Below are positions 1 to 64,000 of a stretch of DNA of 64,000 nt, piece after piece; the first letter of the stretch is position 1, and every line of letters begins with the position of its first letter. The stretch covers positions 1-64,000 of the forward strand of contig JAGWWX010000002.1 in assembly GCA_018970215.1 (NCBI GenBank), given 5' to 3'. Origin of the DNA: Acidobacteriota bacterium (GTDB taxonomy: Bacteria; Actinomycetota; Acidimicrobiia; Acidimicrobiales; RAAP-2). The notes beneath the pieces are model-generated. The model made no database searches. It saw only the letters and a program-made list of their open reading frames with translations, and had not been told where the DNA came from. The translations under genes were made by a program, and so were the position numbers.

Positions 1-1122
1 CTACTTTTTGTCCCGGTGACAATCGACGCTGCGGCGAAGGTGACGGCACCGTGGGAGCGTCGAGCGGCGCAGAAATACGTCGATGCGGCCGCACGACGCC
101 TCTCGAAAGTCCACCCTCGTGTCGTCGCCATTACGGGGAGTTACGGCAAGACGTCGACAAAACACCACCTGGCTGAACTGCTCGGCGCAACGTCGGGCGT
201 GGTACCCACCCCACGCAGTTTCAACAATCGTGCGGGACTGTCGCGGGCGATTAACGAACACCTCGGTGACGACACGCGAGTTTTCATAGCCGAAATGGGT
301 ACGTATGGACCCGGAGAGATTGCCGAGCTGTGCGAATGGTGTCCACCCGACATTGCCATCGTGACGGCAATTGGTCCGGTGCATCTGGAGCGAATGAAAT
401 CTCTCGAGGTAATTGAGGCGGCCAAGTTTGAGATCACGTCACGCGCCGCAACTGTTGTCGTAAATAGCGACGACCCTCGCCTCGCTTCCTGGGTTGACAC
501 GTTGAGAGCCTCGGGAAAACGAGTGGTAACCGCGGGTACCACACTGAACTGCCACGTCGCAATTGTGCCCGAGCGCGAACGCTGGCTCATTGCTCTTGAC
601 GGCGTCGTTCAGTCTGAGGTACTCCCCGTCATGGGAGTTCGCCCATCGAATGTCGCGTGTGCCGTGGCCGCTGCGTTTGAAATGGGACTCAGCGTGTACG
701 ACGTCAGTACGCGGATGACGCATCTCACGCCACCGCAGCATCGACTGACGGTGGTGCAAGTGCCCTCGGGTTTGACCGTTATTGACGACACATTTAATGC
801 CAACCCCGCGAGTTCTATCGTCGCGGTTCAGACGCTCACCGAAGTCCCGGTCACCGGGCGGCGCGTCGTCATTACGCCAGGCTTGGTCGAGCTGGGACCG
901 TCACAGGTCGTAGAAAATGAACTGCTCGGTGCGAGGATTCGAGCGGCGGGATGTGAGCTCATCACCGTTGCCCACACGAATGACGCCGCCCTGCGACACG
1001 GGTTCGGTGGCGTTACTCATCATGTCGCACAACGTGACGATGCAGTGTCGTGGGTTCGACAGCATCTCGGCCGTGATGATGCGGTGTTGTACTTAAATGA
1101 CCTGCCTGACCACTACCCTTAG
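1..1122 (+). CDS. Mur ligase family protein, MurF-like (UDP-MurNAc-tripeptide--D-Ala-D-Ala ligase-like), 5' truncated by window edge
   Basis: P-loop VVAITGSYGKTSTK, FNNRAGLSRAI, EMGTYGPGEI, IGPVHLERM, NSDDPR, DDTFNANPAS; frame is open to base 1 (LLFVPVTID...) so the true start is probably upstream; next to ddl. Confidence 0.8.
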   Translation, partial: LLFVPVTIDAAAKVTAPWERRAAQKYVDAAARRLSKVHPRVVAITGSYGKTSTKHHLAELLGATSGVVPTPRSFNNRAGLSRAINEHLGDDTRVFIAEMGTYGPGEIAELCEWCPPDIAIVTAIGPVHLERMKSLEVIEAAKFEITSRAATVVVNSDDPRLASWVDTLRASGKRVVTAGTTLNCHVAIVPERERWLIALDGVVQSEVLPVMGVRPSNVACAVAAAFEMGLSVYDVSTRMTHLTPPQHRLTVVQVPSGLTVIDDTFNANPASSIVAVQTLTEVPVTGRRVVITPGLVELGPSQVVENELLGARIRAAGCELITVAHTNDAALRHGFGGVTHHVAQRDDAVSWVRQHLGRDDAVLYLNDLPDHYP

Positions 1123-1145
1123 TCTCCGATGGAAGCTGTGCGCTC

Positions 1146-2249
1146 GTGCTAGGTGTTCTCTTTGGCGGGCCGTCGCCCGAGCACGATATTTCGATACTCA
1201 CTGGTCTCCTTGCATTGCGTGAACTCAACTCATCGCACGATGACGTCGCGGGTCTGTACTGGACAAAGGCGGGTTCTTTTGTCATGATTCCGAACAATGT
1301 CGAGGCAGAATCGTTCGTCGACGGCCCACCGAAGGGTTCGACGGAACTCGACGTTCGGCTTGGTGCGACCTCTGGCTTTTATGTGGTGGGCGGGCGTCTC
1401 GGCCGCGATCGTCATCTGTCACTCGACGCTGTCGTTGTGGCAACTCACGGCGGACCGGGTGAAGACGGGACTCTGCAAGGTCTTCTCGATTCGATGAACA
1501 TTCCATATACCGGTCCTCACGTCGCGGGAGCGGCTCTCGGGATGGATAAGTGGGCCTTTGGTGCGGCAGTTTGCGCAGCCGAACTTCCTTCGCTACCTCG
1601 TGTTCTCCTCACGGAGGAGACGACCGACCTGCCGTTCCCCGGTCCCTACATTTTGAAGCCGCGTTTTGGGGGGTCGTCTATCGGCATCGATGTCGTTGCG
1701 GATCTGCCGACGGCTCGCGCCCGACTTCGCACGAACACTCACTTCGAGAGAGGTTGCGTCGTGGAGCCGTATCGTCCTGATCTCAGTGACATACAGGTGG
1801 CTGTTCGCTCGTTCCCCCAACTCCAGCTCTCGGCCATTGAGCGGCCCATTCGGAGTTCAGAGAATCGTGAGATTTTGGACTATCGCGACAAGTACGTGGG
1901 TGGTGAGGGGATGGTTTCGGCCCCACGCGAACTCCCGGCTCAGTTGTCCTCTGCTCGCGCCGACGAGATTCGAATGCTGACGAAAAAAGTGGCGGAAATT
2001 GCAATGTTGCGAGGCGTCGCCCGCATCGATTTCTTAATGAACGATTCGGAACTGTACGTAAATGAGATCAACACAATTCCGGGTTCGCTGTCAAAACATC
2101 TCTTTATCGAACCGCCCGTTTCATTTTCGTCGCTTCTCGGCGACCTCGTTGCGGAAGCGACCGCTCACCCGGCGCGCCGCTACTCCACTGCGGGCGCCGA
2201 CGGTCTCGTCCTACGTTCGGCCCAGTCCATCGCGTCGAAACTCGCCTAA
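1146..2249 (+). CDS. ddl: D-alanine--D-alanine ligase (ATP-grasp)
   Basis: GVLFGGPSPEHDISILTG, HGGPGEDGTLQGLLDSMNIPYTG, KPRFGGSSIGI, NEINTIPGSLS. Confidence 0.9.
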   Translation: MLGVLFGGPSPEHDISILTGLLALRELNSSHDDVAGLYWTKAGSFVMIPNNVEAESFVDGPPKGSTELDVRLGATSGFYVVGGRLGRDRHLSLDAVVVATHGGPGEDGTLQGLLDSMNIPYTGPHVAGAALGMDKWAFGAAVCAAELPSLPRVLLTEETTDLPFPGPYILKPRFGGSSIGIDVVADLPTARARLRTNTHFERGCVVEPYRPDLSDIQVAVRSFPQLQLSAIERPIRSSENREILDYRDKYVGGEGMVSAPRELPAQLSSARADEIRMLTKKVAEIAMLRGVARIDFLMNDSELYVNEINTIPGSLSKHLFIEPPVSFSSLLGDLVAEATAHPARRYSTAGADGLVLRSAQSIASKLA

Positions 2250-3716
2250 ACGCCCTTCGTCGGTGGTGGCGAGCGGATGAAACGTGTCGAAACGCCTCAT
2301 AGCGTCACGAGCGAACCACGAGAGAGCCGTATCACCTGTGGCGTCGGCAATCTCGAGAAGTTCCACAACAGCCTTCTCTACACTCCTCTGCACGCGATGG
2401 AGGTGACCTTCAGCGAGAAACCACTCGTACCCTCGTGGTTCCCCACTCAGTGGTTCTCCACGAATGAGTTCGAGCGCCCGGGTGAGCGTGGCACGACGTA
2501 CCGCGATGTCGCCGACCAGACCATCCTCGACGGCAGTAAGGAACTGTTCGATATCGCTGATGACGTCGAACGCTCGGTACATCCCCTGCGGTCCGACCGG
2601 CAGCAAACGAGGGGTTCCATCGATCTGACCCAAGCTTCGTCGGAGTGCTGAAGCAACGTTATTGAGCGTGCGGATAGAGGCATCACCACGCCGAGAACCA
2701 AGAACACGAGTCCGAAGTCGGTCTCCGGAAACCGGCGTTGAGGGATGCGTGGCGAGATACGCCAGCATCTCGGTGCACTTTCGTCGGACGTCCGAGTCGA
2801 GCGGACACACGAGGCCGTGAATCTCCGCCGTGGGGCCGAGAAGGCTGATGACGACCGATGGCGCGGCACTCGTCGACGCCACCACGCACTTTTCAGCAAT
2901 TGCGGGATCCACGTCCTCGATCCCTGCGTGCACAACGACGGTCGCTTCATCGTCACGTAAGACGAGAGCCTGCAACGTCTCAATGAGAGACGTTGACACA
3001 ATGACGCGTCCTCGCGGATGTAGTGCGATTGCCGTTCGGCGAAGGTCGTCGGGCGTCACCGTGGGCGGAAGGTCAAGCCGCGTACCAACCTGTGCGTGTG
3101 CCATTGTCCAGTGGTCGGCGTGATAGCTGACGGGGACGACGACCGTCGGTCGCGAGGTAGTCATCACATTCGCGGTCGCGTGATCACTAATTGTAACCCG
3201 CCCACACGTCGATTCCCCAATGAGTCGTATCAAGGCGTAGAGAAATCCATCGTTTCTTTGCCGGAGGATGTCGATGTCGGCCTCGATCTCTCCCTCATCG
3301 AGAACGGTCCTCAGTTGCGCCAGTTCGTCTCGTCGACGCTTGGCCGCTAAGGCCACGGGAATCGAAATCGGGGAGAGGGCTAGGAGGGAGTGATCCGCTT
3401 TTGGCGGCGAAGGAGTGGCGGCGCTCGCCCACGTGGGAACCAAAAAAGAAGCCATCGAGATGATCGCCCCAGCCAGCCACGCGATGCCACCCGTCTGCAC
3501 GCGTCCTCGCGCTTCGCCGATGACTGCCACTGCTAAGCGCACCGCAATGTAGCTCCACAAAACCAGAACCACACCCAGCCCAAAGTGCAGCGCCGAATAG
3601 GACAGCGACGTCGGTCGCGACCATACGGCCGTGACGGTGATCGGCACCGCGATGAGGTAGGCGCCCGTGGAGAGGCCCGAACCTATATCTCTTAGGCGGT
3701 GGCGAATGTCTGCCAT
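2211..3716 (-). CDS. Membrane protein with C-terminal winged-helix/BTAD-type (bacterial transcriptional activator domain) region
   Basis: Long ORF; N-terminal hydrophobic segments (YLIAVPITVTAVW, FGLGVVLVLWSYIAVRLAVAVI); C-terminal LAYLATHPSTPVSGDRLRTRVLG...TLNNVASALRRSLG...SVEKAVVELLEIADATGDTALSWFARDAMRRFDTFHP resembles BTAD/SARP-type regions; start trimmed from 3752. Confidence 0.6.
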   Translation of the reverse strand: MADIRHRLRDIGSGLSTGAYLIAVPITVTAVWSRPTSLSYSALHFGLGVVLVLWSYIAVRLAVAVIGEARGRVQTGGIAWLAGAIISMASFLVPTWASAATPSPPKADHSLLALSPISIPVALAAKRRRDELAQLRTVLDEGEIEADIDILRQRNDGFLYALIRLIGESTCGRVTISDHATANVMTTSRPTVVVPVSYHADHWTMAHAQVGTRLDLPPTVTPDDLRRTAIALHPRGRVIVSTSLIETLQALVLRDDEATVVVHAGIEDVDPAIAEKCVVASTSAAPSVVISLLGPTAEIHGLVCPLDSDVRRKCTEMLAYLATHPSTPVSGDRLRTRVLGSRRGDASIRTLNNVASALRRSLGQIDGTPRLLPVGPQGMYRAFDVISDIEQFLTAVEDGLVGDIAVRRATLTRALELIRGEPLSGEPRGYEWFLAEGHLHRVQRSVEKAVVELLEIADATGDTALSWFARDAMRRFDTFHPLATTDEGRLGEFRRDGLGRT

Positions 3717-4264
3717 TGGGAGAGAGATTGGGTAGTGATTGCGACGGTACACACGCCACTATCGGTATTGGTAATAACGATCTGAGCACCTTTTTCGATG
3801 CGGCACGTCCCGTCAAAGACCGCAATGTCAGCCGGCGCAGTGACAACAAGTTCGATCGCCGAGCGTGGCGAAACTGTGAGGAACGATAAGGGTGCACCCG
3901 GCGAACCGACCACGCCACGTGAGAGCGCCACGCGCGGAGCGGTGGGCGTGGGCACGTCAACGTTCACATTCGTGGTCGTCGGAGAGACACTCGTCGGCTG
4001 CCGTGGTACTGCCGGCCCCGCCGGCGGTCTCTGCCGAGCGACCTCGTGAGATGTGGGTGTCGGGGTGGGTGAATCATGGACTACGAGTGTGCTCGTCACC
4101 GTGGGATCTAACGCGAGGTGATGCCGTGGGGAAGACGGTGTTGCAATGACGAGCAGTGCGAGAGTGACGACGGATGACAAGGCAAGGGGAATTGACATCA
4201 CGGGCCGAGAACCGCCACGAACTCCCATGTCGGCACCGTACGACTTTTTTACGTGCTCGTCCAT
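3692..4264 (-). CDS. Hypothetical secreted/membrane-anchored Pro/Thr-rich protein
   Basis: N-terminal hydrophobic segment SIPLALSSVVTLALLVIA followed by Pro/Thr-rich linker and small C-terminal domain; overlaps start of the downstream BTAD gene. Confidence 0.55.
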   Translation of the reverse strand: MDEHVKKSYGADMGVRGGSRPVMSIPLALSSVVTLALLVIATPSSPRHHLALDPTVTSTLVVHDSPTPTPTSHEVARQRPPAGPAVPRQPTSVSPTTTNVNVDVPTPTAPRVALSRGVVGSPGAPLSFLTVSPRSAIELVVTAPADIAVFDGTCRIEKGAQIVITNTDSGVCTVAITTQSLSQWQTFATA

Positions 4265-4270
4265 AGCGCC

Positions 4271-4969
4271 CTACAGCAAATGTTGGCGAGCAAACTCTTG
4301 TAGTTCACTTTGGAGATGACGCACCGATACACCTTCTTCATCCGCTAATGCGTGGAGAGGCTGATTCGCAAACACACGTAACCACGTGAGGCGTACGAGG
4401 CGCCGATGCTCGACGTGTCGGCCAAGAATCTCAAGGCGAGCGCTCAGCGTAGAAACCGCGGGACTTACCGCTGTTTCTGGTACATCGCTGGCAATACGCC
4501 GCCGCAGTTCCTTTTCCTTCAACAGCCACCGGCGAAGCCGCCCTCGCAGGGCGGACAACAGATCCGGCGCGGCGTATTGGCGGGACTGACCGGCCCACTC
4601 GCCAATGAGATCGCTCAACATCGCGATCGCTTCGGAGAGTACGTCGCTGGGCCGCTCAATGATTCCACGACCAAATTTGAGCTGTCGACAGGTACTGACT
4701 ACACCCGGCAGAAGCGTCTGCAATAAGGCACGGTGAACGAATTTTTCACGTGCCTCCATGAGCAGCACCTGGATAACGAAAGAGCGTTGCTCCACGCTCA
4801 GTCCCTGACGAGGTTCAAGGCGAAGAAGGACGCCGCTGAAATCGACTTCGTTGCTGAGAAAGGGCAGAGAGTGTCGCTCGACGACGAGATTCCACGCGTG
4901 ACGTGATTCCGATGAGCGACTGATGTCACTCCATTCTTGACGAAGTAGCTCTAGGACATCGTGTGTGAT
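4271..4969 (-). CDS. Hypothetical protein with C-terminal helix-turn-helix-like segment
   Basis: ORF trimmed to MITHDVLELLRQEW; C-term LTWLRVFANQPLHALADEEGVSVRHLQSELQEFARQHLL resembles a sigma region 4-type HTH. Confidence 0.5.
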   Translation of the reverse strand: MTHDVLELLRQEWSDISRSSESRHAWNLVVERHSLPFLSNEVDFSGVLLRLEPRQGLSVEQRSFVIQVLLMEAREKFVHRALLQTLLPGVVSTCRQLKFGRGIIERPSDVLSEAIAMLSDLIGEWAGQSRQYAAPDLLSALRGRLRRWLLKEKELRRRIASDVPETAVSPAVSTLSARLEILGRHVEHRRLVRLTWLRVFANQPLHALADEEGVSVRHLQSELQEFARQHLL

Positions 4970-5206
4970 CATGGGTACGACTGTGGCGATGCTCACGCAC
5001 GTTTCGCTACCACGGTCGACGCACTGATGAACGCACTGGTTGATGAGCGAATTCGTGTGATAACGACACCCAATCGCCCGACGTGTCACGACCTGGGTCA
5101 TGCGAGCCACATGTGGCAGCTACGTCAGGAGTTTGACGTCGGGGGATTGGTTGGGCAGCGTGTGAGCATGGTTCTTCGGGCGGGCTCGCGTGACAGTGGG
5201 AATGTC

Positions 5207-5578
5207 CTAGTAGTAGTAATCACCACTTCGAATCGTTGCACACTGCATTCTGAGAGTCGGCACAACGGAGTCAACTCCCACCCGATGGACTTCCGAGAGT
5301 GAAGTGGCAAATGCGGTCCAGTGCCCGTTTTGCGTGGAAGCACGAGCCGCAAAGTGGGTGGCTCGCATGAATTCGCGTCGGGTTGTCGCCCGCAACTGCG
5401 ACCTAACGGGGTCCGTGGGGTCCAACGTCAAGGAGCGGTCGAATGCGCGTAAGCCTCTTTCAACATGATCGCAGGCTTGCTGCACGCCAGTGAGACCAGC
5501 CTGCCCACAACCCGCCAGCAAAAGTCCGCCGAAAATGAGTAGTCCGGCAAGTCCCGCGCGGCGAGTTAGCGCGGCCAT
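5207..5578 (-). CDS. Putative lipoprotein
   Basis: MAALTRRAGLAGLLIFGGLLLAGCGQ: signal peptide and lipobox LLAGC; ORF trimmed from 5620. Confidence 0.55.
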   Translation of the reverse strand: MAALTRRAGLAGLLIFGGLLLAGCGQAGLTGVQQACDHVERGLRAFDRSLTLDPTDPVRSQLRATTRREFMRATHFAARASTQNGHWTAFATSLSEVHRVGVDSVVPTLRMQCATIRSGDYYY

Positions 5579-6123
5579 GATTCGGCGGCGGACAGCAAGA
5601 AGTTCGAGACCGTTTGACACTTGTCGAATACTTCGCAGACGGGAGAGGTTCCTTGAATCACTGAGGCAAGGGATATTGGAGCACGCGCCGTGATCGTGAC
5701 GCGCCGTTCGCCACTTTCCGTCGCGCTCGCAAAGGTGTCAGTGGCTGCAATGTCCAGAGGAAAGTTCACGCCACCGATTGGTGCAAGATCAATTGTCAGC
5801 CGCAGAAGATCTGGTCCCTGAGCCATTGGTGGTAGCTGCCACGTGATGACGAGGGGAAAATGAAAATCGTCGTCCGGCTCTTCATCATCCCCCAACGTGG
5901 CCATGGCGTCTTCAAACGCCAACAAAGTACGAGGGTCAACGTCGAGCGAAAGATGCAACTCCACGGGCCCACCGCAGGCTTCATCGGGGTGGAGTTCTAT
6001 CTCCCACGCTTGCCGCAGGGAATATGTTTCGACAAAGTGCCGCTCGTCGTGGACGTGAAATCCATGGTCCACTGCGTGGTCTTTTAAGTCCGCGACGAAG
6101 CCGGCTACGTCGATTGCTGCCAT
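5566..6123 (-). CDS. Hypothetical protein
   Basis: ORF trimmed to MAAIDVAGFVADLKDHAVDHGF...; acidic, no family recognised; overlaps the start of the lipoprotein gene. Confidence 0.5.
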   Translation of the reverse strand: MAAIDVAGFVADLKDHAVDHGFHVHDERHFVETYSLRQAWEIELHPDEACGGPVELHLSLDVDPRTLLAFEDAMATLGDDEEPDDDFHFPLVITWQLPPMAQGPDLLRLTIDLAPIGGVNFPLDIAATDTFASATESGERRVTITARAPISLASVIQGTSPVCEVFDKCQTVSNFLLSAAESWPR

Positions 6124-6159
6124 CGGGTGACAGACTACCCGCACCACTACGGTGGCTGT

Positions 6160-6900
6160 ATGGGTCCCGACCGAATCCTTCAAACCCTTCAGGACTGTGC
6201 CGATGCCGTGGGCGCGGTGTACGGCGAATTTCAAGGTCGTGGATTTAGTGGCGCGCGTGACACCCAATACCACTTAGACGTGGCGGCCGATGCCGCCGCT
6301 CTGGCGGTTTTACTCGGTGCGAGCTGGCGAGTGATAAGCGAAGAGTCGGGCGATTCGGGTGGGACAGATGACGACACCATCGTTGTCGTTGACCCAATTG
6401 ACGGCTCTACAAACTGCGATCGCGGCATCCCTTTCTTCACAACGAGTTTGGCTGTCATTGAAAAGGGCGAACTCGTCGCCGCTTTGGTCCGAAATCACGC
6501 CGACGGCCAGACGTACACGGCGATTCGGGGCGGCGGGGCATACCGAAATGATGTGCGAATCACGCCGAGTGCTCAAAAAACAGTGCGAGGTGCACTCGTC
6601 AGTTTCTCGGGCCACCCGGAGCGTCACGTTGGATGGGGTCAGATTCGGGCACTCGGAGCGGCCAGCCTTGAAGGCTGCTACGTCGCGGATGGTCGACTCG
6701 ATCTCTATACCGTCGCCCAAAGGTCGTCACTGTCAACTTGGGACTACCTGGCCGCCTGTCTCATAGCGAGAGAAGCGGGTGCGGTGGTGCTGAACTACGG
6801 CAGCGACGAACTCGTTGCCTGGGACCGCCGTCCCCGGTCGCCTCTCTTTGCGGCTACCCCCGAACTCGCACAGGAATTTCTGGCTCTCGGGCCCCTCTAG
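6160..6900 (+). CDS. Inositol monophosphatase family protein
   Basis: VVVDPIDGSTNCDRGIPFFTTSLAV and STWDYLAACLIAREAGA motifs; GTG at 6127 also possible. Confidence 0.85.
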   Translation: MGPDRILQTLQDCADAVGAVYGEFQGRGFSGARDTQYHLDVAADAAALAVLLGASWRVISEESGDSGGTDDDTIVVVDPIDGSTNCDRGIPFFTTSLAVIEKGELVAALVRNHADGQTYTAIRGGGAYRNDVRITPSAQKTVRGALVSFSGHPERHVGWGQIRALGAASLEGCYVADGRLDLYTVAQRSSLSTWDYLAACLIAREAGAVVLNYGSDELVAWDRRPRSPLFAATPELAQEFLALGPL

Positions 6901-6913
6901 GCTGAGTGACCGC

Positions 6914-6990
6914 GGGCGCTTAGCTCAGTTGGTTAGAGCAGCTGGCTTACAACCAGCAGGTCGGGGGTTCGAGTCCCTCAGCGCCCACCA
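6914..6990 (+). tRNA. tRNA-Val (anticodon UAC), CCA encoded
   Basis: Cloverleaf readable by eye: GGGCGCT acceptor pairing AGCGCCC, anticodon arm GCTGG-CTTACAA-CCAGC, GGTTCGAGTCC T arm, 3' ACCA. Confidence 0.95.
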
Positions 6991-7027
6991 CCCCGCCAAG
7001 GGGAGTAGTAGCGTCAGGTCAGGACTC

Positions 7028-9055
7028 ATGACTGATTATCGCCCTCGCCACCGTGGCCTGTTCGCGGGGTTCGCCCTCGCCGCCATTTTGGGCGTGTTGT
7101 CGTATGGATTGAACCCGGGTTCGGCGTGGGCCGGTGGATATCCCGGACCGATAGCACAGCCCGGTACGCCGACCACCATTCCGGGGCAGGGAATTGGTCG
7201 CGTCGATGACGGTTCGGAAGCTCAACCATTTTACGTGTGTGGATTTGATGTCTCGAACGACACCAACAACTCCCGCTCGACCGCAACAATTTACGTCAAT
7301 GGTGCTCGCTTAAAGGATTTGGCTATCGACGAAAATGGATGTGTCACTGTCGTTGTTTCCGTCTTTTCTCTTGCGACGGGAACGGTCAAAGACAGAAACA
7401 CGACGACGGTGTGGATCACGATCAACGGGGGGCGTCGAGTCGAGGTTCCGCGAGGCACTGTTCGATTGAAAATTGTTGGCGTGAAGTCAGACCACTTTGG
7501 ACAAAATCGTGAAGACGTTGCCGCCATCGTTCCGATGTTGACTGCCGTGCGTGTTGTTCCAACCACCACGACAACGACAACGACAACAACTTCGACAACG
7601 TCTACGACATCAACCTCAACCTCAACGACGACGACCACGGTTCCTCGTTCAACGACGACAACAGTCCCCGGTACCACCGTGCCAACAACACTTCCGCCAA
7701 CAACGATTCCAGGCCAGACGACGACCACTACGTTGCCGCCTCCGTCAACAACAGTTCCGATCCCCACGACGACCACGACAACCATTGCGGGCGAGCCGGT
7801 AAAGACAACGACAACGACGGTGTATGTCGCGGAGTCGACAACAACAATCCCTAAAGCCATCACGTCTTCACCACAGACAGTCCAGAAGTCGGCATCTCAG
7901 GTGACGGCAGTTGCTGCCGTCAGTACGGCCGCGGCAACGGCCGCGTCCTCGGCAACTGCCGCTACTCAGGCTGCTTCGGCTGCAGCACAGGCTGCACGAG
8001 CTGCAGCCGCTGCTGCACAGGCGGCGTCGAGTGCATCGTCTGCTGCGCAGGCGGCAACGAGTTTGCCGACATCCATCCCAACGGGCGGCGGCGTTCCTCT
8101 CGGTGGCGGATTACCGACTGGCGGTGGTGTGCCAGGTGGTGCCACTCCATCTGTTCCCCGGATCCCGACGACACCTTCTGTTCCTACTCCGCCGCCGGCT
8201 GCCCCGACACCGCCACCGACCGCACCGACCGCACCAACCGCACCAACCGCACCAACCGCACCAACTGCACCAACTGCACCAACTGCACCAACTGCACCAA
8301 CTGCACCAACTGCACCGACCGCACCGACCGCACCAAGCACTCCGGCCGCCCCGAGCGCTCCGACTGGTGGTGCGGCGCCCAGTGCACCGTCGGGTCCTCC
8401 GGGTTCAACTCCAAGCGGTGGCGGTGCTCCAAGTGGCGGCGCGGCACCATCTGCGCCAAGCAGTGGATCGGCCGCGAGCGAGCCGACTCCGACTCCCCGA
8501 CCCAGTGCTCCGAGCGGCGGCGGAGTTCCAAGTGGCGGCGCAGCACCGTCGGCGCCAGGTTCAACATCCGAGCCCACTCCAACGAGTACGCCACGACCAA
8601 CTGCTCCCACTACTCCCAACGAACCAACCCCGCCCCCGTCGAGCGGAACCTCCAGTCCGACCAGCGGATCTGCACCTAGCGGTGGCGGCGCACCTTCGGG
8701 GAGTTCGAGTCAGCCTTCATCGCCAACCGGTGGGGGATCGACCTCCCCGAGCTCGGGTTCGAGCGGTGGCAGCGGACCTGGCTCCAGCGGCAGTTCTAGT
8801 TCAAGCGGCGGTGGTTCCAGCTCGAGCTCTGGTTCGAGCGGTAGCTCTGGCTCTGGCTCTGGTTCGGGTGGCGGCTCAGGTTCTGGTTCGGGTGGCGGCT
8901 CAGGTTCTGGTTCGGGTGGCGGCTCAGGTTCTGGTTCAGGTGGCGGCTCGGGTTCAGGTGGCGGCTCAGGTTCTGGTTCAGGTGGCAACCGCGCACAGGG
9001 TGATAATTCAGATGGCGGTAATTCAGGCGATGCCCCCACAGGAGGTGATGCCTAA
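7028..9055 (+). CDS. Low-complexity secreted/surface protein with Thr-, Ala-, (TAP)n and (GSGSGGGS)n tracts
   Basis: ORF trimmed from 6815 (which reads through the tRNA) to ATG 7028; N-terminal hydrophobic segment [19 protein letters not shown]; short globular region then extreme low complexity to the C terminus. Confidence 0.75.
8219..8335 (+). repeat. Tandem repeat, 9-bp unit x13 (acc/act gca ccg/cca; encodes Thr-Ala-Pro)
   Basis: Counted directly: 13 consecutive in-frame 9-mers differing only at third codon positions. Confidence 0.95.
8861..8986 (+). repeat. Tandem repeat, 24-bp unit ggttcgggtggcggctcaggttct, three near-exact copies plus degenerate copies (encodes GSGGGSGS)
   Basis: Units at 8861-8884, 8885-8908, 8909-8932, then degraded and partial units. 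Confidence 0.9.
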
Positions 9056-11928
9056 TGTCGATGTTCGAAAGCGCTCACGCCGGACACCTTGCCGCCGACG
9101 TCGAAATTGCGCACGAAGCGGGGTACGCCCGCGGCCATCGACCGAATGCACCCGTCGCCCCCGGGCTCGGCGGTCGTCATATTGTTGATCGATTTAACGA
9201 GAAAATTGGTACACCCATTACTCGAGTCTCACCTTTGTTCGGTGGACCATTCAATGACAGTGGCTACTTGCGGTCGCTATTGGGCAACGCGTATATCGCT
9301 CTGCCAATACTTGCGGCCGTCCTCGGCATCTTGTCGGTCTTTAACACCGGCGGGTTAGCCGTTCCACCGTCACTGACGCTGACTTTGTCTCTGATGGTGA
9401 TCGGAGTTCTCGATGCGTTTGCGGGACTCGTGGGATTTGCCGTCTTTGCACTCGGCGTTATTTTGAGCGGGCATTTCTTCTCTTTGCATTTGCTCACGGC
9501 TCCCGAAGGATCTCAGAGCATCCTGTATGCCTTTACCGGGTTGTTCTCAATTGCACTTCTCTGGTTTATTGCTCCACAATTGGCCGCGAAGATGCGGCCA
9601 ATTGTGGTCGTAGGTGATCAGAAGGGTGTAGCGAGACTCCACCTCATCACTGCGGATCTCTTAGTACTACCTTTCCTGACGATTCTGATTCTCGGCTCAA
9701 TGCCCGCTCTGGCACCGAGCCTGACGGGGGCCTTTAAGCAAGGCCTCGAAGTCAGTATTCAAGAACATCTCAACACAATCAAAATATTTGTGGCTCTGGC
9801 GATGTTTGTTCGAGTTCTTATTGAGCTATTCATTCACCGTCAGTTCGCTCCAGTTGAGCCGACGTACCCCAGTGCTCGTCACCCCTACATCGAACGAACC
9901 TTGAAGATTGGGACGAACATTTTTGCGTTCGTTTTGATTTACGAAGTCATGGGTCTGATGTGGCAGACGGTTGCTGTGTGGATTGCGTATCTCATGACCG
10001 AGAAGATCACGATTCTTGGAGAGCGATTCCTCAAGCCAAGCTCGATTTATCGCTTTGTTCCGAGAAATCTCTTCAAGATTCTGGTTATCTTGATCTTCTC
10101 TCAGTACGCCATGAAGGTATTGAACGGTCGATTTGTGGCCGGTACCGACATTTTGGGTTACCTCGCAATCGCCCTTGCGGTCGTGACGGCCGTCTTTGCA
10201 CTCCTCGAGGGAGCGAATCGAGCGTCGGAGACAGAGGCCCGTGCAGCGGAGGCGCGTGCGACATGGTGGACCCGCACCGCCGGATTCGTTGTGGTGCTCG
10301 CCCTGTTCTTGTTTTCGCAAGATCGCATCCACTTATTTGAGGCGAAACCCTATGCGGAGCCTCATGGAATCTCACTTAGTTTCACAGGCAATACGTACAT
10401 CGCTGATACCGGTAACAATCGGGTCATTCGTATCGGCGTCGATGGCTCTCGCTCAACTCTGGGTGTCAACTTGGACCATCCCACGTCAGTAGCTCCCGAT
10501 CCGTCATCCAGCAAAGAACAGGTCTATATCTCCAACACGGGACGCAATGAACTCCTGCGGGTATCGGTGGGGGCGCAGCAGGCTTTGATACCTGCGCGTT
10601 TCGAGACTCGTTCGTTTGCCATCTCTGATATGCGGCAGAAACCGTTAGGTAATCATCTAAAAGATCCGACAGCCGTGGCCGTCGATACCAAAGGTCGGGT
10701 GTACCTCTGTGACACGGGTAACGGTCGCGTAGTGATGTTCCCGGCTAACGGTGACTCCAGTACTCAGAGTGTTTTTGACGCCGATCTCGAAGAGCCTCGC
10801 GGAGTCTTCACTGACGTATTTGGACATGTTTGGGTGGTTGATTCGGGTACGAAAAAGATCTGGAAGTACACCGTTGATGATGCCGGTCACGCAGTGAGCC
10901 GGACCGAATTTATCCCTGACGTAGATGAGAACGGTCAGCAGATTGAGTTTGACGACCCCACGAGCGTTGCGGTTGACTTAGGGCAAAACGTCTTCGTGGC
11001 CGATGCAGGACATAAGAAGATCTATCAGTTCCAGGCCAATGGAAGAAACGTGGCGGTGGAGGGCGAATTTGACGAGCCGATGTCCCTAGCCGTCAACCTG
11101 TCGGGCCACGCCTACGTGGCCGACGCGCGGACGTCAGAGATTCAGGTCATTACGCCTCTCTACACGCCGCGGCGAATGACGTCAGCGCCCACCGAGCCCG
11201 GTACTGCGGTCGCGTTGGCCGATAACAACACTGCCTATGTCGTCAGTGCGAAGTCGGGCACTCTCGAAAAGCTCACGGATAAGGGTGCGACGACGATTGC
11301 CAGTGGTTTGCGTGCACCACGTGGGGTGGCCGTCAATGCGCTAGGAGAGATCTATGTCTCCGAGAGTGAGACGGGAAAGATATATCGAATTAACGAGCGG
11401 ACCGGCGGAAAGACTGTTATCGCTCAAGGATTGACGGGAGTCGGCGCTCTGTCGGCCGACGGTTACGGTGGTCTCTTCGCGGTGCAGGAAGAGTTCGGCA
11501 ATCTTTTGACGGTGACTCGCGACGGTGTCGTGAAACTGTTGGTGGGCGGTCTCGATCACCCAACTGACTGCATCCAGGACGCGTATGGGTACATCGACGT
11601 CACGCTGGCCGGTCACAAGAAGAGTGACGGCAAAGTCATTCGCTTCGCCCCCGGACAAACAGTGCAGATTGTTCACGACAATCTGCAGCGACCAATTGGA
11701 ATTAGTGCTGACGCCAACGGCAATCTCTTCTACATCGAAGAGGGAACCGATCGCGTATGGGAGTACATGGGCCTCCTCGGTCTGCAGATTGTCTCCGAGC
11801 GCGGCGTGACCACACGTGGGAATCCCTTGGCCTTAGCGTCAGACGGCGACGGCAACGTCTACCTTCTGCAAGACCACCCCAATAGGGTCTATAAGTTCGT
11901 TCTGTCGTATCACGCATCACCGATGTAG
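9055..11928 (+). CDS. Polytopic membrane protein with C-terminal NHL-type beta-propeller
   Basis: Multiple hydrophobic segments in the N-terminal ~400 aa; repeated NHL-like motifs NTYIADTGNNRVIRIG, GRVYLCDTGNGRVVMF, GHVWVVDSGTKKIWKY, NVFVADAGHKKIYQF, GEIYVSESETGKIYRI; start overlaps previous stop (taATG). Confidence 0.8.
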   Translation: MSMFESAHAGHLAADVEIAHEAGYARGHRPNAPVAPGLGGRHIVDRFNEKIGTPITRVSPLFGGPFNDSGYLRSLLGNAYIALPILAAVLGILSVFNTGGLAVPPSLTLTLSLMVIGVLDAFAGLVGFAVFALGVILSGHFFSLHLLTAPEGSQSILYAFTGLFSIALLWFIAPQLAAKMRPIVVVGDQKGVARLHLITADLLVLPFLTILILGSMPALAPSLTGAFKQGLEVSIQEHLNTIKIFVALAMFVRVLIELFIHRQFAPVEPTYPSARHPYIERTLKIGTNIFAFVLIYEVMGLMWQTVAVWIAYLMTEKITILGERFLKPSSIYRFVPRNLFKILVILIFSQYAMKVLNGRFVAGTDILGYLAIALAVVTAVFALLEGANRASETEARAAEARATWWTRTAGFVVVLALFLFSQDRIHLFEAKPYAEPHGISLSFTGNTYIADTGNNRVIRIGVDGSRSTLGVNLDHPTSVAPDPSSSKEQVYISNTGRNELLRVSVGAQQALIPARFETRSFAISDMRQKPLGNHLKDPTAVAVDTKGRVYLCDTGNGRVVMFPANGDSSTQSVFDADLEEPRGVFTDVFGHVWVVDSGTKKIWKYTVDDAGHAVSRTEFIPDVDENGQQIEFDDPTSVAVDLGQNVFVADAGHKKIYQFQANGRNVAVEGEFDEPMSLAVNLSGHAYVADARTSEIQVITPLYTPRRMTSAPTEPGTAVALADNNTAYVVSAKSGTLEKLTDKGATTIASGLRAPRGVAVNALGEIYVSESETGKIYRINERTGGKTVIAQGLTGVGALSADGYGGLFAVQEEFGNLLTVTRDGVVKLLVGGLDHPTDCIQDAYGYIDVTLAGHKKSDGKVIRFAPGQTVQIVHDNLQRPIGISADANGNLFYIEEGTDRVWEYMGLLGLQIVSERGVTTRGNPLALASDGDGNVYLLQDHPNRVYKFVLSYHASPM

Positions 11929-11955
11929 TGCCCCGTTCTCTTCGAAAGTGACACC

Positions 11956-12975
11956 ATGAATCGCCAAGTCTTGCTGCGGCAACGACCGCAGGGTCTCGTT
12001 AGTGCCTCGACAACCGAATGCGTTAACGGGTCGATACCGGAGTGTTCAGAGGGTCAGGCATTAATCCGCGTCGGGTATCTCTCGATTGACCCCACGATCC
12101 GTACGTGGATGGATGATGCACCGGGTTATCTACCGCCGATTGAAATCGGGGCAGTGATCAGGAGCGCCGGAGCCGGCGTCGTGGTCGAGTCGCACACTTC
12201 GAGGTACAACGTGGGTGACATTGTCATCGGCATGACGGGATGGCAAGAGTGGTGCCTCGCCACTGAAGAGAATAAGTTTTCCGTCGTTCCTCGCGGCATG
12301 GGGTTGGACTTACCAACGGTCATGAATGTTCTGGGTGTGACGGGGATAACCGCGTGGTTTGGAATGACCGACGTCGGGCAGTTGGCCGACGGTGATGTGG
12401 TTGTCGTGTCGGGCGCCGCAGGCGCGACGGGCTCCGTGGCGGGACAAGTGGCCAAAGCTCGCGGCGCCTCTCTGGTCGTGGGTATTGCCGGCGGACCCGA
12501 GAAGTGCACCGAAGTCGTCGAACGGTTCGGATTTGATGCGTGTTTGGACTATCGAGAGCCACACCTCGCTCGCCGGTTACGTGAGATCTGCCCGCGTGGC
12601 GTTGACGTGTACTTCGACAACGTGGGTGGCGAAATTCTTGATGCGGTCTTGCTGAATATTGCCATGAACGGTCGGATTGTTCTGTGCGGCGCCATTTCGC
12701 AGTACAACGACGCGGGCGGCTTTGGCCTGAAGAATCACACCATGATGATTATGCGACGGGCGAGCATGAAAGGATTTATCGTTCTCGACTACGCATCCCG
12801 CTACGCCGAGGCTCAACTCGAACTCGGGGCCATGGTTCTTAACGGTCAACTGGAGCACGCGGAACACCTCGTCGAGGGCCTCGAGAATGCCCCGCAAGCC
12901 CTCAACCTGCTGTTTTCAGGCGGGAATCACGGCAAGACATTGGTCGTCGTTGATTCATCGGTTGCACTGACGTAA
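11956..12975 (+). CDS. NADP-dependent oxidoreductase, zinc-independent MDR family (CurA/leukotriene B4 dehydrogenase-like)
   Basis: YLSIDPTIRTWM, VVVSGAAGATGSVAGQVAKARGA, DVYFDNVGGEILDAVL, RIVLCGAISQYN. Confidence 0.85.
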   Translation: MNRQVLLRQRPQGLVSASTTECVNGSIPECSEGQALIRVGYLSIDPTIRTWMDDAPGYLPPIEIGAVIRSAGAGVVVESHTSRYNVGDIVIGMTGWQEWCLATEENKFSVVPRGMGLDLPTVMNVLGVTGITAWFGMTDVGQLADGDVVVVSGAAGATGSVAGQVAKARGASLVVGIAGGPEKCTEVVERFGFDACLDYREPHLARRLREICPRGVDVYFDNVGGEILDAVLLNIAMNGRIVLCGAISQYNDAGGFGLKNHTMMIMRRASMKGFIVLDYASRYAEAQLELGAMVLNGQLEHAEHLVEGLENAPQALNLLFSGGNHGKTLVVVDSSVALT

Positions 12976-12978
12976 CTC

Positions 12979-14199
12979 GTGCGATCAGATCGAAAAACAC
13001 ACGCGATTATGGTCGCCGTGGCCGTGGCTGCCGCATTCGGTCAGTTTGGGGCCATCTCCTCACTTGGCGATGTTGCCAAGCACTTCGCGCACTTTCACGA
13101 GACTCGTTCCCTGCAGTCACAAGTGGGAATATCAACCACCATGCTTGGAACGGGACTGGCGGCCTTGCGACTGGCGTCACTGGCCGCATTGCCCCTCAGC
13201 GCTCTGGCTGACCGACACGGTCGAACGCGAATTCTTCGTCGTATTGTGACCCTCGGACTGTTGTTCACCGCGCTGGCGGCTTTCAGCCCCGGCTACTGGT
13301 GGTTCGTTTTCCTTTTCGCCTGTGCACGTCCGCTCCTGAGTGCCACCAACTCTCTCATTCAGGTGATTGTCACCGAGACCAGCTCTGATCGCAATCGAGT
13401 ACATCGTCTGGCGTGGTTGGCGGCCGGCGCGGGGCTGGGGGCGGGGCTATCTGCCGTACTCCACGGCATCGTTCGAGGTGAAAACTCTTTCCGCATTCTC
13501 TTTGCTCTCGCGTTGATTCCCGCAATAGTTCTGTGGCCAACGCTACGAAATGTTCTCGAGACTCACCGTCGCGAGAACAGTGAATCTTTGCCACGACTCG
13601 GTACGGTGAGCGCAGAGTTCCGAGGACGTCTACTCGTTCTTGCCATACTCGCCGTCGTAGTGGCCCTCGTGACGGGACCGGCCAATAGTTTCGCCTTTGT
13701 GTATGGGGAGCGTGTTCTTCATATCCCACCGAGCCGTGTGGCCGTTGTCGTCGCGTCATCGTCTCTTCTCGGACTCGCTGGTCTGGTGGCGAGCCGGTGG
13801 AGCGCGGAGAGATTTGGCCGCCGTCACACGGTGGTTGTGGGTGCCTTCGCCACGGCCGCCACGTCGACGTTGGCGTACTTCGGCGGCGAAACACTCTTCA
13901 CGACCGGCTACCTGTTGGGTGTGGCCGCTGCGGCCTTTCTCGCGCCCGCTGCGAGCGCGTTGACGACTGAGTCCTTCCCTCGCGCGTATCGTGCGACGGC
14001 GGCAGGGTGGGTTGTCGTCAGTGGCGTTGCGGGGGCGACACTGGGGCTCTTTATATTTGGCGCCGTCGGCGACGCAGTGAACACCTTCGGGCCATCGGCG
14101 TTGCGTATTCCTAGTCTCGTGACCTTCTTGCCGTTCCTGCCACTTGTCCTTTTGGTCTACCGATTGCCCGAAACGCGCGACTCGTCACTGATGGATTAA
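12979..14199 (+). CDS. MFS transporter
   Basis: Hydrophobic throughout; ADRHGRTRILRRIVTLGLL loop motif; GTG start 3 bp after previous stop. Confidence 0.8.
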   Translation: MRSDRKTHAIMVAVAVAAAFGQFGAISSLGDVAKHFAHFHETRSLQSQVGISTTMLGTGLAALRLASLAALPLSALADRHGRTRILRRIVTLGLLFTALAAFSPGYWWFVFLFACARPLLSATNSLIQVIVTETSSDRNRVHRLAWLAAGAGLGAGLSAVLHGIVRGENSFRILFALALIPAIVLWPTLRNVLETHRRENSESLPRLGTVSAEFRGRLLVLAILAVVVALVTGPANSFAFVYGERVLHIPPSRVAVVVASSSLLGLAGLVASRWSAERFGRRHTVVVGAFATAATSTLAYFGGETLFTTGYLLGVAAAAFLAPAASALTTESFPRAYRATAAGWVVVSGVAGATLGLFIFGAVGDAVNTFGPSALRIPSLVTFLPFLPLVLLVYRLPETRDSSLMD

Positions 14200-14990
14200 G
14201 CCTCGAGGTTGACAACGAGGGCGCGGTGATCACTTCCAGTCACGGTTGAACTTGTGTCCCCGACGCTCCACGGTCCCCGCAACAAGATGTGATCAATCTG
14301 CGAGTGTGGTCGCCACGCCGGCCACGTTTTGCGTCGCACGGCGCTCCGCCAACCCGGAAGGACGGTACGAAGGAGAGGTCGCCAACAGTTGAAATCACCC
14401 GCGAGTATGACCCTGCGACCGTGAAGCTGAAGGCGTAGCTGTTGGCTGAGATGACGATAGTGACGTAACGAACCGTGACTGAGGTGGGGGCCGTGGACCG
14501 CGATGACGGTGAACAGTTCGCCGTCATCTCCCCGGAGATCGGCCATAAGGACGCTGCGTCGAACCTTGTCGCGACGAAGTTGCGGAACGGGGAGCCGTTC
14601 CACGCGATCTACTGCGTAACGAGTAAAGATGCCGAATCCCCAGTCACCGTCGTCCCCACCGGGACGGTGGTCGTACTCCCGCTGTCGTCGAGCCGAGAGT
14701 GGACGCTGTGACGAAAAGTAGAGACCCTCATCGCCCGTGAGGAGCCCAAGGCGAGGTTCCCAGCCCGCCCCAGGACGCCCTTCGCGAAATCGCCGCGCTC
14801 GACCAAGCGGCTCAAATCCGACGCAGGTGAGACCGGAGGACTCGATGCGGCTGACGTGGTCCTCGCTACTTCGCCACAGCTCTTGGACGAAGAGTAGGTC
14901 GGGCTGGAGCGCCAGAACACATTTCAGCGCGTCGGTGGGACGTCCGTAGCCATCCACGTCGGCGTGGATATTGGCCGTCACAACGCGCAC
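14196..14990 (-). CDS. Endonuclease/exonuclease/phosphatase family protein
   Basis: RVVTANIH..., QPDLLFVQEL, VIAVHGPH, ILAGDFNCW, SQIDHILLRG, TGSDHRALVVNLE. Confidence 0.85.
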   Translation of the reverse strand: MRVVTANIHADVDGYGRPTDALKCVLALQPDLLFVQELWRSSEDHVSRIESSGLTCVGFEPLGRARRFREGRPGAGWEPRLGLLTGDEGLYFSSQRPLSARRQREYDHRPGGDDGDWGFGIFTRYAVDRVERLPVPQLRRDKVRRSVLMADLRGDDGELFTVIAVHGPHLSHGSLRHYRHLSQQLRLQLHGRRVILAGDFNCWRPLLRTVLPGWRSAVRRKTWPAWRPHSQIDHILLRGPWSVGDTSSTVTGSDHRALVVNLEA

Positions 14991-15020
14991 TATCTCACCC
15001 TACGCCCGTGAACGAGCACG

Positions 15021-15845
15021 TTGTGGCAATCTTGTTACGTGGACTCTGTGGGATCAACGTTTGGACACCGACTGTGGTGGGTCGACGCCTTTACTGACGA
15101 TTCCGCGCGTGGTAATCCGGCGGTGGTCGTTCTTCTTGAGCGTCCGATGTCTGATAGCGAACTCCAGCAGATTGCCTTTGAGCTCGGTGTTTCCGAAACT
15201 GCGTTTGTACGTCGGGTAGGTGACACCTGGCAACTCCGGTGGTTTACCCCCACCGTTGAGGTAGAACTCTGCGGTCACGCCACGTTGGCCACCTTGCACG
15301 TACTTCTTACTGAACTTGGAGTCCCCGGCGGCGAGTTCTACTTTCACACCCGAGCCGGCACACTGTCGGGTCGGCGCCTCGGACAAGGACTTCTTGCCGT
15401 GGATCTTCCCCGTCAGCATCTCGAGCCGCTAGAGACGTCGATTCTCAATGGTGCGCTTGGTGATGTCAGCGAGGTGTACGCCGCGGGCGCCCAAAGCGTC
15501 GTCGCGGTCGTGAAGGACTATGACACGCTGTGTGGTCTTCTCGTCGATCCGATGTCGCTTTTCTTGGTACCCGGCTCGCTGGTCATCGCCGTGTGCGAAG
15601 GTGCGCCACAGGCCGACGTGGCAATCCGAGTTTTCGCGCCACGCTTGGGAGTGGCGGAAGATCCCGTGACCGGCTCTGCCCTGTGCGCCGTGGCGCCGTG
15701 GTGGGCAAGCCGAACGGGCATGCCGACCGTATCGGTCCGTCAGGCGTCGGCCCGAGGGGGGATGATGTACGCGCGTCTTTTCGAGAAAAATGTGGAAGTC
15801 GCGGGCTACGCCCGTACCTTCTTCGGCGGAGATCTCCGCGCGTAA
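15021..15845 (+). CDS. PhzF family phenazine biosynthesis/isomerase-like protein
   Basis: VDAFTDDSARGNPAVVVLL, LGVSETAFV, RWFTPTVEVELCGHATLATLHVL, EDPVTGSALCAVAPWW; exact start uncertain. Confidence 0.85.
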   Translation: MWQSCYVDSVGSTFGHRLWWVDAFTDDSARGNPAVVVLLERPMSDSELQQIAFELGVSETAFVRRVGDTWQLRWFTPTVEVELCGHATLATLHVLLTELGVPGGEFYFHTRAGTLSGRRLGQGLLAVDLPRQHLEPLETSILNGALGDVSEVYAAGAQSVVAVVKDYDTLCGLLVDPMSLFLVPGSLVIAVCEGAPQADVAIRVFAPRLGVAEDPVTGSALCAVAPWWASRTGMPTVSVRQASARGGMMYARLFEKNVEVAGYARTFFGGDLRA

Positions 15846-15865
15846 ATTCCTGCGAAACTGACCCT

Positions 15866-16582
15866 GTGGAACCACTCCAAGGTCTTCGAGAGCTTGCGAC
15901 TATCGATCGCTCGATGGCCGAGCTTTTGTACCAACGTGAGCACCTGCCAGAGCACGACGAGTTGCGGGACATTGACAGCCACGTTGCATCCCTCGGAAAA
16001 GAGTTTGGAGAAATAGATGTCGTTCGACGACCATTGAAAGAGCGTCGCGACGAAATTGAGTCGATAGTGCACCAACAACGCGACCGTCGTGACGAACTCG
16101 CAAAACGACTCGCTGTCGCAACGGGTGGCGGCAAAGAGCTAGAAGCGATGGCGGGAGAGATTGCACATCTTGACGCGAGTATCGACACTTTAGAAACTGA
16201 AGAGCTTGAAATTATGTTGCAACTTGAGCCACTTGACGAATCGGTTCAACGTATTAAACGCGACGCCGCAGCAGCGTCGCAGCGTCGCGAGTCACTGGGT
16301 GCGGAGATTACCGACGCTCAAACGAGATGCACCACGGATATCGCTGCGCTCCAGGCGACACGTGGGGAAATTGTTTCGTACATTCCTGACTCGGTCGTTC
16401 GTCTCTACCAGCAGATTCTGGCCAAGGTCCACGACGTCGCTGCCGTCGAGCTGGTTGACGGTGTGTGTGGTGGCTGCCGGATTGCCGGGGTAGCGATGGA
16501 TATTGGCCGTTGGCGATCGTCGAATCTCGACAGTCTGGTGACCTGTCCGGAATGCACCCGTATTTGGATTCCGGCGTCGTGA
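15866..16582 (+). CDS. Coiled-coil protein with C4-type zinc ribbon
   Basis: GTG start at 15866 (ORF trimmed from 15530, which overlaps phzF); heptad-like coiled coil; C-terminal CGGC...CPEC. Confidence 0.75.
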   Translation: MEPLQGLRELATIDRSMAELLYQREHLPEHDELRDIDSHVASLGKEFGEIDVVRRPLKERRDEIESIVHQQRDRRDELAKRLAVATGGGKELEAMAGEIAHLDASIDTLETEELEIMLQLEPLDESVQRIKRDAAAASQRRESLGAEITDAQTRCTTDIAALQATRGEIVSYIPDSVVRLYQQILAKVHDVAAVELVDGVCGGCRIAGVAMDIGRWRSSNLDSLVTCPECTRIWIPAS

Positions 16583-17163
16583 TCTTGCTTATCCGCCATG
16601 GTCAGTCGACGGCAAATCGTGATGGGCTCCTCGTGGGTCGTAGTGACGTCGAACTGACGGAGGTTGGTGAGTCGCAGGCGCAGGCTCTCGTGGGCCGTTT
16701 GGGCACTGTCCGTGTGGCTCTCACGTCCCCGTTGAGGAGGGCAGTACGCACCGCCGAACTCGCTCTACCTGGCGCGGAAATTACTGAAGAACCTGCATTT
16801 ATAGAAATGCACTACGGGGAACTCGAAGGCCAGCCACTCGCACAGGTGGGACGGGTCACGTGGCAGTCATTACAAGAAAATCACGAGTGGCGAGTTCCCG
16901 GAGGAGAATCCATGGCCGACGTCGATTCTCGTGTCCACGGTCGACTGAATGAAATTTTTCGTGACACGGCCACTCTTGTGGCGAGTCCCGACGAGCACCT
17001 CGCGATCTTCTCTCACGTATCTCCCGTGAAGTCAGCGGTGGCGTGGGCGCTCGGTGTTCACGGGGGCGTAGCGTGGCGGCTTCGCCTCGATAATGCGACC
17101 GTGACTGCCATTGGGGCGGTGGGGGACAGACCGACACTCTTGAGGTACAACGAGCGGCGCTGA
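16579..17163 (+). CDS. Histidine phosphatase (phosphoglycerate mutase-like) family protein
   Basis: LLIRHGQSTANRDGLLVGRSDVELTEVG, EMHYGELEG, IFSHVSPVKSAVAWALG; GTG start overlaps the previous stop (GTGA). Confidence 0.85.
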   Translation: MILLIRHGQSTANRDGLLVGRSDVELTEVGESQAQALVGRLGTVRVALTSPLRRAVRTAELALPGAEITEEPAFIEMHYGELEGQPLAQVGRVTWQSLQENHEWRVPGGESMADVDSRVHGRLNEIFRDTATLVASPDEHLAIFSHVSPVKSAVAWALGVHGGVAWRLRLDNATVTAIGAVGDRPTLLRYNERR

Positions 17164-17181
17164 GGCGGCCAAACTAGGGGC

Positions 17182-17802
17182 ATGAATGACGCCATCCCTA
17201 CTCATCGAAGAACCATTGTCATTGAGTCGTTTGACTCGGATGAATCTTTCGAGATTGTCGCTTCACTGCAAGACGAACGACCGTGGGCCGATGGCGAAGA
17301 TTTGGTGAGCGACGTTCATCGGATGTCACTTCGAATGTTGATTGACCGTGCCACGCTCACGGTCACGGACGTGAACGCCAGCATGGAACGTACACCTCAT
17401 GCGGAGTGCACCGCGATTGAACCTGCGTTTCGTTCACTCATCGGCGTGTCCGTTACGCGAGGATTTAATAAGGAAGTTTCCGAACGAGTGGGTCGCCAGC
17501 GCGGTTGCACCCACTTAGATTTTTTGGCGAAAGCCATTGGGCCCGCCGTGATTCAGACGATGGCCTCAGCCTCATCCCGGCGGGCTGGACTCGCGGGGAT
17601 TGGACGCACCGTGAGCCAAGACACAGGCGGATGGTTACGCAATACCTGTCATCTCTGGGCGGAGGGCGGAATTGGCCTCACGAAAATCTCGGAAGGGTGG
17701 CGACCGGGTGTCGACGGCTACCCCGCTCGCTCGCTCGTTGAGATGCGACGGCGTCGAGCGTCTTCAGTGAGCTTCGATGAAGTTGACGAGGACCGTGCCT
17801 AA
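17182..17802 (+). CDS. DUF2889-like conserved hypothetical protein
   Basis: RTIVIESFDSDESFEIVASLQDERPW, HRMSLRMLID, GCTHLDFLAKAIGPAVIQTM. Confidence 0.6.
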   Translation: MNDAIPTHRRTIVIESFDSDESFEIVASLQDERPWADGEDLVSDVHRMSLRMLIDRATLTVTDVNASMERTPHAECTAIEPAFRSLIGVSVTRGFNKEVSERVGRQRGCTHLDFLAKAIGPAVIQTMASASSRRAGLAGIGRTVSQDTGGWLRNTCHLWAEGGIGLTKISEGWRPGVDGYPARSLVEMRRRRASSVSFDEVDEDRA

Positions 17803-18678
17803 TTGACGACCTTCGTCTTCTTGTAAAAAGTGACCTCCGCCCACAATCGTCGTGTGCGTTACGTTGGCCGTGCCCGGTACCTCACGAAGAAACTTCTTGT
17901 CGGCTCCCGCGGTGACGGGATCTTTGTCTGAATAACACGTCAAGAAAGGCTTTTGCCACGCCCGTAGGACCTCCCACGCCGCTAACTGGTCGTCGTGGGC
18001 GGGATCGTCGGGTCGTGTCGGGACCAAAGTGGGAAGAATCCGCGCCGATTCCTTATACGACTCGTCGGGGAACGGGGCGTCGTAGCCCGCAATGATTTCA
18101 GCGGTAGGACGTACGGCGCAACCACCGGCACAGATTGCCCCAATGGGCATTTCGGGTACCGTTTGAGAAAACTCCTGCCACGCGAGGAACGCTTCGGAGA
18201 TCTTTTCTTCGCCCGTTGGTAGCCCGCCATTCCCGATGGCAATTCGAATGAAACGTTCTGGGGCAAGCGCGACAAGTCGAAGACCAACGAGTGATCCCCA
18301 GTCCTGACCAAAGAATGTGATGTCTCTGAGGTCCAGTCGGTCAAACAACGCCTCACGTGCCCATTCCACTAGTCGGGCGTAGGACACGTCGCTCCGGAGT
18401 GCCGGCTTATCGCTTCGACCAAAGCCAATCAGGTCGGGAGCCACGACGCGATGTCCCGCGTCCAGGAGCACCGGAATAACTTTCCGATATAGGAACGACC
18501 ATGTCGGTTCGCCGTGGAGGAGGAGAACTGTTTCACGGGCATCGCGGGGTCCCTCATCGAGATACGCCATTCGAAGTGGATCGCCACCGGTGGGATCGGC
18601 AACGTCCACGTACTGCGGTGTGTAGGGAAAGTCCGGCAAGCTGGCGAAACGTTCGTCGGGGGTACGGAGTCGGTCCAT
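17764..18678 (-). CDS. Haloalkane dehalogenase-like alpha/beta hydrolase
   Basis: MAYLDEGP, LLLHGEPTWSFLYRKVIPVL, RVVAPDLIGFGRSDKP, FFGQDWGSLVGLRL, GGHFLQEDEG: HGEPTWS and GQDWGS typical of haloalkane dehalogenases. Confidence 0.8.
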   Translation of the reverse strand: MDRLRTPDERFASLPDFPYTPQYVDVADPTGGDPLRMAYLDEGPRDARETVLLLHGEPTWSFLYRKVIPVLLDAGHRVVAPDLIGFGRSDKPALRSDVSYARLVEWAREALFDRLDLRDITFFGQDWGSLVGLRLVALAPERFIRIAIGNGGLPTGEEKISEAFLAWQEFSQTVPEMPIGAICAGGCAVRPTAEIIAGYDAPFPDESYKESARILPTLVPTRPDDPAHDDQLAAWEVLRAWQKPFLTCYSDKDPVTAGADKKFLREVPGTANVTHTTIVGGGHFLQEDEGRQLGTVLVNFIEAH

Positions 18679-18720
18679 TGTTCTCCTTGAACTCGGAATG
18701 TGAGCCTAGAAGAAACATCA

Positions 18721-18751
18721 AGGGCCGCACTACCTGTGGCAGTGCGGCCCT
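18721..18751 (-). terminator. Probable intrinsic-type terminator hairpin downstream of the ABC genes
   Basis: 10-bp perfect stem AGGGCCGCAC/GTGCGGCCCT (18721-18730 with 18742-18751); on the minus strand followed by TGATGTTTCTTCT; lies between stop at 18861 and start at 18678. Confidence 0.55.
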
Positions 18752-18860
18752 GATGTACTGGCCCCCCCAGCCAATGCGAGAGAGATTAGTGAGTTCGTGG
18801 AGGAACCTGCCACTTGGAATGGGCTAATTGGCTCGCCGTGCGAGTGATGTTTTTCACAAA

Positions 18861-20309
18861 CTAGGAAGCACTGAGGTCGATTGTGACGGTGCAGAGCGCC
18901 GCTACGTCTTCGTCGTGGGTTGCGATGATCGCGGTACCCGCGAAGGACGAGAGAGCAGTGAGAATCGCCCGTCGTGAGTCACCGTCGAGGGTGGCCGTGG
19001 GCTCGTCGAGCAGCACAACTGCCGGACGCCCGCCAAGGGCCCGCGCGACGGCCAAGCGTCGAAGTTGACCGTCGGAGAGATGAGACCCTGGGGTGGTCGA
19101 CGCGGGCAGACCGAGGCCCTGCCACGTTGCGTATGGCAGGCAGTCGGTTCGGCCGAGCGAGTACAGGTCACCCGCCGTACCAGCTCGATAGGTGACGTCG
19201 CTCGGAACCCACGCCACGTGACGCTCCATCCACTCGTGGTCGATGGTGGACGGCACCCTTCCCCCGATGGTGACGGGGTGCTGCGGTAGCCAATCACATC
19301 CCATGAGTGCGCGCAAGAGAGTGCTCTTGCCCGAACCGGACGGCCCGGTCACCGCGACGTGTGTACCGGGTGGAATCTCTCGATCACCGATTCGCACTAC
19401 CTCGTCGAGCGGAATCTCGAATTGCCCCGTAGTGGTGGTGAGTTCGCCCTGGCGGGGCGCCGTCGATGCGACTGCGTACGTCGTGACTGTTCGTGCAAAG
19501 TCAAAGAGCCACAAGGCTGCGACACAGGTCGCGGCCATGACGGTGGGGCTGCCGTGGGAGACGAACTGTGAACTAACAACCGCGGCAATGCCTCCGACGC
19601 CCGCCACAATGGTGGTGGTCCACTCCAGTTGACTTTCGATGCGATGCGCCCGAATTTCTCTACTCGCCGATGGATGAGACAGCTCACCCCCTAGGAGTGA
19701 CCAGGTGAGGGATCGGTCGTGGAGGTTGTTCCATTCGCGTGCCCGCTCTATCTGTCGCTGGTCGTTTTCACGTTGTTCACGCTGCATCGAAGTACGCATG
19801 AGCCGTTCTGTGGCTAGTAGACAAAGGGCCGTTGTGGCGATAATGGCAAAGCTCAGCAAATAGTGTGACGTCCAGGGGTAGAGAAGAACTGTTACCCCAC
19901 CCGCAAGGCCGAGTGCCACAACAGAGGCGTGATACGGAATGATAAATCTCGCCAGATACTCGCTGTAGGCACCACTCTTTTCTAAGAGCTCATTCACTTC
20001 TTCGTAGCCCCGACGGTCGAGCCATCGACCGTACGGCCATGAGAGTAAGGACGTCACCACCTTCCTCCGCTGTTCCTGGCGCGAGATTCGAATCAGACCG
20101 TGCTGGGTGCTGCGCTCGAAGTAGCGCAGGGGTGAGCGGAGAAAGGCAACGAGTTCAATGATGATAAGTGCCACGCCAATTGCGTGAAGTGGGCGATCTG
20201 CTTCACTCGCTGAAACTGACGCCACAATGAGCACCGGAGCACCGATAGTGAGGGCGATCCCTGCGAGTGCCGATATCGCGGCTGTGATCCGAGGGAGGTG
20301 ACGTCCCAT
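18861..20309 (-). CDS. ABC transporter ATP-binding/permease half, CydC-like architecture
   Basis: TM N-terminus; Walker A GPSGSGKSTLL, LSDGQLRRLAVARAL signature, VVLLDEPTATLD. Confidence 0.8.
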   Translation of the reverse strand: MGRHLPRITAAISALAGIALTIGAPVLIVASVSASEADRPLHAIGVALIIIELVAFLRSPLRYFERSTQHGLIRISRQEQRRKVVTSLLSWPYGRWLDRRGYEEVNELLEKSGAYSEYLARFIIPYHASVVALGLAGGVTVLLYPWTSHYLLSFAIIATTALCLLATERLMRTSMQREQRENDQRQIERAREWNNLHDRSLTWSLLGGELSHPSASREIRAHRIESQLEWTTTIVAGVGGIAAVVSSQFVSHGSPTVMAATCVAALWLFDFARTVTTYAVASTAPRQGELTTTTGQFEIPLDEVVRIGDREIPPGTHVAVTGPSGSGKSTLLRALMGCDWLPQHPVTIGGRVPSTIDHEWMERHVAWVPSDVTYRAGTAGDLYSLGRTDCLPYATWQGLGLPASTTPGSHLSDGQLRRLAVARALGGRPAVVLLDEPTATLDGDSRRAILTALSSFAGTAIIATHDEDVAALCTVTIDLSAS

Positions 20310-21763
20310 TAGGGCGCTACCTCTTGAAGGGTGATAGTGGCGTCAGGTTGACAGATGGGCTCATCGTTGGTGGCCTCAACGACAGTTACTCCATGACTTT
20401 TCACGACGTTGGCCACTGCGTGACGCGACTCATGGTCGAGAAACGATGCCACATCATCAAGAATGAGCAGTTCCGCGTCGTTCGCGAGTGCTCGGGCAAT
20501 GGCTATTTTGATCCTCTCACCGTGGGAGAAATTTGCCCCGCCACGCTGCACCTGCATGTCGGCCGACACCTCGCGCGACAGGCGCAATGCATGGCACACA
20601 CGGGAGAAACTGTGGAATGTTGCGTCGTTCGCAATCACAACATTGTCCGCTAGTGGGCCTTCCGAGAAGACGGGATACGGGTCGATGTATCCGATGCGTT
20701 CGGCTGAGCACTCCACCGTCCCTCCGCGAGGGTGGATGTCGCCAATCAGCACACGAAGAACGGTCGATTTTCCGATCCCTGACGGTCCACGGAGGAGGAG
20801 TGTCTCGCCCGGACGGACCGTGAATGACACCGGTTGTGCCGGAGCGTATGTCGTGAGTTCATCTACGCGGATCGAGATCGAAGGTGCAACGTGATCCGAC
20901 TCGCGCTCCCCACGAGGGGTGGTGGTTATGACGAGGTCGCGAAAGGATTGACGGGTATGAAAACTCGCCGACCAACTTCGGAGGGCAGTACTGATCTCGA
21001 TGGTCAGAAAGACCGCAATAAGAGCTCGAGTGAGACTTCCCCCGTCAAGGACGCGAAATCCCACGACCATCGCCACCAGACCTACGGCCACGCCCCCGAT
21101 GAATTCGGTAACGAGCGAGGAGCCGATGGTCTGGCGTACGGCTCGTTCCTCTGACTCCGATTCTCTCTCGGAAAGTGCGTCAAGGCGGCGGAAGGCAAAT
21201 GTCGTTCCGCCAACACCACGAATTTCCCACAGACTCCGAATGAGGTGGATGACTTCGAACTCCAGGTGTTCTCGCCGTTCGGCATACTCATTGGCGGCGG
21301 CGAGAGCTACCGTGCCCGTTCGGATGTACGACGGAATGGCGAATGCCACCAACCCGCCGATGACCAGCAGCGTTAAGGGTCCGCCGACGGCGACGATGAC
21401 GGGTGTGAGAGCAAGAGCCCCGAGGGCACCCACGTCAATCGCGGGCAGTAACGATGCGGCGGACCAGGCATCGACGATGCGGCGCCCCTGAAACGCTGTC
21501 ACGCCGTTACGTGAAAATGCTCGATCTGCGACGCGTAGTTGTGCATCCACTTCCGCCTCACGGTGGAGCCACTGCAGTCCGAGTCGAGTGGTGAGTCCGA
21601 CGACCATTCGAAGAACCAAAGCGATGAGAATCAGACCGGGTCCTACTGGTTGATCAGTCACACATCGAGATATCCCGTGAGCGAACACAACCCCTACTGT
21701 GACCGACCCAGCGAGTCGCCACAGGCCGAGAGCGCGACTGAGATTCTTATGAAACGTCGTCAC
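20309..21763 (-). CDS. ABC transporter ATP-binding/permease half, CydD-like architecture
   Basis: GTG start at 21763 (VTTFHKNLSRALG), ORF trimmed from 22351; Walker A GPSGIGKSTVL, FSHGERIKIAIARAL, LLILDDVASFLD; coupled to next half-transporter. Confidence 0.8.
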   Translation of the reverse strand: MTTFHKNLSRALGLWRLAGSVTVGVVFAHGISRCVTDQPVGPGLILIALVLRMVVGLTTRLGLQWLHREAEVDAQLRVADRAFSRNGVTAFQGRRIVDAWSAASLLPAIDVGALGALALTPVIVAVGGPLTLLVIGGLVAFAIPSYIRTGTVALAAANEYAERREHLEFEVIHLIRSLWEIRGVGGTTFAFRRLDALSERESESEERAVRQTIGSSLVTEFIGGVAVGLVAMVVGFRVLDGGSLTRALIAVFLTIEISTALRSWSASFHTRQSFRDLVITTTPRGERESDHVAPSISIRVDELTTYAPAQPVSFTVRPGETLLLRGPSGIGKSTVLRVLIGDIHPRGGTVECSAERIGYIDPYPVFSEGPLADNVVIANDATFHSFSRVCHALRLSREVSADMQVQRGGANFSHGERIKIAIARALANDAELLILDDVASFLDHESRHAVANVVKSHGVTVVEATNDEPICQPDATITLQEVAP

Positions 21764-23426
21764 GGTGGATGAGAGTGGATGCCGCGCCGTTGAGCCAATC
21801 GCGAAGCGCCTGGGTTGCTCGACAGTCGTCTTCGTTGTACTCAAGAATCCGTGTACGCCACGGCTCGCCCTCTCGAAGTGCATGTTCGAACCAGGCCATT
21901 GACGCCTCACCGCTGGGAGAGTCGTCGCGCCAATGAAAGCCCGCGACGGGAGCCAAATTCTTGAGGCCCATGGCTCCTTCGGTCTGAAGAAGGGTGCGCG
22001 AGACCTCATAGAGGTCGACCCATTCGGACGATGCCAGAAACTCCTCGACCGGTGCGGTGAAGTGGCCGTTGGCAGGGTCCGCCGCGATGCCGGCTCGCAT
22101 CGAGGAGTTCTCGGCATTTTGGTAAAAGCAGTAGGCGCGAAATGTTGCGCCTTGCCGGTGAGCTTTGTCGCGAAGCTCGGACAACCACTGCCAGAATTCA
22201 CGAAAGATGCGTCCTTCATCCTGAGCAGTGACATCGGTGAAGTAAGAAAAATGGTGATAGCCATCTCGAACGGAGAGATCGAAACCACGACAACGAACCA
22301 CAGCGCCCCATAGGTAGGTTTGGTCGCTGTAGCTTTCCATGTCGATGTCAACTTCTACATCTGCCGTGGGGCAAGACATATCGGCCGCCGGAACTTTTCT
22401 GAGCGGGCCACCAAACTTGCGGGCTCGGGCCTTATAGATAAGGTCGGGCAACTGCTGGAGCTGTTTACCGAGGTACTCCGAGGGACTATGTGGTTCGGCC
22501 GCGGAGAGAACCGACTGGAAAGCTCGTGTGGCCACCTGTGGGTCAAGAGCGGCCAGTGCATCCCACGTGGTGATTCCCGCTTCTTTCAAAAGAATTTGTT
22601 CAGAAAACTTCGTCCACGGAACGAGTGAGACATCGTGAGACTCTTCCAGAATGCTCCGGCACGACGTGGAAAATGGACAGTAGTCACACTCGCGATGCCA
22701 AAAAGGCGTTGTAGGGTACGGCGCGCCACCGTTCTCCCATAGTTCACGCTGCTCTAGAACAGCACGCCGCTCAGCAAAGGCGGCGTCGTAAACCTCAAGT
22801 GAAAACGTGGCACTGTCCGGACCGAGGTCGAGCCACCACAATTTTCCATCCCGATCAAAAAGTCCTCCAACGCTCTCGGACGCTGCCCACCGATGGGCTT
22901 CCAGAACGCGATAGGCGTGGGCGAGTGCGAGACCGGCTCGCGTTACCGGTGGGGTCCGACGATGCGTGACGCCATCGTGCCACTCCGCATCGCTTGGTCG
23001 AATCTGTTGTGAAGATCCAATTCGAATTCTTCGCGTGGCGGCCGAATCGCCCACCACGATATTTCGGATGAGAATTGGTGCATAGGTATAACCCGATTCG
23101 GTACGACCCGTGCGAACGATAACGTCAACAAATGCCCGGCGGCCTCCGTCTTCGTCGTCGGGCAGGCGAGGTGCAAGAATGATCTCGACACCGCGCTCAA
23201 CCATCGCCACTGTTTCGGCTACCGACGCTGGGCGAACTGCCTCGGGAAAGAAAGTGGCAATGTCGTCAAGAGTCTGGTCGACTAATTTTTGAACTTCCCG
23301 TCGACGGCGATCTGATGATTCATCGGCGATTCGTTCGGGCATTGCCTGAGGTCCACCGCGTACCAGAGCGACTCGGTGTGGGCACCGGGCAATTTCGGCT
23401 CCATCTAGGGGTCGTATGCCGCTCAC
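21747..23426 (-). CDS. TM0106-like RecB-family nuclease with RNase H-like C-terminus
   Basis: CDYCPFSTSC cysteine cluster, VEVDIDMES, RILEYNEDDCRATQALRDWL. Confidence 0.75.
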   Translation of the reverse strand: MSGIRPLDGAEIARCPHRVALVRGGPQAMPERIADESSDRRRREVQKLVDQTLDDIATFFPEAVRPASVAETVAMVERGVEIILAPRLPDDEDGGRRAFVDVIVRTGRTESGYTYAPILIRNIVVGDSAATRRIRIGSSQQIRPSDAEWHDGVTHRRTPPVTRAGLALAHAYRVLEAHRWAASESVGGLFDRDGKLWWLDLGPDSATFSLEVYDAAFAERRAVLEQRELWENGGAPYPTTPFWHRECDYCPFSTSCRSILEESHDVSLVPWTKFSEQILLKEAGITTWDALAALDPQVATRAFQSVLSAAEPHSPSEYLGKQLQQLPDLIYKARARKFGGPLRKVPAADMSCPTADVEVDIDMESYSDQTYLWGAVVRCRGFDLSVRDGYHHFSYFTDVTAQDEGRIFREFWQWLSELRDKAHRQGATFRAYCFYQNAENSSMRAGIAADPANGHFTAPVEEFLASSEWVDLYEVSRTLLQTEGAMGLKNLAPVAGFHWRDDSPSGEASMAWFEHALREGEPWRTRILEYNEDDCRATQALRDWLNGAASTLIHRDDVS

Positions 23427-23435
23427 TCCGAAATC

Positions 23436-25190
23436 TTACGAGTTGGCCGGACTCTCACTTCGCCAACTTCGCCAGAGTGTCGCGTATTCGCCATTGTGAC
23501 GGAGGAGTTCATCGTGTGTACCGAGCTCGGCAATCCGCCCATCAATCACGACTGCCACTCGGTCGGCGTCGTGGGCGGTGTGGAGGCGGTGGGCAATGGC
23601 AATGACGGTTCGACCCGACAGCACAGCGGCGAGACTTCGCTCGAGATGACGAGCCGCACGTGGATCCAGCATGGCGGTCGCTTCATCCAATACCAAAGTG
23701 TGAGGGTCGGCCAACACGAGACGTGCGAGCGCAATCTGTTGTGCCTGTGCTGGTGTGATCGCGTATCCGGAAGTACCAATCTCCGTTGCGAGACCATCGG
23801 GGAGTAGTTCTGCCCACTCACGGGCATCGACGGCCTCTAGTGCGTCGAGGAGCTGGGTGTCGCTTGCCGCCGGGTCAGCGAGACGCAAGTTGTCACGTAG
23901 CGAACCAATGAAGAGGTGGTGCTCTTGGGTGACGAGAGCCACGTGGGTTCTTATTTCTGTGAGAGGCAGCTGTGCCACCGATACGCCACCGACCGTTATC
24001 GAACCTTCGCGGGGAACATCAATTCCGGCGATCAGGCGACCGAGGGTGGACTTCCCCGCACCAGAAGGGCCCACAATCGCGAGGCGCTCACCGGGCTCAA
24101 TTGTCAATGACACACCGTGGAGAACATCGTGATTATCTCGATAGGCATAACGGACGTCGTCAATGACGATGCGTTCTCCGGAAGGCGTCGACGTGACCTG
24201 ATCTCGCGAGTCAGTAACGTCCGCAACTCCAATAAGCCTCGCTAAAGCAACTTGACCAATCTGGAGTTCATCCAGCCACGCCACGATGCGGTCGAGAGGA
24301 TCGGTAAGTTGGACCACGTAGAGAGTCACCGCGGTAGCGGCGGCGACACTGACGTATCCGTGCACATAGAGCCAACCGCCCCAGACCAGAGTGGTTGCCA
24401 CCGAAAAGGCGAAATTTGCTTCGGTAATTGGAAACCACCACAGACGCATCGACAACGTATACATCTCGGAGAGGAAGGTTTCGTTAATGTGCGACTCCAC
24501 CCTCTTTCTTTGGCGATGATTTAGGCGAAGTGCATCAATGGTCCGAGCACCTTCCGCAGCTTCGGAAATCGAACCAAAGAGTGACGCATAGGCGATGCGT
24601 TCGCGGGTATAGCCGGGGCCCGCATAGGTCAGGTATCGCCGCGTCGAGAGTGTGAGCAGCGGCAGAGCGACCAATCCTGCGAGCGCGACCAGTGGTCCTG
24701 CTATCAACATCGCGACCCCTGTGAGAACTGTTTGAACAATCGCTACGGTCCACTCAGGTAGGGCAAAGCGCACCGTGCGGTTTAGGGCCTCAACGTCGTT
24801 TGTGGTGCGGCTGAGAAGATCGCCGGTGCCGGCCCGTTCGACCGTGATGAGAGGCAGTCGAAGAACAGAGGCGAGAAATTCCTCCCGCAAGGTGGCGAAG
24901 ACCCGTTCTCCGAGGACATAGCTTCGCCGACGGGCGAAGTAGTTCAGGGCAGTATTGCAGAGCGATGAGAGGACGAGGGTGAGCGTTAAGTGCGAAATAA
25001 CGGAAGTCGTCAACGTGTGATGCAAGGCGTGTTCTACAAACTGACCTACCACCCACGGTCCCACGAGGGCTGCCGCAGACGCACCGGCGTAGAGCGCCAA
25101 CATCTTCGCGATATCAGTCCGAAATCGCCGAGCCAAACGTGCGGCATGCCGACGAACGGCTGCAGGGGACGCAATGGGTAGGAGGCTCAT
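23436..25190 (-). CDS. ABC transporter ATP-binding/permease protein
   Basis: ABC exporter TM region; GPSGAGKSTLGRLIAG, LVLDEATAMLDPRAARHLE, IAHRLHTAHDADRV. Confidence 0.88.
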   Translation of the reverse strand: MSLLPIASPAAVRRHAARLARRFRTDIAKMLALYAGASAAALVGPWVVGQFVEHALHHTLTTSVISHLTLTLVLSSLCNTALNYFARRRSYVLGERVFATLREEFLASVLRLPLITVERAGTGDLLSRTTNDVEALNRTVRFALPEWTVAIVQTVLTGVAMLIAGPLVALAGLVALPLLTLSTRRYLTYAGPGYTRERIAYASLFGSISEAAEGARTIDALRLNHRQRKRVESHINETFLSEMYTLSMRLWWFPITEANFAFSVATTLVWGGWLYVHGYVSVAAATAVTLYVVQLTDPLDRIVAWLDELQIGQVALARLIGVADVTDSRDQVTSTPSGERIVIDDVRYAYRDNHDVLHGVSLTIEPGERLAIVGPSGAGKSTLGRLIAGIDVPREGSITVGGVSVAQLPLTEIRTHVALVTQEHHLFIGSLRDNLRLADPAASDTQLLDALEAVDAREWAELLPDGLATEIGTSGYAITPAQAQQIALARLVLADPHTLVLDEATAMLDPRAARHLERSLAAVLSGRTVIAIAHRLHTAHDADRVAVVIDGRIAELGTHDELLRHNGEYATLWRSWRSESPANS

Positions 25191-26905
25191 TCGTCGCCTC
25201 GAACAATCAATTGGCGATACCAGGCGTTCGTGAGAAGAAGTTGTTCATGGCTCCCGTGGTCCACGACTCGTCCCGCTCGCACGACGATGACTTCGTCAAC
25301 TTTTTCAAGGAGTAGAGGGCTCGACGTTGCGATGACGGTGGTGCCCCCGACCCGAGCATCTCGGAGTTCCCGGGCAATTCGCCCTTCCGTATGCGTATCA
25401 ACGGCTGACGTTGGTTCAACGAGAAGCAAGAATTCGGGGTCCATGAGCAGCGCACGAGCCAGAGTGAGCCGTTGGCGCTGACCTCCCGAAAACGACCGCC
25501 CCCGTTCTTCAATGATGGTCGCCAGGCCATCGGACGACGCATCGAGTACATCCATGGCACTTGCCGTGGTGAGAGCACTGTAAATTTCCGCCTCTGATCG
25601 CACGCCATGAGGGTCGAGTTCATCCCGGAGCGAACCCGAAAATAGGTGAGGCTCAATCTCGCTGACCACAATGTTGGTGCGCACCTCCTCGAGCGCTACG
25701 TCGGCGAGCGGTACCGTGCCAATGAGGGCATTCGATTCGGTGAAGCGTCCCAAGCGGTCACAGATCATTGCGGCTTCGGCAGTGGTCTCAGTGACGAGAC
25801 CGTACAAAACGCCGCGACGAATTTCGATGCCGGTGTCGGGATCGGAGAGCGTTGGTGCATGCGTGGGCCACGCCCGAGTGACATCGCGATTGTTCTGGGG
25901 TGGAGGTACCGCGAGGATTGCCAATACTTTGCGTGCACCGACGATGGCCCTCGTTCCGGCAATAACAAATTCGATCACGGTGCGTAGAGGCGTCGTGAGG
26001 AAGGTGGCGTAGCCAAAGAATGCCACGAGTTGACCGGCTTGTAGGTTCCCATTCATCACGTCGTTTGCACCGACGTAGGTCACAACGGCCGTAAGGATCG
26101 CGGGAAGAAGAATCTGTCCGGACTCCAACGCCGACTGTGGCTTCGACACTTCGACGCCCGCTTGCTCCACTTGGCGGCTCATCGCGACATAGTTCGACAA
26201 AAAAACGTCTTCGCCACCAACGCCCCGGAGAATTCTCAGTCCCGCCACCGTGTCACTCCCCAGCGCTGCCAATTTGCCCGATACTTCACGTTGAGCACGT
26301 TGACGCTCGTGGAGGGGGCGCATGAGCGGTCGAGTAAGGCTGGCCAAGACGGGTACGCCAATGAGCACGAGAAGACCCAATTTCACTGATGTAGTGAGGA
26401 GAATGGCGGACACCACTAGCCACGAGACCACTGCACCGATAAATCGAGGAATCACGTCAAAGGCTCCGCCCACACGCATAGCGTCCATCGCAACGGTACC
26501 GACGATGTCACCCACGGGAATTGCCTCAGTGGCGGCGGTCGTCACGGTGCTGAGATGGCGACCCACCAATTGGATAGATCGAAAGGTTCCTCTCAGCCAG
26601 TTGGTCACCGCGAACTGGTGGCGAATGGCCCCACTGACACCTTGCACGACGCCTAGAAGTACGACGAGCAGTCCCCAACGGGCCACTGCACCAAAGTTTT
26701 TTTCTTCAAGCCCGTGATCGACAGCTGCGCCAACTGCAGTCCAGAGAAGTGCCTGTGAGAGCATCCAGATAACCCCAAAGACGACCCCGGCGCCAATCAT
26801 CCACTTTTGCTTTCGCCCGGTCCATAGCAAGAAGCGAAATGGTGAGCGAAGGTCAGGTGAGCCGGGGTCGGTATAGGGGAGTTCTTGAAATGGAAGGAGT
26901 GGCAC
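25187..26905 (-). CDS. ABC transporter ATP-binding/permease protein (possibly degenerate NBD)
   Basis: TM region; FSGGQRQRLTLARALLMDPEFLLLVEPTSAVDTHTEGRIA; overlaps downstream ABC gene by 4 bp; canonical Walker A not evident (LVTETTAEAAMICDRLG in its place). Confidence 0.85.
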   Translation of the reverse strand: MPLLPFQELPYTDPGSPDLRSPFRFLLWTGRKQKWMIGAGVVFGVIWMLSQALLWTAVGAAVDHGLEEKNFGAVARWGLLVVLLGVVQGVSGAIRHQFAVTNWLRGTFRSIQLVGRHLSTVTTAATEAIPVGDIVGTVAMDAMRVGGAFDVIPRFIGAVVSWLVVSAILLTTSVKLGLLVLIGVPVLASLTRPLMRPLHERQRAQREVSGKLAALGSDTVAGLRILRGVGGEDVFLSNYVAMSRQVEQAGVEVSKPQSALESGQILLPAILTAVVTYVGANDVMNGNLQAGQLVAFFGYATFLTTPLRTVIEFVIAGTRAIVGARKVLAILAVPPPQNNRDVTRAWPTHAPTLSDPDTGIEIRRGVLYGLVTETTAEAAMICDRLGRFTESNALIGTVPLADVALEEVRTNIVVSEIEPHLFSGSLRDELDPHGVRSEAEIYSALTTASAMDVLDASSDGLATIIEERGRSFSGGQRQRLTLARALLMDPEFLLLVEPTSAVDTHTEGRIARELRDARVGGTTVIATSSPLLLEKVDEVIVVRAGRVVDHGSHEQLLLTNAWYRQLIVRGDE

Positions 26906-26959
26906 GTGTAACTATTTTCATTGCAACTGCGACATAGAACGCTATCTGCATTAGTGGGA

Positions 26960-27310
<351 letters not shown>

Positions 27311-27386
27311 TCCAGTTCTATCTTCTCATCTTTTTTGGTTCAGTGCAATCGCCGAAACCACCGGCCGTGAACGGTAGTCTCGCCCC

Positions 27387-28628
27387 GTGACGGACATTCT
27401 CGGAGTGAGCACAGAGGCCCCGTTTTCTGTCTCGGACTACCTTGAAGAACTCGCGGTGACATTGGCCGGCGAGTTCGGTCGGAGCTCCCAGCGATGGATT
27501 CGTGGTGAACTCTCGAAAGATCCCTACGAAAAACGGCATCTCTACATCGATGTAAAAGACGCCACGGGAGCGGACGCCTTAATAAAGGTCAAGTGTTGGG
27601 AAAGTACCTGGTCGTCAATTCGGTCGACACTGATCGAACAGGGAGTGGCACTGAAGGCCGGTACGGTAATCAATTTTTGCGGCTACATCGATGTGTACAA
27701 GCCACGCGGCGACATTTCGGTCGTGATGACCAAACTCGACGTGGACTCGATGCTCGGCGACGCCGCCCGCCGTCTACAAGAGCTCATTGCTCGACTCGTA
27801 GCAGAAGGGGTGTTGTCGTCGAATAAGGAAAATGCCATCGCGGAGATGCCCGTCAGCGTGGGGCTCATCGGTAGTCCGAATACCGAAGGTTACAAAGACT
27901 TTCTCGGACAGTTGGAAAATTCTGGACTGGCATTTTCAGTAGTCGCCGTGCCGGTGCCAGTACAAGGCGACGTCGCGCCACCGGCGATCGTGGCCGCGAT
28001 TCGACAACTCGACGCACTGAGTCTCGATGTCATCTGCATGATTCGCGGTGGTGGTTCAAAGGCCGATCTCTCCTGTTTCGATGATGAGCGCATTGCGCGC
28101 GCAATCGGTGCAAGTACCACTCCTATCTGGACAGGCATTGGTCATACGGGCGATACGTCGGTAGCGGACCTCGCCGCGCACACCTACGCCATTACGCCAA
28201 CCGCACTCGGCGCCACCCTCGCGTCCAGGGCACTCGATTCGTACGACCGCCGAGTGCGCGCCAATGCCGAGCGAATGGGGATAGCTGCTGGTGAGGTTCT
28301 CGACGACGCCCAACAGCTGCTGACAACGGCGCGCCGTGAAATCTTGTCAACGGCCCGTAATCGCCTCTCGGCGGAACAACGAATGCTTCGTCAGTCGGCG
28401 ATCACGATGATGAAGGCGGTACGCCAGGCAACCCACCAAAGGGGTGAGCGACTAAATGGGGTTCGTCAACTCCTCGCAGCGTACGATCCTCAGAGACGGC
28501 TGGCGCAAGGCTGGGCCATTGTGCGCGGCCCAGACGGCTCCACTGTTCGATCAGTGAACGATGTGTCACGGGGTGGCGGGATACAGATTGCGCTCAGTGA
28601 CGGCACGCTCGACGCAACGGTTAACTAA
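27387..28628 (+). CDS. xseA: Exodeoxyribonuclease VII large subunit
   Basis: FSVSDYLEELAVTLAGEF, WIRGELS, HLYIDVKD, SPNTEGYKDFLGQL, IRGGGSKADLSCFDDERIARAIGASTTPIWTGIGHTGDTSVADLAAH. Confidence 0.92.
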   Translation: MTDILGVSTEAPFSVSDYLEELAVTLAGEFGRSSQRWIRGELSKDPYEKRHLYIDVKDATGADALIKVKCWESTWSSIRSTLIEQGVALKAGTVINFCGYIDVYKPRGDISVVMTKLDVDSMLGDAARRLQELIARLVAEGVLSSNKENAIAEMPVSVGLIGSPNTEGYKDFLGQLENSGLAFSVVAVPVPVQGDVAPPAIVAAIRQLDALSLDVICMIRGGGSKADLSCFDDERIARAIGASTTPIWTGIGHTGDTSVADLAAHTYAITPTALGATLASRALDSYDRRVRANAERMGIAAGEVLDDAQQLLTTARREILSTARNRLSAEQRMLRQSAITMMKAVRQATHQRGERLNGVRQLLAAYDPQRRLAQGWAIVRGPDGSTVRSVNDVSRGGGIQIALSDGTLDATVN

Positions 28629-28643
28629 GGGAAGGAACGACAT

Positions 28644-28850
28644 ATGGCTGAAGTGGGTTCGTGGGAAGAAGCAACTCGTGAATTGGACGACATCGTCGCC
28701 TATTTGGAGGGCCCCGATGTCAACATTGACGATTTGATCGTGCGGCTACAGCGGGGTGCAGAAATTGTCGAGGCCCTCGAGGAGCGACTGGTCGCGACGA
28801 AGGCCAAAGTCGAAGAGATTGCTCCCCGGGTCGAAAAAGACGTCGAGTGA
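28644..28850 (+). CDS. xseB: Exodeoxyribonuclease VII small subunit
   Basis: Short acidic helical ORF: WEEATRELDDIVAYLEGPDVNIDDLIVRLQRGAEIVEALEERL; directly after xseA. Confidence 0.88.
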   Translation: MAEVGSWEEATRELDDIVAYLEGPDVNIDDLIVRLQRGAEIVEALEERLVATKAKVEEIAPRVEKDVE

Positions 28851-29560
28851 CCGACCGTCTCTACTTCCAGCAGTGGTTGGCTGGTCGCGACTTCGCTGTC
28901 GGTGATCAGTTGGCACGCCAGATGGTGAACTTTGTCTACGCCATCGGGGATCGAGACACTGGCGAGGCCGTCATTGTCGACCCGGCATACGCGCCTGGAG
29001 AGATTGTGACAATGGTCGAAGCCGACGGACTTCGGGTCACGGGAGTTCTGGCGACGCACTACCACCCCGATCACGTGGGGGGAGAGATGATGGGAATGTC
29101 GATTGCGGGCATCGAGGAGCTACTCCAGGTGATTGACGTCCCCATTCATGTTCAACGAGATGAGGTCCCTTGGGTTCAACGTCGCACGGGCGTCGGGACA
29201 GACTCACTCGTGGCTCACGATTCGTCCGACATTGTCACGGTGGGGAGTATTGACATCGAACTCGTTCACACACCGGGACACACCCCTGGGAGCCAGTGTT
29301 TTCTGGTTGAAGGGCGACTCGTGAGTGGCGACACCCTTTTTCTGGAAGGGTGTGGCCGAACTGATCTGCCGGGTTCAGATCCCGAAGAGATGTACCGCAC
29401 GTTGCATCAACGACTGATGCGAATTTCCGACGACACGGTGATCTTCCCTGGCCATCTCTACTCGGCTGATCGATCCGCTCCCATGGAGTATCTACGTCGC
29501 TTCAACTACGCCTTGGCGCCCACCACCGCCGAACAGTGGCTGGCGATGTTTGCCCGTTAG
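28847..29560 (+). CDS. MBL-fold metallo-hydrolase
   Basis: THYHPDHVGGEMMG, ELVHTPGHTPGSQCFLVEGRLVSGDTLF, FPGHLYS. Confidence 0.85.
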   Translation: MTDRLYFQQWLAGRDFAVGDQLARQMVNFVYAIGDRDTGEAVIVDPAYAPGEIVTMVEADGLRVTGVLATHYHPDHVGGEMMGMSIAGIEELLQVIDVPIHVQRDEVPWVQRRTGVGTDSLVAHDSSDIVTVGSIDIELVHTPGHTPGSQCFLVEGRLVSGDTLFLEGCGRTDLPGSDPEEMYRTLHQRLMRISDDTVIFPGHLYSADRSAPMEYLRRFNYALAPTTAEQWLAMFAR

Positions 29561-29571
29561 CCTCATACATC

Positions 29572-30735
29572 GTGGAGCGGGTGGTCATCGTCGGAGCGTC
29601 GCTTGCCGGTGTGCGCACGGCCAGTGCTCTGCGCCGCGAAGGTTTCACCGGAAACATCACCCTGATTGGTGATGAGCCGCATCGTCCCTACGACCGACCG
29701 CCACTGAGTAAGCAAGTACTGCAGGGGAAGTGGGGCGACGACAAGACACTTCTTCTGACAGTCGAGCAGACTGAAGAGCTCAACGCCGAATGGATTTTGG
29801 GCGACGCGGCCCAGCACTTGGACGTGGCATCGCGCAGTGTTCACACAGCGTCAGGTCGCGAGGTGAAGGGAACATCCATCGTGATTGCCACGGGGACTCG
29901 TGCACGCCGCCTGCCATTTTCCGCCGATAACGACGTTTTTGCGATGCGCACCCTTGACGATGCACGCCGTCTCGTTGCGGCGTGCGACGCTCTCCCGGCT
30001 CACGCCACGGTGGCCGTGATCGGTGGGGGTTTTATCGGTGCGGAAGTGGCGACGGCACTGCACGCGCGCGAGTTGCGCCCCATCGTGATTGAGGCGCAAG
30101 TTCGGCCCTTGCAGGGGATCCTCGGCGACGTGGTGGCGACGTGGCTCGAAGGGCTGCCGGAGGCCGCCGGAATTGAACTGCGTGTTCAACAGCAAGTCAA
30201 TGACGTGGTCCGGCACAAAAACGGATTCCTCATTACGACACCTCACGACGCGCTCGAAGCAGACCTCGTCGTGGTAGGAGTTGGTGCGGTACCCAACATC
30301 GAGTGGCTCCACGACTCCGGCCTGAACCTCCAACGTGGGCTTGTAGTGGACGAGTTTCTGGAAGCGGCTCCCGGCGTGTGGGGTGCGGGCGACGTGGCGG
30401 TCTTTCCGTATCACTCGGCCGGGGAAAGTGATTTTGTCCGAATTGAGCACTGGCAGATTGCGAACGACCACGCTTCCTACGTTGCTCGCTCCATCGTTGC
30501 CGGATCGGATCAACCGTTCCGAACCGTGCCGTACTTTTGGAGCGATCAGTACGGTAAGAAGATTCAGATGTTGGGACACCCTCGACCAAGCGATGAGGTT
30601 GAGTTGGTCTCCGGTTCACCCCACGAGGGGAAATGGTTGGCGCACTATCGCCGCCATGGGGCGGTAACGGGCGTGGTTGCGCTGAACAATGCCCGCGAGC
30701 TCATGCTCTCTCGTCCGCTCTTGGAGAGCGTCTAG
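29572..30735 (+). CDS. NAD(P)/FAD-dependent oxidoreductase, ferredoxin reductase-like
   Basis: VVIVGASLAGVRTASALRREGFTGNITLIGDEPHRPYDRPPLSK, VIGGGFIGAEVATAL, GVWGAGDVAVFP. Confidence 0.87.
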   Translation: MERVVIVGASLAGVRTASALRREGFTGNITLIGDEPHRPYDRPPLSKQVLQGKWGDDKTLLLTVEQTEELNAEWILGDAAQHLDVASRSVHTASGREVKGTSIVIATGTRARRLPFSADNDVFAMRTLDDARRLVAACDALPAHATVAVIGGGFIGAEVATALHARELRPIVIEAQVRPLQGILGDVVATWLEGLPEAAGIELRVQQQVNDVVRHKNGFLITTPHDALEADLVVVGVGAVPNIEWLHDSGLNLQRGLVVDEFLEAAPGVWGAGDVAVFPYHSAGESDFVRIEHWQIANDHASYVARSIVAGSDQPFRTVPYFWSDQYGKKIQMLGHPRPSDEVELVSGSPHEGKWLAHYRRHGAVTGVVALNNARELMLSRPLLESV

Positions 30736-32186
30736 AAACTGACGGACGACAGGTCGGGCAGGGTCTTCTCCGCACGGCGCACGGCGTCGTGCCAACGTTC
30801 GCGGTTCGTTCGGCGAGTCGCCTCGTCAAGAGTGGCCGTGACCGCGGCTCGCGCATTCCACAGTGTCCCCACTTCAGCCACGTTGAGTTCCGATGCGGCC
30901 ACAAGCGCCATCAGACCGGCACCACGTGTCGTGGACTCCACTTCAGAGGAAATCTCGACTACTCGGCCCGAAGCGTTGGCCAGCGCTTCCATGAGGAAAT
31001 CGTTACGCGTCATACCGCCGTCCACGCGAACTGAGTCGATGGCGATGCCCGTCTCCGCCTCGGCCGCTTCGATGAGGTCGACGGCATTGTGTGCAATGCC
31101 TTCTAGAACGGCGCGAACGAGATGAGCCTTTGACGAGCCACGCGTGAGGCCGAAGAATGCTCCACGGGCACCAAAGTCCCACTGCGGTGTCCCGAGACCC
31201 AGGAGTGCAGGCACAAACATCACTCCATCCGAGGACTGCACAGATCGGGCGATCGCGTCGGTCTCCGCTGCGTCCGAAATAACGCCAAGGTCGTCACGTA
31301 ACCACTCGATGCACGTGCCAGCGCTCAACGTGATCGCCTCCACACCCCAGTCGATGCGGTCGCTGGTGCTGAATATTGGTGTCGGAAAGCACCCGGACTC
31401 AAATCGGTTCAATGCGTCAGGCGCTTGGCGATCAGTTCGCTGCTCAAGGATTGAACCGGTACCAAACGTCACCTTCGTTTGGCCGACCGAGATGCAGTTT
31501 TGCCCAAACAGTGAAGCGGGTTGGTCGCCCACGAGGGCCGTAATAGCGGGGCTCCCTGGCAGTGCGGCGGCGTGACCTAAGAATCCCGCGGTCGGCACAA
31601 TGGCTGGCAACATTTCAGTGCGTAGGCCGAGGAGTCGAACGGTGTCGTCGTTGTAACTAGAAAGGTCGTTATTGATCAGACCGGAAAGCCCGATATTGGA
31701 GTGATCACTGACGTGCAGGGCACCGTTACTTAGAACGAATGCAATCCACGTATCGAGAGAACCGACGCGGATATCACCAGCGGGTTGACCGAGGTTCTCC
31801 CACAACCATTTGGCTTTTGTCGCCATCTGGTTGGGGGCAACGCGTAGGCCTTCGGGTTGAAGTAGGAGGCAGTCAAAAACAGTCCGGAGGTCCTGCCAAC
31901 CCAATGCGGGCCCGAGTGCCTGACGTGTTCTCGCGTCAAAGAGAACGGTTGTTTGGCGCTGATTCGCGATACCCACCACGTCCGCGGATCCGCCGGCCTT
32001 CAATGTGGAGAGAGCACACTCGAGGGTGAGGGCCGCAATCTCGTTGGCGTCAAGCTCGACCTCGCCCGGTTGGGGAGACTGCACCGTGAGGGGGCGTTGA
32101 ACGACGTGAGAGACCCGTCCATCAGTCGAGACGAGCGCCGTGCGCAGTGACGTCGTTCCGATGTCGACAACGAGGGCGGTCACCAC
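30732..32186 (-). CDS. glpK: FGGY-family carbohydrate kinase, glycerol kinase-like
   Basis: VVDIGTTSLRTALV, IANQRQTTVLFD, LVGDQPASLFGQNC, KVTFGTGSILEQRT, VDGGMTRNDFLMEALAN. Confidence 0.78.
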   Translation of the reverse strand: MVTALVVDIGTTSLRTALVSTDGRVSHVVQRPLTVQSPQPGEVELDANEIAALTLECALSTLKAGGSADVVGIANQRQTTVLFDARTRQALGPALGWQDLRTVFDCLLLQPEGLRVAPNQMATKAKWLWENLGQPAGDIRVGSLDTWIAFVLSNGALHVSDHSNIGLSGLINNDLSSYNDDTVRLLGLRTEMLPAIVPTAGFLGHAAALPGSPAITALVGDQPASLFGQNCISVGQTKVTFGTGSILEQRTDRQAPDALNRFESGCFPTPIFSTSDRIDWGVEAITLSAGTCIEWLRDDLGVISDAAETDAIARSVQSSDGVMFVPALLGLGTPQWDFGARGAFFGLTRGSSKAHLVRAVLEGIAHNAVDLIEAAEAETGIAIDSVRVDGGMTRNDFLMEALANASGRVVEISSEVESTTRGAGLMALVAASELNVAEVGTLWNARAAVTATLDEATRRTNRERWHDAVRRAEKTLPDLSSVSF

Positions 32187-33634
32187 GCGACGCCTCCGAG
32201 TCCAAGCACACCGGGATTCAAAATATGGTGCGGGTCAAGCGAATCCTTGATTCGAGCCAGTACGTCAAATCCTGACCCCAGGGCATCGGGTACGAATCGT
32301 GCCCGGTTGCGCCCCACCCCGTGATGGTGAGAGAGCGCCCCGCCGTGCTCCAGCACCGCCGCGCTCGCCGCGTCCCAGACAGAGCGGTAGTAACCCTCGA
32401 GATCACTTTCCGGTCGTCCAGCAAACGTGAAGTACAGGCACGCACCATCTTGATACGCGTGACTTTGGTGCATGGTTGCCGTCACCGAACTCGGGACCGC
32501 CAAGATGGCGGCAGTGACGGCCTCGTAAATCGGCATCAACGTTGACCACGGCCCCGCAATTTCTATGGTGTCGACCACGATGTCGCGAGACCATAAGGGT
32601 GTTAAGGCGCTGACGTTGTTGCGATGCTCTAACCAGTGGTGGACGACAGAGTCATCTTCTCTTTGCGCACCGACACACTCTTCACTCACAATCTTCATTG
32701 TCGTAGCGACGTACTCAACCTCTCCTTCGTCGAGTACTACGAGTGCGCAGCGGTCAAGGTGAAAGTTACGTTGTGACTCGGGCACGTCGTAGAGACGAAG
32801 TACCGCAGGGCGGGCGTCTCGTTGAATGATGCGACGACACGCCTCAAGACCATCGTGAACCGAAGCAAAACTGTACGCAGCGATCTCTCGATAGTCGGCG
32901 TGGCGTCGGAGTGTCAGTGTGGCACTGGTAATGATGCCGAGCGTCCCCTCGCTTCCGACAAACACCTGAGTGAGATCCGGTCCGACCGCCGCACGCGGTC
33001 CGCGATTTCCGGTAGTGACAATTGTTCCATCGGCCAATACGACGGTGAGACCTCGCACGATGTCTTCAATTTTTCCGTATCGATTCGACAACTGACCGGC
33101 GCCCCGGCAGGCGAGCCAACCGCCGACCGTGGCGAGATCAAAAGACTGTGGAAAATGGCCAACGGTGAGACCGCGTTCTTGCAGATAGTTCTCGAGGTCT
33201 GGCCCGAAGCAACCGCTTTCGACCGTGACGGTCATCGACTCTTCATCGATCGTCACGATGGAGTTCATCTTCGTGAGGTCTAGGGCAATGCCACCGGTGG
33301 CAGGAATCGCTCCGCCGACGACGCCACTTCGCCCACCCTGTGGTGTGACCGGTACTCGATGCTCATTGGCAATTCGCAGGACGGCCGCCACCTCTTCCGT
33401 CGTCACGGGCTGCACCACGACGCCGGGCAGAGCGGGAACCTCTCCGTGGGCGGCCCACCCGATGGTGAGCGGCCACCAATCGCGACCGTGGTCGTGCCGT
33501 TGATCGGCGTCGAGAGTGAAATGAATTCCTCGCTCCGTGAGTGAGTGAATCACTTCAGCGGGGAGAGATTCTCCGGCAAAGCGCACTCGCAAGTCGCCGG
33601 AAGGGAGTGCAATCGGCATCGTTGGCTCAGTCAT
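32180..33634 (-). CDS. FAD-binding oxidoreductase, alkyldihydroxyacetonephosphate synthase (AGPS)-like
   Basis: PGVVVQPVTTEEVAAVLRIANEHRVPVTPQGGRSGVVGGA, GSEGTLGIITSATL, SHAYQDGACLYFTFAG, GGALSHHHGVGRNRARF. Confidence 0.78.
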   Translation of the reverse strand: MTEPTMPIALPSGDLRVRFAGESLPAEVIHSLTERGIHFTLDADQRHDHGRDWWPLTIGWAAHGEVPALPGVVVQPVTTEEVAAVLRIANEHRVPVTPQGGRSGVVGGAIPATGGIALDLTKMNSIVTIDEESMTVTVESGCFGPDLENYLQERGLTVGHFPQSFDLATVGGWLACRGAGQLSNRYGKIEDIVRGLTVVLADGTIVTTGNRGPRAAVGPDLTQVFVGSEGTLGIITSATLTLRRHADYREIAAYSFASVHDGLEACRRIIQRDARPAVLRLYDVPESQRNFHLDRCALVVLDEGEVEYVATTMKIVSEECVGAQREDDSVVHHWLEHRNNVSALTPLWSRDIVVDTIEIAGPWSTLMPIYEAVTAAILAVPSSVTATMHQSHAYQDGACLYFTFAGRPESDLEGYYRSVWDAASAAVLEHGGALSHHHGVGRNRARFVPDALGSGFDVLARIKDSLDPHHILNPGVLGLGGVAW

Positions 33635-33640
33635 CGCAAC

Positions 33641-35281
33641 CTACAAGCGCAGTCCGGCGTGCGCGAACTCACTCGCCACCATTGATTGGAAGGCCGCCAC
33701 TTCACGATTGACATCATCAGAGCTCCATTTCATGACCGGTGCAACGAGCTGGGCAATCTCTGGCGCTGCGGCCAGTGTGGCCCGAGCATCTTGAATGTGT
33801 GCGCGGCATCGTCGACTCAAAATGTCGATAAGTGACGTCGCCAATTCATACTCGGCTGAGTACAGCAGTTCGGCTTTGGTGTAGGGGAGCCCGCTGATGG
33901 CCGGCGTTGCGAGGCTGGGATCCTTGTCAATCATCGCGAGAATCACCTGGCGCTCCGTACCAAATCGTTGGTAGAGGTGGAGCTCTAGGCCCGTGAGATT
34001 CTTGACATTGTCGGAGCGTGAGGGAGCGCCGAATAGTCGCAAGTTTGTGGTTCGCGTGGGCTTCATGCGACCCACTTTCTTGTGGACTTCCTTCATGGCA
34101 TCTTCGGCCATCGCTCGGTAGGTTGTCCACTTGCCGCCCGTGACATGAATCATTCCATCGCGTGTGACGTGTACCTGGTGGCGACGGGAGAGATCGGAAG
34201 TTCTTTCACGAAGTTTCTTGCCATCCTTGGGGGCGATGAGTGGTCGGAGACCCGCCCAGACTCCCGTGATGTCATCTGTCGTGAGGTGCGACGATGTTGA
34301 CGCATTAACAGCGGCGAGCAGGTATGCCACGTCTCCGGCGTCGCAGAACGGTGCGGAAATGTCGCCTTCGAATGGCGTATCGGTCGTGCCGACGAATGTG
34401 TAGGGCGCTTCTTCGAAGGGAACGACAAAAATACTTCTACGGTCACCGGGGACAGCGAGAACCGCCGCGACGTCGGCGGGCAGGCGATCGGAGGGGACCG
34501 AAATGTGGACACCCTTTGCCGGCGTGATGTTCGTCGACGTGCTCTGCCCATCGAGCTCAATGATGTCGTTCACCCAAACACCGGTGGCGTTCACGACACA
34601 CTTCGTGGCGACGCGCCACTCGTCTCCCGTGAGCTCGTCGCGCACCATCACACCGTCGACACGTCCGACCGCAGAGTGAGTGAATGCAATGGCGCGTACG
34701 TAGTTCGCAACCGCAGCCCCAAAGGGCTCAGCAGCCGTTCGGGCCAAAGTCAGCGCGACGCGAGCATCGTCACCCCGAGCATCGAAATAAAGAAAACCGG
34801 CAACGAGGCGCTCAACATTGAGGGTAGGTAGGTGTCGGAGAGCTTGCTGTCGCGAAACTTTCCGGTACTTCTTCCCGATTCGCCATCCACCAGTCATGTC
34901 GTAGAGCCGTAGAGCCGATGAGTAACCCTTAACGAGTGCTTTTGATACAGCTCCGTTCTTGCCGAATAGAGGAATTAAGAAGGGCAGAATCCGCACGAGG
35001 TGCGGAGCATTCTTCAAGAGTCGCTGACGCTCGTGAAGGTTTTCGTAGACGAGTCGGAATTCGCGTTGTTGGAGGTATCGAAGTCCTCCGTGCACCATTT
35101 TTGAGGACTTAGATGACGTCCCGGCCGCAATATCGGCGCTATCAATAAGGGCAACGCGAAGACCTCGGTGTGCGGCGTCCACCGCAACGCCCGCCCCGGT
35201 CATTCCTGCGCCAATTACCACAACATCAAACGATTCGTTTCGTAGACGTCCAAGGGAGGTGGGGCGGTGGAAGGTATTCAC
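33641..35281 (-). CDS. glpD: Glycerol-3-phosphate dehydrogenase/oxidase
   Basis: VVVIGAGMTGAGVAVDAAHRGLRVALIDSADIAAGTSSKSSKMVHGGLRYLQQREFRLVYENLHERQRLLKNAPHLV; KGVHISV; IHVTGGKWTTYRAMAEDAM. Confidence 0.92.
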   Translation of the reverse strand: MNTFHRPTSLGRLRNESFDVVVIGAGMTGAGVAVDAAHRGLRVALIDSADIAAGTSSKSSKMVHGGLRYLQQREFRLVYENLHERQRLLKNAPHLVRILPFLIPLFGKNGAVSKALVKGYSSALRLYDMTGGWRIGKKYRKVSRQQALRHLPTLNVERLVAGFLYFDARGDDARVALTLARTAAEPFGAAVANYVRAIAFTHSAVGRVDGVMVRDELTGDEWRVATKCVVNATGVWVNDIIELDGQSTSTNITPAKGVHISVPSDRLPADVAAVLAVPGDRRSIFVVPFEEAPYTFVGTTDTPFEGDISAPFCDAGDVAYLLAAVNASTSSHLTTDDITGVWAGLRPLIAPKDGKKLRERTSDLSRRHQVHVTRDGMIHVTGGKWTTYRAMAEDAMKEVHKKVGRMKPTRTTNLRLFGAPSRSDNVKNLTGLELHLYQRFGTERQVILAMIDKDPSLATPAISGLPYTKAELLYSAEYELATSLIDILSRRCRAHIQDARATLAAAPEIAQLVAPVMKWSSDDVNREVAAFQSMVASEFAHAGLRL

Positions 35282-35344
35282 CCCTCCATGTTGGCACAGC
35301 GGAGGAGTGGGAATAACTCCCCGAAACTCCGATAAGTTGCCGCT

Positions 35345-36520
35345 ATGGACTTTTCGCTAACCCCCGAACTCGAAGCCCTTCAGGCAACCGTCCGAAAGCT
35401 CGCCGTTGACAAGATCAAGCCTCGGGCGAGAGAAATTGACGCGACGGGCAAATATCCGCAAGACATCTTTGATGCATTCCGTGATGCCGACCTCCTGGGG
35501 CTGTGTATTCCGGAAGAGTACGGCGGCTCGGGCGCTGGAATTATGGGACTGACGCTGGCGATTGAAGAAGTGACGAAATATTCGAACGTCACTGGATTAA
35601 TGCTGCTCTTAACGCGCCTTCCCACGGGCCCGATCATGATCGCAGGCTCCGAGGAACAAAAACTGCAGTATCTTCCCGATATCGCTTCCGGGCGCCGCCG
35701 CGCAGCCTTTGCTCTAAGCGAACCAGGCGGGGGATCTGACGTCGCGGGAATGCAGACGCGAGCCACGCCCGATCCTGACGTTGACGGTGGCTGGATTCTC
35801 AACGGGACGAAGTGTTGGATTTCAGGTGTTTCGCAAGCCGACTGGTTCACCGTTTTCGCCAAGACCGGCGATCCGGGATCGAGACTGCACGATTCCATCA
35901 CGGGCTTCATCGTTGAAGCATCCTCGGAGGGCGTGGAGAGACCGCGCGTGGACCGCAAAATGGGCGTGCGGGGAGTTGATACCGGTGAACTTGTCCTAAA
36001 TAATGTTCGCGTTGGTCCACAGAATGTGATTGGCGCTATCGGAGGGTTCCGCTTAGCGATGCTGGGGCTCAACGCGATGCGACCGATAGTCGCTGCACGA
36101 GGAATCGGGCTCGCCGAAGGTGCACTGATGTACGCCACTGAGTACATCAAGAGTCGACCTGCGTTCGGTGGCAATCTCGCTCAATTCCAGGGCCTCCAGT
36201 GGGAGATTGCCAAGATGTCGACAGAGATTGAAGCGGCGCGACTGTTGACGTACCGATCGGCTTGGTTGGCCGATCAAGGGAAGTTCACGAAGGAGTACGT
36301 GCCATATCTCTCCATGGCGAAGTACTACGCCACCGAAGTGGGAGTGAAGGCATCGGGCCTGGCATTACAGCTTCTCGGCGCGGCCGGCTACATGGAAGAT
36401 CACCCCACGGAACAGTGGTATCGCGACGCAAAACAGCTCACCATCGTGGAAGGTACGAGCCAAATTCAACTGGGTTTGATTGCTAAGGGAGTGCTGAGTC
36501 ACGACCTGTGGTGGGATTAG
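35345..36520 (+). CDS. Acyl-CoA dehydrogenase
   Basis: FALSEPGGGSDVAGMQTRA, NGTKCWISGVSQADWFTVFAKTGD, ARGIGLAEGAL, YRDAKQLTIVEGTSQIQLGLIAKGVL. Confidence 0.92.
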   Translation: MDFSLTPELEALQATVRKLAVDKIKPRAREIDATGKYPQDIFDAFRDADLLGLCIPEEYGGSGAGIMGLTLAIEEVTKYSNVTGLMLLLTRLPTGPIMIAGSEEQKLQYLPDIASGRRRAAFALSEPGGGSDVAGMQTRATPDPDVDGGWILNGTKCWISGVSQADWFTVFAKTGDPGSRLHDSITGFIVEASSEGVERPRVDRKMGVRGVDTGELVLNNVRVGPQNVIGAIGGFRLAMLGLNAMRPIVAARGIGLAEGALMYATEYIKSRPAFGGNLAQFQGLQWEIAKMSTEIEAARLLTYRSAWLADQGKFTKEYVPYLSMAKYYATEVGVKASGLALQLLGAAGYMEDHPTEQWYRDAKQLTIVEGTSQIQLGLIAKGVLSHDLWWD

Positions 36521-37552
36521 ATGAACCTGACTTCCGATGTTCTCGCTGACCTGCTTAAAGGGGTGTCGCTGACTCGAGCCGAAGCATGCGACGTTCTAGC
36601 GTCGGTCCTTCGGGGTGAGATTGATCCAGCGGTCATCGCAAGTTTCTTAACGTTGCTCGCTCAACGTGGCGAGACAACGGAGGAGATGACAGGTTTTGTC
36701 GACGCCATGCTGGCGGCATCGGAGGGGGCGGACGTTCCGGCCGATGCGATGGATATCGTCGGGACTGGTGGTGATCGAAGTCACTCCGTGAATATTTCCA
36801 CGATGGCCGCACTCACCGTCGCCGCGTGCGGTGTTCCCGTGGCCAAGCACGGTAATCGTGCCGCGAGTTCATCGGTCGGTACCGCCGACGTTTTGGAGGG
36901 TGTTGGCGTCAATATCGATATCGATGGATCAACGGTCGCGCGATGCGTGCGAGAAGCGGGCATGGGGTTTTTCTTTGCCCAGCGATTTCATCCCGGTTTG
37001 CGCCATCTCGGACCAATCCGTCGGGCGCTCGGCTTTCCGACGGCATTCAATGTGCTGGGGCCACTCGCAAATCCTGGACGTGTACAACGCCTCCTCATCG
37101 GAGTAGCGAATGCGGAGATGATGCCAAAGATGGCCTCCGTTCTCGCTGCGCGAAACGTTGAGAAAGCGACGCTACTTCGTAGTGACGACGGTCTCGACGA
37201 ACTCTCGTTGGGAGCATCGGCCACCTTGGTAGAAGTCGCCCACGGCGAAATTACGCACCGGCGCCTTGACGCCGGTGCACTACTCGGAGTTCACCGCCAA
37301 GTGGAGGAGATCCGTGGGGGAGACCGAGCAACCAACGTCGGCATCCTGGAGGACTTTGTCAGCGGCAAGGAAGGTGCCGTCTTTGACGTCGTCACGGCCA
37401 ACGCAGCACTCGCTCTGTGTGTAGCTGGCACCACTCCCTCGTTGGGCGATGGATTCGATGCCGCGCGGTCGGCGGTGCGCAGCGGTGGTGCGGCCAAGGT
37501 GCTGCGGCGACTTATTGAAGTGTCAAATGGACTTAGTCCATCAAACGCGTGA
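36521..37552 (+). CDS. trpD: Anthranilate phosphoribosyltransferase
   Basis: DIVGTGGDRSHSVNISTMAALTVAACGVPVAKHGNRAASSSVGTADVLEGVGVNI, FFFAQRFHPGLRHLGPIRRALGFPTAFNVLGPLANP. Confidence 0.92.
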   Translation: MNLTSDVLADLLKGVSLTRAEACDVLASVLRGEIDPAVIASFLTLLAQRGETTEEMTGFVDAMLAASEGADVPADAMDIVGTGGDRSHSVNISTMAALTVAACGVPVAKHGNRAASSSVGTADVLEGVGVNIDIDGSTVARCVREAGMGFFFAQRFHPGLRHLGPIRRALGFPTAFNVLGPLANPGRVQRLLIGVANAEMMPKMASVLAARNVEKATLLRSDDGLDELSLGASATLVEVAHGEITHRRLDAGALLGVHRQVEEIRGGDRATNVGILEDFVSGKEGAVFDVVTANAALALCVAGTTPSLGDGFDAARSAVRSGGAAKVLRRLIEVSNGLSPSNA

Positions 37553-38525
37553 GAGCACCTCGGCTCGGCTCAACAGACCACGTCCGGTGACCAGGAAGTG
37601 AGATATCGACACCTGCGTCGTGCAGCGCGAGAAGACAGCCACCGAACCCACCGCCCATAAGGCGGACTCCATGAACTCCGCTCAACGAAGTCACGGTCTC
37701 CACAAGGCTGTCGATCGCTGGGAGTGAGACGTCAAAATCGTCGCGAAGGCTGGCGTGCGACTGAGTCAGGAGCTGGCCGGCCCACACGATGTCATCGGTG
37801 TGCATCGCGACGAGAAAATCGTGGACTCTTTGATTCTCACTCACGACATGACGCGCCCTCGCTTGGAGTGGAGCCGGAAGACTGCGAATCGAGGCACTAT
37901 CGATAGTGCTCCACGATCCAACGCGCTCGATAATTTGCTGACACTCCATGCGTCGCTCCGCATATCCCGTGTGGCTCAGCACTCGTTCGACTTCCGAGTG
38001 CATAACCGTAAACCTCCACGAACTAGGTAGAGGGTGGTGCTCGGTCGTTAGGTCGGCAAAGTTAATCAACGTGGCCGCGTGTGCGATGCCCCCGAGCGTT
38101 GCGATTTGATCAAGGAGTCCGACATTGCTACCTACGTCTGCTTCGCAGGCTTGGACAAATCGTGCCATGCTGAGCAGATCGCCTCTGACACCGAGCGCGA
38201 GGGCGAGGGCGCCAAGGTAGGCCGCCGACGACGAAAGTCCCGCACCGTCAGGCAGTGTGCTAGTGACCTCCAAGGTGACTCCACCTCGTGGCGCGCGCCG
38301 ACATACCGCGGCCGCCATTCGAATTGACAGTTCCGATGAATCGGTGACATCAATTCTCTCGGCGCGACCCCCGTCGAGATGTATCCACGTTTGTGAATCG
38401 GTCCGACCATGAACCTCAACGGTCACACCGAGATCTATGGCGAAGGGTAGGGCGAGTCCTTCGTTGTAGTCAGTGTGTTCGCCAATCAGATTGATCCGAC
38501 CTGGAACGAAATAGGACTCGGTCAA
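37533..38525 (-). CDS. galK: Galactokinase
   Basis: PGRINLIGEHTDYNEGLALPFAIDLG, LPDGAGLSSSAAYLGALALAL, GVRLMGGGFGGCLLAL. Confidence 0.88.
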   Translation of the reverse strand: MTESYFVPGRINLIGEHTDYNEGLALPFAIDLGVTVEVHGRTDSQTWIHLDGGRAERIDVTDSSELSIRMAAAVCRRAPRGGVTLEVTSTLPDGAGLSSSAAYLGALALALGVRGDLLSMARFVQACEADVGSNVGLLDQIATLGGIAHAATLINFADLTTEHHPLPSSWRFTVMHSEVERVLSHTGYAERRMECQQIIERVGSWSTIDSASIRSLPAPLQARARHVVSENQRVHDFLVAMHTDDIVWAGQLLTQSHASLRDDFDVSLPAIDSLVETVTSLSGVHGVRLMGGGFGGCLLALHDAGVDISLPGHRTWSVEPSRGALTRLMD

Positions 38526-39934
38526 TCCACGACACTCCGGTCACCGGCTCGTAGCCCTTCCGCAATTCGGCGATACGCTCCCGCAACATCATCTCCCGCG
38601 GTATCGGTGGCGAGAAAAGATCCATCGTCCGCAAGCCCGTGTAAACCAAATCGCGGCTCATACGAACCCCACTCAAAATTGTCAATGAGAGTCCAGTGCC
38701 AGTAACCACGCACATCAATACCTTCATCACGTGCACGCACTAACGAACCGATGTTCGCCCGCAAGTACTTCTCACGTGTCCATCCGTCAAGTCGAGGCCA
38801 GACGCCTCGGTTGTCTCGGCGAACGCACATCCCATTTTCGACAACCCATACCGGTAGACCGTCCTGACCCGCTTCGCGGACGTAGTCCAAGAACATGTCG
38901 GGATCAGGGCGGTCGTCCCAGAGAGGCCGACCGAGTCGTCGCCAACGTCCGCCAGCAGTTCTCTTTCCCGGCAAGGTGACGTGCTCGGCAAGTGTCGGCG
39001 CGTAGTAGTCCAGTTGTGCCACATCAAGGAGTCGTGGTGTGGTGGTTCGCCGCAGCTCGTTCTCCGCCGTGGGAAAGCCCGTGGCTAGTGGAATCGTTCG
39101 AGCAAAGAGTCGACGTGCGAAGCTCTCGAGAGGGGCATAGATTCCACGTCCGCCCGGAACTTCTTGGTAGTGCCGACGTCGGCGCTCGTGAAGCCAGTCC
39201 AATCGGTCTGTGGCGTTGATCTGATAGTGATGCGCGTAGAGAGTGTCGAGCAAAAACCTGTCTAATTCATAGATTGAAAAGGAGTAGTTGTTCGTAGCGA
39301 TGACGCTCTCGGGCTGAACTGCCTTAATCCGCTGGTACCCCTGGATGTGCGCCGCGAGTAGGTGGTCAATAGTGGCGAATGTGGCGCGGGTGTCGCCTCG
39401 CTTCCCCGGCGGAAAGATTCCGTGATAGTAGGTATTAATGGCGAAGATATTGATCTCGTTGCTCGTTATCCAGTCACTGCAGAGATCCCCAAAGCGACGG
39501 ACCGCAAGTTCGTACCAGTCCGCTAGCCGGCGCCAACCAATGTCATTGATCCATGGGTCTGTACCGAGCCACTCTGGATTGGTGAAGTGATGGAGGGTGA
39601 CGAGTGGTCGAAGTCCTCTTGCGCGCACGGCGGAAAGAATCTGTCGATAGTGCTGAACGGCCGCCTCGTCGATGTGACCATCGCTGGGCTCGACCCTCGT
39701 CCATTCGATAGAGAGCCGAAAGCTGTTGAGTCCCATCGCGACAACCAAATCGAGCTGACGTTCGAAGTCCGTCCAGAACCTATTCGCGTGTCCCGAGGCG
39801 CTCGCGCGACCGGAATCCTCCCACGCTGCCCAGTTATTTCTCGGCTCCCCGGGGCCGTTGTAACCACCTTCAATTTGAAATCCAGCGGTAGCGACGCCAA
39901 AGGAGAAATCTGAAGGCCATTCCAATTTGGACAT
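38522..39934 (-). CDS. Glycoside hydrolase family 1 beta-glycosidase
   Basis: WPSDFSFGVATAGFQIEGGYNGPGEPRNNWAAWE, SFRLSIEWTRVEPSDG, PLVTLHHFTNPEWL, VVENGMC, DNFEWGSYEPRFGLHGL. Confidence 0.9.
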   Translation of the reverse strand: MSKLEWPSDFSFGVATAGFQIEGGYNGPGEPRNNWAAWEDSGRASASGHANRFWTDFERQLDLVVAMGLNSFRLSIEWTRVEPSDGHIDEAAVQHYRQILSAVRARGLRPLVTLHHFTNPEWLGTDPWINDIGWRRLADWYELAVRRFGDLCSDWITSNEINIFAINTYYHGIFPPGKRGDTRATFATIDHLLAAHIQGYQRIKAVQPESVIATNNYSFSIYELDRFLLDTLYAHHYQINATDRLDWLHERRRRHYQEVPGGRGIYAPLESFARRLFARTIPLATGFPTAENELRRTTTPRLLDVAQLDYYAPTLAEHVTLPGKRTAGGRWRRLGRPLWDDRPDPDMFLDYVREAGQDGLPVWVVENGMCVRRDNRGVWPRLDGWTREKYLRANIGSLVRARDEGIDVRGYWHWTLIDNFEWGSYEPRFGLHGLADDGSFLATDTAGDDVAGAYRRIAEGLRAGDRSVVD

Positions 39935-39986
39935 GTGCCGAGATTAGAGGGAAGAGAAGGGTATTGGGCGGTACGCTCGCTGACAT

Positions 39987-41117
39987 ATGTCTGGACCACT
40001 TCAAGGAATCAAGATCATCGAATTGGCGGGTATTGGACCTTCGCCGTATGCATGCATGCTGCTCGCCGACCTCGGAGCTGATGTACTTCGATGCGAAAGG
40101 GGAAATCCGGACGCGGAGCCAGATGTCAGCTGGGATTTCTTGAACCGATCGCGAGACTCGGTGGCCGTCAACCTCAAATCTGATCGAGGCCGCGAACTTA
40201 TTATTCGCCTTGCGGCTGATGCCGATATCGTCATTGAAGGATTCCGACCAGGGGTCGCCGAACGACTTGGTCTTGGACCGAACCAACTGCTCGCAACCAA
40301 CCCTGCCTTGGTGTACGGCCGAATGACGGGATGGGGTCAGTCAGGTCCACTCGCCGAACGAGCGGGACACGACATTAACTACATAGCGTTGTCAGGAGCA
40401 CTCTGGTCGATTGGTCGAGCCGGTGAGCGACCCGTGCCGCCGCTCAATCTGGTAGGCGACTTCGGCGGTGGTGGGATGCTGCTCGCGCTGGGCGTACTTG
40501 CCGCTCTCTGGCACGCGCAAAAAACGGGTGAGGGCCAAGTCGTTGATGCCGCAATGGTCGATGGCGCAGCCTCACTGATGGCGATGACGTACTCGTTCAT
40601 CGCCGCAGGATTGGCCGTCGAAGAACGCGGGACGAATCTTCTCGACACCGGCGCACATTTCTACGAAGTGTATGAAACGCGTGACGGTAAATACATGGCA
40701 GTTGGAGCAATCGAAAAGAAGTTTTACGAAGAGCTTCTGAAGGGACTCGGCTTGGAGGGATCGAACCTACCGGCTCAAATGGATCGTTCGCAGTGGCCCA
40801 TGCTGAAAGAGCGTTTTGCCGAAATTTTTAGGTCCAAGACGCGAGACGAATGGACGGCGATATTTGAAGACGTTGACGCCTGCGTAACTCCAGTTCTCTC
40901 ACCATCGGAGGCGGCAACTCATCGCCACAACGTTGAGCGAAACGTGTTTGCGACCCAGCCGCTTCAGCCGCAGCCGGTGCCTCGTTTCTCTAAGACACCC
41001 GGCGGCATCTCGGCAGCGCCGACGACCCCGGGAGCGGGGACGCGGCGGGGGCTACTGCGTTGGGGTCTAACAGAGAGTGAGATCGAAGAGATGCACGCCG
41101 GCGGCGCGTTTCTCTAG
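39987..41117 (+). CDS. CaiB/BaiF (family III) CoA-transferase, alpha-methylacyl-CoA racemase-like
   Basis: LQGIKIIELAGIGPSPYACMLLADLGADVLRCERG, YGRMTGWGQSGPLAERAGHDINYIALSGAL, DAAMVDGAASLM. Confidence 0.92.
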   Translation: MSGPLQGIKIIELAGIGPSPYACMLLADLGADVLRCERGNPDAEPDVSWDFLNRSRDSVAVNLKSDRGRELIIRLAADADIVIEGFRPGVAERLGLGPNQLLATNPALVYGRMTGWGQSGPLAERAGHDINYIALSGALWSIGRAGERPVPPLNLVGDFGGGGMLLALGVLAALWHAQKTGEGQVVDAAMVDGAASLMAMTYSFIAAGLAVEERGTNLLDTGAHFYEVYETRDGKYMAVGAIEKKFYEELLKGLGLEGSNLPAQMDRSQWPMLKERFAEIFRSKTRDEWTAIFEDVDACVTPVLSPSEAATHRHNVERNVFATQPLQPQPVPRFSKTPGGISAAPTTPGAGTRRGLLRWGLTESEIEEMHAGGAFL

Positions 41118-41350
41118 ACGTTGACGACGGGGCAGGTCAATGTCCGCGTAATACCGCCAATCTGCTGGATGGCGCTGATTACGAACTGTCCAAGTTTGTC
41201 GAGGTCGGCGGCCGTGCAACGCACAATGACGTCGTAGGGACCGGTTATTTCATTCGACTCTTCGACTCCCGGAATGACACGAGTCGCGTGAACTACTTCG
41301 CTCGCCTTACCAACTTCGGTTTGGATCAAGATGTAGGCACTTACGGACAT
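41114..41350 (-). CDS. Stand-alone Lrp/AsnC ligand-binding (RAM) domain protein
   Basis: 78 aa, AYILIQTEVGKASEVVHATRVIPGVEESNEITGPYDVIVRCTAADLDKLGQFVISAIQQIGGITRTLTCPVV; no HTH. Confidence 0.8.
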   Translation of the reverse strand: MSVSAYILIQTEVGKASEVVHATRVIPGVEESNEITGPYDVIVRCTAADLDKLGQFVISAIQQIGGITRTLTCPVVNV

Positions 41351-41429
41351 TTTCCTTCTTTCGTCACCCCTATTCTTACAAGAAAGTCACGTTCTGGGCG
41401 ACGGGTACGTTTCAGGCATAATTGAAGGC

Positions 41430-42041
41430 ATGCCTCGCGTCCGTCAGAGCGAACATCCGACGCGTACGTTGCTCGTGGATACGGCGACCCGCCTCATTGA
41501 ACAGCACGGACCAACTGGATTCACCGTCGAAATGCTCCTTCAAGAGTCGGGCGTGTCGAAAGGGTCGCTGTATCACCATTTTCACGACTTCACCGACGTA
41601 CTAGAGGAGTCAGTCGTTCGAACGTACCTCAACTCAGTAGAAGAGGACCTTGCCGCGCTCGCGTGGATGGTTGGTAATAGTCCACAGCCTGAGCAACTCC
41701 GCGAGAGCTTGTTGTCGATTGTGCGAATTAGTTCTACGGAGCACCGGGCGACCCAGCGCATGCGTCGAGTTCATCTCTTGAGCATGTCGAACCATGGAAC
41801 TGATGGCATGAAGGCGAAACTGGCATATCACCAAACACGCTCGATACATGCGCTCGCTGACATCGTGCGAATGGCACAAGAGTTAAGGGTTGTGAAGCCT
41901 GAGTTTGACCCCGTGGCGCTCTCTGGAGTTGTGCTGGCTCTCGTTTTTGGAAGGGTGGTTTCTGATGTTTCCGAATCGCCTATTCCCGATGAGCTCTGGA
42001 CACCCACTATTTTGAGGTTTCTCGAGACGGCGTTTGTTTAA
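41430..42041 (+). CDS. TetR family transcriptional regulator
   Basis: N-terminal HTH: RTLLVDTATRLIEQHGPTGFTVEMLLQESGVSKGSLYHHFHDFTDVLEESV. Confidence 0.85.
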   Translation: MPRVRQSEHPTRTLLVDTATRLIEQHGPTGFTVEMLLQESGVSKGSLYHHFHDFTDVLEESVVRTYLNSVEEDLAALAWMVGNSPQPEQLRESLLSIVRISSTEHRATQRMRRVHLLSMSNHGTDGMKAKLAYHQTRSIHALADIVRMAQELRVVKPEFDPVALSGVVLALVFGRVVSDVSESPIPDELWTPTILRFLETAFV

Positions 42042-42271
42042 TCCTTCGGATCGACTCGGCGATTACCAATGTGAAACCCATTGCAATGGTTGCACTGATA
42101 GGCCTCAAGGTCGGCACGGTGAATTGCGTAGGCGGCTGCCGCAGCTTGACGTGCCTCCAGTATTGAGTGGTACCGCGTCTTAGGAGATCCATTGCGGTCG
42201 GTATGCGACGACGCAATTCGCAGTGGCTGGCGAACCACCTTGCGTTTCCCTGGTCGGCGCGTTTTACCCAT
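42038..42271 (-). CDS. Small putative zinc-binding protein
   Basis: 77 aa; YQCNHCNGFHIG (Cys-x2-Cys...His) and basic N-terminus; position between convergent TetR and divergent DUF3039-like gene. Confidence 0.5.
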   Translation of the reverse strand: MGKTRRPGKRKVVRQPLRIASSHTDRNGSPKTRYHSILEARQAAAAAYAIHRADLEAYQCNHCNGFHIGNRRVDPKD

Positions 42272-42305
42272 GTACAGAGGTTATAGACCTTCGTAGAATG
42301 TCACC

Positions 42306-42584
42306 GTGGTGCTAAATCCCCAGATTGATGCGGAAGTTCGAGCCGTCCTCGACGACGGTGATCATGAGCGCTTTACGCATATTGTCCTTGAGGGCTACAC
42401 TCCCGACGACGGTGAATTCGTCGCTATCGGTAATTCGGTCGTCGAGGGCATCATCAACTCATCTGTAGTGCAAGCCCTGTGCGGCAAGACCTGGGTGCCG
42501 GGACGTGATCCGCAGAAATATCCACTCTGTCCAACATGTCGAGACATTGCCATCTCCCTCGGATGGGATGTCCCCGCTACGTAG
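42306..42584 (+). CDS. DUF3039-like small protein
   Basis: HERFTHIVLEGYTPDDGEFVAIGNSVVEGIINSSVVQALCGKTWVPGRDPQKYPLCPTCRDI; GTG start. Confidence 0.7.
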   Translation: MVLNPQIDAEVRAVLDDGDHERFTHIVLEGYTPDDGEFVAIGNSVVEGIINSSVVQALCGKTWVPGRDPQKYPLCPTCRDIAISLGWDVPAT

Positions 42585-43374
42585 TCAGGCGATCCGAAAA
42601 GAACGCCATGAGTTGCGCCATGGCATTGGACGTGGGCGATCCATCTTTACCGTCTTGACCGTCGGTAAAGACGGAGTGAGCGTCAGCCGGATATCCCCAA
42701 GGATTCGTGGGTGACGAATCGATTTCTACGCCAATAAATGCAGTGCCTAAGACCTCTCGTAAGTGGGCAAACCTTTCGCCGGGAGATAGCTTGTCGCCGG
42801 TAAATCGAGCGCCGAGCACACAGACACCGTTGGCGGCTCGGGCCTGAACGACACTGAGTTCTTCCGCGGAAATTCCTAGGTCTCGCTTCTTTTTTTTCGA
42901 TCGTCCGATGGGCAGCGACGGTTGGCTTAAAACCGGCGCGACGACGACGGGATCCACCATCATCGCCAGAGCAAAGCCACCGGTGAGGCACATTCCAATT
43001 ACTCCCACTCCGGGCCCACCATTGACGCTGTGCTCGTGGCGTGCGAGTTCGTTTAACCATCGTGTGATTCGGCTCGATGAACCGGTGGCGAAGAGTGTGA
43101 ACTCGCGCGACACACAAACCTCTCGAAATGTCTTGGCGAACTCACGATTGGATGCCGAGTGTCCGTCACGACCAAAGAGATGTGGAATCGCCACCGAAAA
43201 CCCGTGCTCGATGAGACGCCGGGAGAATGTCACGAGGGATGGTGTGATACCTGGCATTTCAGAGAGCACGATGACTGTTGGCCCGTGGCCTGCGCGATAC
43301 ACATCGCGGGTTCGACCCAGCGCCTTGAACGTCTCCTTGCGAAATCCCGCAAAAATATCTTCAGTTCCCATCAC
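42577..43374 (-). CDS. Dienelactone hydrolase family protein
   Basis: TVIVLSEMPGITPSLVTFSRRL, VAIPHLFGRDG, GVIGMCLTGGFALAMM nucleophile region with Cys. Confidence 0.75.
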   Translation of the reverse strand: MMGTEDIFAGFRKETFKALGRTRDVYRAGHGPTVIVLSEMPGITPSLVTFSRRLIEHGFSVAIPHLFGRDGHSASNREFAKTFREVCVSREFTLFATGSSSRITRWLNELARHEHSVNGGPGVGVIGMCLTGGFALAMMVDPVVVAPVLSQPSLPIGRSKKKKRDLGISAEELSVVQARAANGVCVLGARFTGDKLSPGERFAHLREVLGTAFIGVEIDSSPTNPWGYPADAHSVFTDGQDGKDGSPTSNAMAQLMAFFSDRLTT

Positions 43375-43432
43375 TGCCCCTCGTCGACGGTTTTTCGTAG
43401 GCTACAACGACGATGCAGAGAAAGTGGGGCTT

Positions 43433-44083
43433 ATGAGAGCGCACGTCTGGCGACACCATCGCGAAGACCACGGTGGGCTGATCAGTGACGCTCTTCGTCG
43501 ACACGGTGTTGAAGTCGAAGAGTATCTCGTTGGTCCGTTCTCGTCACCACCCGTGGATGATGCGAGCGACTTCTTGGTCGTCCTAGGGTCGTCGGAATCG
43601 GTCTACGACCCGACTATCAGCTGGATATCCCAGGAGTTGCAGGAGATGCAACGCCTCCTTGAACGTGGTGTCAGAGTCTTGGGCATCTGTTTTGGCGCAC
43701 AGATGCTGTGCGTTCTGCATGGTGGCCGCGTCGAGAAGGCACCCATCGGAGAACTTGGTTGGTACGACGTGCAGTCCAAAACGCCACAGATCGCGCAAGG
43801 TCCCTGGTTTCAGTATCACTACGACCGTTGTGAACTTCCTGCGCGCGCCGAAATTTTGGCTCACTCGGAGATCGCCGTACAGGCGTTCACTATCGGACGC
43901 CACGTGGGCGTGCAATTTCACCCCGAGGTTGATGCAGCGCAATTGCGAGACTGGTTTGCGCACGACGCCGACGCACGGCGGTCCGGTGCCGACATTGACG
44001 AATTCATTCGAACTGCCATGGCCCGCGAAGTGGAACTAAAAACCAACGCAGATCAATTAGTGGAGTTCTATCTCTCTCGGTGA
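43433..44083 (+). CDS. Class I glutamine amidotransferase-like protein
   Basis: ATG 43433 (ORF trimmed from 42908); GVRVLGICFGAQMLCVLHGGRV and GVQFHPEVDA catalytic Cys/His motifs. Confidence 0.8.
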   Translation: MRAHVWRHHREDHGGLISDALRRHGVEVEEYLVGPFSSPPVDDASDFLVVLGSSESVYDPTISWISQELQEMQRLLERGVRVLGICFGAQMLCVLHGGRVEKAPIGELGWYDVQSKTPQIAQGPWFQYHYDRCELPARAEILAHSEIAVQAFTIGRHVGVQFHPEVDAAQLRDWFAHDADARRSGADIDEFIRTAMAREVELKTNADQLVEFYLSR

Positions 44084-45250
44084 TTACGTCCCAGCACCCA
44101 GCGTGTACTGCAAGGTTCCCAAACACATTTCATCACTCGAACCATCGCCCCACGTGATGTAGCGCGGCGGGAGATTTTTTGTCTGCGGATTTAGTTTCCT
44201 CAACGTGGGGTCGTACGAGCAGTTGATTTTGAAGTAGTCACCGGGCTGTACGACCACGGGGGTGGGAAGTCGATATCCGAACTGGTTGTCGAAGTTGTAG
44301 TTCGGCACCACAATCAGTGACTCTTGATTCGCGCTTGCGCATGTTCGGTCATGTCGACAGACGACTAGTGAAAAGGTTTTTCCGAGCATGTGCATGTGCG
44401 GAGTGACGGAATGTAGCGTCCAGGTACTCGCCAGCGGTCCGGCAATGCACTGTGCCGATCGAGCGTTCGCGTCGGCCGACGTTGCGGGCCGCACTCCACT
44501 GTTGCAAACAAAATCAAGGAGGCGGGTGAATTGGGCGGCTGCAGATCCCGTTCGCTTTGCGAGGTCGGCCATCGATTTGTTGTAGTCGCACAGCGGATAC
44601 TTCTTCACGTTGTCATACGGCGCGACGCAAGGGAGATTCGGTGCGGCGGCAACCTGAAAATTCCGAATAGCGGTTCTCGTTGACGTTGCTTGTGGCTCTG
44701 AGTAGTAGTCAAAGGCTGACGTCACCTTCTTCTTCCCGGCGAGCGAGTTGTAGTGGATCTGGAGAACAATCAGACTGTTGGCGGGAACGAGAACTCCGTA
44801 ACCTTCTTCTTGCGTGTCGGCCCCATGGCCCGGTGACCACCCTGCGAGCCATGGCAGTGCCGCGAGGCCACCCATCGATGTCGGTCCCAGCGGCGAAGCA
44901 AAGCATGACCAGCCCTTAGTCCCCGTCGGGTCGAGTGCCTTGATTTGAGATACGACGGACGATTGAGCCACGTACGCAATGGCGTGGTGGAGTTGACGAA
45001 TATTTGACTGCTTAGGCGATGTATCGGCCCGGAATTCAGTCTTCGTAATCATTTGGTTCGTCGCGAAGTGCGGGTCGAACCAAATGCAGCGATATTCGTC
45101 CGTCGCCCCAGAAGGCGGCGTGGGTGCGTGAGTGACAACGATGGAGCCCGTCGGAGCTGTGGCCGCACGGGTCATGAGCGGAGTGCCGAATCCCAGCAAG
45201 AGCGTGAGGGCCACGCCGATCCGAAGTCGATAAGAGGCAGAGGAGAGCAT
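44084..45250 (-). CDS. Secreted PHM/DBH-like copper type II monooxygenase-like protein (paralogue A)
   Basis: Signal-peptide-like N-terminus; LHHAIAYV, QIHYN, HMHMLGKTF, SSDEMCLGTL correspond to PHM Cu ligands (His-His, His, His-x-His, Met). Confidence 0.65.
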   Translation of the reverse strand: MLSSASYRLRIGVALTLLLGFGTPLMTRAATAPTGSIVVTHAPTPPSGATDEYRCIWFDPHFATNQMITKTEFRADTSPKQSNIRQLHHAIAYVAQSSVVSQIKALDPTGTKGWSCFASPLGPTSMGGLAALPWLAGWSPGHGADTQEEGYGVLVPANSLIVLQIHYNSLAGKKKVTSAFDYYSEPQATSTRTAIRNFQVAAAPNLPCVAPYDNVKKYPLCDYNKSMADLAKRTGSAAAQFTRLLDFVCNSGVRPATSADANARSAQCIAGPLASTWTLHSVTPHMHMLGKTFSLVVCRHDRTCASANQESLIVVPNYNFDNQFGYRLPTPVVVQPGDYFKINCSYDPTLRKLNPQTKNLPPRYITWGDGSSDEMCLGTLQYTLGAGT

Positions 45251-45289
45251 GGTCGTAAGTTAGTAGCGAACTAGTCGGCGGAGTCGTCA

Positions 45290-46102
45290 GTGGGTACATT
45301 CATCATTTTGACGCGAGGCCGCACGCCGGGTCGCACCGGCCCGCCGTCGGCATGGTACGAAGCGGGCCGCAACAACGCCCTCGCCGAAGAGTTGGTGAGT
45401 CGCGGACACCGCGTCGCGATGTGGTGGGACGAACCACACGGTCGCTGCGTTACCGATGAGGCCGATGTCGTCATTATTCGATCCGGCGGACCAGTGAATA
45501 TTCAACGTGGTCGTGAACTTAAGTCGGCGGGTGCGTGCGTCGTGAATGACCCCGACGCCCACTGGCGAGCAAGTGATAAGTGGGAGTTAGCGACGTCATT
45601 CGTAGCTGCTGGTTTGAGTCACCCCACCACACAACTGGCAAGCGGAAAATTTTACCGAGAGATGGTTCTCAAGAAGCGCCGCAGTAGTGGTGGACACGGT
45701 GTTTCGCTCCTTGCACCGAATGTTTTTGTTGATGACGTGGACTGTGTCGTCCAAGAAAGAGTGAATGTCATCGACGACCTCCGCGCCCTCGTCATCGACG
45801 GGGAAATCATTCATTGGCTACGCAGGTCGCCTCGACCGGGGGAGTGGCGTTCGAATCTGGCGCAAGGTTCAACGTTCGAAGAGGCGTTCGAAGTTGAGCG
45901 AGAAGCAACACTGCTTGCTCGGGCAGCGGCTGCGGCGTGTGAACTCGAGCTGAGTGGTGTCGATCTGGTGCGTGATCAGAATCGATGGTTCGTTCTTGAA
46001 GCGAACCCTGGAACGACACTCTATGGGGCGACGGTAGAGGAGGGTGTCCGCAATGTGCGGCACATTGCAGATGCCATGGAGCGCCGACTCGCTAGGAGTT
46101 AG
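45290..46102 (+). CDS. ATP-grasp (RimK-like) ligase-type protein
   Basis: DVVIIRSGGP, MVLKKRRSSGGHGVSLL, CVVQERVNVIDDLRALVIDGEIIHWLRRSPRPGEWRSNLAQG, GVDLVRDQNRWFVLEANPGTTLYG; GTG start. Confidence 0.78.
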   Translation: MGTFIILTRGRTPGRTGPPSAWYEAGRNNALAEELVSRGHRVAMWWDEPHGRCVTDEADVVIIRSGGPVNIQRGRELKSAGACVVNDPDAHWRASDKWELATSFVAAGLSHPTTQLASGKFYREMVLKKRRSSGGHGVSLLAPNVFVDDVDCVVQERVNVIDDLRALVIDGEIIHWLRRSPRPGEWRSNLAQGSTFEEAFEVEREATLLARAAAAACELELSGVDLVRDQNRWFVLEANPGTTLYGATVEEGVRNVRHIADAMERRLARS

Positions 46103-47243
46103 CTCCCGACGAGACGATTAACGTCCCGAGGCACATCTCATCACTAGAGCCGTCACCCCACGTTACGTAACGTGGCGCCAGATTTTTTGTTTGGGGGTTC
46201 AGTTTCCTCAGAGTTGGGTCGTAGGAGCACGTCACTTTGATGTAGTCGCCGGGATTGACCGTTACGGACGGCGATGGCGTATAACTGATTTGATTGTCGA
46301 AGTTATAACTCGGAACGATGGCGAGCGACGTAGTGTCACTAGAACACGTCGCATCTTGACGACATACCACTATGGAGAACGTCTTGCCCAGTAGATGCAT
46401 GTGTGGCCACACAGCGTGCACGGTGAAGGGGCCACCCGAGGCTGGCCAAGTACAGGTGGCCGTCGAGGCGTTCGGCGAACTGCTCGACGTGGGTAGAGAT
46501 CCTCGATTGCAGTACGCCTCAATACTGAGCGCAAATCCTTTCGCCGATTCCCCGAAGCGTTTTGCCAAGTCGTTCAGTGAACTGTTGTGATTACAGAGTG
46601 GGTACTTGATGACATTGTCATATGGGGCCACGCAAGGTACGGTCGGGGCCGCAACGTACGTCTTCATGGAGAGCGGTACCCGAGACGACGTTGACTGTGG
46701 CTCGCTCCAGGTTCGAAATTCAGATGTGACAGATTTCTTGCCCGCGAGAGAGTTGTAGTGGATCTGCAGCACGATGAGCGACCCGGCCGCTACCCGGATG
46801 CCGTACCCCTCCGGTGAGGTGTCGGCCCCGTGGCCAGGCGACCATCCATACAGCCACGGAAGGGCACCGAGACTCGCCATCGAAGAGGCTCCGAGCGGCG
46901 ATGAGAAACACGACCATCCCTTCTTCCCTGAAGGATCGAGTGCTTTTATCTGCGCAACGACCGACGGTTCGACGATGTAGGCAATAGCGTGGTGAAGTTC
47001 CTTGCGAGCCGCAGCTGATGTACCTGCCGCCGCCGCAAATTCCGACTTTGTGACGACCTGCGCGGTCGCGAACTTGGGATCGAACCACGTACAGCGATAC
47101 TCGTCGTTCGCCCCCGACGGTGGCGTGGGGGCGTGACTGACCGTGTACTTCACGGGGGCGCTCACAGCGGCGTTCACTGTGAGCGACATCGATACGAACA
47201 GAGCGAACAGCACGAACGAGAGGGCGACCACGATGCGCTTCAT
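46092..47243 (-). CDS. Secreted PHM/DBH-like copper type II monooxygenase-like protein (paralogue B)
   Basis: Signal-peptide-like N-terminus (RIVVALSFVLFALFVSMSLTVNA); LHHAIAYI, QIHYN, HMHLLGKTF, SSDEMCLGTL; strongly similar to paralogue A. Confidence 0.65.
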   Translation of the reverse strand: MKRIVVALSFVLFALFVSMSLTVNAAVSAPVKYTVSHAPTPPSGANDEYRCTWFDPKFATAQVVTKSEFAAAAGTSAAARKELHHAIAYIVEPSVVAQIKALDPSGKKGWSCFSSPLGASSMASLGALPWLYGWSPGHGADTSPEGYGIRVAAGSLIVLQIHYNSLAGKKSVTSEFRTWSEPQSTSSRVPLSMKTYVAAPTVPCVAPYDNVIKYPLCNHNSSLNDLAKRFGESAKGFALSIEAYCNRGSLPTSSSSPNASTATCTWPASGGPFTVHAVWPHMHLLGKTFSIVVCRQDATCSSDTTSLAIVPSYNFDNQISYTPSPSVTVNPGDYIKVTCSYDPTLRKLNPQTKNLAPRYVTWGDGSSDEMCLGTLIVSSGANS

Positions 47244-47284
47244 ATTGGAAAACTACTCGCCGACGTGAGTCGGCGGGGAGTCAC

Positions 47285-48739
47285 CTAGATCGAAAAATTC
47301 GTGAACTGCCAGGGGTCGTCTCGGTCGATGTAGCGCCCAGCCCACGTGTCAAACCAGTCGGCTCGACTGGAGACAGGATCCCAGTCCAGAGGTCCTGACC
47401 ACGTCGTTCCGACGTAGGGGAGAGCCACATCGAGAACTTGACGCCACGGCAGTTCATCGGGTACTCGAACACCTTCTCGTGGTGAACGAAGTAGCCAGTC
47501 AACGGCACCCAGAATGGAAGCAGCCACCTGGATGGTGGTCGCACTCTGATGCGGAGCGACACTGCGAGCTTCTTCAATGGACGTCTGCATTCCAGTCCAC
47601 CACGATTTATAAGGGTGGCCCATGAGGAGAACCCCTAGCTCATCACGCCCCGAAATGATGTCGTCGTTCATAATTCGTTGATTTTCGGGGTAGGCGTACT
47701 GATTGCCTTCGAGTTCGATGAAACTCGCCCATCCGGCGTCCGAGGGGCAGTAGGCGTAGTGGACGGTCGGTCGATACACGGGTGTCGGCCCGTCCCAGAC
47801 AGTGAGGTGATCGCAGATTGTGAACGCTTCTCCGTGGCGAATTACCATTCCCACAATCTGGCTTGAGGGCGTGGTGGAACGAACCAATGTCTTATGTGCC
47901 ATCTGCGCGAGACAAATCTGGTTGCCGGGGCCTTCACCGGCGTGTTGATAGGCGAGGGGCGGTAAGCGACGTTCGTGCGTTCCCCATCCCATTTCGGCGG
48001 GTGCGACGCCTTCTTCGTAGAAGCCATCGACTGACCACGTATTGACGAATTCACCTACTTCCTTTGGCTGACGCGAAATCTGAGTATCACGCTCCGCAAC
48101 GTGAATTACCTTGACGTCGAGTTGCTGAGCCAAGACGTTGAAAGTGCTTCGAGACATCGCGTCGCGAATCGCATCGTGGCGGTCGGGGAGGTGACCGTCG
48201 CGTAGCACCGCATCGCCAATTTCCATCAAAGCCTGCTTTACGAAGTGGCTCACTAATCCAGGGTTTGCGCCATGTTCCACGACGGCACTTGGTCCCGCGT
48301 TATCGCCCCACGCAGCAATCTGCCGACGGAGTTTCATGTGTCGCCAATAGAGCGTTCTTTCGGGCGGAGAAGTGGTGGCCGCCGTGTCGTAGGGATCCCA
48401 CAGTTCGACGGAAGTGTTCAGATAGCGGACGTTGTGAGCACGACACCAATCGAGGAGTTCGGTGAGGTCGATATTCCACGCGAGGTCTATGAGAAGGTCG
48501 CCATCAGACAAGTGCGCCGAAAGGACTTCATTGAGATTGTCCGGTGTGATCTCGAGCTGGGAGTACCGCACACCCTGAGAAAGGGCTTCGGCGATGCGAT
48601 GTCGATTGTCACGACTTTCCAACACAGTGACGGTTTGTGGATCGAGTGAGAAGTGTTTTAGGAGCAAAGGTAAGAGGCACTGAGCAACAGAGCCACAGCC
48701 CAACATCACGATCCGTCTCGGCGTTTGGAATTCGGACAA
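47285..48739 (-). CDS. Homospermidine synthase-like (saccharopine dehydrogenase-related)
   Basis: RIVMLGCGSVAQCLLPLLLKHF, LIDLAWNIDLTELLDWCRAHNVRYLNTSVELWDPY, EHGANPGLVSHFVKQAL. Confidence 0.8.
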   Translation of the reverse strand: MSEFQTPRRIVMLGCGSVAQCLLPLLLKHFSLDPQTVTVLESRDNRHRIAEALSQGVRYSQLEITPDNLNEVLSAHLSDGDLLIDLAWNIDLTELLDWCRAHNVRYLNTSVELWDPYDTAATTSPPERTLYWRHMKLRRQIAAWGDNAGPSAVVEHGANPGLVSHFVKQALMEIGDAVLRDGHLPDRHDAIRDAMSRSTFNVLAQQLDVKVIHVAERDTQISRQPKEVGEFVNTWSVDGFYEEGVAPAEMGWGTHERRLPPLAYQHAGEGPGNQICLAQMAHKTLVRSTTPSSQIVGMVIRHGEAFTICDHLTVWDGPTPVYRPTVHYAYCPSDAGWASFIELEGNQYAYPENQRIMNDDIISGRDELGVLLMGHPYKSWWTGMQTSIEEARSVAPHQSATTIQVAASILGAVDWLLRSPREGVRVPDELPWRQVLDVALPYVGTTWSGPLDWDPVSSRADWFDTWAGRYIDRDDPWQFTNFSI

Positions 48740-48823
48740 TTAATCACCTCGCTCATGGCGCGCCACTGCGACGCGACTTTCCATCTTACGAGATAAATCT
48801 TCCCTTGGACCTATGCTCGCCAG

Positions 48824-50017
48824 GTGGATTCCGTCGAAAACCTCCTCCTGCAACGCCCAGCGCGCGGCGGATGTGTGGGCCACTTATCTGATGGTCGTGT
48901 GTGTTTCGTTCGTCATGGCCTGCCGGGCGAGTCGGTTACCGTCCGCATTACCGAATCGAAGAGTCGATTTGCGCGCGGAGATGTTGTCGATGTGTTGTCG
49001 GCGAGCGAGAATCGTGTAACGCCGCCGTGTGCCTACGCTCACGTTGGTGGGTGTGGTGGTTGTGACCTGCAGCACGTCGCAACTACCGCTCACTCGGAGT
49101 GGAAGGCCCGCGTCGCTAGCGAGCAGTTCAGTCGTATTGCGAAACTTGACATGGAAATTGCCGTCAGCGACGCTTCGAGCGCGTCGCGAAGCCGCACCCG
49201 ACTCCGCTGCGGAGTTGATAGTGACGGCCGACTGGGGTTACGTCGCCATGGGAGCGATGTGATACAGCCTCTTGTCGACTGCTGGTTAATGGACTCATCA
49301 GTTAACGAAGCCTTTCTGAACGATTGGACGGGAGCTCGTGAAGTTGAGTTGCGTTCCATTGGCGAGACGAGTTTCGCAGTCGTGACGTTGGCGAGTGGCG
49401 AGGTTGTCACCGCGACGTTGGATGGGCTGATCGACGACGATCTCCAGCGAAGTCACGTCGAAGTCCTTGGCGAGCGCTTCCGAGTGAGTCCGCAATCCTT
49501 CTGGCAGTCCCACGCGGACGCTCCCGCCACTTTGACGCGAGCCGTTCTTTCGGCGGCTCGCGTCCGTCGCGGCGACCGAGTGGTCGACCTCTTTAGTGGC
49601 GTGGGGCTTTTTTCAGTTCCTCTGGCGCGCCACGCAGGCCACGACGGGAGGGTCATCGCTGTTGAGGCCTCGGCCTCGGCGTGCGCGGATGCCCGACGCA
49701 ATGTGGCTGATGTGCCCCAGGTGACGGTGGTGGAGTCTCGTGTCACCCCGCGGGTGATTAGAGATGTAGTTGACGCCCGCAGCATTGTTGTGCTTGATCC
49801 CCCGCGCGCCGGGGCAGGAATTGAGAACATGAGTGCACTTCTCCACGCCAACCCACTGCGAGTGGTGTACGTATCGTGCGATGCCGCCACACTTGCTCGT
49901 GATGCGAAAGTACTCGTTGATGGCGGGTGGACGTTGGCTTCACTCTCGGCCTTCGACCTTTTCCCCATGACCGAACATTTGGAACTCGTGGCGACATTTA
50001 GTCCGTCAACGCGGTAA
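48824..50017 (+). CDS. TrmA/RlmD-type 5-methyluridine RNA methyltransferase
   Basis: CAYAHVGGCGGCDLQHV Fe-S cysteine cluster, QSFWQSHADAPATLTRAV, VVDLFSGVGLFSVPLA, VLDPPRAG, VYVSCDAATLARD. Confidence 0.88.
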   Translation: MDSVENLLLQRPARGGCVGHLSDGRVCFVRHGLPGESVTVRITESKSRFARGDVVDVLSASENRVTPPCAYAHVGGCGGCDLQHVATTAHSEWKARVASEQFSRIAKLDMEIAVSDASSASRSRTRLRCGVDSDGRLGLRRHGSDVIQPLVDCWLMDSSVNEAFLNDWTGAREVELRSIGETSFAVVTLASGEVVTATLDGLIDDDLQRSHVEVLGERFRVSPQSFWQSHADAPATLTRAVLSAARVRRGDRVVDLFSGVGLFSVPLARHAGHDGRVIAVEASASACADARRNVADVPQVTVVESRVTPRVIRDVVDARSIVVLDPPRAGAGIENMSALLHANPLRVVYVSCDAATLARDAKVLVDGGWTLASLSAFDLFPMTEHLELVATFSPSTR

Positions 50018-50136
50018 GTGCGCCTCGACACGTCGAGGATGCTTCCACACTGCGCTGGCCACTTCGCCCCAAAGGCCTTCGAACCCCGTAAAGCTGTCCG
50101 TCTCAGGCTCCTACACTGCCTCTGAGGAGAGTTGCT

Positions 50137-50625
50137 ATGTCGGTCACTGACGAATGTTTGGTTCATAATCGAGATTTCGCGCAGTCGTTTGCCGGGCCAA
50201 TGCCACTTGTTCCCCAGCGGCACCTGGCGGTTGTGGCGTGTATGGACTCACGTATTGATGTGTTCGCGTGCCTTGGCTTAGGGCTAGGTGAAGCGCACGT
50301 AATTCGTAATGCGGGCGGAGTGGTGACCGATGACGTCCTTAGAAGTCTCGCTATCTCTCAACACAAACTGCAAACCCGAGAGATTCTCGTGATCCATCAC
50401 ACTGAGTGCGGACTGCAAACCTTTACTGATGAAGAGTTCAAGAATGAACTGGAAGCATCGTCAGGTGTTCGCCCGACCTGGGAAGAGAAGTGTTTTTCCG
50501 ACGTCGATGACAGCGTACGTGAGTCGGTGAGGGTATTGCGTTCGAGCCCATTCTTGGTCAGTGTCGAGAGCGTTCGAGGTTTTGTCTTTGAAGTTACGAC
50601 GGGAATTTTGCGAGAAGTGTTATAG
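50137..50625 (+). CDS. Beta-carbonic anhydrase family protein
   Basis: VVACMDSRIDVFACLGLGLGEAHVIRNAGGVVTDDVLRSLAISQHKLQTREILVIHHTECGLQ. Confidence 0.88.
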   Translation: MSVTDECLVHNRDFAQSFAGPMPLVPQRHLAVVACMDSRIDVFACLGLGLGEAHVIRNAGGVVTDDVLRSLAISQHKLQTREILVIHHTECGLQTFTDEEFKNELEASSGVRPTWEEKCFSDVDDSVRESVRVLRSSPFLVSVESVRGFVFEVTTGILREVL

Positions 50626-50645
50626 CTGGCTGCCATCGTCACTAC

Positions 50646-51194
50646 ATGACAGATAAATCACTCTTGGTGGTCTCGGTTCCTCCCGGACCAAATCCTTGGA
50701 AAGTCTTCTTTGCTGACGCAGTCGGTACTGACGATGAGATGGACTTCATCTGTGACCTACCGTCGATGCCGTCGATGACCGCGAGCGAATGTGTGGCAAT
50801 CGAGGATCTCCTGTACGCAAATCATTCGATTGTGTTGACCTCGCCGTGGCGATACGAAATTGAGTGGTGGGATGCCGACATCGAAGTCGTTGCACCGGAA
50901 TCTGCGCATAAGGAGCAGTATCGAAAGCGGTACGCGTACCGCACCGTTCCGGAACATGTCGGAGATCCGGTAACGGTGTCCTTAATCCATCGACCGGTGT
51001 ACTCATCGGGCATGCCGCGAACGGAGAAACTCTTCGTCGCGGAAGGTCTTTCGGGTGAACAGATCGCCTCGCGACTTCGTGACTGCGGAGCCGAATTGGC
51101 CTCGCCATGGTCCGATGTAGTCCAGGGGCGACTACAGAAGGCTCGCGTCGCACTCGGCAGGGACTTCACCGAAGATTTTTGGCTTCGTCCGTAA
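50646..51194 (+). CDS. Conserved hypothetical protein
   Basis: 182-aa ORF well placed between same-strand genes; no family recognised. Confidence 0.55.
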   Translation: MTDKSLLVVSVPPGPNPWKVFFADAVGTDDEMDFICDLPSMPSMTASECVAIEDLLYANHSIVLTSPWRYEIEWWDADIEVVAPESAHKEQYRKRYAYRTVPEHVGDPVTVSLIHRPVYSSGMPRTEKLFVAEGLSGEQIASRLRDCGAELASPWSDVVQGRLQKARVALGRDFTEDFWLRP

Positions 51195-51203
51195 ACTCAC
51201 GAT

Positions 51204-52700
51204 GTGACATCCTCCGCAGCTCCGTACTTTGATGTCGTCATCGTGGGGGCAGGTCTCAGTGGCGTAGGTGCGGCATGTCACTTAATGCGTGAATGTCCGA
51301 ATTTCACTTTCACGGTACTGGAGTCTCGCAACAGGATCGGTGGAACGTGGGACCTCTTTCGATATCCGAGAGTCCGCAGCGACTCCGACATGTACACGTT
51401 GGGCTATGAGTTTTCGCCGTGGCTTGCAAAAAAATCCATTGCCGACGGCTCTGACATATTGAGTTACATACAAGACACCTCCGATCGATTCGATGTAACC
51501 TCACGGATCACATTTGAACGTCGCGTGATACGGGCGGAGTGGTCGTCCGACGTAGCTCGGTGGCGCCTAACGGTTCAACACGGCGATTCCGAGGAGTTGT
51601 CGACAGTCGAGTGCAACTTCCTCTGGGGTAACACTGGGTACTACCGATACGACCAAGGCTTTCGTCCAAGCTTTCAAGGGGAAGAGAACTTCGCGGGTCA
51701 GTTCATCCACCCTCAATTCTGGCCCGATGACTATGTCGGTAGCGAAAAGAACATCGTCGTCATTGGAAGCGGCGCCACGGCAATGACTCTGGTGCCCGCA
51801 CTGGCCGCTGATGCCAAAAAGGTGGTGCTGCTTCAGCGCTCGCCGACTTACGTCGCGAGTCGTCCTGACACGGACCGCGTAGCCCAGTGGCTGATGCGGA
51901 GGATGTCGGATCGATGGGCTTATCGAATAATTCGATGTAAAAACGTGCTTGGTTCGACATTGATATATCAGTTATCGCGCCGCCGCCCTTCAGCGGTGCG
52001 TGCGAAGCTTCAGCAAGCCGTTCGCGACTCGTTGCCACCCGGCTTCGACGTGGATACTCACTTTTCGCCCCGTTATGACCCTTGGGACCAGAGGTTATGC
52101 CTTATCACGAATGGCGATCTTTTCGAGAGAATTTCGACCGGCAGTGTCGAGATGGTGACCGACACCATCGATCATTTTGAGCACGACGGGCTGGTGCTCA
52201 CCTCAGGGCGTCGGATTCCCGCCGACATTGTCGTGACTGCCACGGGACTAGAACTCCAGTTTCTGGGTGGCATGGAACTCGTCGTCGACGGGGCGCCGAT
52301 TCGCTTATCGGAGAAGATTGCGTATAAGGGAATTATGGTGTGCGACGTACCCAACTTGGCGATGACGTTTGGCTACACCAACGCATCGTGGACCTTGAAG
52401 GCCGACTTGACGGCCCGGTACGTCGGACGTGTTCTCCGAGCAATGCGGCGGCGTGGGGCGGACATCGTTATTCCGCGACCACCGACCGACGGTGTATCCG
52501 ACGAACCGTATATCGCACTTTCGGCTGGCTACATTACGCGAGGAGCATCGCAACTTCCTCAGCAGGGGCTTCGGCGTCCGTGGAAGATTTATCAAAACTA
52601 CTTCTTGGATTTTTGGCTGTTCCGTCTGCGCCGTATTGATGACTCTTTGGACTTTTCGAGGGCTGGAGACAAAGTTGCGCGTGGTGCCAACGTTCGATGA
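51204..52700 (+). CDS. Flavin-containing monooxygenase (Baeyer-Villiger-like)
   Basis: DVVIVGAGLSGVGAACHLMRECPNFTFTVLESRNRIGGTWDLFRYPRVRSDSDMYTLGYEF, VVIGSGATAMTLVPALA. Confidence 0.9.
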   Translation: MTSSAAPYFDVVIVGAGLSGVGAACHLMRECPNFTFTVLESRNRIGGTWDLFRYPRVRSDSDMYTLGYEFSPWLAKKSIADGSDILSYIQDTSDRFDVTSRITFERRVIRAEWSSDVARWRLTVQHGDSEELSTVECNFLWGNTGYYRYDQGFRPSFQGEENFAGQFIHPQFWPDDYVGSEKNIVVIGSGATAMTLVPALAADAKKVVLLQRSPTYVASRPDTDRVAQWLMRRMSDRWAYRIIRCKNVLGSTLIYQLSRRRPSAVRAKLQQAVRDSLPPGFDVDTHFSPRYDPWDQRLCLITNGDLFERISTGSVEMVTDTIDHFEHDGLVLTSGRRIPADIVVTATGLELQFLGGMELVVDGAPIRLSEKIAYKGIMVCDVPNLAMTFGYTNASWTLKADLTARYVGRVLRAMRRRGADIVIPRPPTDGVSDEPYIALSAGYITRGASQLPQQGLRRPWKIYQNYFLDFWLFRLRRIDDSLDFSRAGDKVARGANVR

Positions 52701-53440
52701 CGATCGTCCTGCTGCACGGCAATCCTGAAACTTCCGCAATTTGGCGAGAGCTCGTCCGTGAGTGGCGACGTGATGACATCGTGACTCCATCTCTTCCGGG
52801 GTTTGGCTGTGAAGTTCCACAGGGATTTGGTTGCACAATGGATGAGTACTTGACGTGGCTGGTCGACCTCGTGCTCTCTTTAGAAGAACCTGTCCACGTA
52901 GTCGGCCACGACTGGGGAGGAATCCTCGTGGCACGTCTCGCAATCGTTGCACCGACGAGCATCGCGTCGTGGGCGAGCGACGCCCTCGGAGCCCTTCATC
53001 CCCGCTATGAATGGCATTCGGCAGCGCGGGTGTGGCAAACCGATGGAGCCGGAGAAGAACTCGTTGCGTCAATGACGAATCCACCTGTGGCTGAACGCCA
53101 ATCGACTTTGGAGGCACTCGGCGTCCCGACCGCCGCCGCCGAGATTCTCGCTGAAGTGGCCGATCAGCGGATGGGAAAGGCCTTGCTGGCGCTCTATCGC
53201 TCAGCGCGGCAGCCCGCAATGATTCAGTGGGGGGAGAATCCTGAACGAGCGCGAGTGACGCGAGGAATGTTCTTGCACGCCACGAATGACCCCTACGTGG
53301 GTACGGCCCGCGGAACCCGAGAACTTGCTGCAAGCATGGGCGCCGAGGTCGGCGAACTAACGGGATTGGGGCATTGGTGGATGCTGGAGGATTCCCGAGC
53401 CGCGGTCCAGGTTCTCGATGAGTGGGTGAATCGGGATTAG
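52697..53440 (+). CDS. Alpha/beta hydrolase
   Basis: IVLLHGNPETSAIWREL, SLPGFG, VHVVGHDWGGILVARLA; overlaps FMO stop by 4 bp. Confidence 0.85.
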   Translation: MTIVLLHGNPETSAIWRELVREWRRDDIVTPSLPGFGCEVPQGFGCTMDEYLTWLVDLVLSLEEPVHVVGHDWGGILVARLAIVAPTSIASWASDALGALHPRYEWHSAARVWQTDGAGEELVASMTNPPVAERQSTLEALGVPTAAAEILAEVADQRMGKALLALYRSARQPAMIQWGENPERARVTRGMFLHATNDPYVGTARGTRELAASMGAEVGELTGLGHWWMLEDSRAAVQVLDEWVNRD

Positions 53441-53512
53441 CCAACAGATAGTGCGGGCGCCACGCTGATTGTTGTCCTGGCAGTGGAGTGCAATTGGAAC
53501 TCTCTTTGAAAC

Positions 53513-53878
53513 TTATGCAGCAAGCACCGCAAACCATCGACCTTCGTTGTCGGAGAATGCAAACGAAGCCACGCCTCCTATTTCTGCGATATCAGAGGTC
53601 TCAACACCTCTCGATCGAAGGAACTCGTGCGTTGAGTTCAGGTCATCAACGCGCAGCGCCAATGAGGGCGTAGCAAGATCAATACCGTGCGGGTTGTCCT
53701 GCATAAGTTCCCGGGGTACCAGCTCAAGATTGAACGACTGATTCGCAAATCCCACTTGAATAATTTTGAAGGTCCCGGCTTGCTTATGACTCTTCTCGAT
53801 CATTCCCATCGTGTCGACCCAGAAGTTGTACGACGCTTCGGGGTCATGAACGTACAGCACGACATAGGCAATTTCCAT
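53513..53878 (-). CDS. VOC family (glyoxalase/bleomycin resistance-like) protein
   Basis: MEIAYVVLYVHDPEASYNFWVDTMGM, SFNLELVPRE, DNEGRWFAVLAA. Confidence 0.85.
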   Translation of the reverse strand: MEIAYVVLYVHDPEASYNFWVDTMGMIEKSHKQAGTFKIIQVGFANQSFNLELVPRELMQDNPHGIDLATPSLALRVDDLNSTHEFLRSRGVETSDIAEIGGVASFAFSDNEGRWFAVLAA

Positions 53879-53901
53879 AGATATAACGCTAACAGAGCAC
53901 G

Positions 53902-54006
53902 ATGGACGAACTTCTATACGACAGCGCGTCCATCGACGGAGGATCGCCTGTGCCGACGTTCAAGAGATTCGTCATCGGGAAGGACTCGATGGAAGACACC
54001 GAATAA
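53902..54006 (+). CDS. Candidate small ORF, 34 aa (MDELLYDSASIDGGSPVPTFKRFVIGKDSMEDTE)
   Basis: Read directly from the VOC-tmRNA intergenic region; weak upstream purine stretch only; no homology known. Confidence 0.2.
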   Translation: MDELLYDSASIDGGSPVPTFKRFVIGKDSMEDTE

Positions 54007-54044
54007 CCCATCACAAACCAGCGTGAAGTCGTACAGGTACTACG

Positions 54045-54391
54045 TGGAGGTGGCGGGAATCGAACCCGCGTCCGTGGGCTTCTCTATGAGCCTTCTCCGA
54101 GCGCAGCTAAAGAAAGATTGTCGAGAGCACTCCAGTCTTTAGCAACCTGAGTACTCCGTAGTTCACAAAATTTTCCCGTCGACTAGGTGAACTTTCACCG
54201 ACGGTAAGTCCCACTAAATGATGTCTGAGAACTAACCCGTGGGACTGGGGCTAGACAGACATCGCTGCACTAGGCAGCGAGCACAAGCTGAGGCTTGGCG
54301 TTTATATATTTTTCCGACTCTTTAACGTGGATCCGGAGACCACGGCTCGCTTCTCTCACTTTGACGACCTACGTCGAAACCGATCACCCCC
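54045..54391 (-). ncRNA. ssrA: Transfer-messenger RNA (tmRNA)
   Basis: Minus strand starts GGGGGTGATCGGTTTCGACGTAGG and ends GACGCGGGTTCGATTCCCGCCACCTCCA; acceptor GGGGGTG pairs CACCTCC; reading frame ends ...LVLAA-TAG; immediately downstream of smpB. Confidence 0.95.
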
Positions 54392-54451
54392 AAGTTGTTC
54401 GATTACTAAATCGGACTGTCATAGTACCTGTTGGGTACGACAGGCGGGGGC

Positions 54452-54970
54452 TCAGTACAACTTTTCGCCGTGTCGCCGGGCACGGTCCATCTCGCGTTGA
54501 GCATCTCTCTTCGCAATCTCTTGTCGTCGATCGTGTGCCTTACGTCCTCGAGCGAGGGCAATTTCCACCTTGGCACGCCCGTCTTTGAAATACATCTTCA
54601 GGGGGATAATGGTGAGGGGCTGTGTGGCCGTTTCGCTGCGCAGCTCGTTAATTTCAAATCGGTGCACGAGAAGCTTGCGCTTCCGATCGGGGTCGTGGGC
54701 ACCGAAGCCAAATCCGGTTTTCCACGGAGGTATGTGACTCTGAAACAACCACAGTTCATTCCCATCAATTCGGGCATACGCGTCGGCGATTTGAGCTTTT
54801 CCATCACGGAGGCTCTTGACTTCAGAGCCAGTTAAAACAATCCCGCACTCGAAGACGTCGACGATTTCGTAGTCGTGTCGGGCTCGTCGGTTGGTGGCGA
54901 CAATCTTGTCGCCGGTATCGGAGGCGCGAGCACTTGCTCGGCGCTCCTGCATTCGTTTCGCCCGAGCCAT
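54452..54970 (-). CDS. smpB: SsrA-binding protein SmpB
   Basis: IVATNRRARHDYEIVDVFECGIVLTGSEVKSLRDGKAQIADAYARID, LLVHRFEI, LTIIPLKMYFKDGRAKVEIALARGRKAHDRR. Confidence 0.95.
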   Translation of the reverse strand: MARAKRMQERRASARASDTGDKIVATNRRARHDYEIVDVFECGIVLTGSEVKSLRDGKAQIADAYARIDGNELWLFQSHIPPWKTGFGFGAHDPDRKRKLLVHRFEINELRSETATQPLTIIPLKMYFKDGRAKVEIALARGRKAHDRRQEIAKRDAQREMDRARRHGEKLY

Positions 54971-55016
54971 ACCGCAATCGTACCCAGCCTCTCACACCGC
55001 TCGGTAGGGTAGGGCT

Positions 55017-55421
55017 GTGCTACGTATGAGCAACTCGCAGCGTGACGCGATGGTTGCGCACGTAATTCGCGCTTTGCCCCACGAAGGATGCGGTCTACTT
55101 CTCGGAAGTCTCGACGGACGTGTGTCAGAGGTCGTGCTGAGTAGCAATGTGGCGGCGTCCGCTCGCGTCTACGAGATTGACCCGAAGGTCTTACTCAAGA
55201 GCTATCGAACGGCCGAGAGTCGGGGAGAGGAAGTGGTGGGCTGCTTTCACTCCCATACCCATACCGACGCGTTTCCCAGTCCGACCGATATTGCTCAGGC
55301 ACCGGACCCCACGTGGCACTACGTCTTGATTTCTCTCCGAGCTGTTCCACCAACTGTGCGCAGCTACCGCATCGTTGACGGCGAGGTGTCGGAAGAAACC
55401 GTTGACATCACCGAAAATTAG
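55017..55421 (+). CDS. mec: JAMM/M67 metallopeptidase, Mec-like ([CysO]-cysteine peptidase)
   Basis: PHEGCGLLLG and HSHTHTDAFPSPTD (H-x-H-x7-S-x2-D JAMM motif); same locus as cysO and cysM. Confidence 0.82.
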   Translation: MLRMSNSQRDAMVAHVIRALPHEGCGLLLGSLDGRVSEVVLSSNVAASARVYEIDPKVLLKSYRTAESRGEEVVGCFHSHTHTDAFPSPTDIAQAPDPTWHYVLISLRAVPPTVRSYRIVDGEVSEETVDITEN

Positions 55422-55469
55422 ATTCCGCATCTTTAGAATTGCGTGTCGTCAAATGACTAAGGAGTTCCC

Positions 55470-56003
55470 ATGGATTTTTTCCCCGACAACACCACGTTGA
55501 ACATTGCGCTCTGTATTGCGCGAGTCGGACTTGGACTGATGATCATGGCTCACGGCTACGCCAAAGTATTTCGCGGCGGGAGAATCGCTGGCACGGCCGG
55601 GTGGTTTGAGTCCATTGGCATGCGTCCAGGCAAACTCAACGCCATCATGGCCGCCGGTACCGAACTCGGGACAGGTGCGTTGCTGGTGGCAGGTTTCTTG
55701 ACGCCTCTGGCCGCTGCTGGACTCGTTGCGCTCATGACCGTCGCGATCGTGACCGTGCATCGAAAGAACGGATTCTTTGTCTATAACCCCGGTCAGGGCA
55801 TCGAGTACTGCGGCATCATCGCGTTATACGCACTATTCGTCGGTACATTCGGACCCGGGACGTACTCACTTGACAAAGCTCTCGACCTAAACATCTTCTT
55901 TAACGACACCCCCTCGCACGCCTTTTGGACGGTTGTGGTGGTCGGTGTGGGAGGTGCTGTCGTGCAGCTCCTCGCGGTCTACCGTCCTCCGCGTCAGGAC
56001 TGA
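55470..56003 (+). CDS. DoxX family membrane protein
   Basis: ARVGLGLMIMAHGYAKVFRGGRIAGTAGWFESIGMRPGKLNAIMAAGTELGTGALLVAGFLTPLAAAGLVALM. Confidence 0.85.
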   Translation: MDFFPDNTTLNIALCIARVGLGLMIMAHGYAKVFRGGRIAGTAGWFESIGMRPGKLNAIMAAGTELGTGALLVAGFLTPLAAAGLVALMTVAIVTVHRKNGFFVYNPGQGIEYCGIIALYALFVGTFGPGTYSLDKALDLNIFFNDTPSHAFWTVVVVGVGGAVVQLLAVYRPPRQD

Positions 56004-56083
56004 GCGATCAGTCGGGTTCGTTGAACCCGTAATATGTGACTAGTTCGGTCAACAATTGACCGTGTCCATTCGAAGAGGTTGAT

Positions 56084-56365
56084 GTGGCAATTACCGTACG
56101 TATTCCCACTGTTCTGCGGCCCGCCACCGGTGGTCAGGCGGTGATAGAGGGTGAAGGTACAACGATCGGTGCCGTTCTCGGCCGAATCGCCACCGACCAC
56201 CCTGGCGTGAAGCCTCAGTTGTTTCACGACGATGGCGCTCTTCATAAGTTTTTGAACGTCTATATCAATGATGATGACGTGAGGTACCTGGGTGGCCTCG
56301 AAGCACCCGTCGCCGACGGTGACGAGATCACACTCTTGCCGGCCGTTGCCGGTGGAGCCGTGTGA
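56084..56365 (+). CDS. cysO: MoaD/ThiS-family sulfur carrier protein, CysO-like, C-terminus GGAV
   Basis: ITVRIPTVLRPATGGQAVIEGEGTTIGAVLGRI...VNDDDVRYLGG-type core, [16 protein letters not shown]; directly upstream of cysM. Confidence 0.85.
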   Translation: MAITVRIPTVLRPATGGQAVIEGEGTTIGAVLGRIATDHPGVKPQLFHDDGALHKFLNVYINDDDVRYLGGLEAPVADGDEITLLPAVAGGAV

Positions 56366-57327
56366 CGCGCTACGCCTCGGTACTCGATCTCATCGGCAAC
56401 ACGCCGATGATTGACGCCAGTGCACTTTCACCGAATCCTTCCGTCAAAATTTGGGTGAAGTTGGAAGGTCGTAATCCTGCGGGTTCCGTCAAAGACCGTG
56501 TGGCCTACAGCCTGGTTGCCGCTGCGGAAGCGGACGGCCGGCTCATTCCCGGACAGCCGGGTCAAACTCTGATTGAGCCCAGCAGTGGTAACACGGGCAT
56601 CGCTCTCGCCATGGTGTGTCGACTGAAGGGCTACCACTTAAAGGTTGTCTTGCCATCCAACGTCTCTCCGGAGCGACGTCAACTACTGGAAGTGTGGGGA
56701 GCGGAGATTATTGACTCTCCCGGTTCCGAGGGAAGCAATGGAGCAGTGCGCAAAGCTCAACAGCTCGCAGCCGAGAATCCCGCGTGGGTCTTCTTGTACC
56801 AGTACGCCAATCCGGCCAATCCTTTGGCTCACTACACGACGACTGGCCCCGAAATCATCGCCGACGTTCCTGAAATCACTCACTTTGTTGCGGGGCTCGG
56901 AACTTCAGGAACACTGATGGGCGTCGGACGGTTCTTGAAAGAACGTGTTCCTGACGTCAAGATTTGGGCGATTGAGCCACCCAGTGGCGAAATGGTCGAT
57001 GGGCTCCGATCGCTGGACGACGGCTATATCCCACCGGTCTTCACTGACAATGACGGCGCGCATCTGCTGGATCGCCGTGTCGTCGTCCGACCGAAAGAAT
57101 CGCTGGAGTGGGTTCGCCGAATGTCGGAGATCGGACTCTTCGTCGGTATTAGTTCCGGGGCCATCTTGGCCGGGGCGGTGAAGTGTGCCATGACCATCCC
57201 GGAGGGGGAGTCGGCGCACATCGTAACCATCGCCTGCGACGATGGTTGGAAATATCTGTCAACTGGTGCGTGGACTGATGACTTAGACGACGTCGTCGAG
57301 CGCGCCAAACGAATCATCTACTTTTAG
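56362..57327 (+). CDS. cysM: Cysteine synthase, CysM-like (PLP-dependent)
   Basis: [86 protein letters not shown] start overlaps cysO stop. Confidence 0.9.
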
Positions 57328-57373
57328 TTCTACGCGAACTACGGTTCTGAGGTACCGCGACGAGGGGACCGAC

Positions 57374-58114
57374 ATGACACGAGCAGATGGTCGAGCACAC
57401 GACGAGCTTCGACCACTTACGTTTGAGCGCGACTTCACAGTTTTTGCGGCCGGTTCGGTCTTGGTTAGCTTTGGGCGCACGAGAGTTATCTGCACTGCGT
57501 CAATTGCCGATGACGTTCCGCGATGGCTGAAAGGTTCCGGGCGCGGATGGGTGACTGCGGAGTACTCCATGCTGCCGGGTTCAACTCCCGATCGAGCATC
57601 ACGTGAAGCGGCGAAGGGTAAGCAATCGGGTCGCACACAAGAGATTCAGCGCCTCATCGCCCGCTCACTTCGTGCAGTGACGAACCTTGACGCCATGCCC
57701 GATGTACAGATAACCGTGGACTGTGACGTCATTCAGGCCGACGGGGGAACGCGGACTGCGTCAATCTGTGGCGGCTATGTCGCACTCCACGATGCACTCA
57801 CTCGCCTCGTCGACGAAGGAGTTCTTGGCACACACGCTTTGACCGATGCCGTGGCGGCGGTGTCGGTGGGGATTATCGACGGCGTGCCCATGCTTGATCT
57901 TCCGTACGAAGAAGATTCACGCGCCGATGTGGACATGAATGTGGTTATGACGGGCAACGGACGGTTTGTTGAAGTCCAAGGCACGGCCGAGCACAATTCT
58001 TTTTCACGTCGCGAACTCGATGAGTTGCTCGGACTTGCGGAACACGGTTTGCGCGACATCGTGGCGGCACAACGTCACGTTCTCGCAACTCCTCCGCCAC
58101 CGCGTATTCGATGA
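57374..58114 (+). CDS. rph: Ribonuclease PH
   Basis: [74 protein letters not shown]. Confidence 0.93.
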
Positions 58115-58698
58115 AAACGTTCGTTCTCGCCACGGCCAACCCCGATAAGGCGCGAGAGATCGAAGAAATTCTTTCCCCCATTGGGATCACGCTGCTTGCT
58201 CGACCGACAGAGGTGCCTGACGTCGTTGAAGACGGCGAGACGCTGGAAGACAACGCGCTGTTAAAGGCGCGAGCGCTCGTTGACGCCACTGGTCGAGCAG
58301 CGATTGCCGATGACACGGGTCTCTTTGTGGACGCGTTAGGGGGAGCGCCCGGTGTTTTGTCGGCACGCTACGCCGGCGACCATGCGACGTACGCGGACAA
58401 CTGCCGCAAGTTGCTCGCTGAGTTGCACGGTGTCGCAATGAGCGACCGTACGGCTCGGTTTCGTACCGTCGCGGCGGTCGCGTATCCCGACGGATCGTGG
58501 TTTGTCGTTGACGGTGAGGTGGAGGGTCTGATAGCCGAGGCAGAATCTGGATCGAATGGTTTTGGCTACGACCCACTCTTTATGCCGGAGACCGGTCGAG
58601 GCCGGACAATGGCCCAGCTCAGTTCGGATGAGAAGCACGCACTGTCTCACCGTGGCAATGCATTTCGAGCCCTCGCCGAGGCCCTCGCCGACCGTTAG
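58111..58698 (+). CDS. rdgB: XTP/dITP diphosphatase (RdgB/HAM1)
   Basis: [79 protein letters not shown]. Confidence 0.93.
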
Positions 58699-58730
58699 AA
58701 AGTGAACGCGCACACCTTTAGGGTGACGTC

Positions 58731-59384
58731 GTGAGCACGCCCTACGAACTACCGATGTTTCCCCTATCGGTCGTTGCCATGCCACACGAGCCAATGTCGT
58801 TGCAAGTGTTTGAGTCGCGCTACCACCAGTTGCTCGACGACGTGGGACCGCACGGAAAGTTTGGAACCTGTCTCATCGAGCACGGCTCGGAAGTGGGTGG
58901 CGGTGATGTTCGTTCCTCCATTGGCACTCTCCTGGAAATTCGCATGATGACGCCCTTGACGTCCGGAACCACCTTGTTGTTTGTGGTGGGATTGGGCCGG
59001 ATTGCAGTGCAGTCGTGGTTGCCTGAAGAGTCGTATCCCCGCGCCCTCGTCGTCGACCTCACCGACTCTGGTGCTCCACGCGAGGATGTCCTTTCAACGG
59101 CGAAATCATCGGTCCGAGCGGTAAGAAACTTGGAAAACGAAATTTTTGTCGATATGGCAACCGCTATGTGCGACTTCGACCATGATCCCGTCTTGGCGGG
59201 TTGGCAGTGCTGCGCCTTCGCTTCAATGAACCAACGCGATCGGCAGAGCGTTCTGGCGAAGAATGACACCAACGAACGACTCGCTCTCGTTGCTGAAATC
59301 TCGTGCGAGCGTTACGGAGATCTTCAACGCCAGATTGCGGCGCAGGGCGGCGATGATGCCTTTAATCGATTTGAGAGCGACTAG
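58731..59384 (+). CDS. LON peptidase substrate-binding (ATP-dependent protease La N-terminal) domain protein
   Basis: ELPMFPLSVVAMPHEPMSLQVFESRYHQLLDDV, FGTCLIEHGSEVGGGD, IGTLLEI. Confidence 0.82.
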   Translation: MSTPYELPMFPLSVVAMPHEPMSLQVFESRYHQLLDDVGPHGKFGTCLIEHGSEVGGGDVRSSIGTLLEIRMMTPLTSGTTLLFVVGLGRIAVQSWLPEESYPRALVVDLTDSGAPREDVLSTAKSSVRAVRNLENEIFVDMATAMCDFDHDPVLAGWQCCAFASMNQRDRQSVLAKNDTNERLALVAEISCERYGDLQRQIAAQGGDDAFNRFESD

Positions 59385-59749
59385 CGAACTTCGTAGAGGT
59401 CGACGACAAAAATGAGCGTTTCGTTGGGCTTGATAACGCCACCAGCGCCACGTTCGCCGTATCCCAGGTGCGAGGGAATCACCAGGCGGCGCCGTCCACC
59501 GACTTTCATTCCGGCGACCCCTTGGTCCCAGCCCTGAATGACCATTCCGGCTCCCAGGGGGAACTCAAACTTGTCGCCGCGGTTCCAGGATGCATCGAAC
59601 TCTTCTCCCGTCGAAGCTGAAACTCCCACGTAGTGGACGACAACGTTGCGACCGGCTACCGCTTCGGCACCGTCACCGACGATGATGTCCTCAACGATGA
59701 GTTCTGTAGGTGCGCTTCCGAGATGTGGTTCGACGACTGGCTTTGACAT
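59381..59749 (-). CDS. FKBP-type peptidyl-prolyl cis-trans isomerase
   Basis: VVHYVGVSASTGEEFDASWNRGDKFEFPLGAGMVIQGWDQGVAGMKVGGRRRLVIPSHLGYGERGAGGVIKPNETLIFVVDL. Confidence 0.95.
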   Translation of the reverse strand: MSKPVVEPHLGSAPTELIVEDIIVGDGAEAVAGRNVVVHYVGVSASTGEEFDASWNRGDKFEFPLGAGMVIQGWDQGVAGMKVGGRRRLVIPSHLGYGERGAGGVIKPNETLIFVVDLYEVR

Positions 59750-59758
59750 ACGAGAATC

Positions 59759-61483
59759 TTACGAGCGAGGACGTCGTGATTCGAGGACTCGAATATTGCG
59801 CCCCTCAAATCCTTTCGGTCCGCGCGTTACGTCGACCGAGACCTTCTGTCCTTTACGTAGTCCGCGGATCGATCGGTCCATGATCTGACTGTGGTGGAGA
59901 AATAGCTCGTTACCTTGCGGATCCGTAGCGAATCCGTAACCCTTGGTGTCGTTGAAGAATGTGACGGTTACCACGGGGCCACGTCGTCCCGCTCCCGACC
60001 GGACGCTGTCGGGACGACTGGTGCGGGCTGACCGCTCTCCCGATGCGTTGCCCCGACTCCGAGTATCGCGATTTTCCTCGCGCGGGGGTCGCTCGCGGCG
60101 TGGGCTGCCGGACGATCCGTCGTGACGAGAGTTGCGTTCACGACGTGGGGCGTGTTCAGTGCGGGTGCCACGGCTCGAGCGTTCCGTGCGTGTCTCGCGC
60201 GTCTTGTTCCGCGTGGTCGATGGCTTTGATTCGCGCGATGAGGTGTGATCGCGAGATTCTTCCTCGTTGATGAGGGCACGAATCGAGTCCAAACTCGGCG
60301 CCGGCGCCGCCTTAGTGGCTCGACCAATAAGGGGAGCCATCGAGAGTTCGCGCACGACGAGCTGTTGTGGTGTGGCGTCGTCGCGCTTATCGACGCGGGG
60401 TGTAAAACCGAGCTCTTTTTGCATTCGCTTGGTCTTGCCAATGAGATCGGGAAGGATGATGGACACAACCGTTCCCGTTTCCCCGGCCCGTCCAGTGCGG
60501 CCGGAACGGTGAATGTAATCTTCGCTCTGCTGCGGTGGGTCGTAGTGGATGACGCACGGTAGTGCTTCGATGTGAATACCTCGAGCGGCGACATCGGTAG
60601 CTACGAGAACGTCGGCACGACCTTCCACAACTGAAGCGAGCGCCTTTTCGCGCTGCGATTGGGAACGATCGCCGTGGATTGCGACGGCACGAATCTTCTT
60701 TTGTTCGAGCTGGTGCGCGAGTCGGTCGGCACCGTGCTTGGTCTTGCAGAACACGATGGCACGACCAAATTCATTGACGAGGTCGACAACAGTGGAGACG
60801 CGAGCATCTTTGGACGTATTCCAAAAGAAGTGATTTACTTCACTCGGCTCCGAGTCTCCTACGACATCGTGAACTGCCGGATCGTGCGTGAACTCTGACA
60901 CCAGCGAGCGGACTTCTTGCCCCAAGGTGGCTGAGAACAACATGACGTGTCGTGATTCATTGGTTTGACTTATCAAGCGTCGTACCGCCGGGGCGAAGCC
61001 CATATCAGCCATTCGGTCGGCCTCGTCAATCACCACGGTGGTGACCGCCGTGAGGTCGAGGTCGTCTTGTTCGAGAAGATCTTCAAGGCGACCGGGACAC
61101 GCCACAATGATGTCGACTCCTTGCGAGAGTGCGCGACGAGCGTGTTTATACGACGTGCCGCCATACACGGTGATGATGCGGCGACCTCGGTCAGGCGTAA
61201 GAGCCGCAAGTTCTTTTTGAACTTGGGCGGCGAGTTCACGCGTCGGAACGAGTACGAGGCCGTGAGGCTGGTAGGGCGACGCCTTGGTGGTGCGAGCCAA
61301 CAAAGCGAGACCAAAGGCAAGTGTTTTTCCCGAGCCCGTGGGAGCACGCCCCACGATGTCTCGGCCAGCGAGGGCATCGGGCAAGGCCGCGGCCTGAATG
61401 GGGAACGGGGATTCAATACCTTGCGCGGCTAAGCGATTTACGAGTGGGCGCGGCACGCCAAGGTCAGCAAATGAAACGGACAT
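59759..61483 (-). CDS. DEAD-box RNA helicase with basic RG/RE-rich linker and C-terminal cold-shock domain
   Basis: APTGSGKTLAF, PTRELAAQVQ, VIDEADRMADMGF, SATLG, HRSGRTGRAGETG; C-term VTFFNDTKGYGFATDPQGNELFLHHSQI is a cold-shock motif; start trimmed to MSVSFADLGVP. Confidence 0.9.
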   Translation of the reverse strand: MSVSFADLGVPRPLVNRLAAQGIESPFPIQAAALPDALAGRDIVGRAPTGSGKTLAFGLALLARTTKASPYQPHGLVLVPTRELAAQVQKELAALTPDRGRRIITVYGGTSYKHARRALSQGVDIIVACPGRLEDLLEQDDLDLTAVTTVVIDEADRMADMGFAPAVRRLISQTNESRHVMLFSATLGQEVRSLVSEFTHDPAVHDVVGDSEPSEVNHFFWNTSKDARVSTVVDLVNEFGRAIVFCKTKHGADRLAHQLEQKKIRAVAIHGDRSQSQREKALASVVEGRADVLVATDVAARGIHIEALPCVIHYDPPQQSEDYIHRSGRTGRAGETGTVVSIILPDLIGKTKRMQKELGFTPRVDKRDDATPQQLVVRELSMAPLIGRATKAAPAPSLDSIRALINEEESRDHTSSRESKPSTTRNKTRETRTERSSRGTRTEHAPRRERNSRHDGSSGSPRRERPPREENRDTRSRGNASGERSARTSRPDSVRSGAGRRGPVVTVTFFNDTKGYGFATDPQGNELFLHHSQIMDRSIRGLRKGQKVSVDVTRGPKGFEGRNIRVLESRRPRS

Positions 61484-61634
61484 AGTCAAGGTCTCCCGAC
61501 ACTGTTGGAAAAGCAATGAGTCCAACTCGAGAGACAGCTCCGAATCGGGCTCCACCGCAATCTGCGGCACATTACGACAGCCCAGTGAGGTTAGTCGTTA
61601 TGGCATCGTTGCGCAAGGGCATTCTTTTACTTCG

Positions 61635-61717
61635 TGCGGGCGAGAGGACTTGAACCTCCACTCCCTTTCAGGAACTGGGACCTAAACCCAGCGCGTCTGC
61701 CATTTCGCCACGCCCGC
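61635..61717 (-). tRNA. tRNA-Leu (anticodon UAG)
   Basis: Acceptor GCGGGCG/CGCCCGC, anticodon arm CTGGG-TTTAGGT-CCCAG, long variable arm, GGTTCAAGTCC T arm. Confidence 0.93.
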
Positions 61718-61774
61718 AGGAGTACCAGCCTAGGACTTCGCTGTCATCTCACACCCTCCGGGTAGATTGACACT

Positions 61775-62365
61775 ATGCATAATGCTCAGTTCTCGAATGG
61801 TCCGGCCGCCGTGGATCTCAATCAGCGTCTACTGAAAGAGCGGATTGTGTTTCTTGGGTCCCAAGTGGATCAAGAGTCTGCAAACCGGATCTGCGCGGAA
61901 CTGCTGCTTCTCGAGGCCGATGACCCCGCAAAGGACATCAGTCTCTACATCAACTCTCCCGGTGGGTCGGTAACCGATGGACTGGCGATTTACGACACGA
62001 TGCAGTACGTGGCGTGCGATATTCGCACCATCTGCATTGGCATGGCCGCCTCGATGGGGCAGTTTCTCCTGTGCGCGGGTGCCCCGGGGAAGCGGTTCGC
62101 CCTGCCGCACAGCCGTATTTTGATGCACCAACCCCACGCGGGAGGCATGCAGGGTCAGGCATCCGATATCGCTATCCAGGCGGAGCAGATTGTCTACCTG
62201 AAGAAGATGTTGGCTGAACGAATCGCCCACCACACGGGACGACCCCTCGACAAAATTGAAGCTGACTCCGACCGTGACCGTTGGTTTACGGCGCAAGAGG
62301 CGATGGAGTACGGCTTCATTGATGCCGTCATCGACCGCTCGTCTCTCGCGGCGGGGAGCCATTGA
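61775..62365 (+). CDS. clpP: ATP-dependent Clp protease proteolytic subunit
   Basis: [91 protein letters not shown]. Confidence 0.95.
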
Positions 62366-63297
62366 GTTCTGACGCCCCTCGCGAATCGCGACGGGGGTTT
62401 AGCGAGCGGCCGCTTCGCGTGCTCGGGGCTCGTCAGGGACTCATCGAACGTCTGTCCACCGTGTGGGCGTCGCGAGAGTTATTGCTGTACCTCATCTCCT
62501 CAGACATCAAGATCAAATATAAAAATTCAGCCCTCGGCATGATCTGGTCAATGATCGCCCCGGCGATGCAGATCGGTATCTATTTTCTCGTCTTCCAAAT
62601 TATTTTGAAGAATGGCGTGCCCGACTACGTCATCATGCTGTGGTCGGGAATGCTGGTGTGGCACTTCTTTACCAACGTCGTGTCGAACGCGACGAGCGTC
62701 GTGGTGCAGCGTGCGGGAATTGTCAAAAAAGTTGCATTTCCGCGAGAGATTCTTGCCTTATCCATCGTGGGAACGTCGATGGTGTACTTCTCGATTCAAT
62801 TTGGAGTGTTAGCACTCTTGATGTTGCTCATGGGGCACGCTCCGGCGTGGCACCTGCTCTGGCTCGTTCCCATCTCGTTTCTCGGTGTTGTGTTGATTGC
62901 CAGCGCACTAGGAATCTTCTTCTCGGCCGTCAACGTCTATTTCCGCGATACTTCGCACATGGTGGACGTCGGGATCAACCTCTGGTTTTGGTTGACGCCG
63001 ATTGTCTACTCCTACGAACGAACTGTGTCGCCTATGGTGCACGCACACGGACTGACGTGGCTCTACCTTCTGAACCCGGTGACACCCGTTGTCCTGACGT
63101 TTCAACGAGTCTTGTATGGAGAGACAACCGTTATTGCCAACACGCCGGATCACTCCGTACTGCATGTTCTTCCGAGTTGGACAACGATGACATTTGTCAC
63201 CGTGAATGCAGCGTTGATTTCGGCGGGAGTGATCTTGCTGCTCGGTGCCATGTCCATCTTTAGTCGCCTTCAAGGCAATTTTGCCGAGGAGCTCTAG
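62362..63297 (+). CDS. ABC-2 type polysaccharide/teichoic acid export permease (Wzm/TagG-like)
   Basis: [62 protein letters not shown] start overlaps clpP stop. Confidence 0.88.
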
Positions 63298-64000
63298 TGG
63301 AATCGGTCGTGGACGTTCGAAGCGTCACCAAAAAATTCCGCCTGCACCAGGGTCGACACAAGAACCTCAAAGATCGAATTCTCCACCCGGGTCAAGGAAC
63401 GACAACTGACCTCCTGGTGCTCAACGACGTCTCGTTTCACGTGGGGGCCGGAGAGACCGTCGGCGTACTCGGTCGAAACGGATCGGGTAAGTCCACCCTT
63501 TTGAAGTGCATCTGTGGTGTTCTGCAACCAACTGCGGGAGAGATCGCAATTCGGGGCGCACTTGCCGGCCTCTTGGAGTTAGGCGCAGGTTTTCAGCCAG
63601 AACTGAGCGGTCGCGACAATATCTATCTCTCGGGTTCAATGCTGGGACTGTCGCGTAAGTCCGTCGACGCCGTTTTCGATGACATCGTGGAGTTCAGTGA
63701 GCTCGAAAAGTTCATTGACAGTCCTGTGAAGTTCTATTCATCGGGGATGTACGTGCGATTGGGTTTCGCAGTTGCGGTCAACTCCGACCCCGACATTTTG
63801 GTCGTTGATGAAGTGCTAGCCGTTGGTGATGAGCGGTTCCAGGCGAAGTGCATGGACCGTATTCGGCAGTTCCAGGCGGACGGACGCACCATTTTGCTGG
63901 TGTCACACAACGCCGATCAAGTTCGGGCACTTTGCGATCGCGCCATTGTGCTCGAAAAGGGTCACATGGTGTCAGATGCACCAGCGGGGGAGTCGGTGCG
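63297..64000 (+). CDS. ABC transporter ATP-binding protein (Wzt/TagH-like), 3' truncated by window end
   Basis: GTG start at 63297; VLGRNGSGKSTLLKCICGVLQPTAGEI, GAGFQPELSGRDNIYLSG, YSSGMYVRLGFAVAV, ILVVDEVLAVGDERFQAKC; absent from the ORF list because no stop occurs in the window. Confidence 0.9.
   Translation, partial: MESVVDVRSVTKKFRLHQGRHKNLKDRILHPGQGTTTDLLVLNDVSFHVGAGETVGVLGRNGSGKSTLLKCICGVLQPTAGEIAIRGALAGLLELGAGFQPELSGRDNIYLSGSMLGLSRKSVDAVFDDIVEFSELEKFIDSPVKFYSSGMYVRLGFAVAVNSDPDILVVDEVLAVGDERFQAKCMDRIRQFQADGRTILLVSHNADQVRALCDRAIVLEKGHMVSDAPAGESV

Follow-up and report, generated by a model that had tools for sequence, protein, structure and literature searches.

Copper enzymes of one class finish peptide hormones (PHM) and make noradrenaline (DBH) in animals. 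What are two genes of similar appearance doing in a small aquatic actinobacterium, and does the ligase-like gene that they flank belong to the same pathway? The window, here, is the whole stretch of DNA that was analysed, 64 kb long. Paralogue A occupies positions 44084..45250 of its minus strand (388 amino acids) and paralogue B positions 46092..47243 of the same strand (383 amino acids); between them, on the plus strand at 45290..46102, lies the gene of a RimK-like ATP-grasp protein of 270 amino acids, probably a bystander. An earlier note, drawn from the letters of this DNA alone, had given these coordinates, and the three open reading frames are found exactly there. The reading defended in what follows, which as a whole we consider probable, is that A and B are exported enzymes, type-2 dicopper monooxygenases with two domains and disulfide bonds, acting on a substrate other than peptidylglycine, and that the ATP-grasp gene is a neighbour.

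The two proteins are 60% identical over 382 residues. By inspection, each starts with a predicted Sec-type signal peptide, in keeping with the description "secreted" in the earlier note, and the motifs quoted there (LHHAIAY, QIHYN, HMH(M/L)LGKTF and SSDEMCLGTL) are each present in both A and B. The note had also proposed a search with the Pfam pair Cu2_monooxygen/Cu2_monoox_C, whose outcome is divided: the C-terminal domain (PF03712) is over its cut-off of 23 bits in both proteins, with 25.6 bits for A and 31 bits for B, whereas the N-terminal domain (PF01082) stays below, with 15.2 bits in B for a cut-off of 30 and no match reported for A. Among the relatives, PF03712 is matched in 21/21 of those aligned, and PF01082 in 15/21 at E<=0.1. 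Across the whole genome, PF03712 matches at exactly two places, A and B; in 14 control genomes it has no match. Since these control genomes are empty of matches, and since the six copper ligands and eight cysteines described below are invariant, the signal in A and B is well above chance.

The residues that would bind copper can be followed codon by codon on the minus strand. In B, the CuH site has His84-His85 (46989..46994), invariant in relatives and aligned with the HH of PHM, and His162 (46758..46760); the CuM site has His281-x-His283 (46395..46403) and Met370 of the SSDEMC segment (46134..46136); these last three elements are each invariant in 74/74. The corresponding residues of A are His88-His89 (44984..44989), invariant in relatives, and, likewise invariant, His166 (44753..44755), His285-x-His287 (44390..44398) and Met375 (44126..44128). 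Wherever the sequences cover them, all six ligands and eight cysteines are conserved in 74/74 relatives. Two of the cysteine pairs, C51/C112 and C339/C371, align with cysteines of PHM, and C371 directly follows the methionine ligand, matching C488 after M487 in DBH, where C488 is disulfide-bonded to C466 (PMC4846438).

Comparison with known structures leads to the same class. A single-sequence search of the PDB with B returns nothing relevant; the profile of 21 relatives (A3), compared with PDB sequences, reaches human DBH (4zel, 6e-8) and rat PHM (1opm, 1.5e-4), and the profile alignment puts HH, HY, HxH and DEMC on the copper-binding segments of DBH and PHM. The AlphaFold models, computed from six-sequence alignments, are modest to weak, with a pLDDT of 63.6 for B and 59.9 for A. 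Compared with PDB folds, the model of B finds PHM and DBH only at ranks 1-30, with a best E of 1.2e-10 and a TM by target of up to 0.60 (6ala_A); the model of A finds PHM and DBH only at ranks 1-31, with a global TM by target <=0.40, a value so low that its domain packing is not established. Structure prediction, another check proposed beforehand, thus places both models on PHM/DBH folds above all others. Pfam, the sequence profile against the PDB, the fold comparison and ligand conservation all agree with the enzyme class that the earlier note had recognised, a PHM/DBH type with its six copper ligands kept; as far as sequence and predicted models can carry it, A and B are confirmed as real members of this superfamily, in a bacterium.

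The likeness to rat PHM (1PHM/1OPM) extends to a two-domain fold, as predicted by the models, the six ligands in the same order, the SSDEMC segment, secretion and, by alignment, two disulfide pairs, at an identity of about 16% in the fold alignment. Unlike rat PHM, A and B are bacterial, have four more cysteines, likewise invariant, in the region between the domains, and have no PAL partner identified; the positions of R240, N316 and Y318 are replaced. Human DBH (4ZEL), the top sequence-profile match in the PDB, shares with them the catalytic core fold and the six ligands; its DOMON and dimerisation domains are absent from A and B, in which Pfam finds Cu2_monooxygenase domains only.

The three replaced positions bear directly on the substrate. 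In the structure of rat PHM, Arg240, Asn316 and Tyr318 anchor the peptide carboxylate. The rat letters were confirmed against PDB sequences, and the equivalent positions in relatives were located by their distance from HxH and EMC, two invariant motifs. At position 240, arginine is found in 0/67 relatives, its place being taken by T, G, A, L, W or other residues; at position 316, asparagine is found in 0/75 (L, F, Y, I or M instead); and at position 318, tyrosine in 0/75 (I, L, T or other). The window proteins have W/T, L and T, respectively. Because the carboxylate anchors are absent, the substrate is probably not a peptide with a C-terminal glycine, and peptide amidation by A and B looks unlikely from their sequences. 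The missing anchors lower the case that A and B are PHM, not the case that they work like PHM.

Could they nevertheless be true peptidylglycine hydroxylases, amidating bacterial peptides by themselves or in concert with a separate lyase? The PHM-like fold, ligands and two disulfides would fit, and so would the presence of one NHL-repeat protein in the genome. This sole candidate from the search for a PAL partner, encoded at 9055-11928, 33 kb away, is a large membrane protein and at most a putative lyase; moreover, in no relative does any of the three anchor positions have the PHM residue, and no precursor peptide is known. We give this explanation a very slim chance. The NHL protein itself has 957 amino acids, in which numerous apparent membrane segments precede beta-propeller repeats of NHL/SGL type, and directly upstream of it, at 6815-9055, is a frame of 746 amino acids with long low-complexity stretches rich in Thr, Ala-Pro-Thr and Gly-Ser.

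Assuming that A and B do work like PHM, with the copper loading, activity and cell location that we infer for them, the CuH site (HH and H) would take up one electron and pass it on, and O2 would be bound at the CuM site (HxH and M), which would hydroxylate the substrate at a C-H bond, the reaction taking place outside the cytoplasm. The electrons would more likely come from heme or the respiratory chain than from ascorbate. What makes such a donor the likelier one is a deep sister clade in the order, whose members (L020-L036 and L056) come from other families: a single-heme c-type cytochrome domain is fused to the enzyme, with one CxxCH heme site each, 142-146 residues before HH, in 18/18 sequences. 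Matches to Cytochrome_CBB3 in this clade are below the curated cut-off, and several members have a strong N-terminal YceI domain. Some of the fusions look lipoprotein-like by their N-termini.

The same modules are known from Cbp2D of Cellvibrio japonicus, which has YceI and heme-c domains; its heme domain, CjX183, has been shown in vitro to reduce copper LPMOs (PMC8981238). In both cases a copper monooxygenase is the electron acceptor; Cbp2D, however, donates electrons to LPMOs as a free-standing protein, whereas the sister clade has the modules fused to the PHM-type enzyme. By this analogy, the fused bacterial PHMs may take electrons from heme, perhaps ultimately from quinol. A and B differ from Cbp2D and from the sister clade in having neither YceI nor heme-c modules and no fused cytochrome domain, and the Cytochrome_CBB3 matches in the genome of the window are confined to one open frame of 310 amino acids. 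One may conjecture that acidimicrobial bacteria hold a separate PHM-type branch with a new substrate other than peptidylglycine, driven by quinol or cytochrome c rather than by ascorbate, where the YceI-heme c-PHM fusions would receive the electrons directly and stand-alone enzymes like A and B by way of a separate donor; we regard this extended proposal as possible, on balance somewhat doubtful. Given the lost peptide anchor of PHM and the heme-c fusions, the substrate and the reductant of the bacterial members become questions for the bench.

The fusions also weigh on a different idea, namely that the PHM-type fold of A and B binds or handles extracellular copper, for storage, acquisition or protection, with no oxygenation at all. 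Neither a substrate nor a reductase is encoded nearby, and some relatives have several paralogues per genome, as one might expect of such a function. The invariance of the full set of six ligands across the two catalytic sites, the CuM methionine included, argues against it, as does the fusion of the sister-clade enzymes to a heme electron carrier, which fits redox catalysis; we therefore consider copper handling very unlikely, and retain hydroxylation by a dicopper monooxygenase.

The gene between the two paralogues is a separate matter. The earlier note had called it RimK-like, and PF08443 bears this out with 51.9 bits for a cut-off of 21. No NCBIfam cut-off is reached by the protein, and TIGR00768 (RimK family alpha-L-glutamate ligase) gives 73.1 bits, below the subfamily cut-off of 143.4: it is RimK-like by Pfam only. 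Upstream, on the plus strand at 43409..44083, is a class I glutamine amidotransferase gene (PF00117, 46.9 bits), whose start codon is uncertain, the open frame extending back to 42908, and whose end, 44083, abuts paralogue A. On the other side, 41 bp separate paralogue B from a homospermidine synthase gene on the minus strand at 47285..48739 (5.7e-99 to 2ph5), followed by an RlmD-type 23S rRNA methyltransferase gene on the plus strand at 48824..50017 (TIGR00479, above cut-off). In the window, A thus sits between the amidotransferase and ATP-grasp genes, and B, with the homospermidine synthase gene, between ATP-grasp and RlmD.

In congeners G456, G293, G448, G457 and G450 (L102-L106), RlmD comes directly after ATP-grasp with no PHM gene between, so that RlmD marks the ancestral downstream flank. 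In the first three (L102, L103 and L104), an amidotransferase gene comes directly before ATP-grasp, in the same direction; in G457 and G450, the upstream side is cut by contig ends. This arrangement suggests that the amidotransferase and the ATP-grasp protein form an ammonia-donor/ligase pair, split in the window by paralogue A. The ATP-grasp match of G457 (L105, 1-771), at a contig end, contains one in-frame TAG, which may point to a disrupted gene or an assembly error.

The ATP-grasp family is present in 15/172 genomes of the taxonomic family and in 3/298 of the order. Among the 15, PHM genes on both sides of it are found only in the window. In two genomes, G303 and G320, out of five of the genus g177, one PHM gene is convergent with the ATP-grasp gene, and the block has GH1, CaiB, DLH and ATP-grasp genes in common with the window. 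In the remaining 12, no PHM gene is seen adjoining ATP-grasp (two of these are at contig ends). This adjacency could be ancient, surviving in three genomes, or could have come about repeatedly.

It had been proposed in the earlier note that two hydroxylases and a ligase form a modification system, to be checked by the conservation of the three-gene order; that order occurs in no other genome examined. In its fullest form, the proposal has the ligase produce, in the cytoplasm, a compound that is peptide-like or amide-bonded; after export of this product, A and B would hydroxylate it. The flanking of one and the same gene by both paralogues speaks for it, as do the convergent neighbours seen in two genera (in the window, G303 and G320) and the presence of PHM in 15/15 genomes of the family that hold ATP-grasp. 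This last count has a hypergeometric p of 4.6e-11, which ignores kinship. In an RpoB tree, those sampled congeners that lack PHM group together as one clade, so that much of the signal can be put down to one loss; the co-occurrence, decisive at first sight, is confounded by kinship and was dropped. Furthermore, convergent genes do not make an operon, no exporter or precursor is seen alongside, and PHM is common in genomes that have no ATP-grasp gene, eight congeners among them. These eight congeners and the confounded co-occurrence leave the three-gene system unsupported, and we hold it to be unlikely; a looser functional link between the ATP-grasp protein and PHM may yet exist, given the convergent pair of G303 and G320 and the 15/15 count. 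Since in close relatives the ATP-grasp gene accompanies the amidotransferase and RlmD genes, with no PHM beside it, it is most likely a syntenic neighbour of A and B. In the same RpoB tree, the sequences of the genome of the window, G456 and G457 (L169, L170 and L171) have an unusually long branch compared with other members of the genus.

Homospermidine synthase, the other candidate partner, is found in 3/23 related genomes checked, and the other two have no PHM gene beside it. An operon with B was set aside, the arrangement not being conserved, and the gene is taken as a lineage-specific neighbour; a terminator-like stem between the two genes is within chance expectation.

PHM-like proteins occur in 41/172 genomes of the taxonomic family and in 79/298 of the order, about a quarter of the genomes sampled there, with up to five copies per genome. 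At the level of the phylum, PF03712 is matched in 8/297 sampled genomes, and 7 of the 8 belong to this order: the group is concentrated there. A 2020 review lists PHM and DBM under eukaryotes only in its table of known copper protein families (PMC7435645). In the open literature, which was not searched exhaustively, we found no paper on bacterial PHM or PHM-cytochrome fusions, and no activity for these bacterial proteins.

In the tree of PHM-like proteins, those of G303 and G320 are sister to the clade holding A and B (support 91/85). Within that clade, A branches outside a group formed by B and L003-L005, which rules out a recent tandem duplication. The GC content of both genes is ordinary and GC3 is slightly high, at 0.645 and 0.672 for A and B versus 0.53-0.62 in neighbours, a difference that is not decisive for a foreign origin. 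Elsewhere in the family, the PHM gene of G456 and G457 lies between an aquaporin gene and a UPF0176/rhodanese gene, and that of G399 also adjoins a UPF0176/rhodanese gene. In the genus g2 (L042, L136 and L137), a gene of 412-424 amino acids starts within about 30 bp after the PHM gene, on the same strand; in L042, it encodes a protein of the beta-lactamase/serine-hydrolase family.
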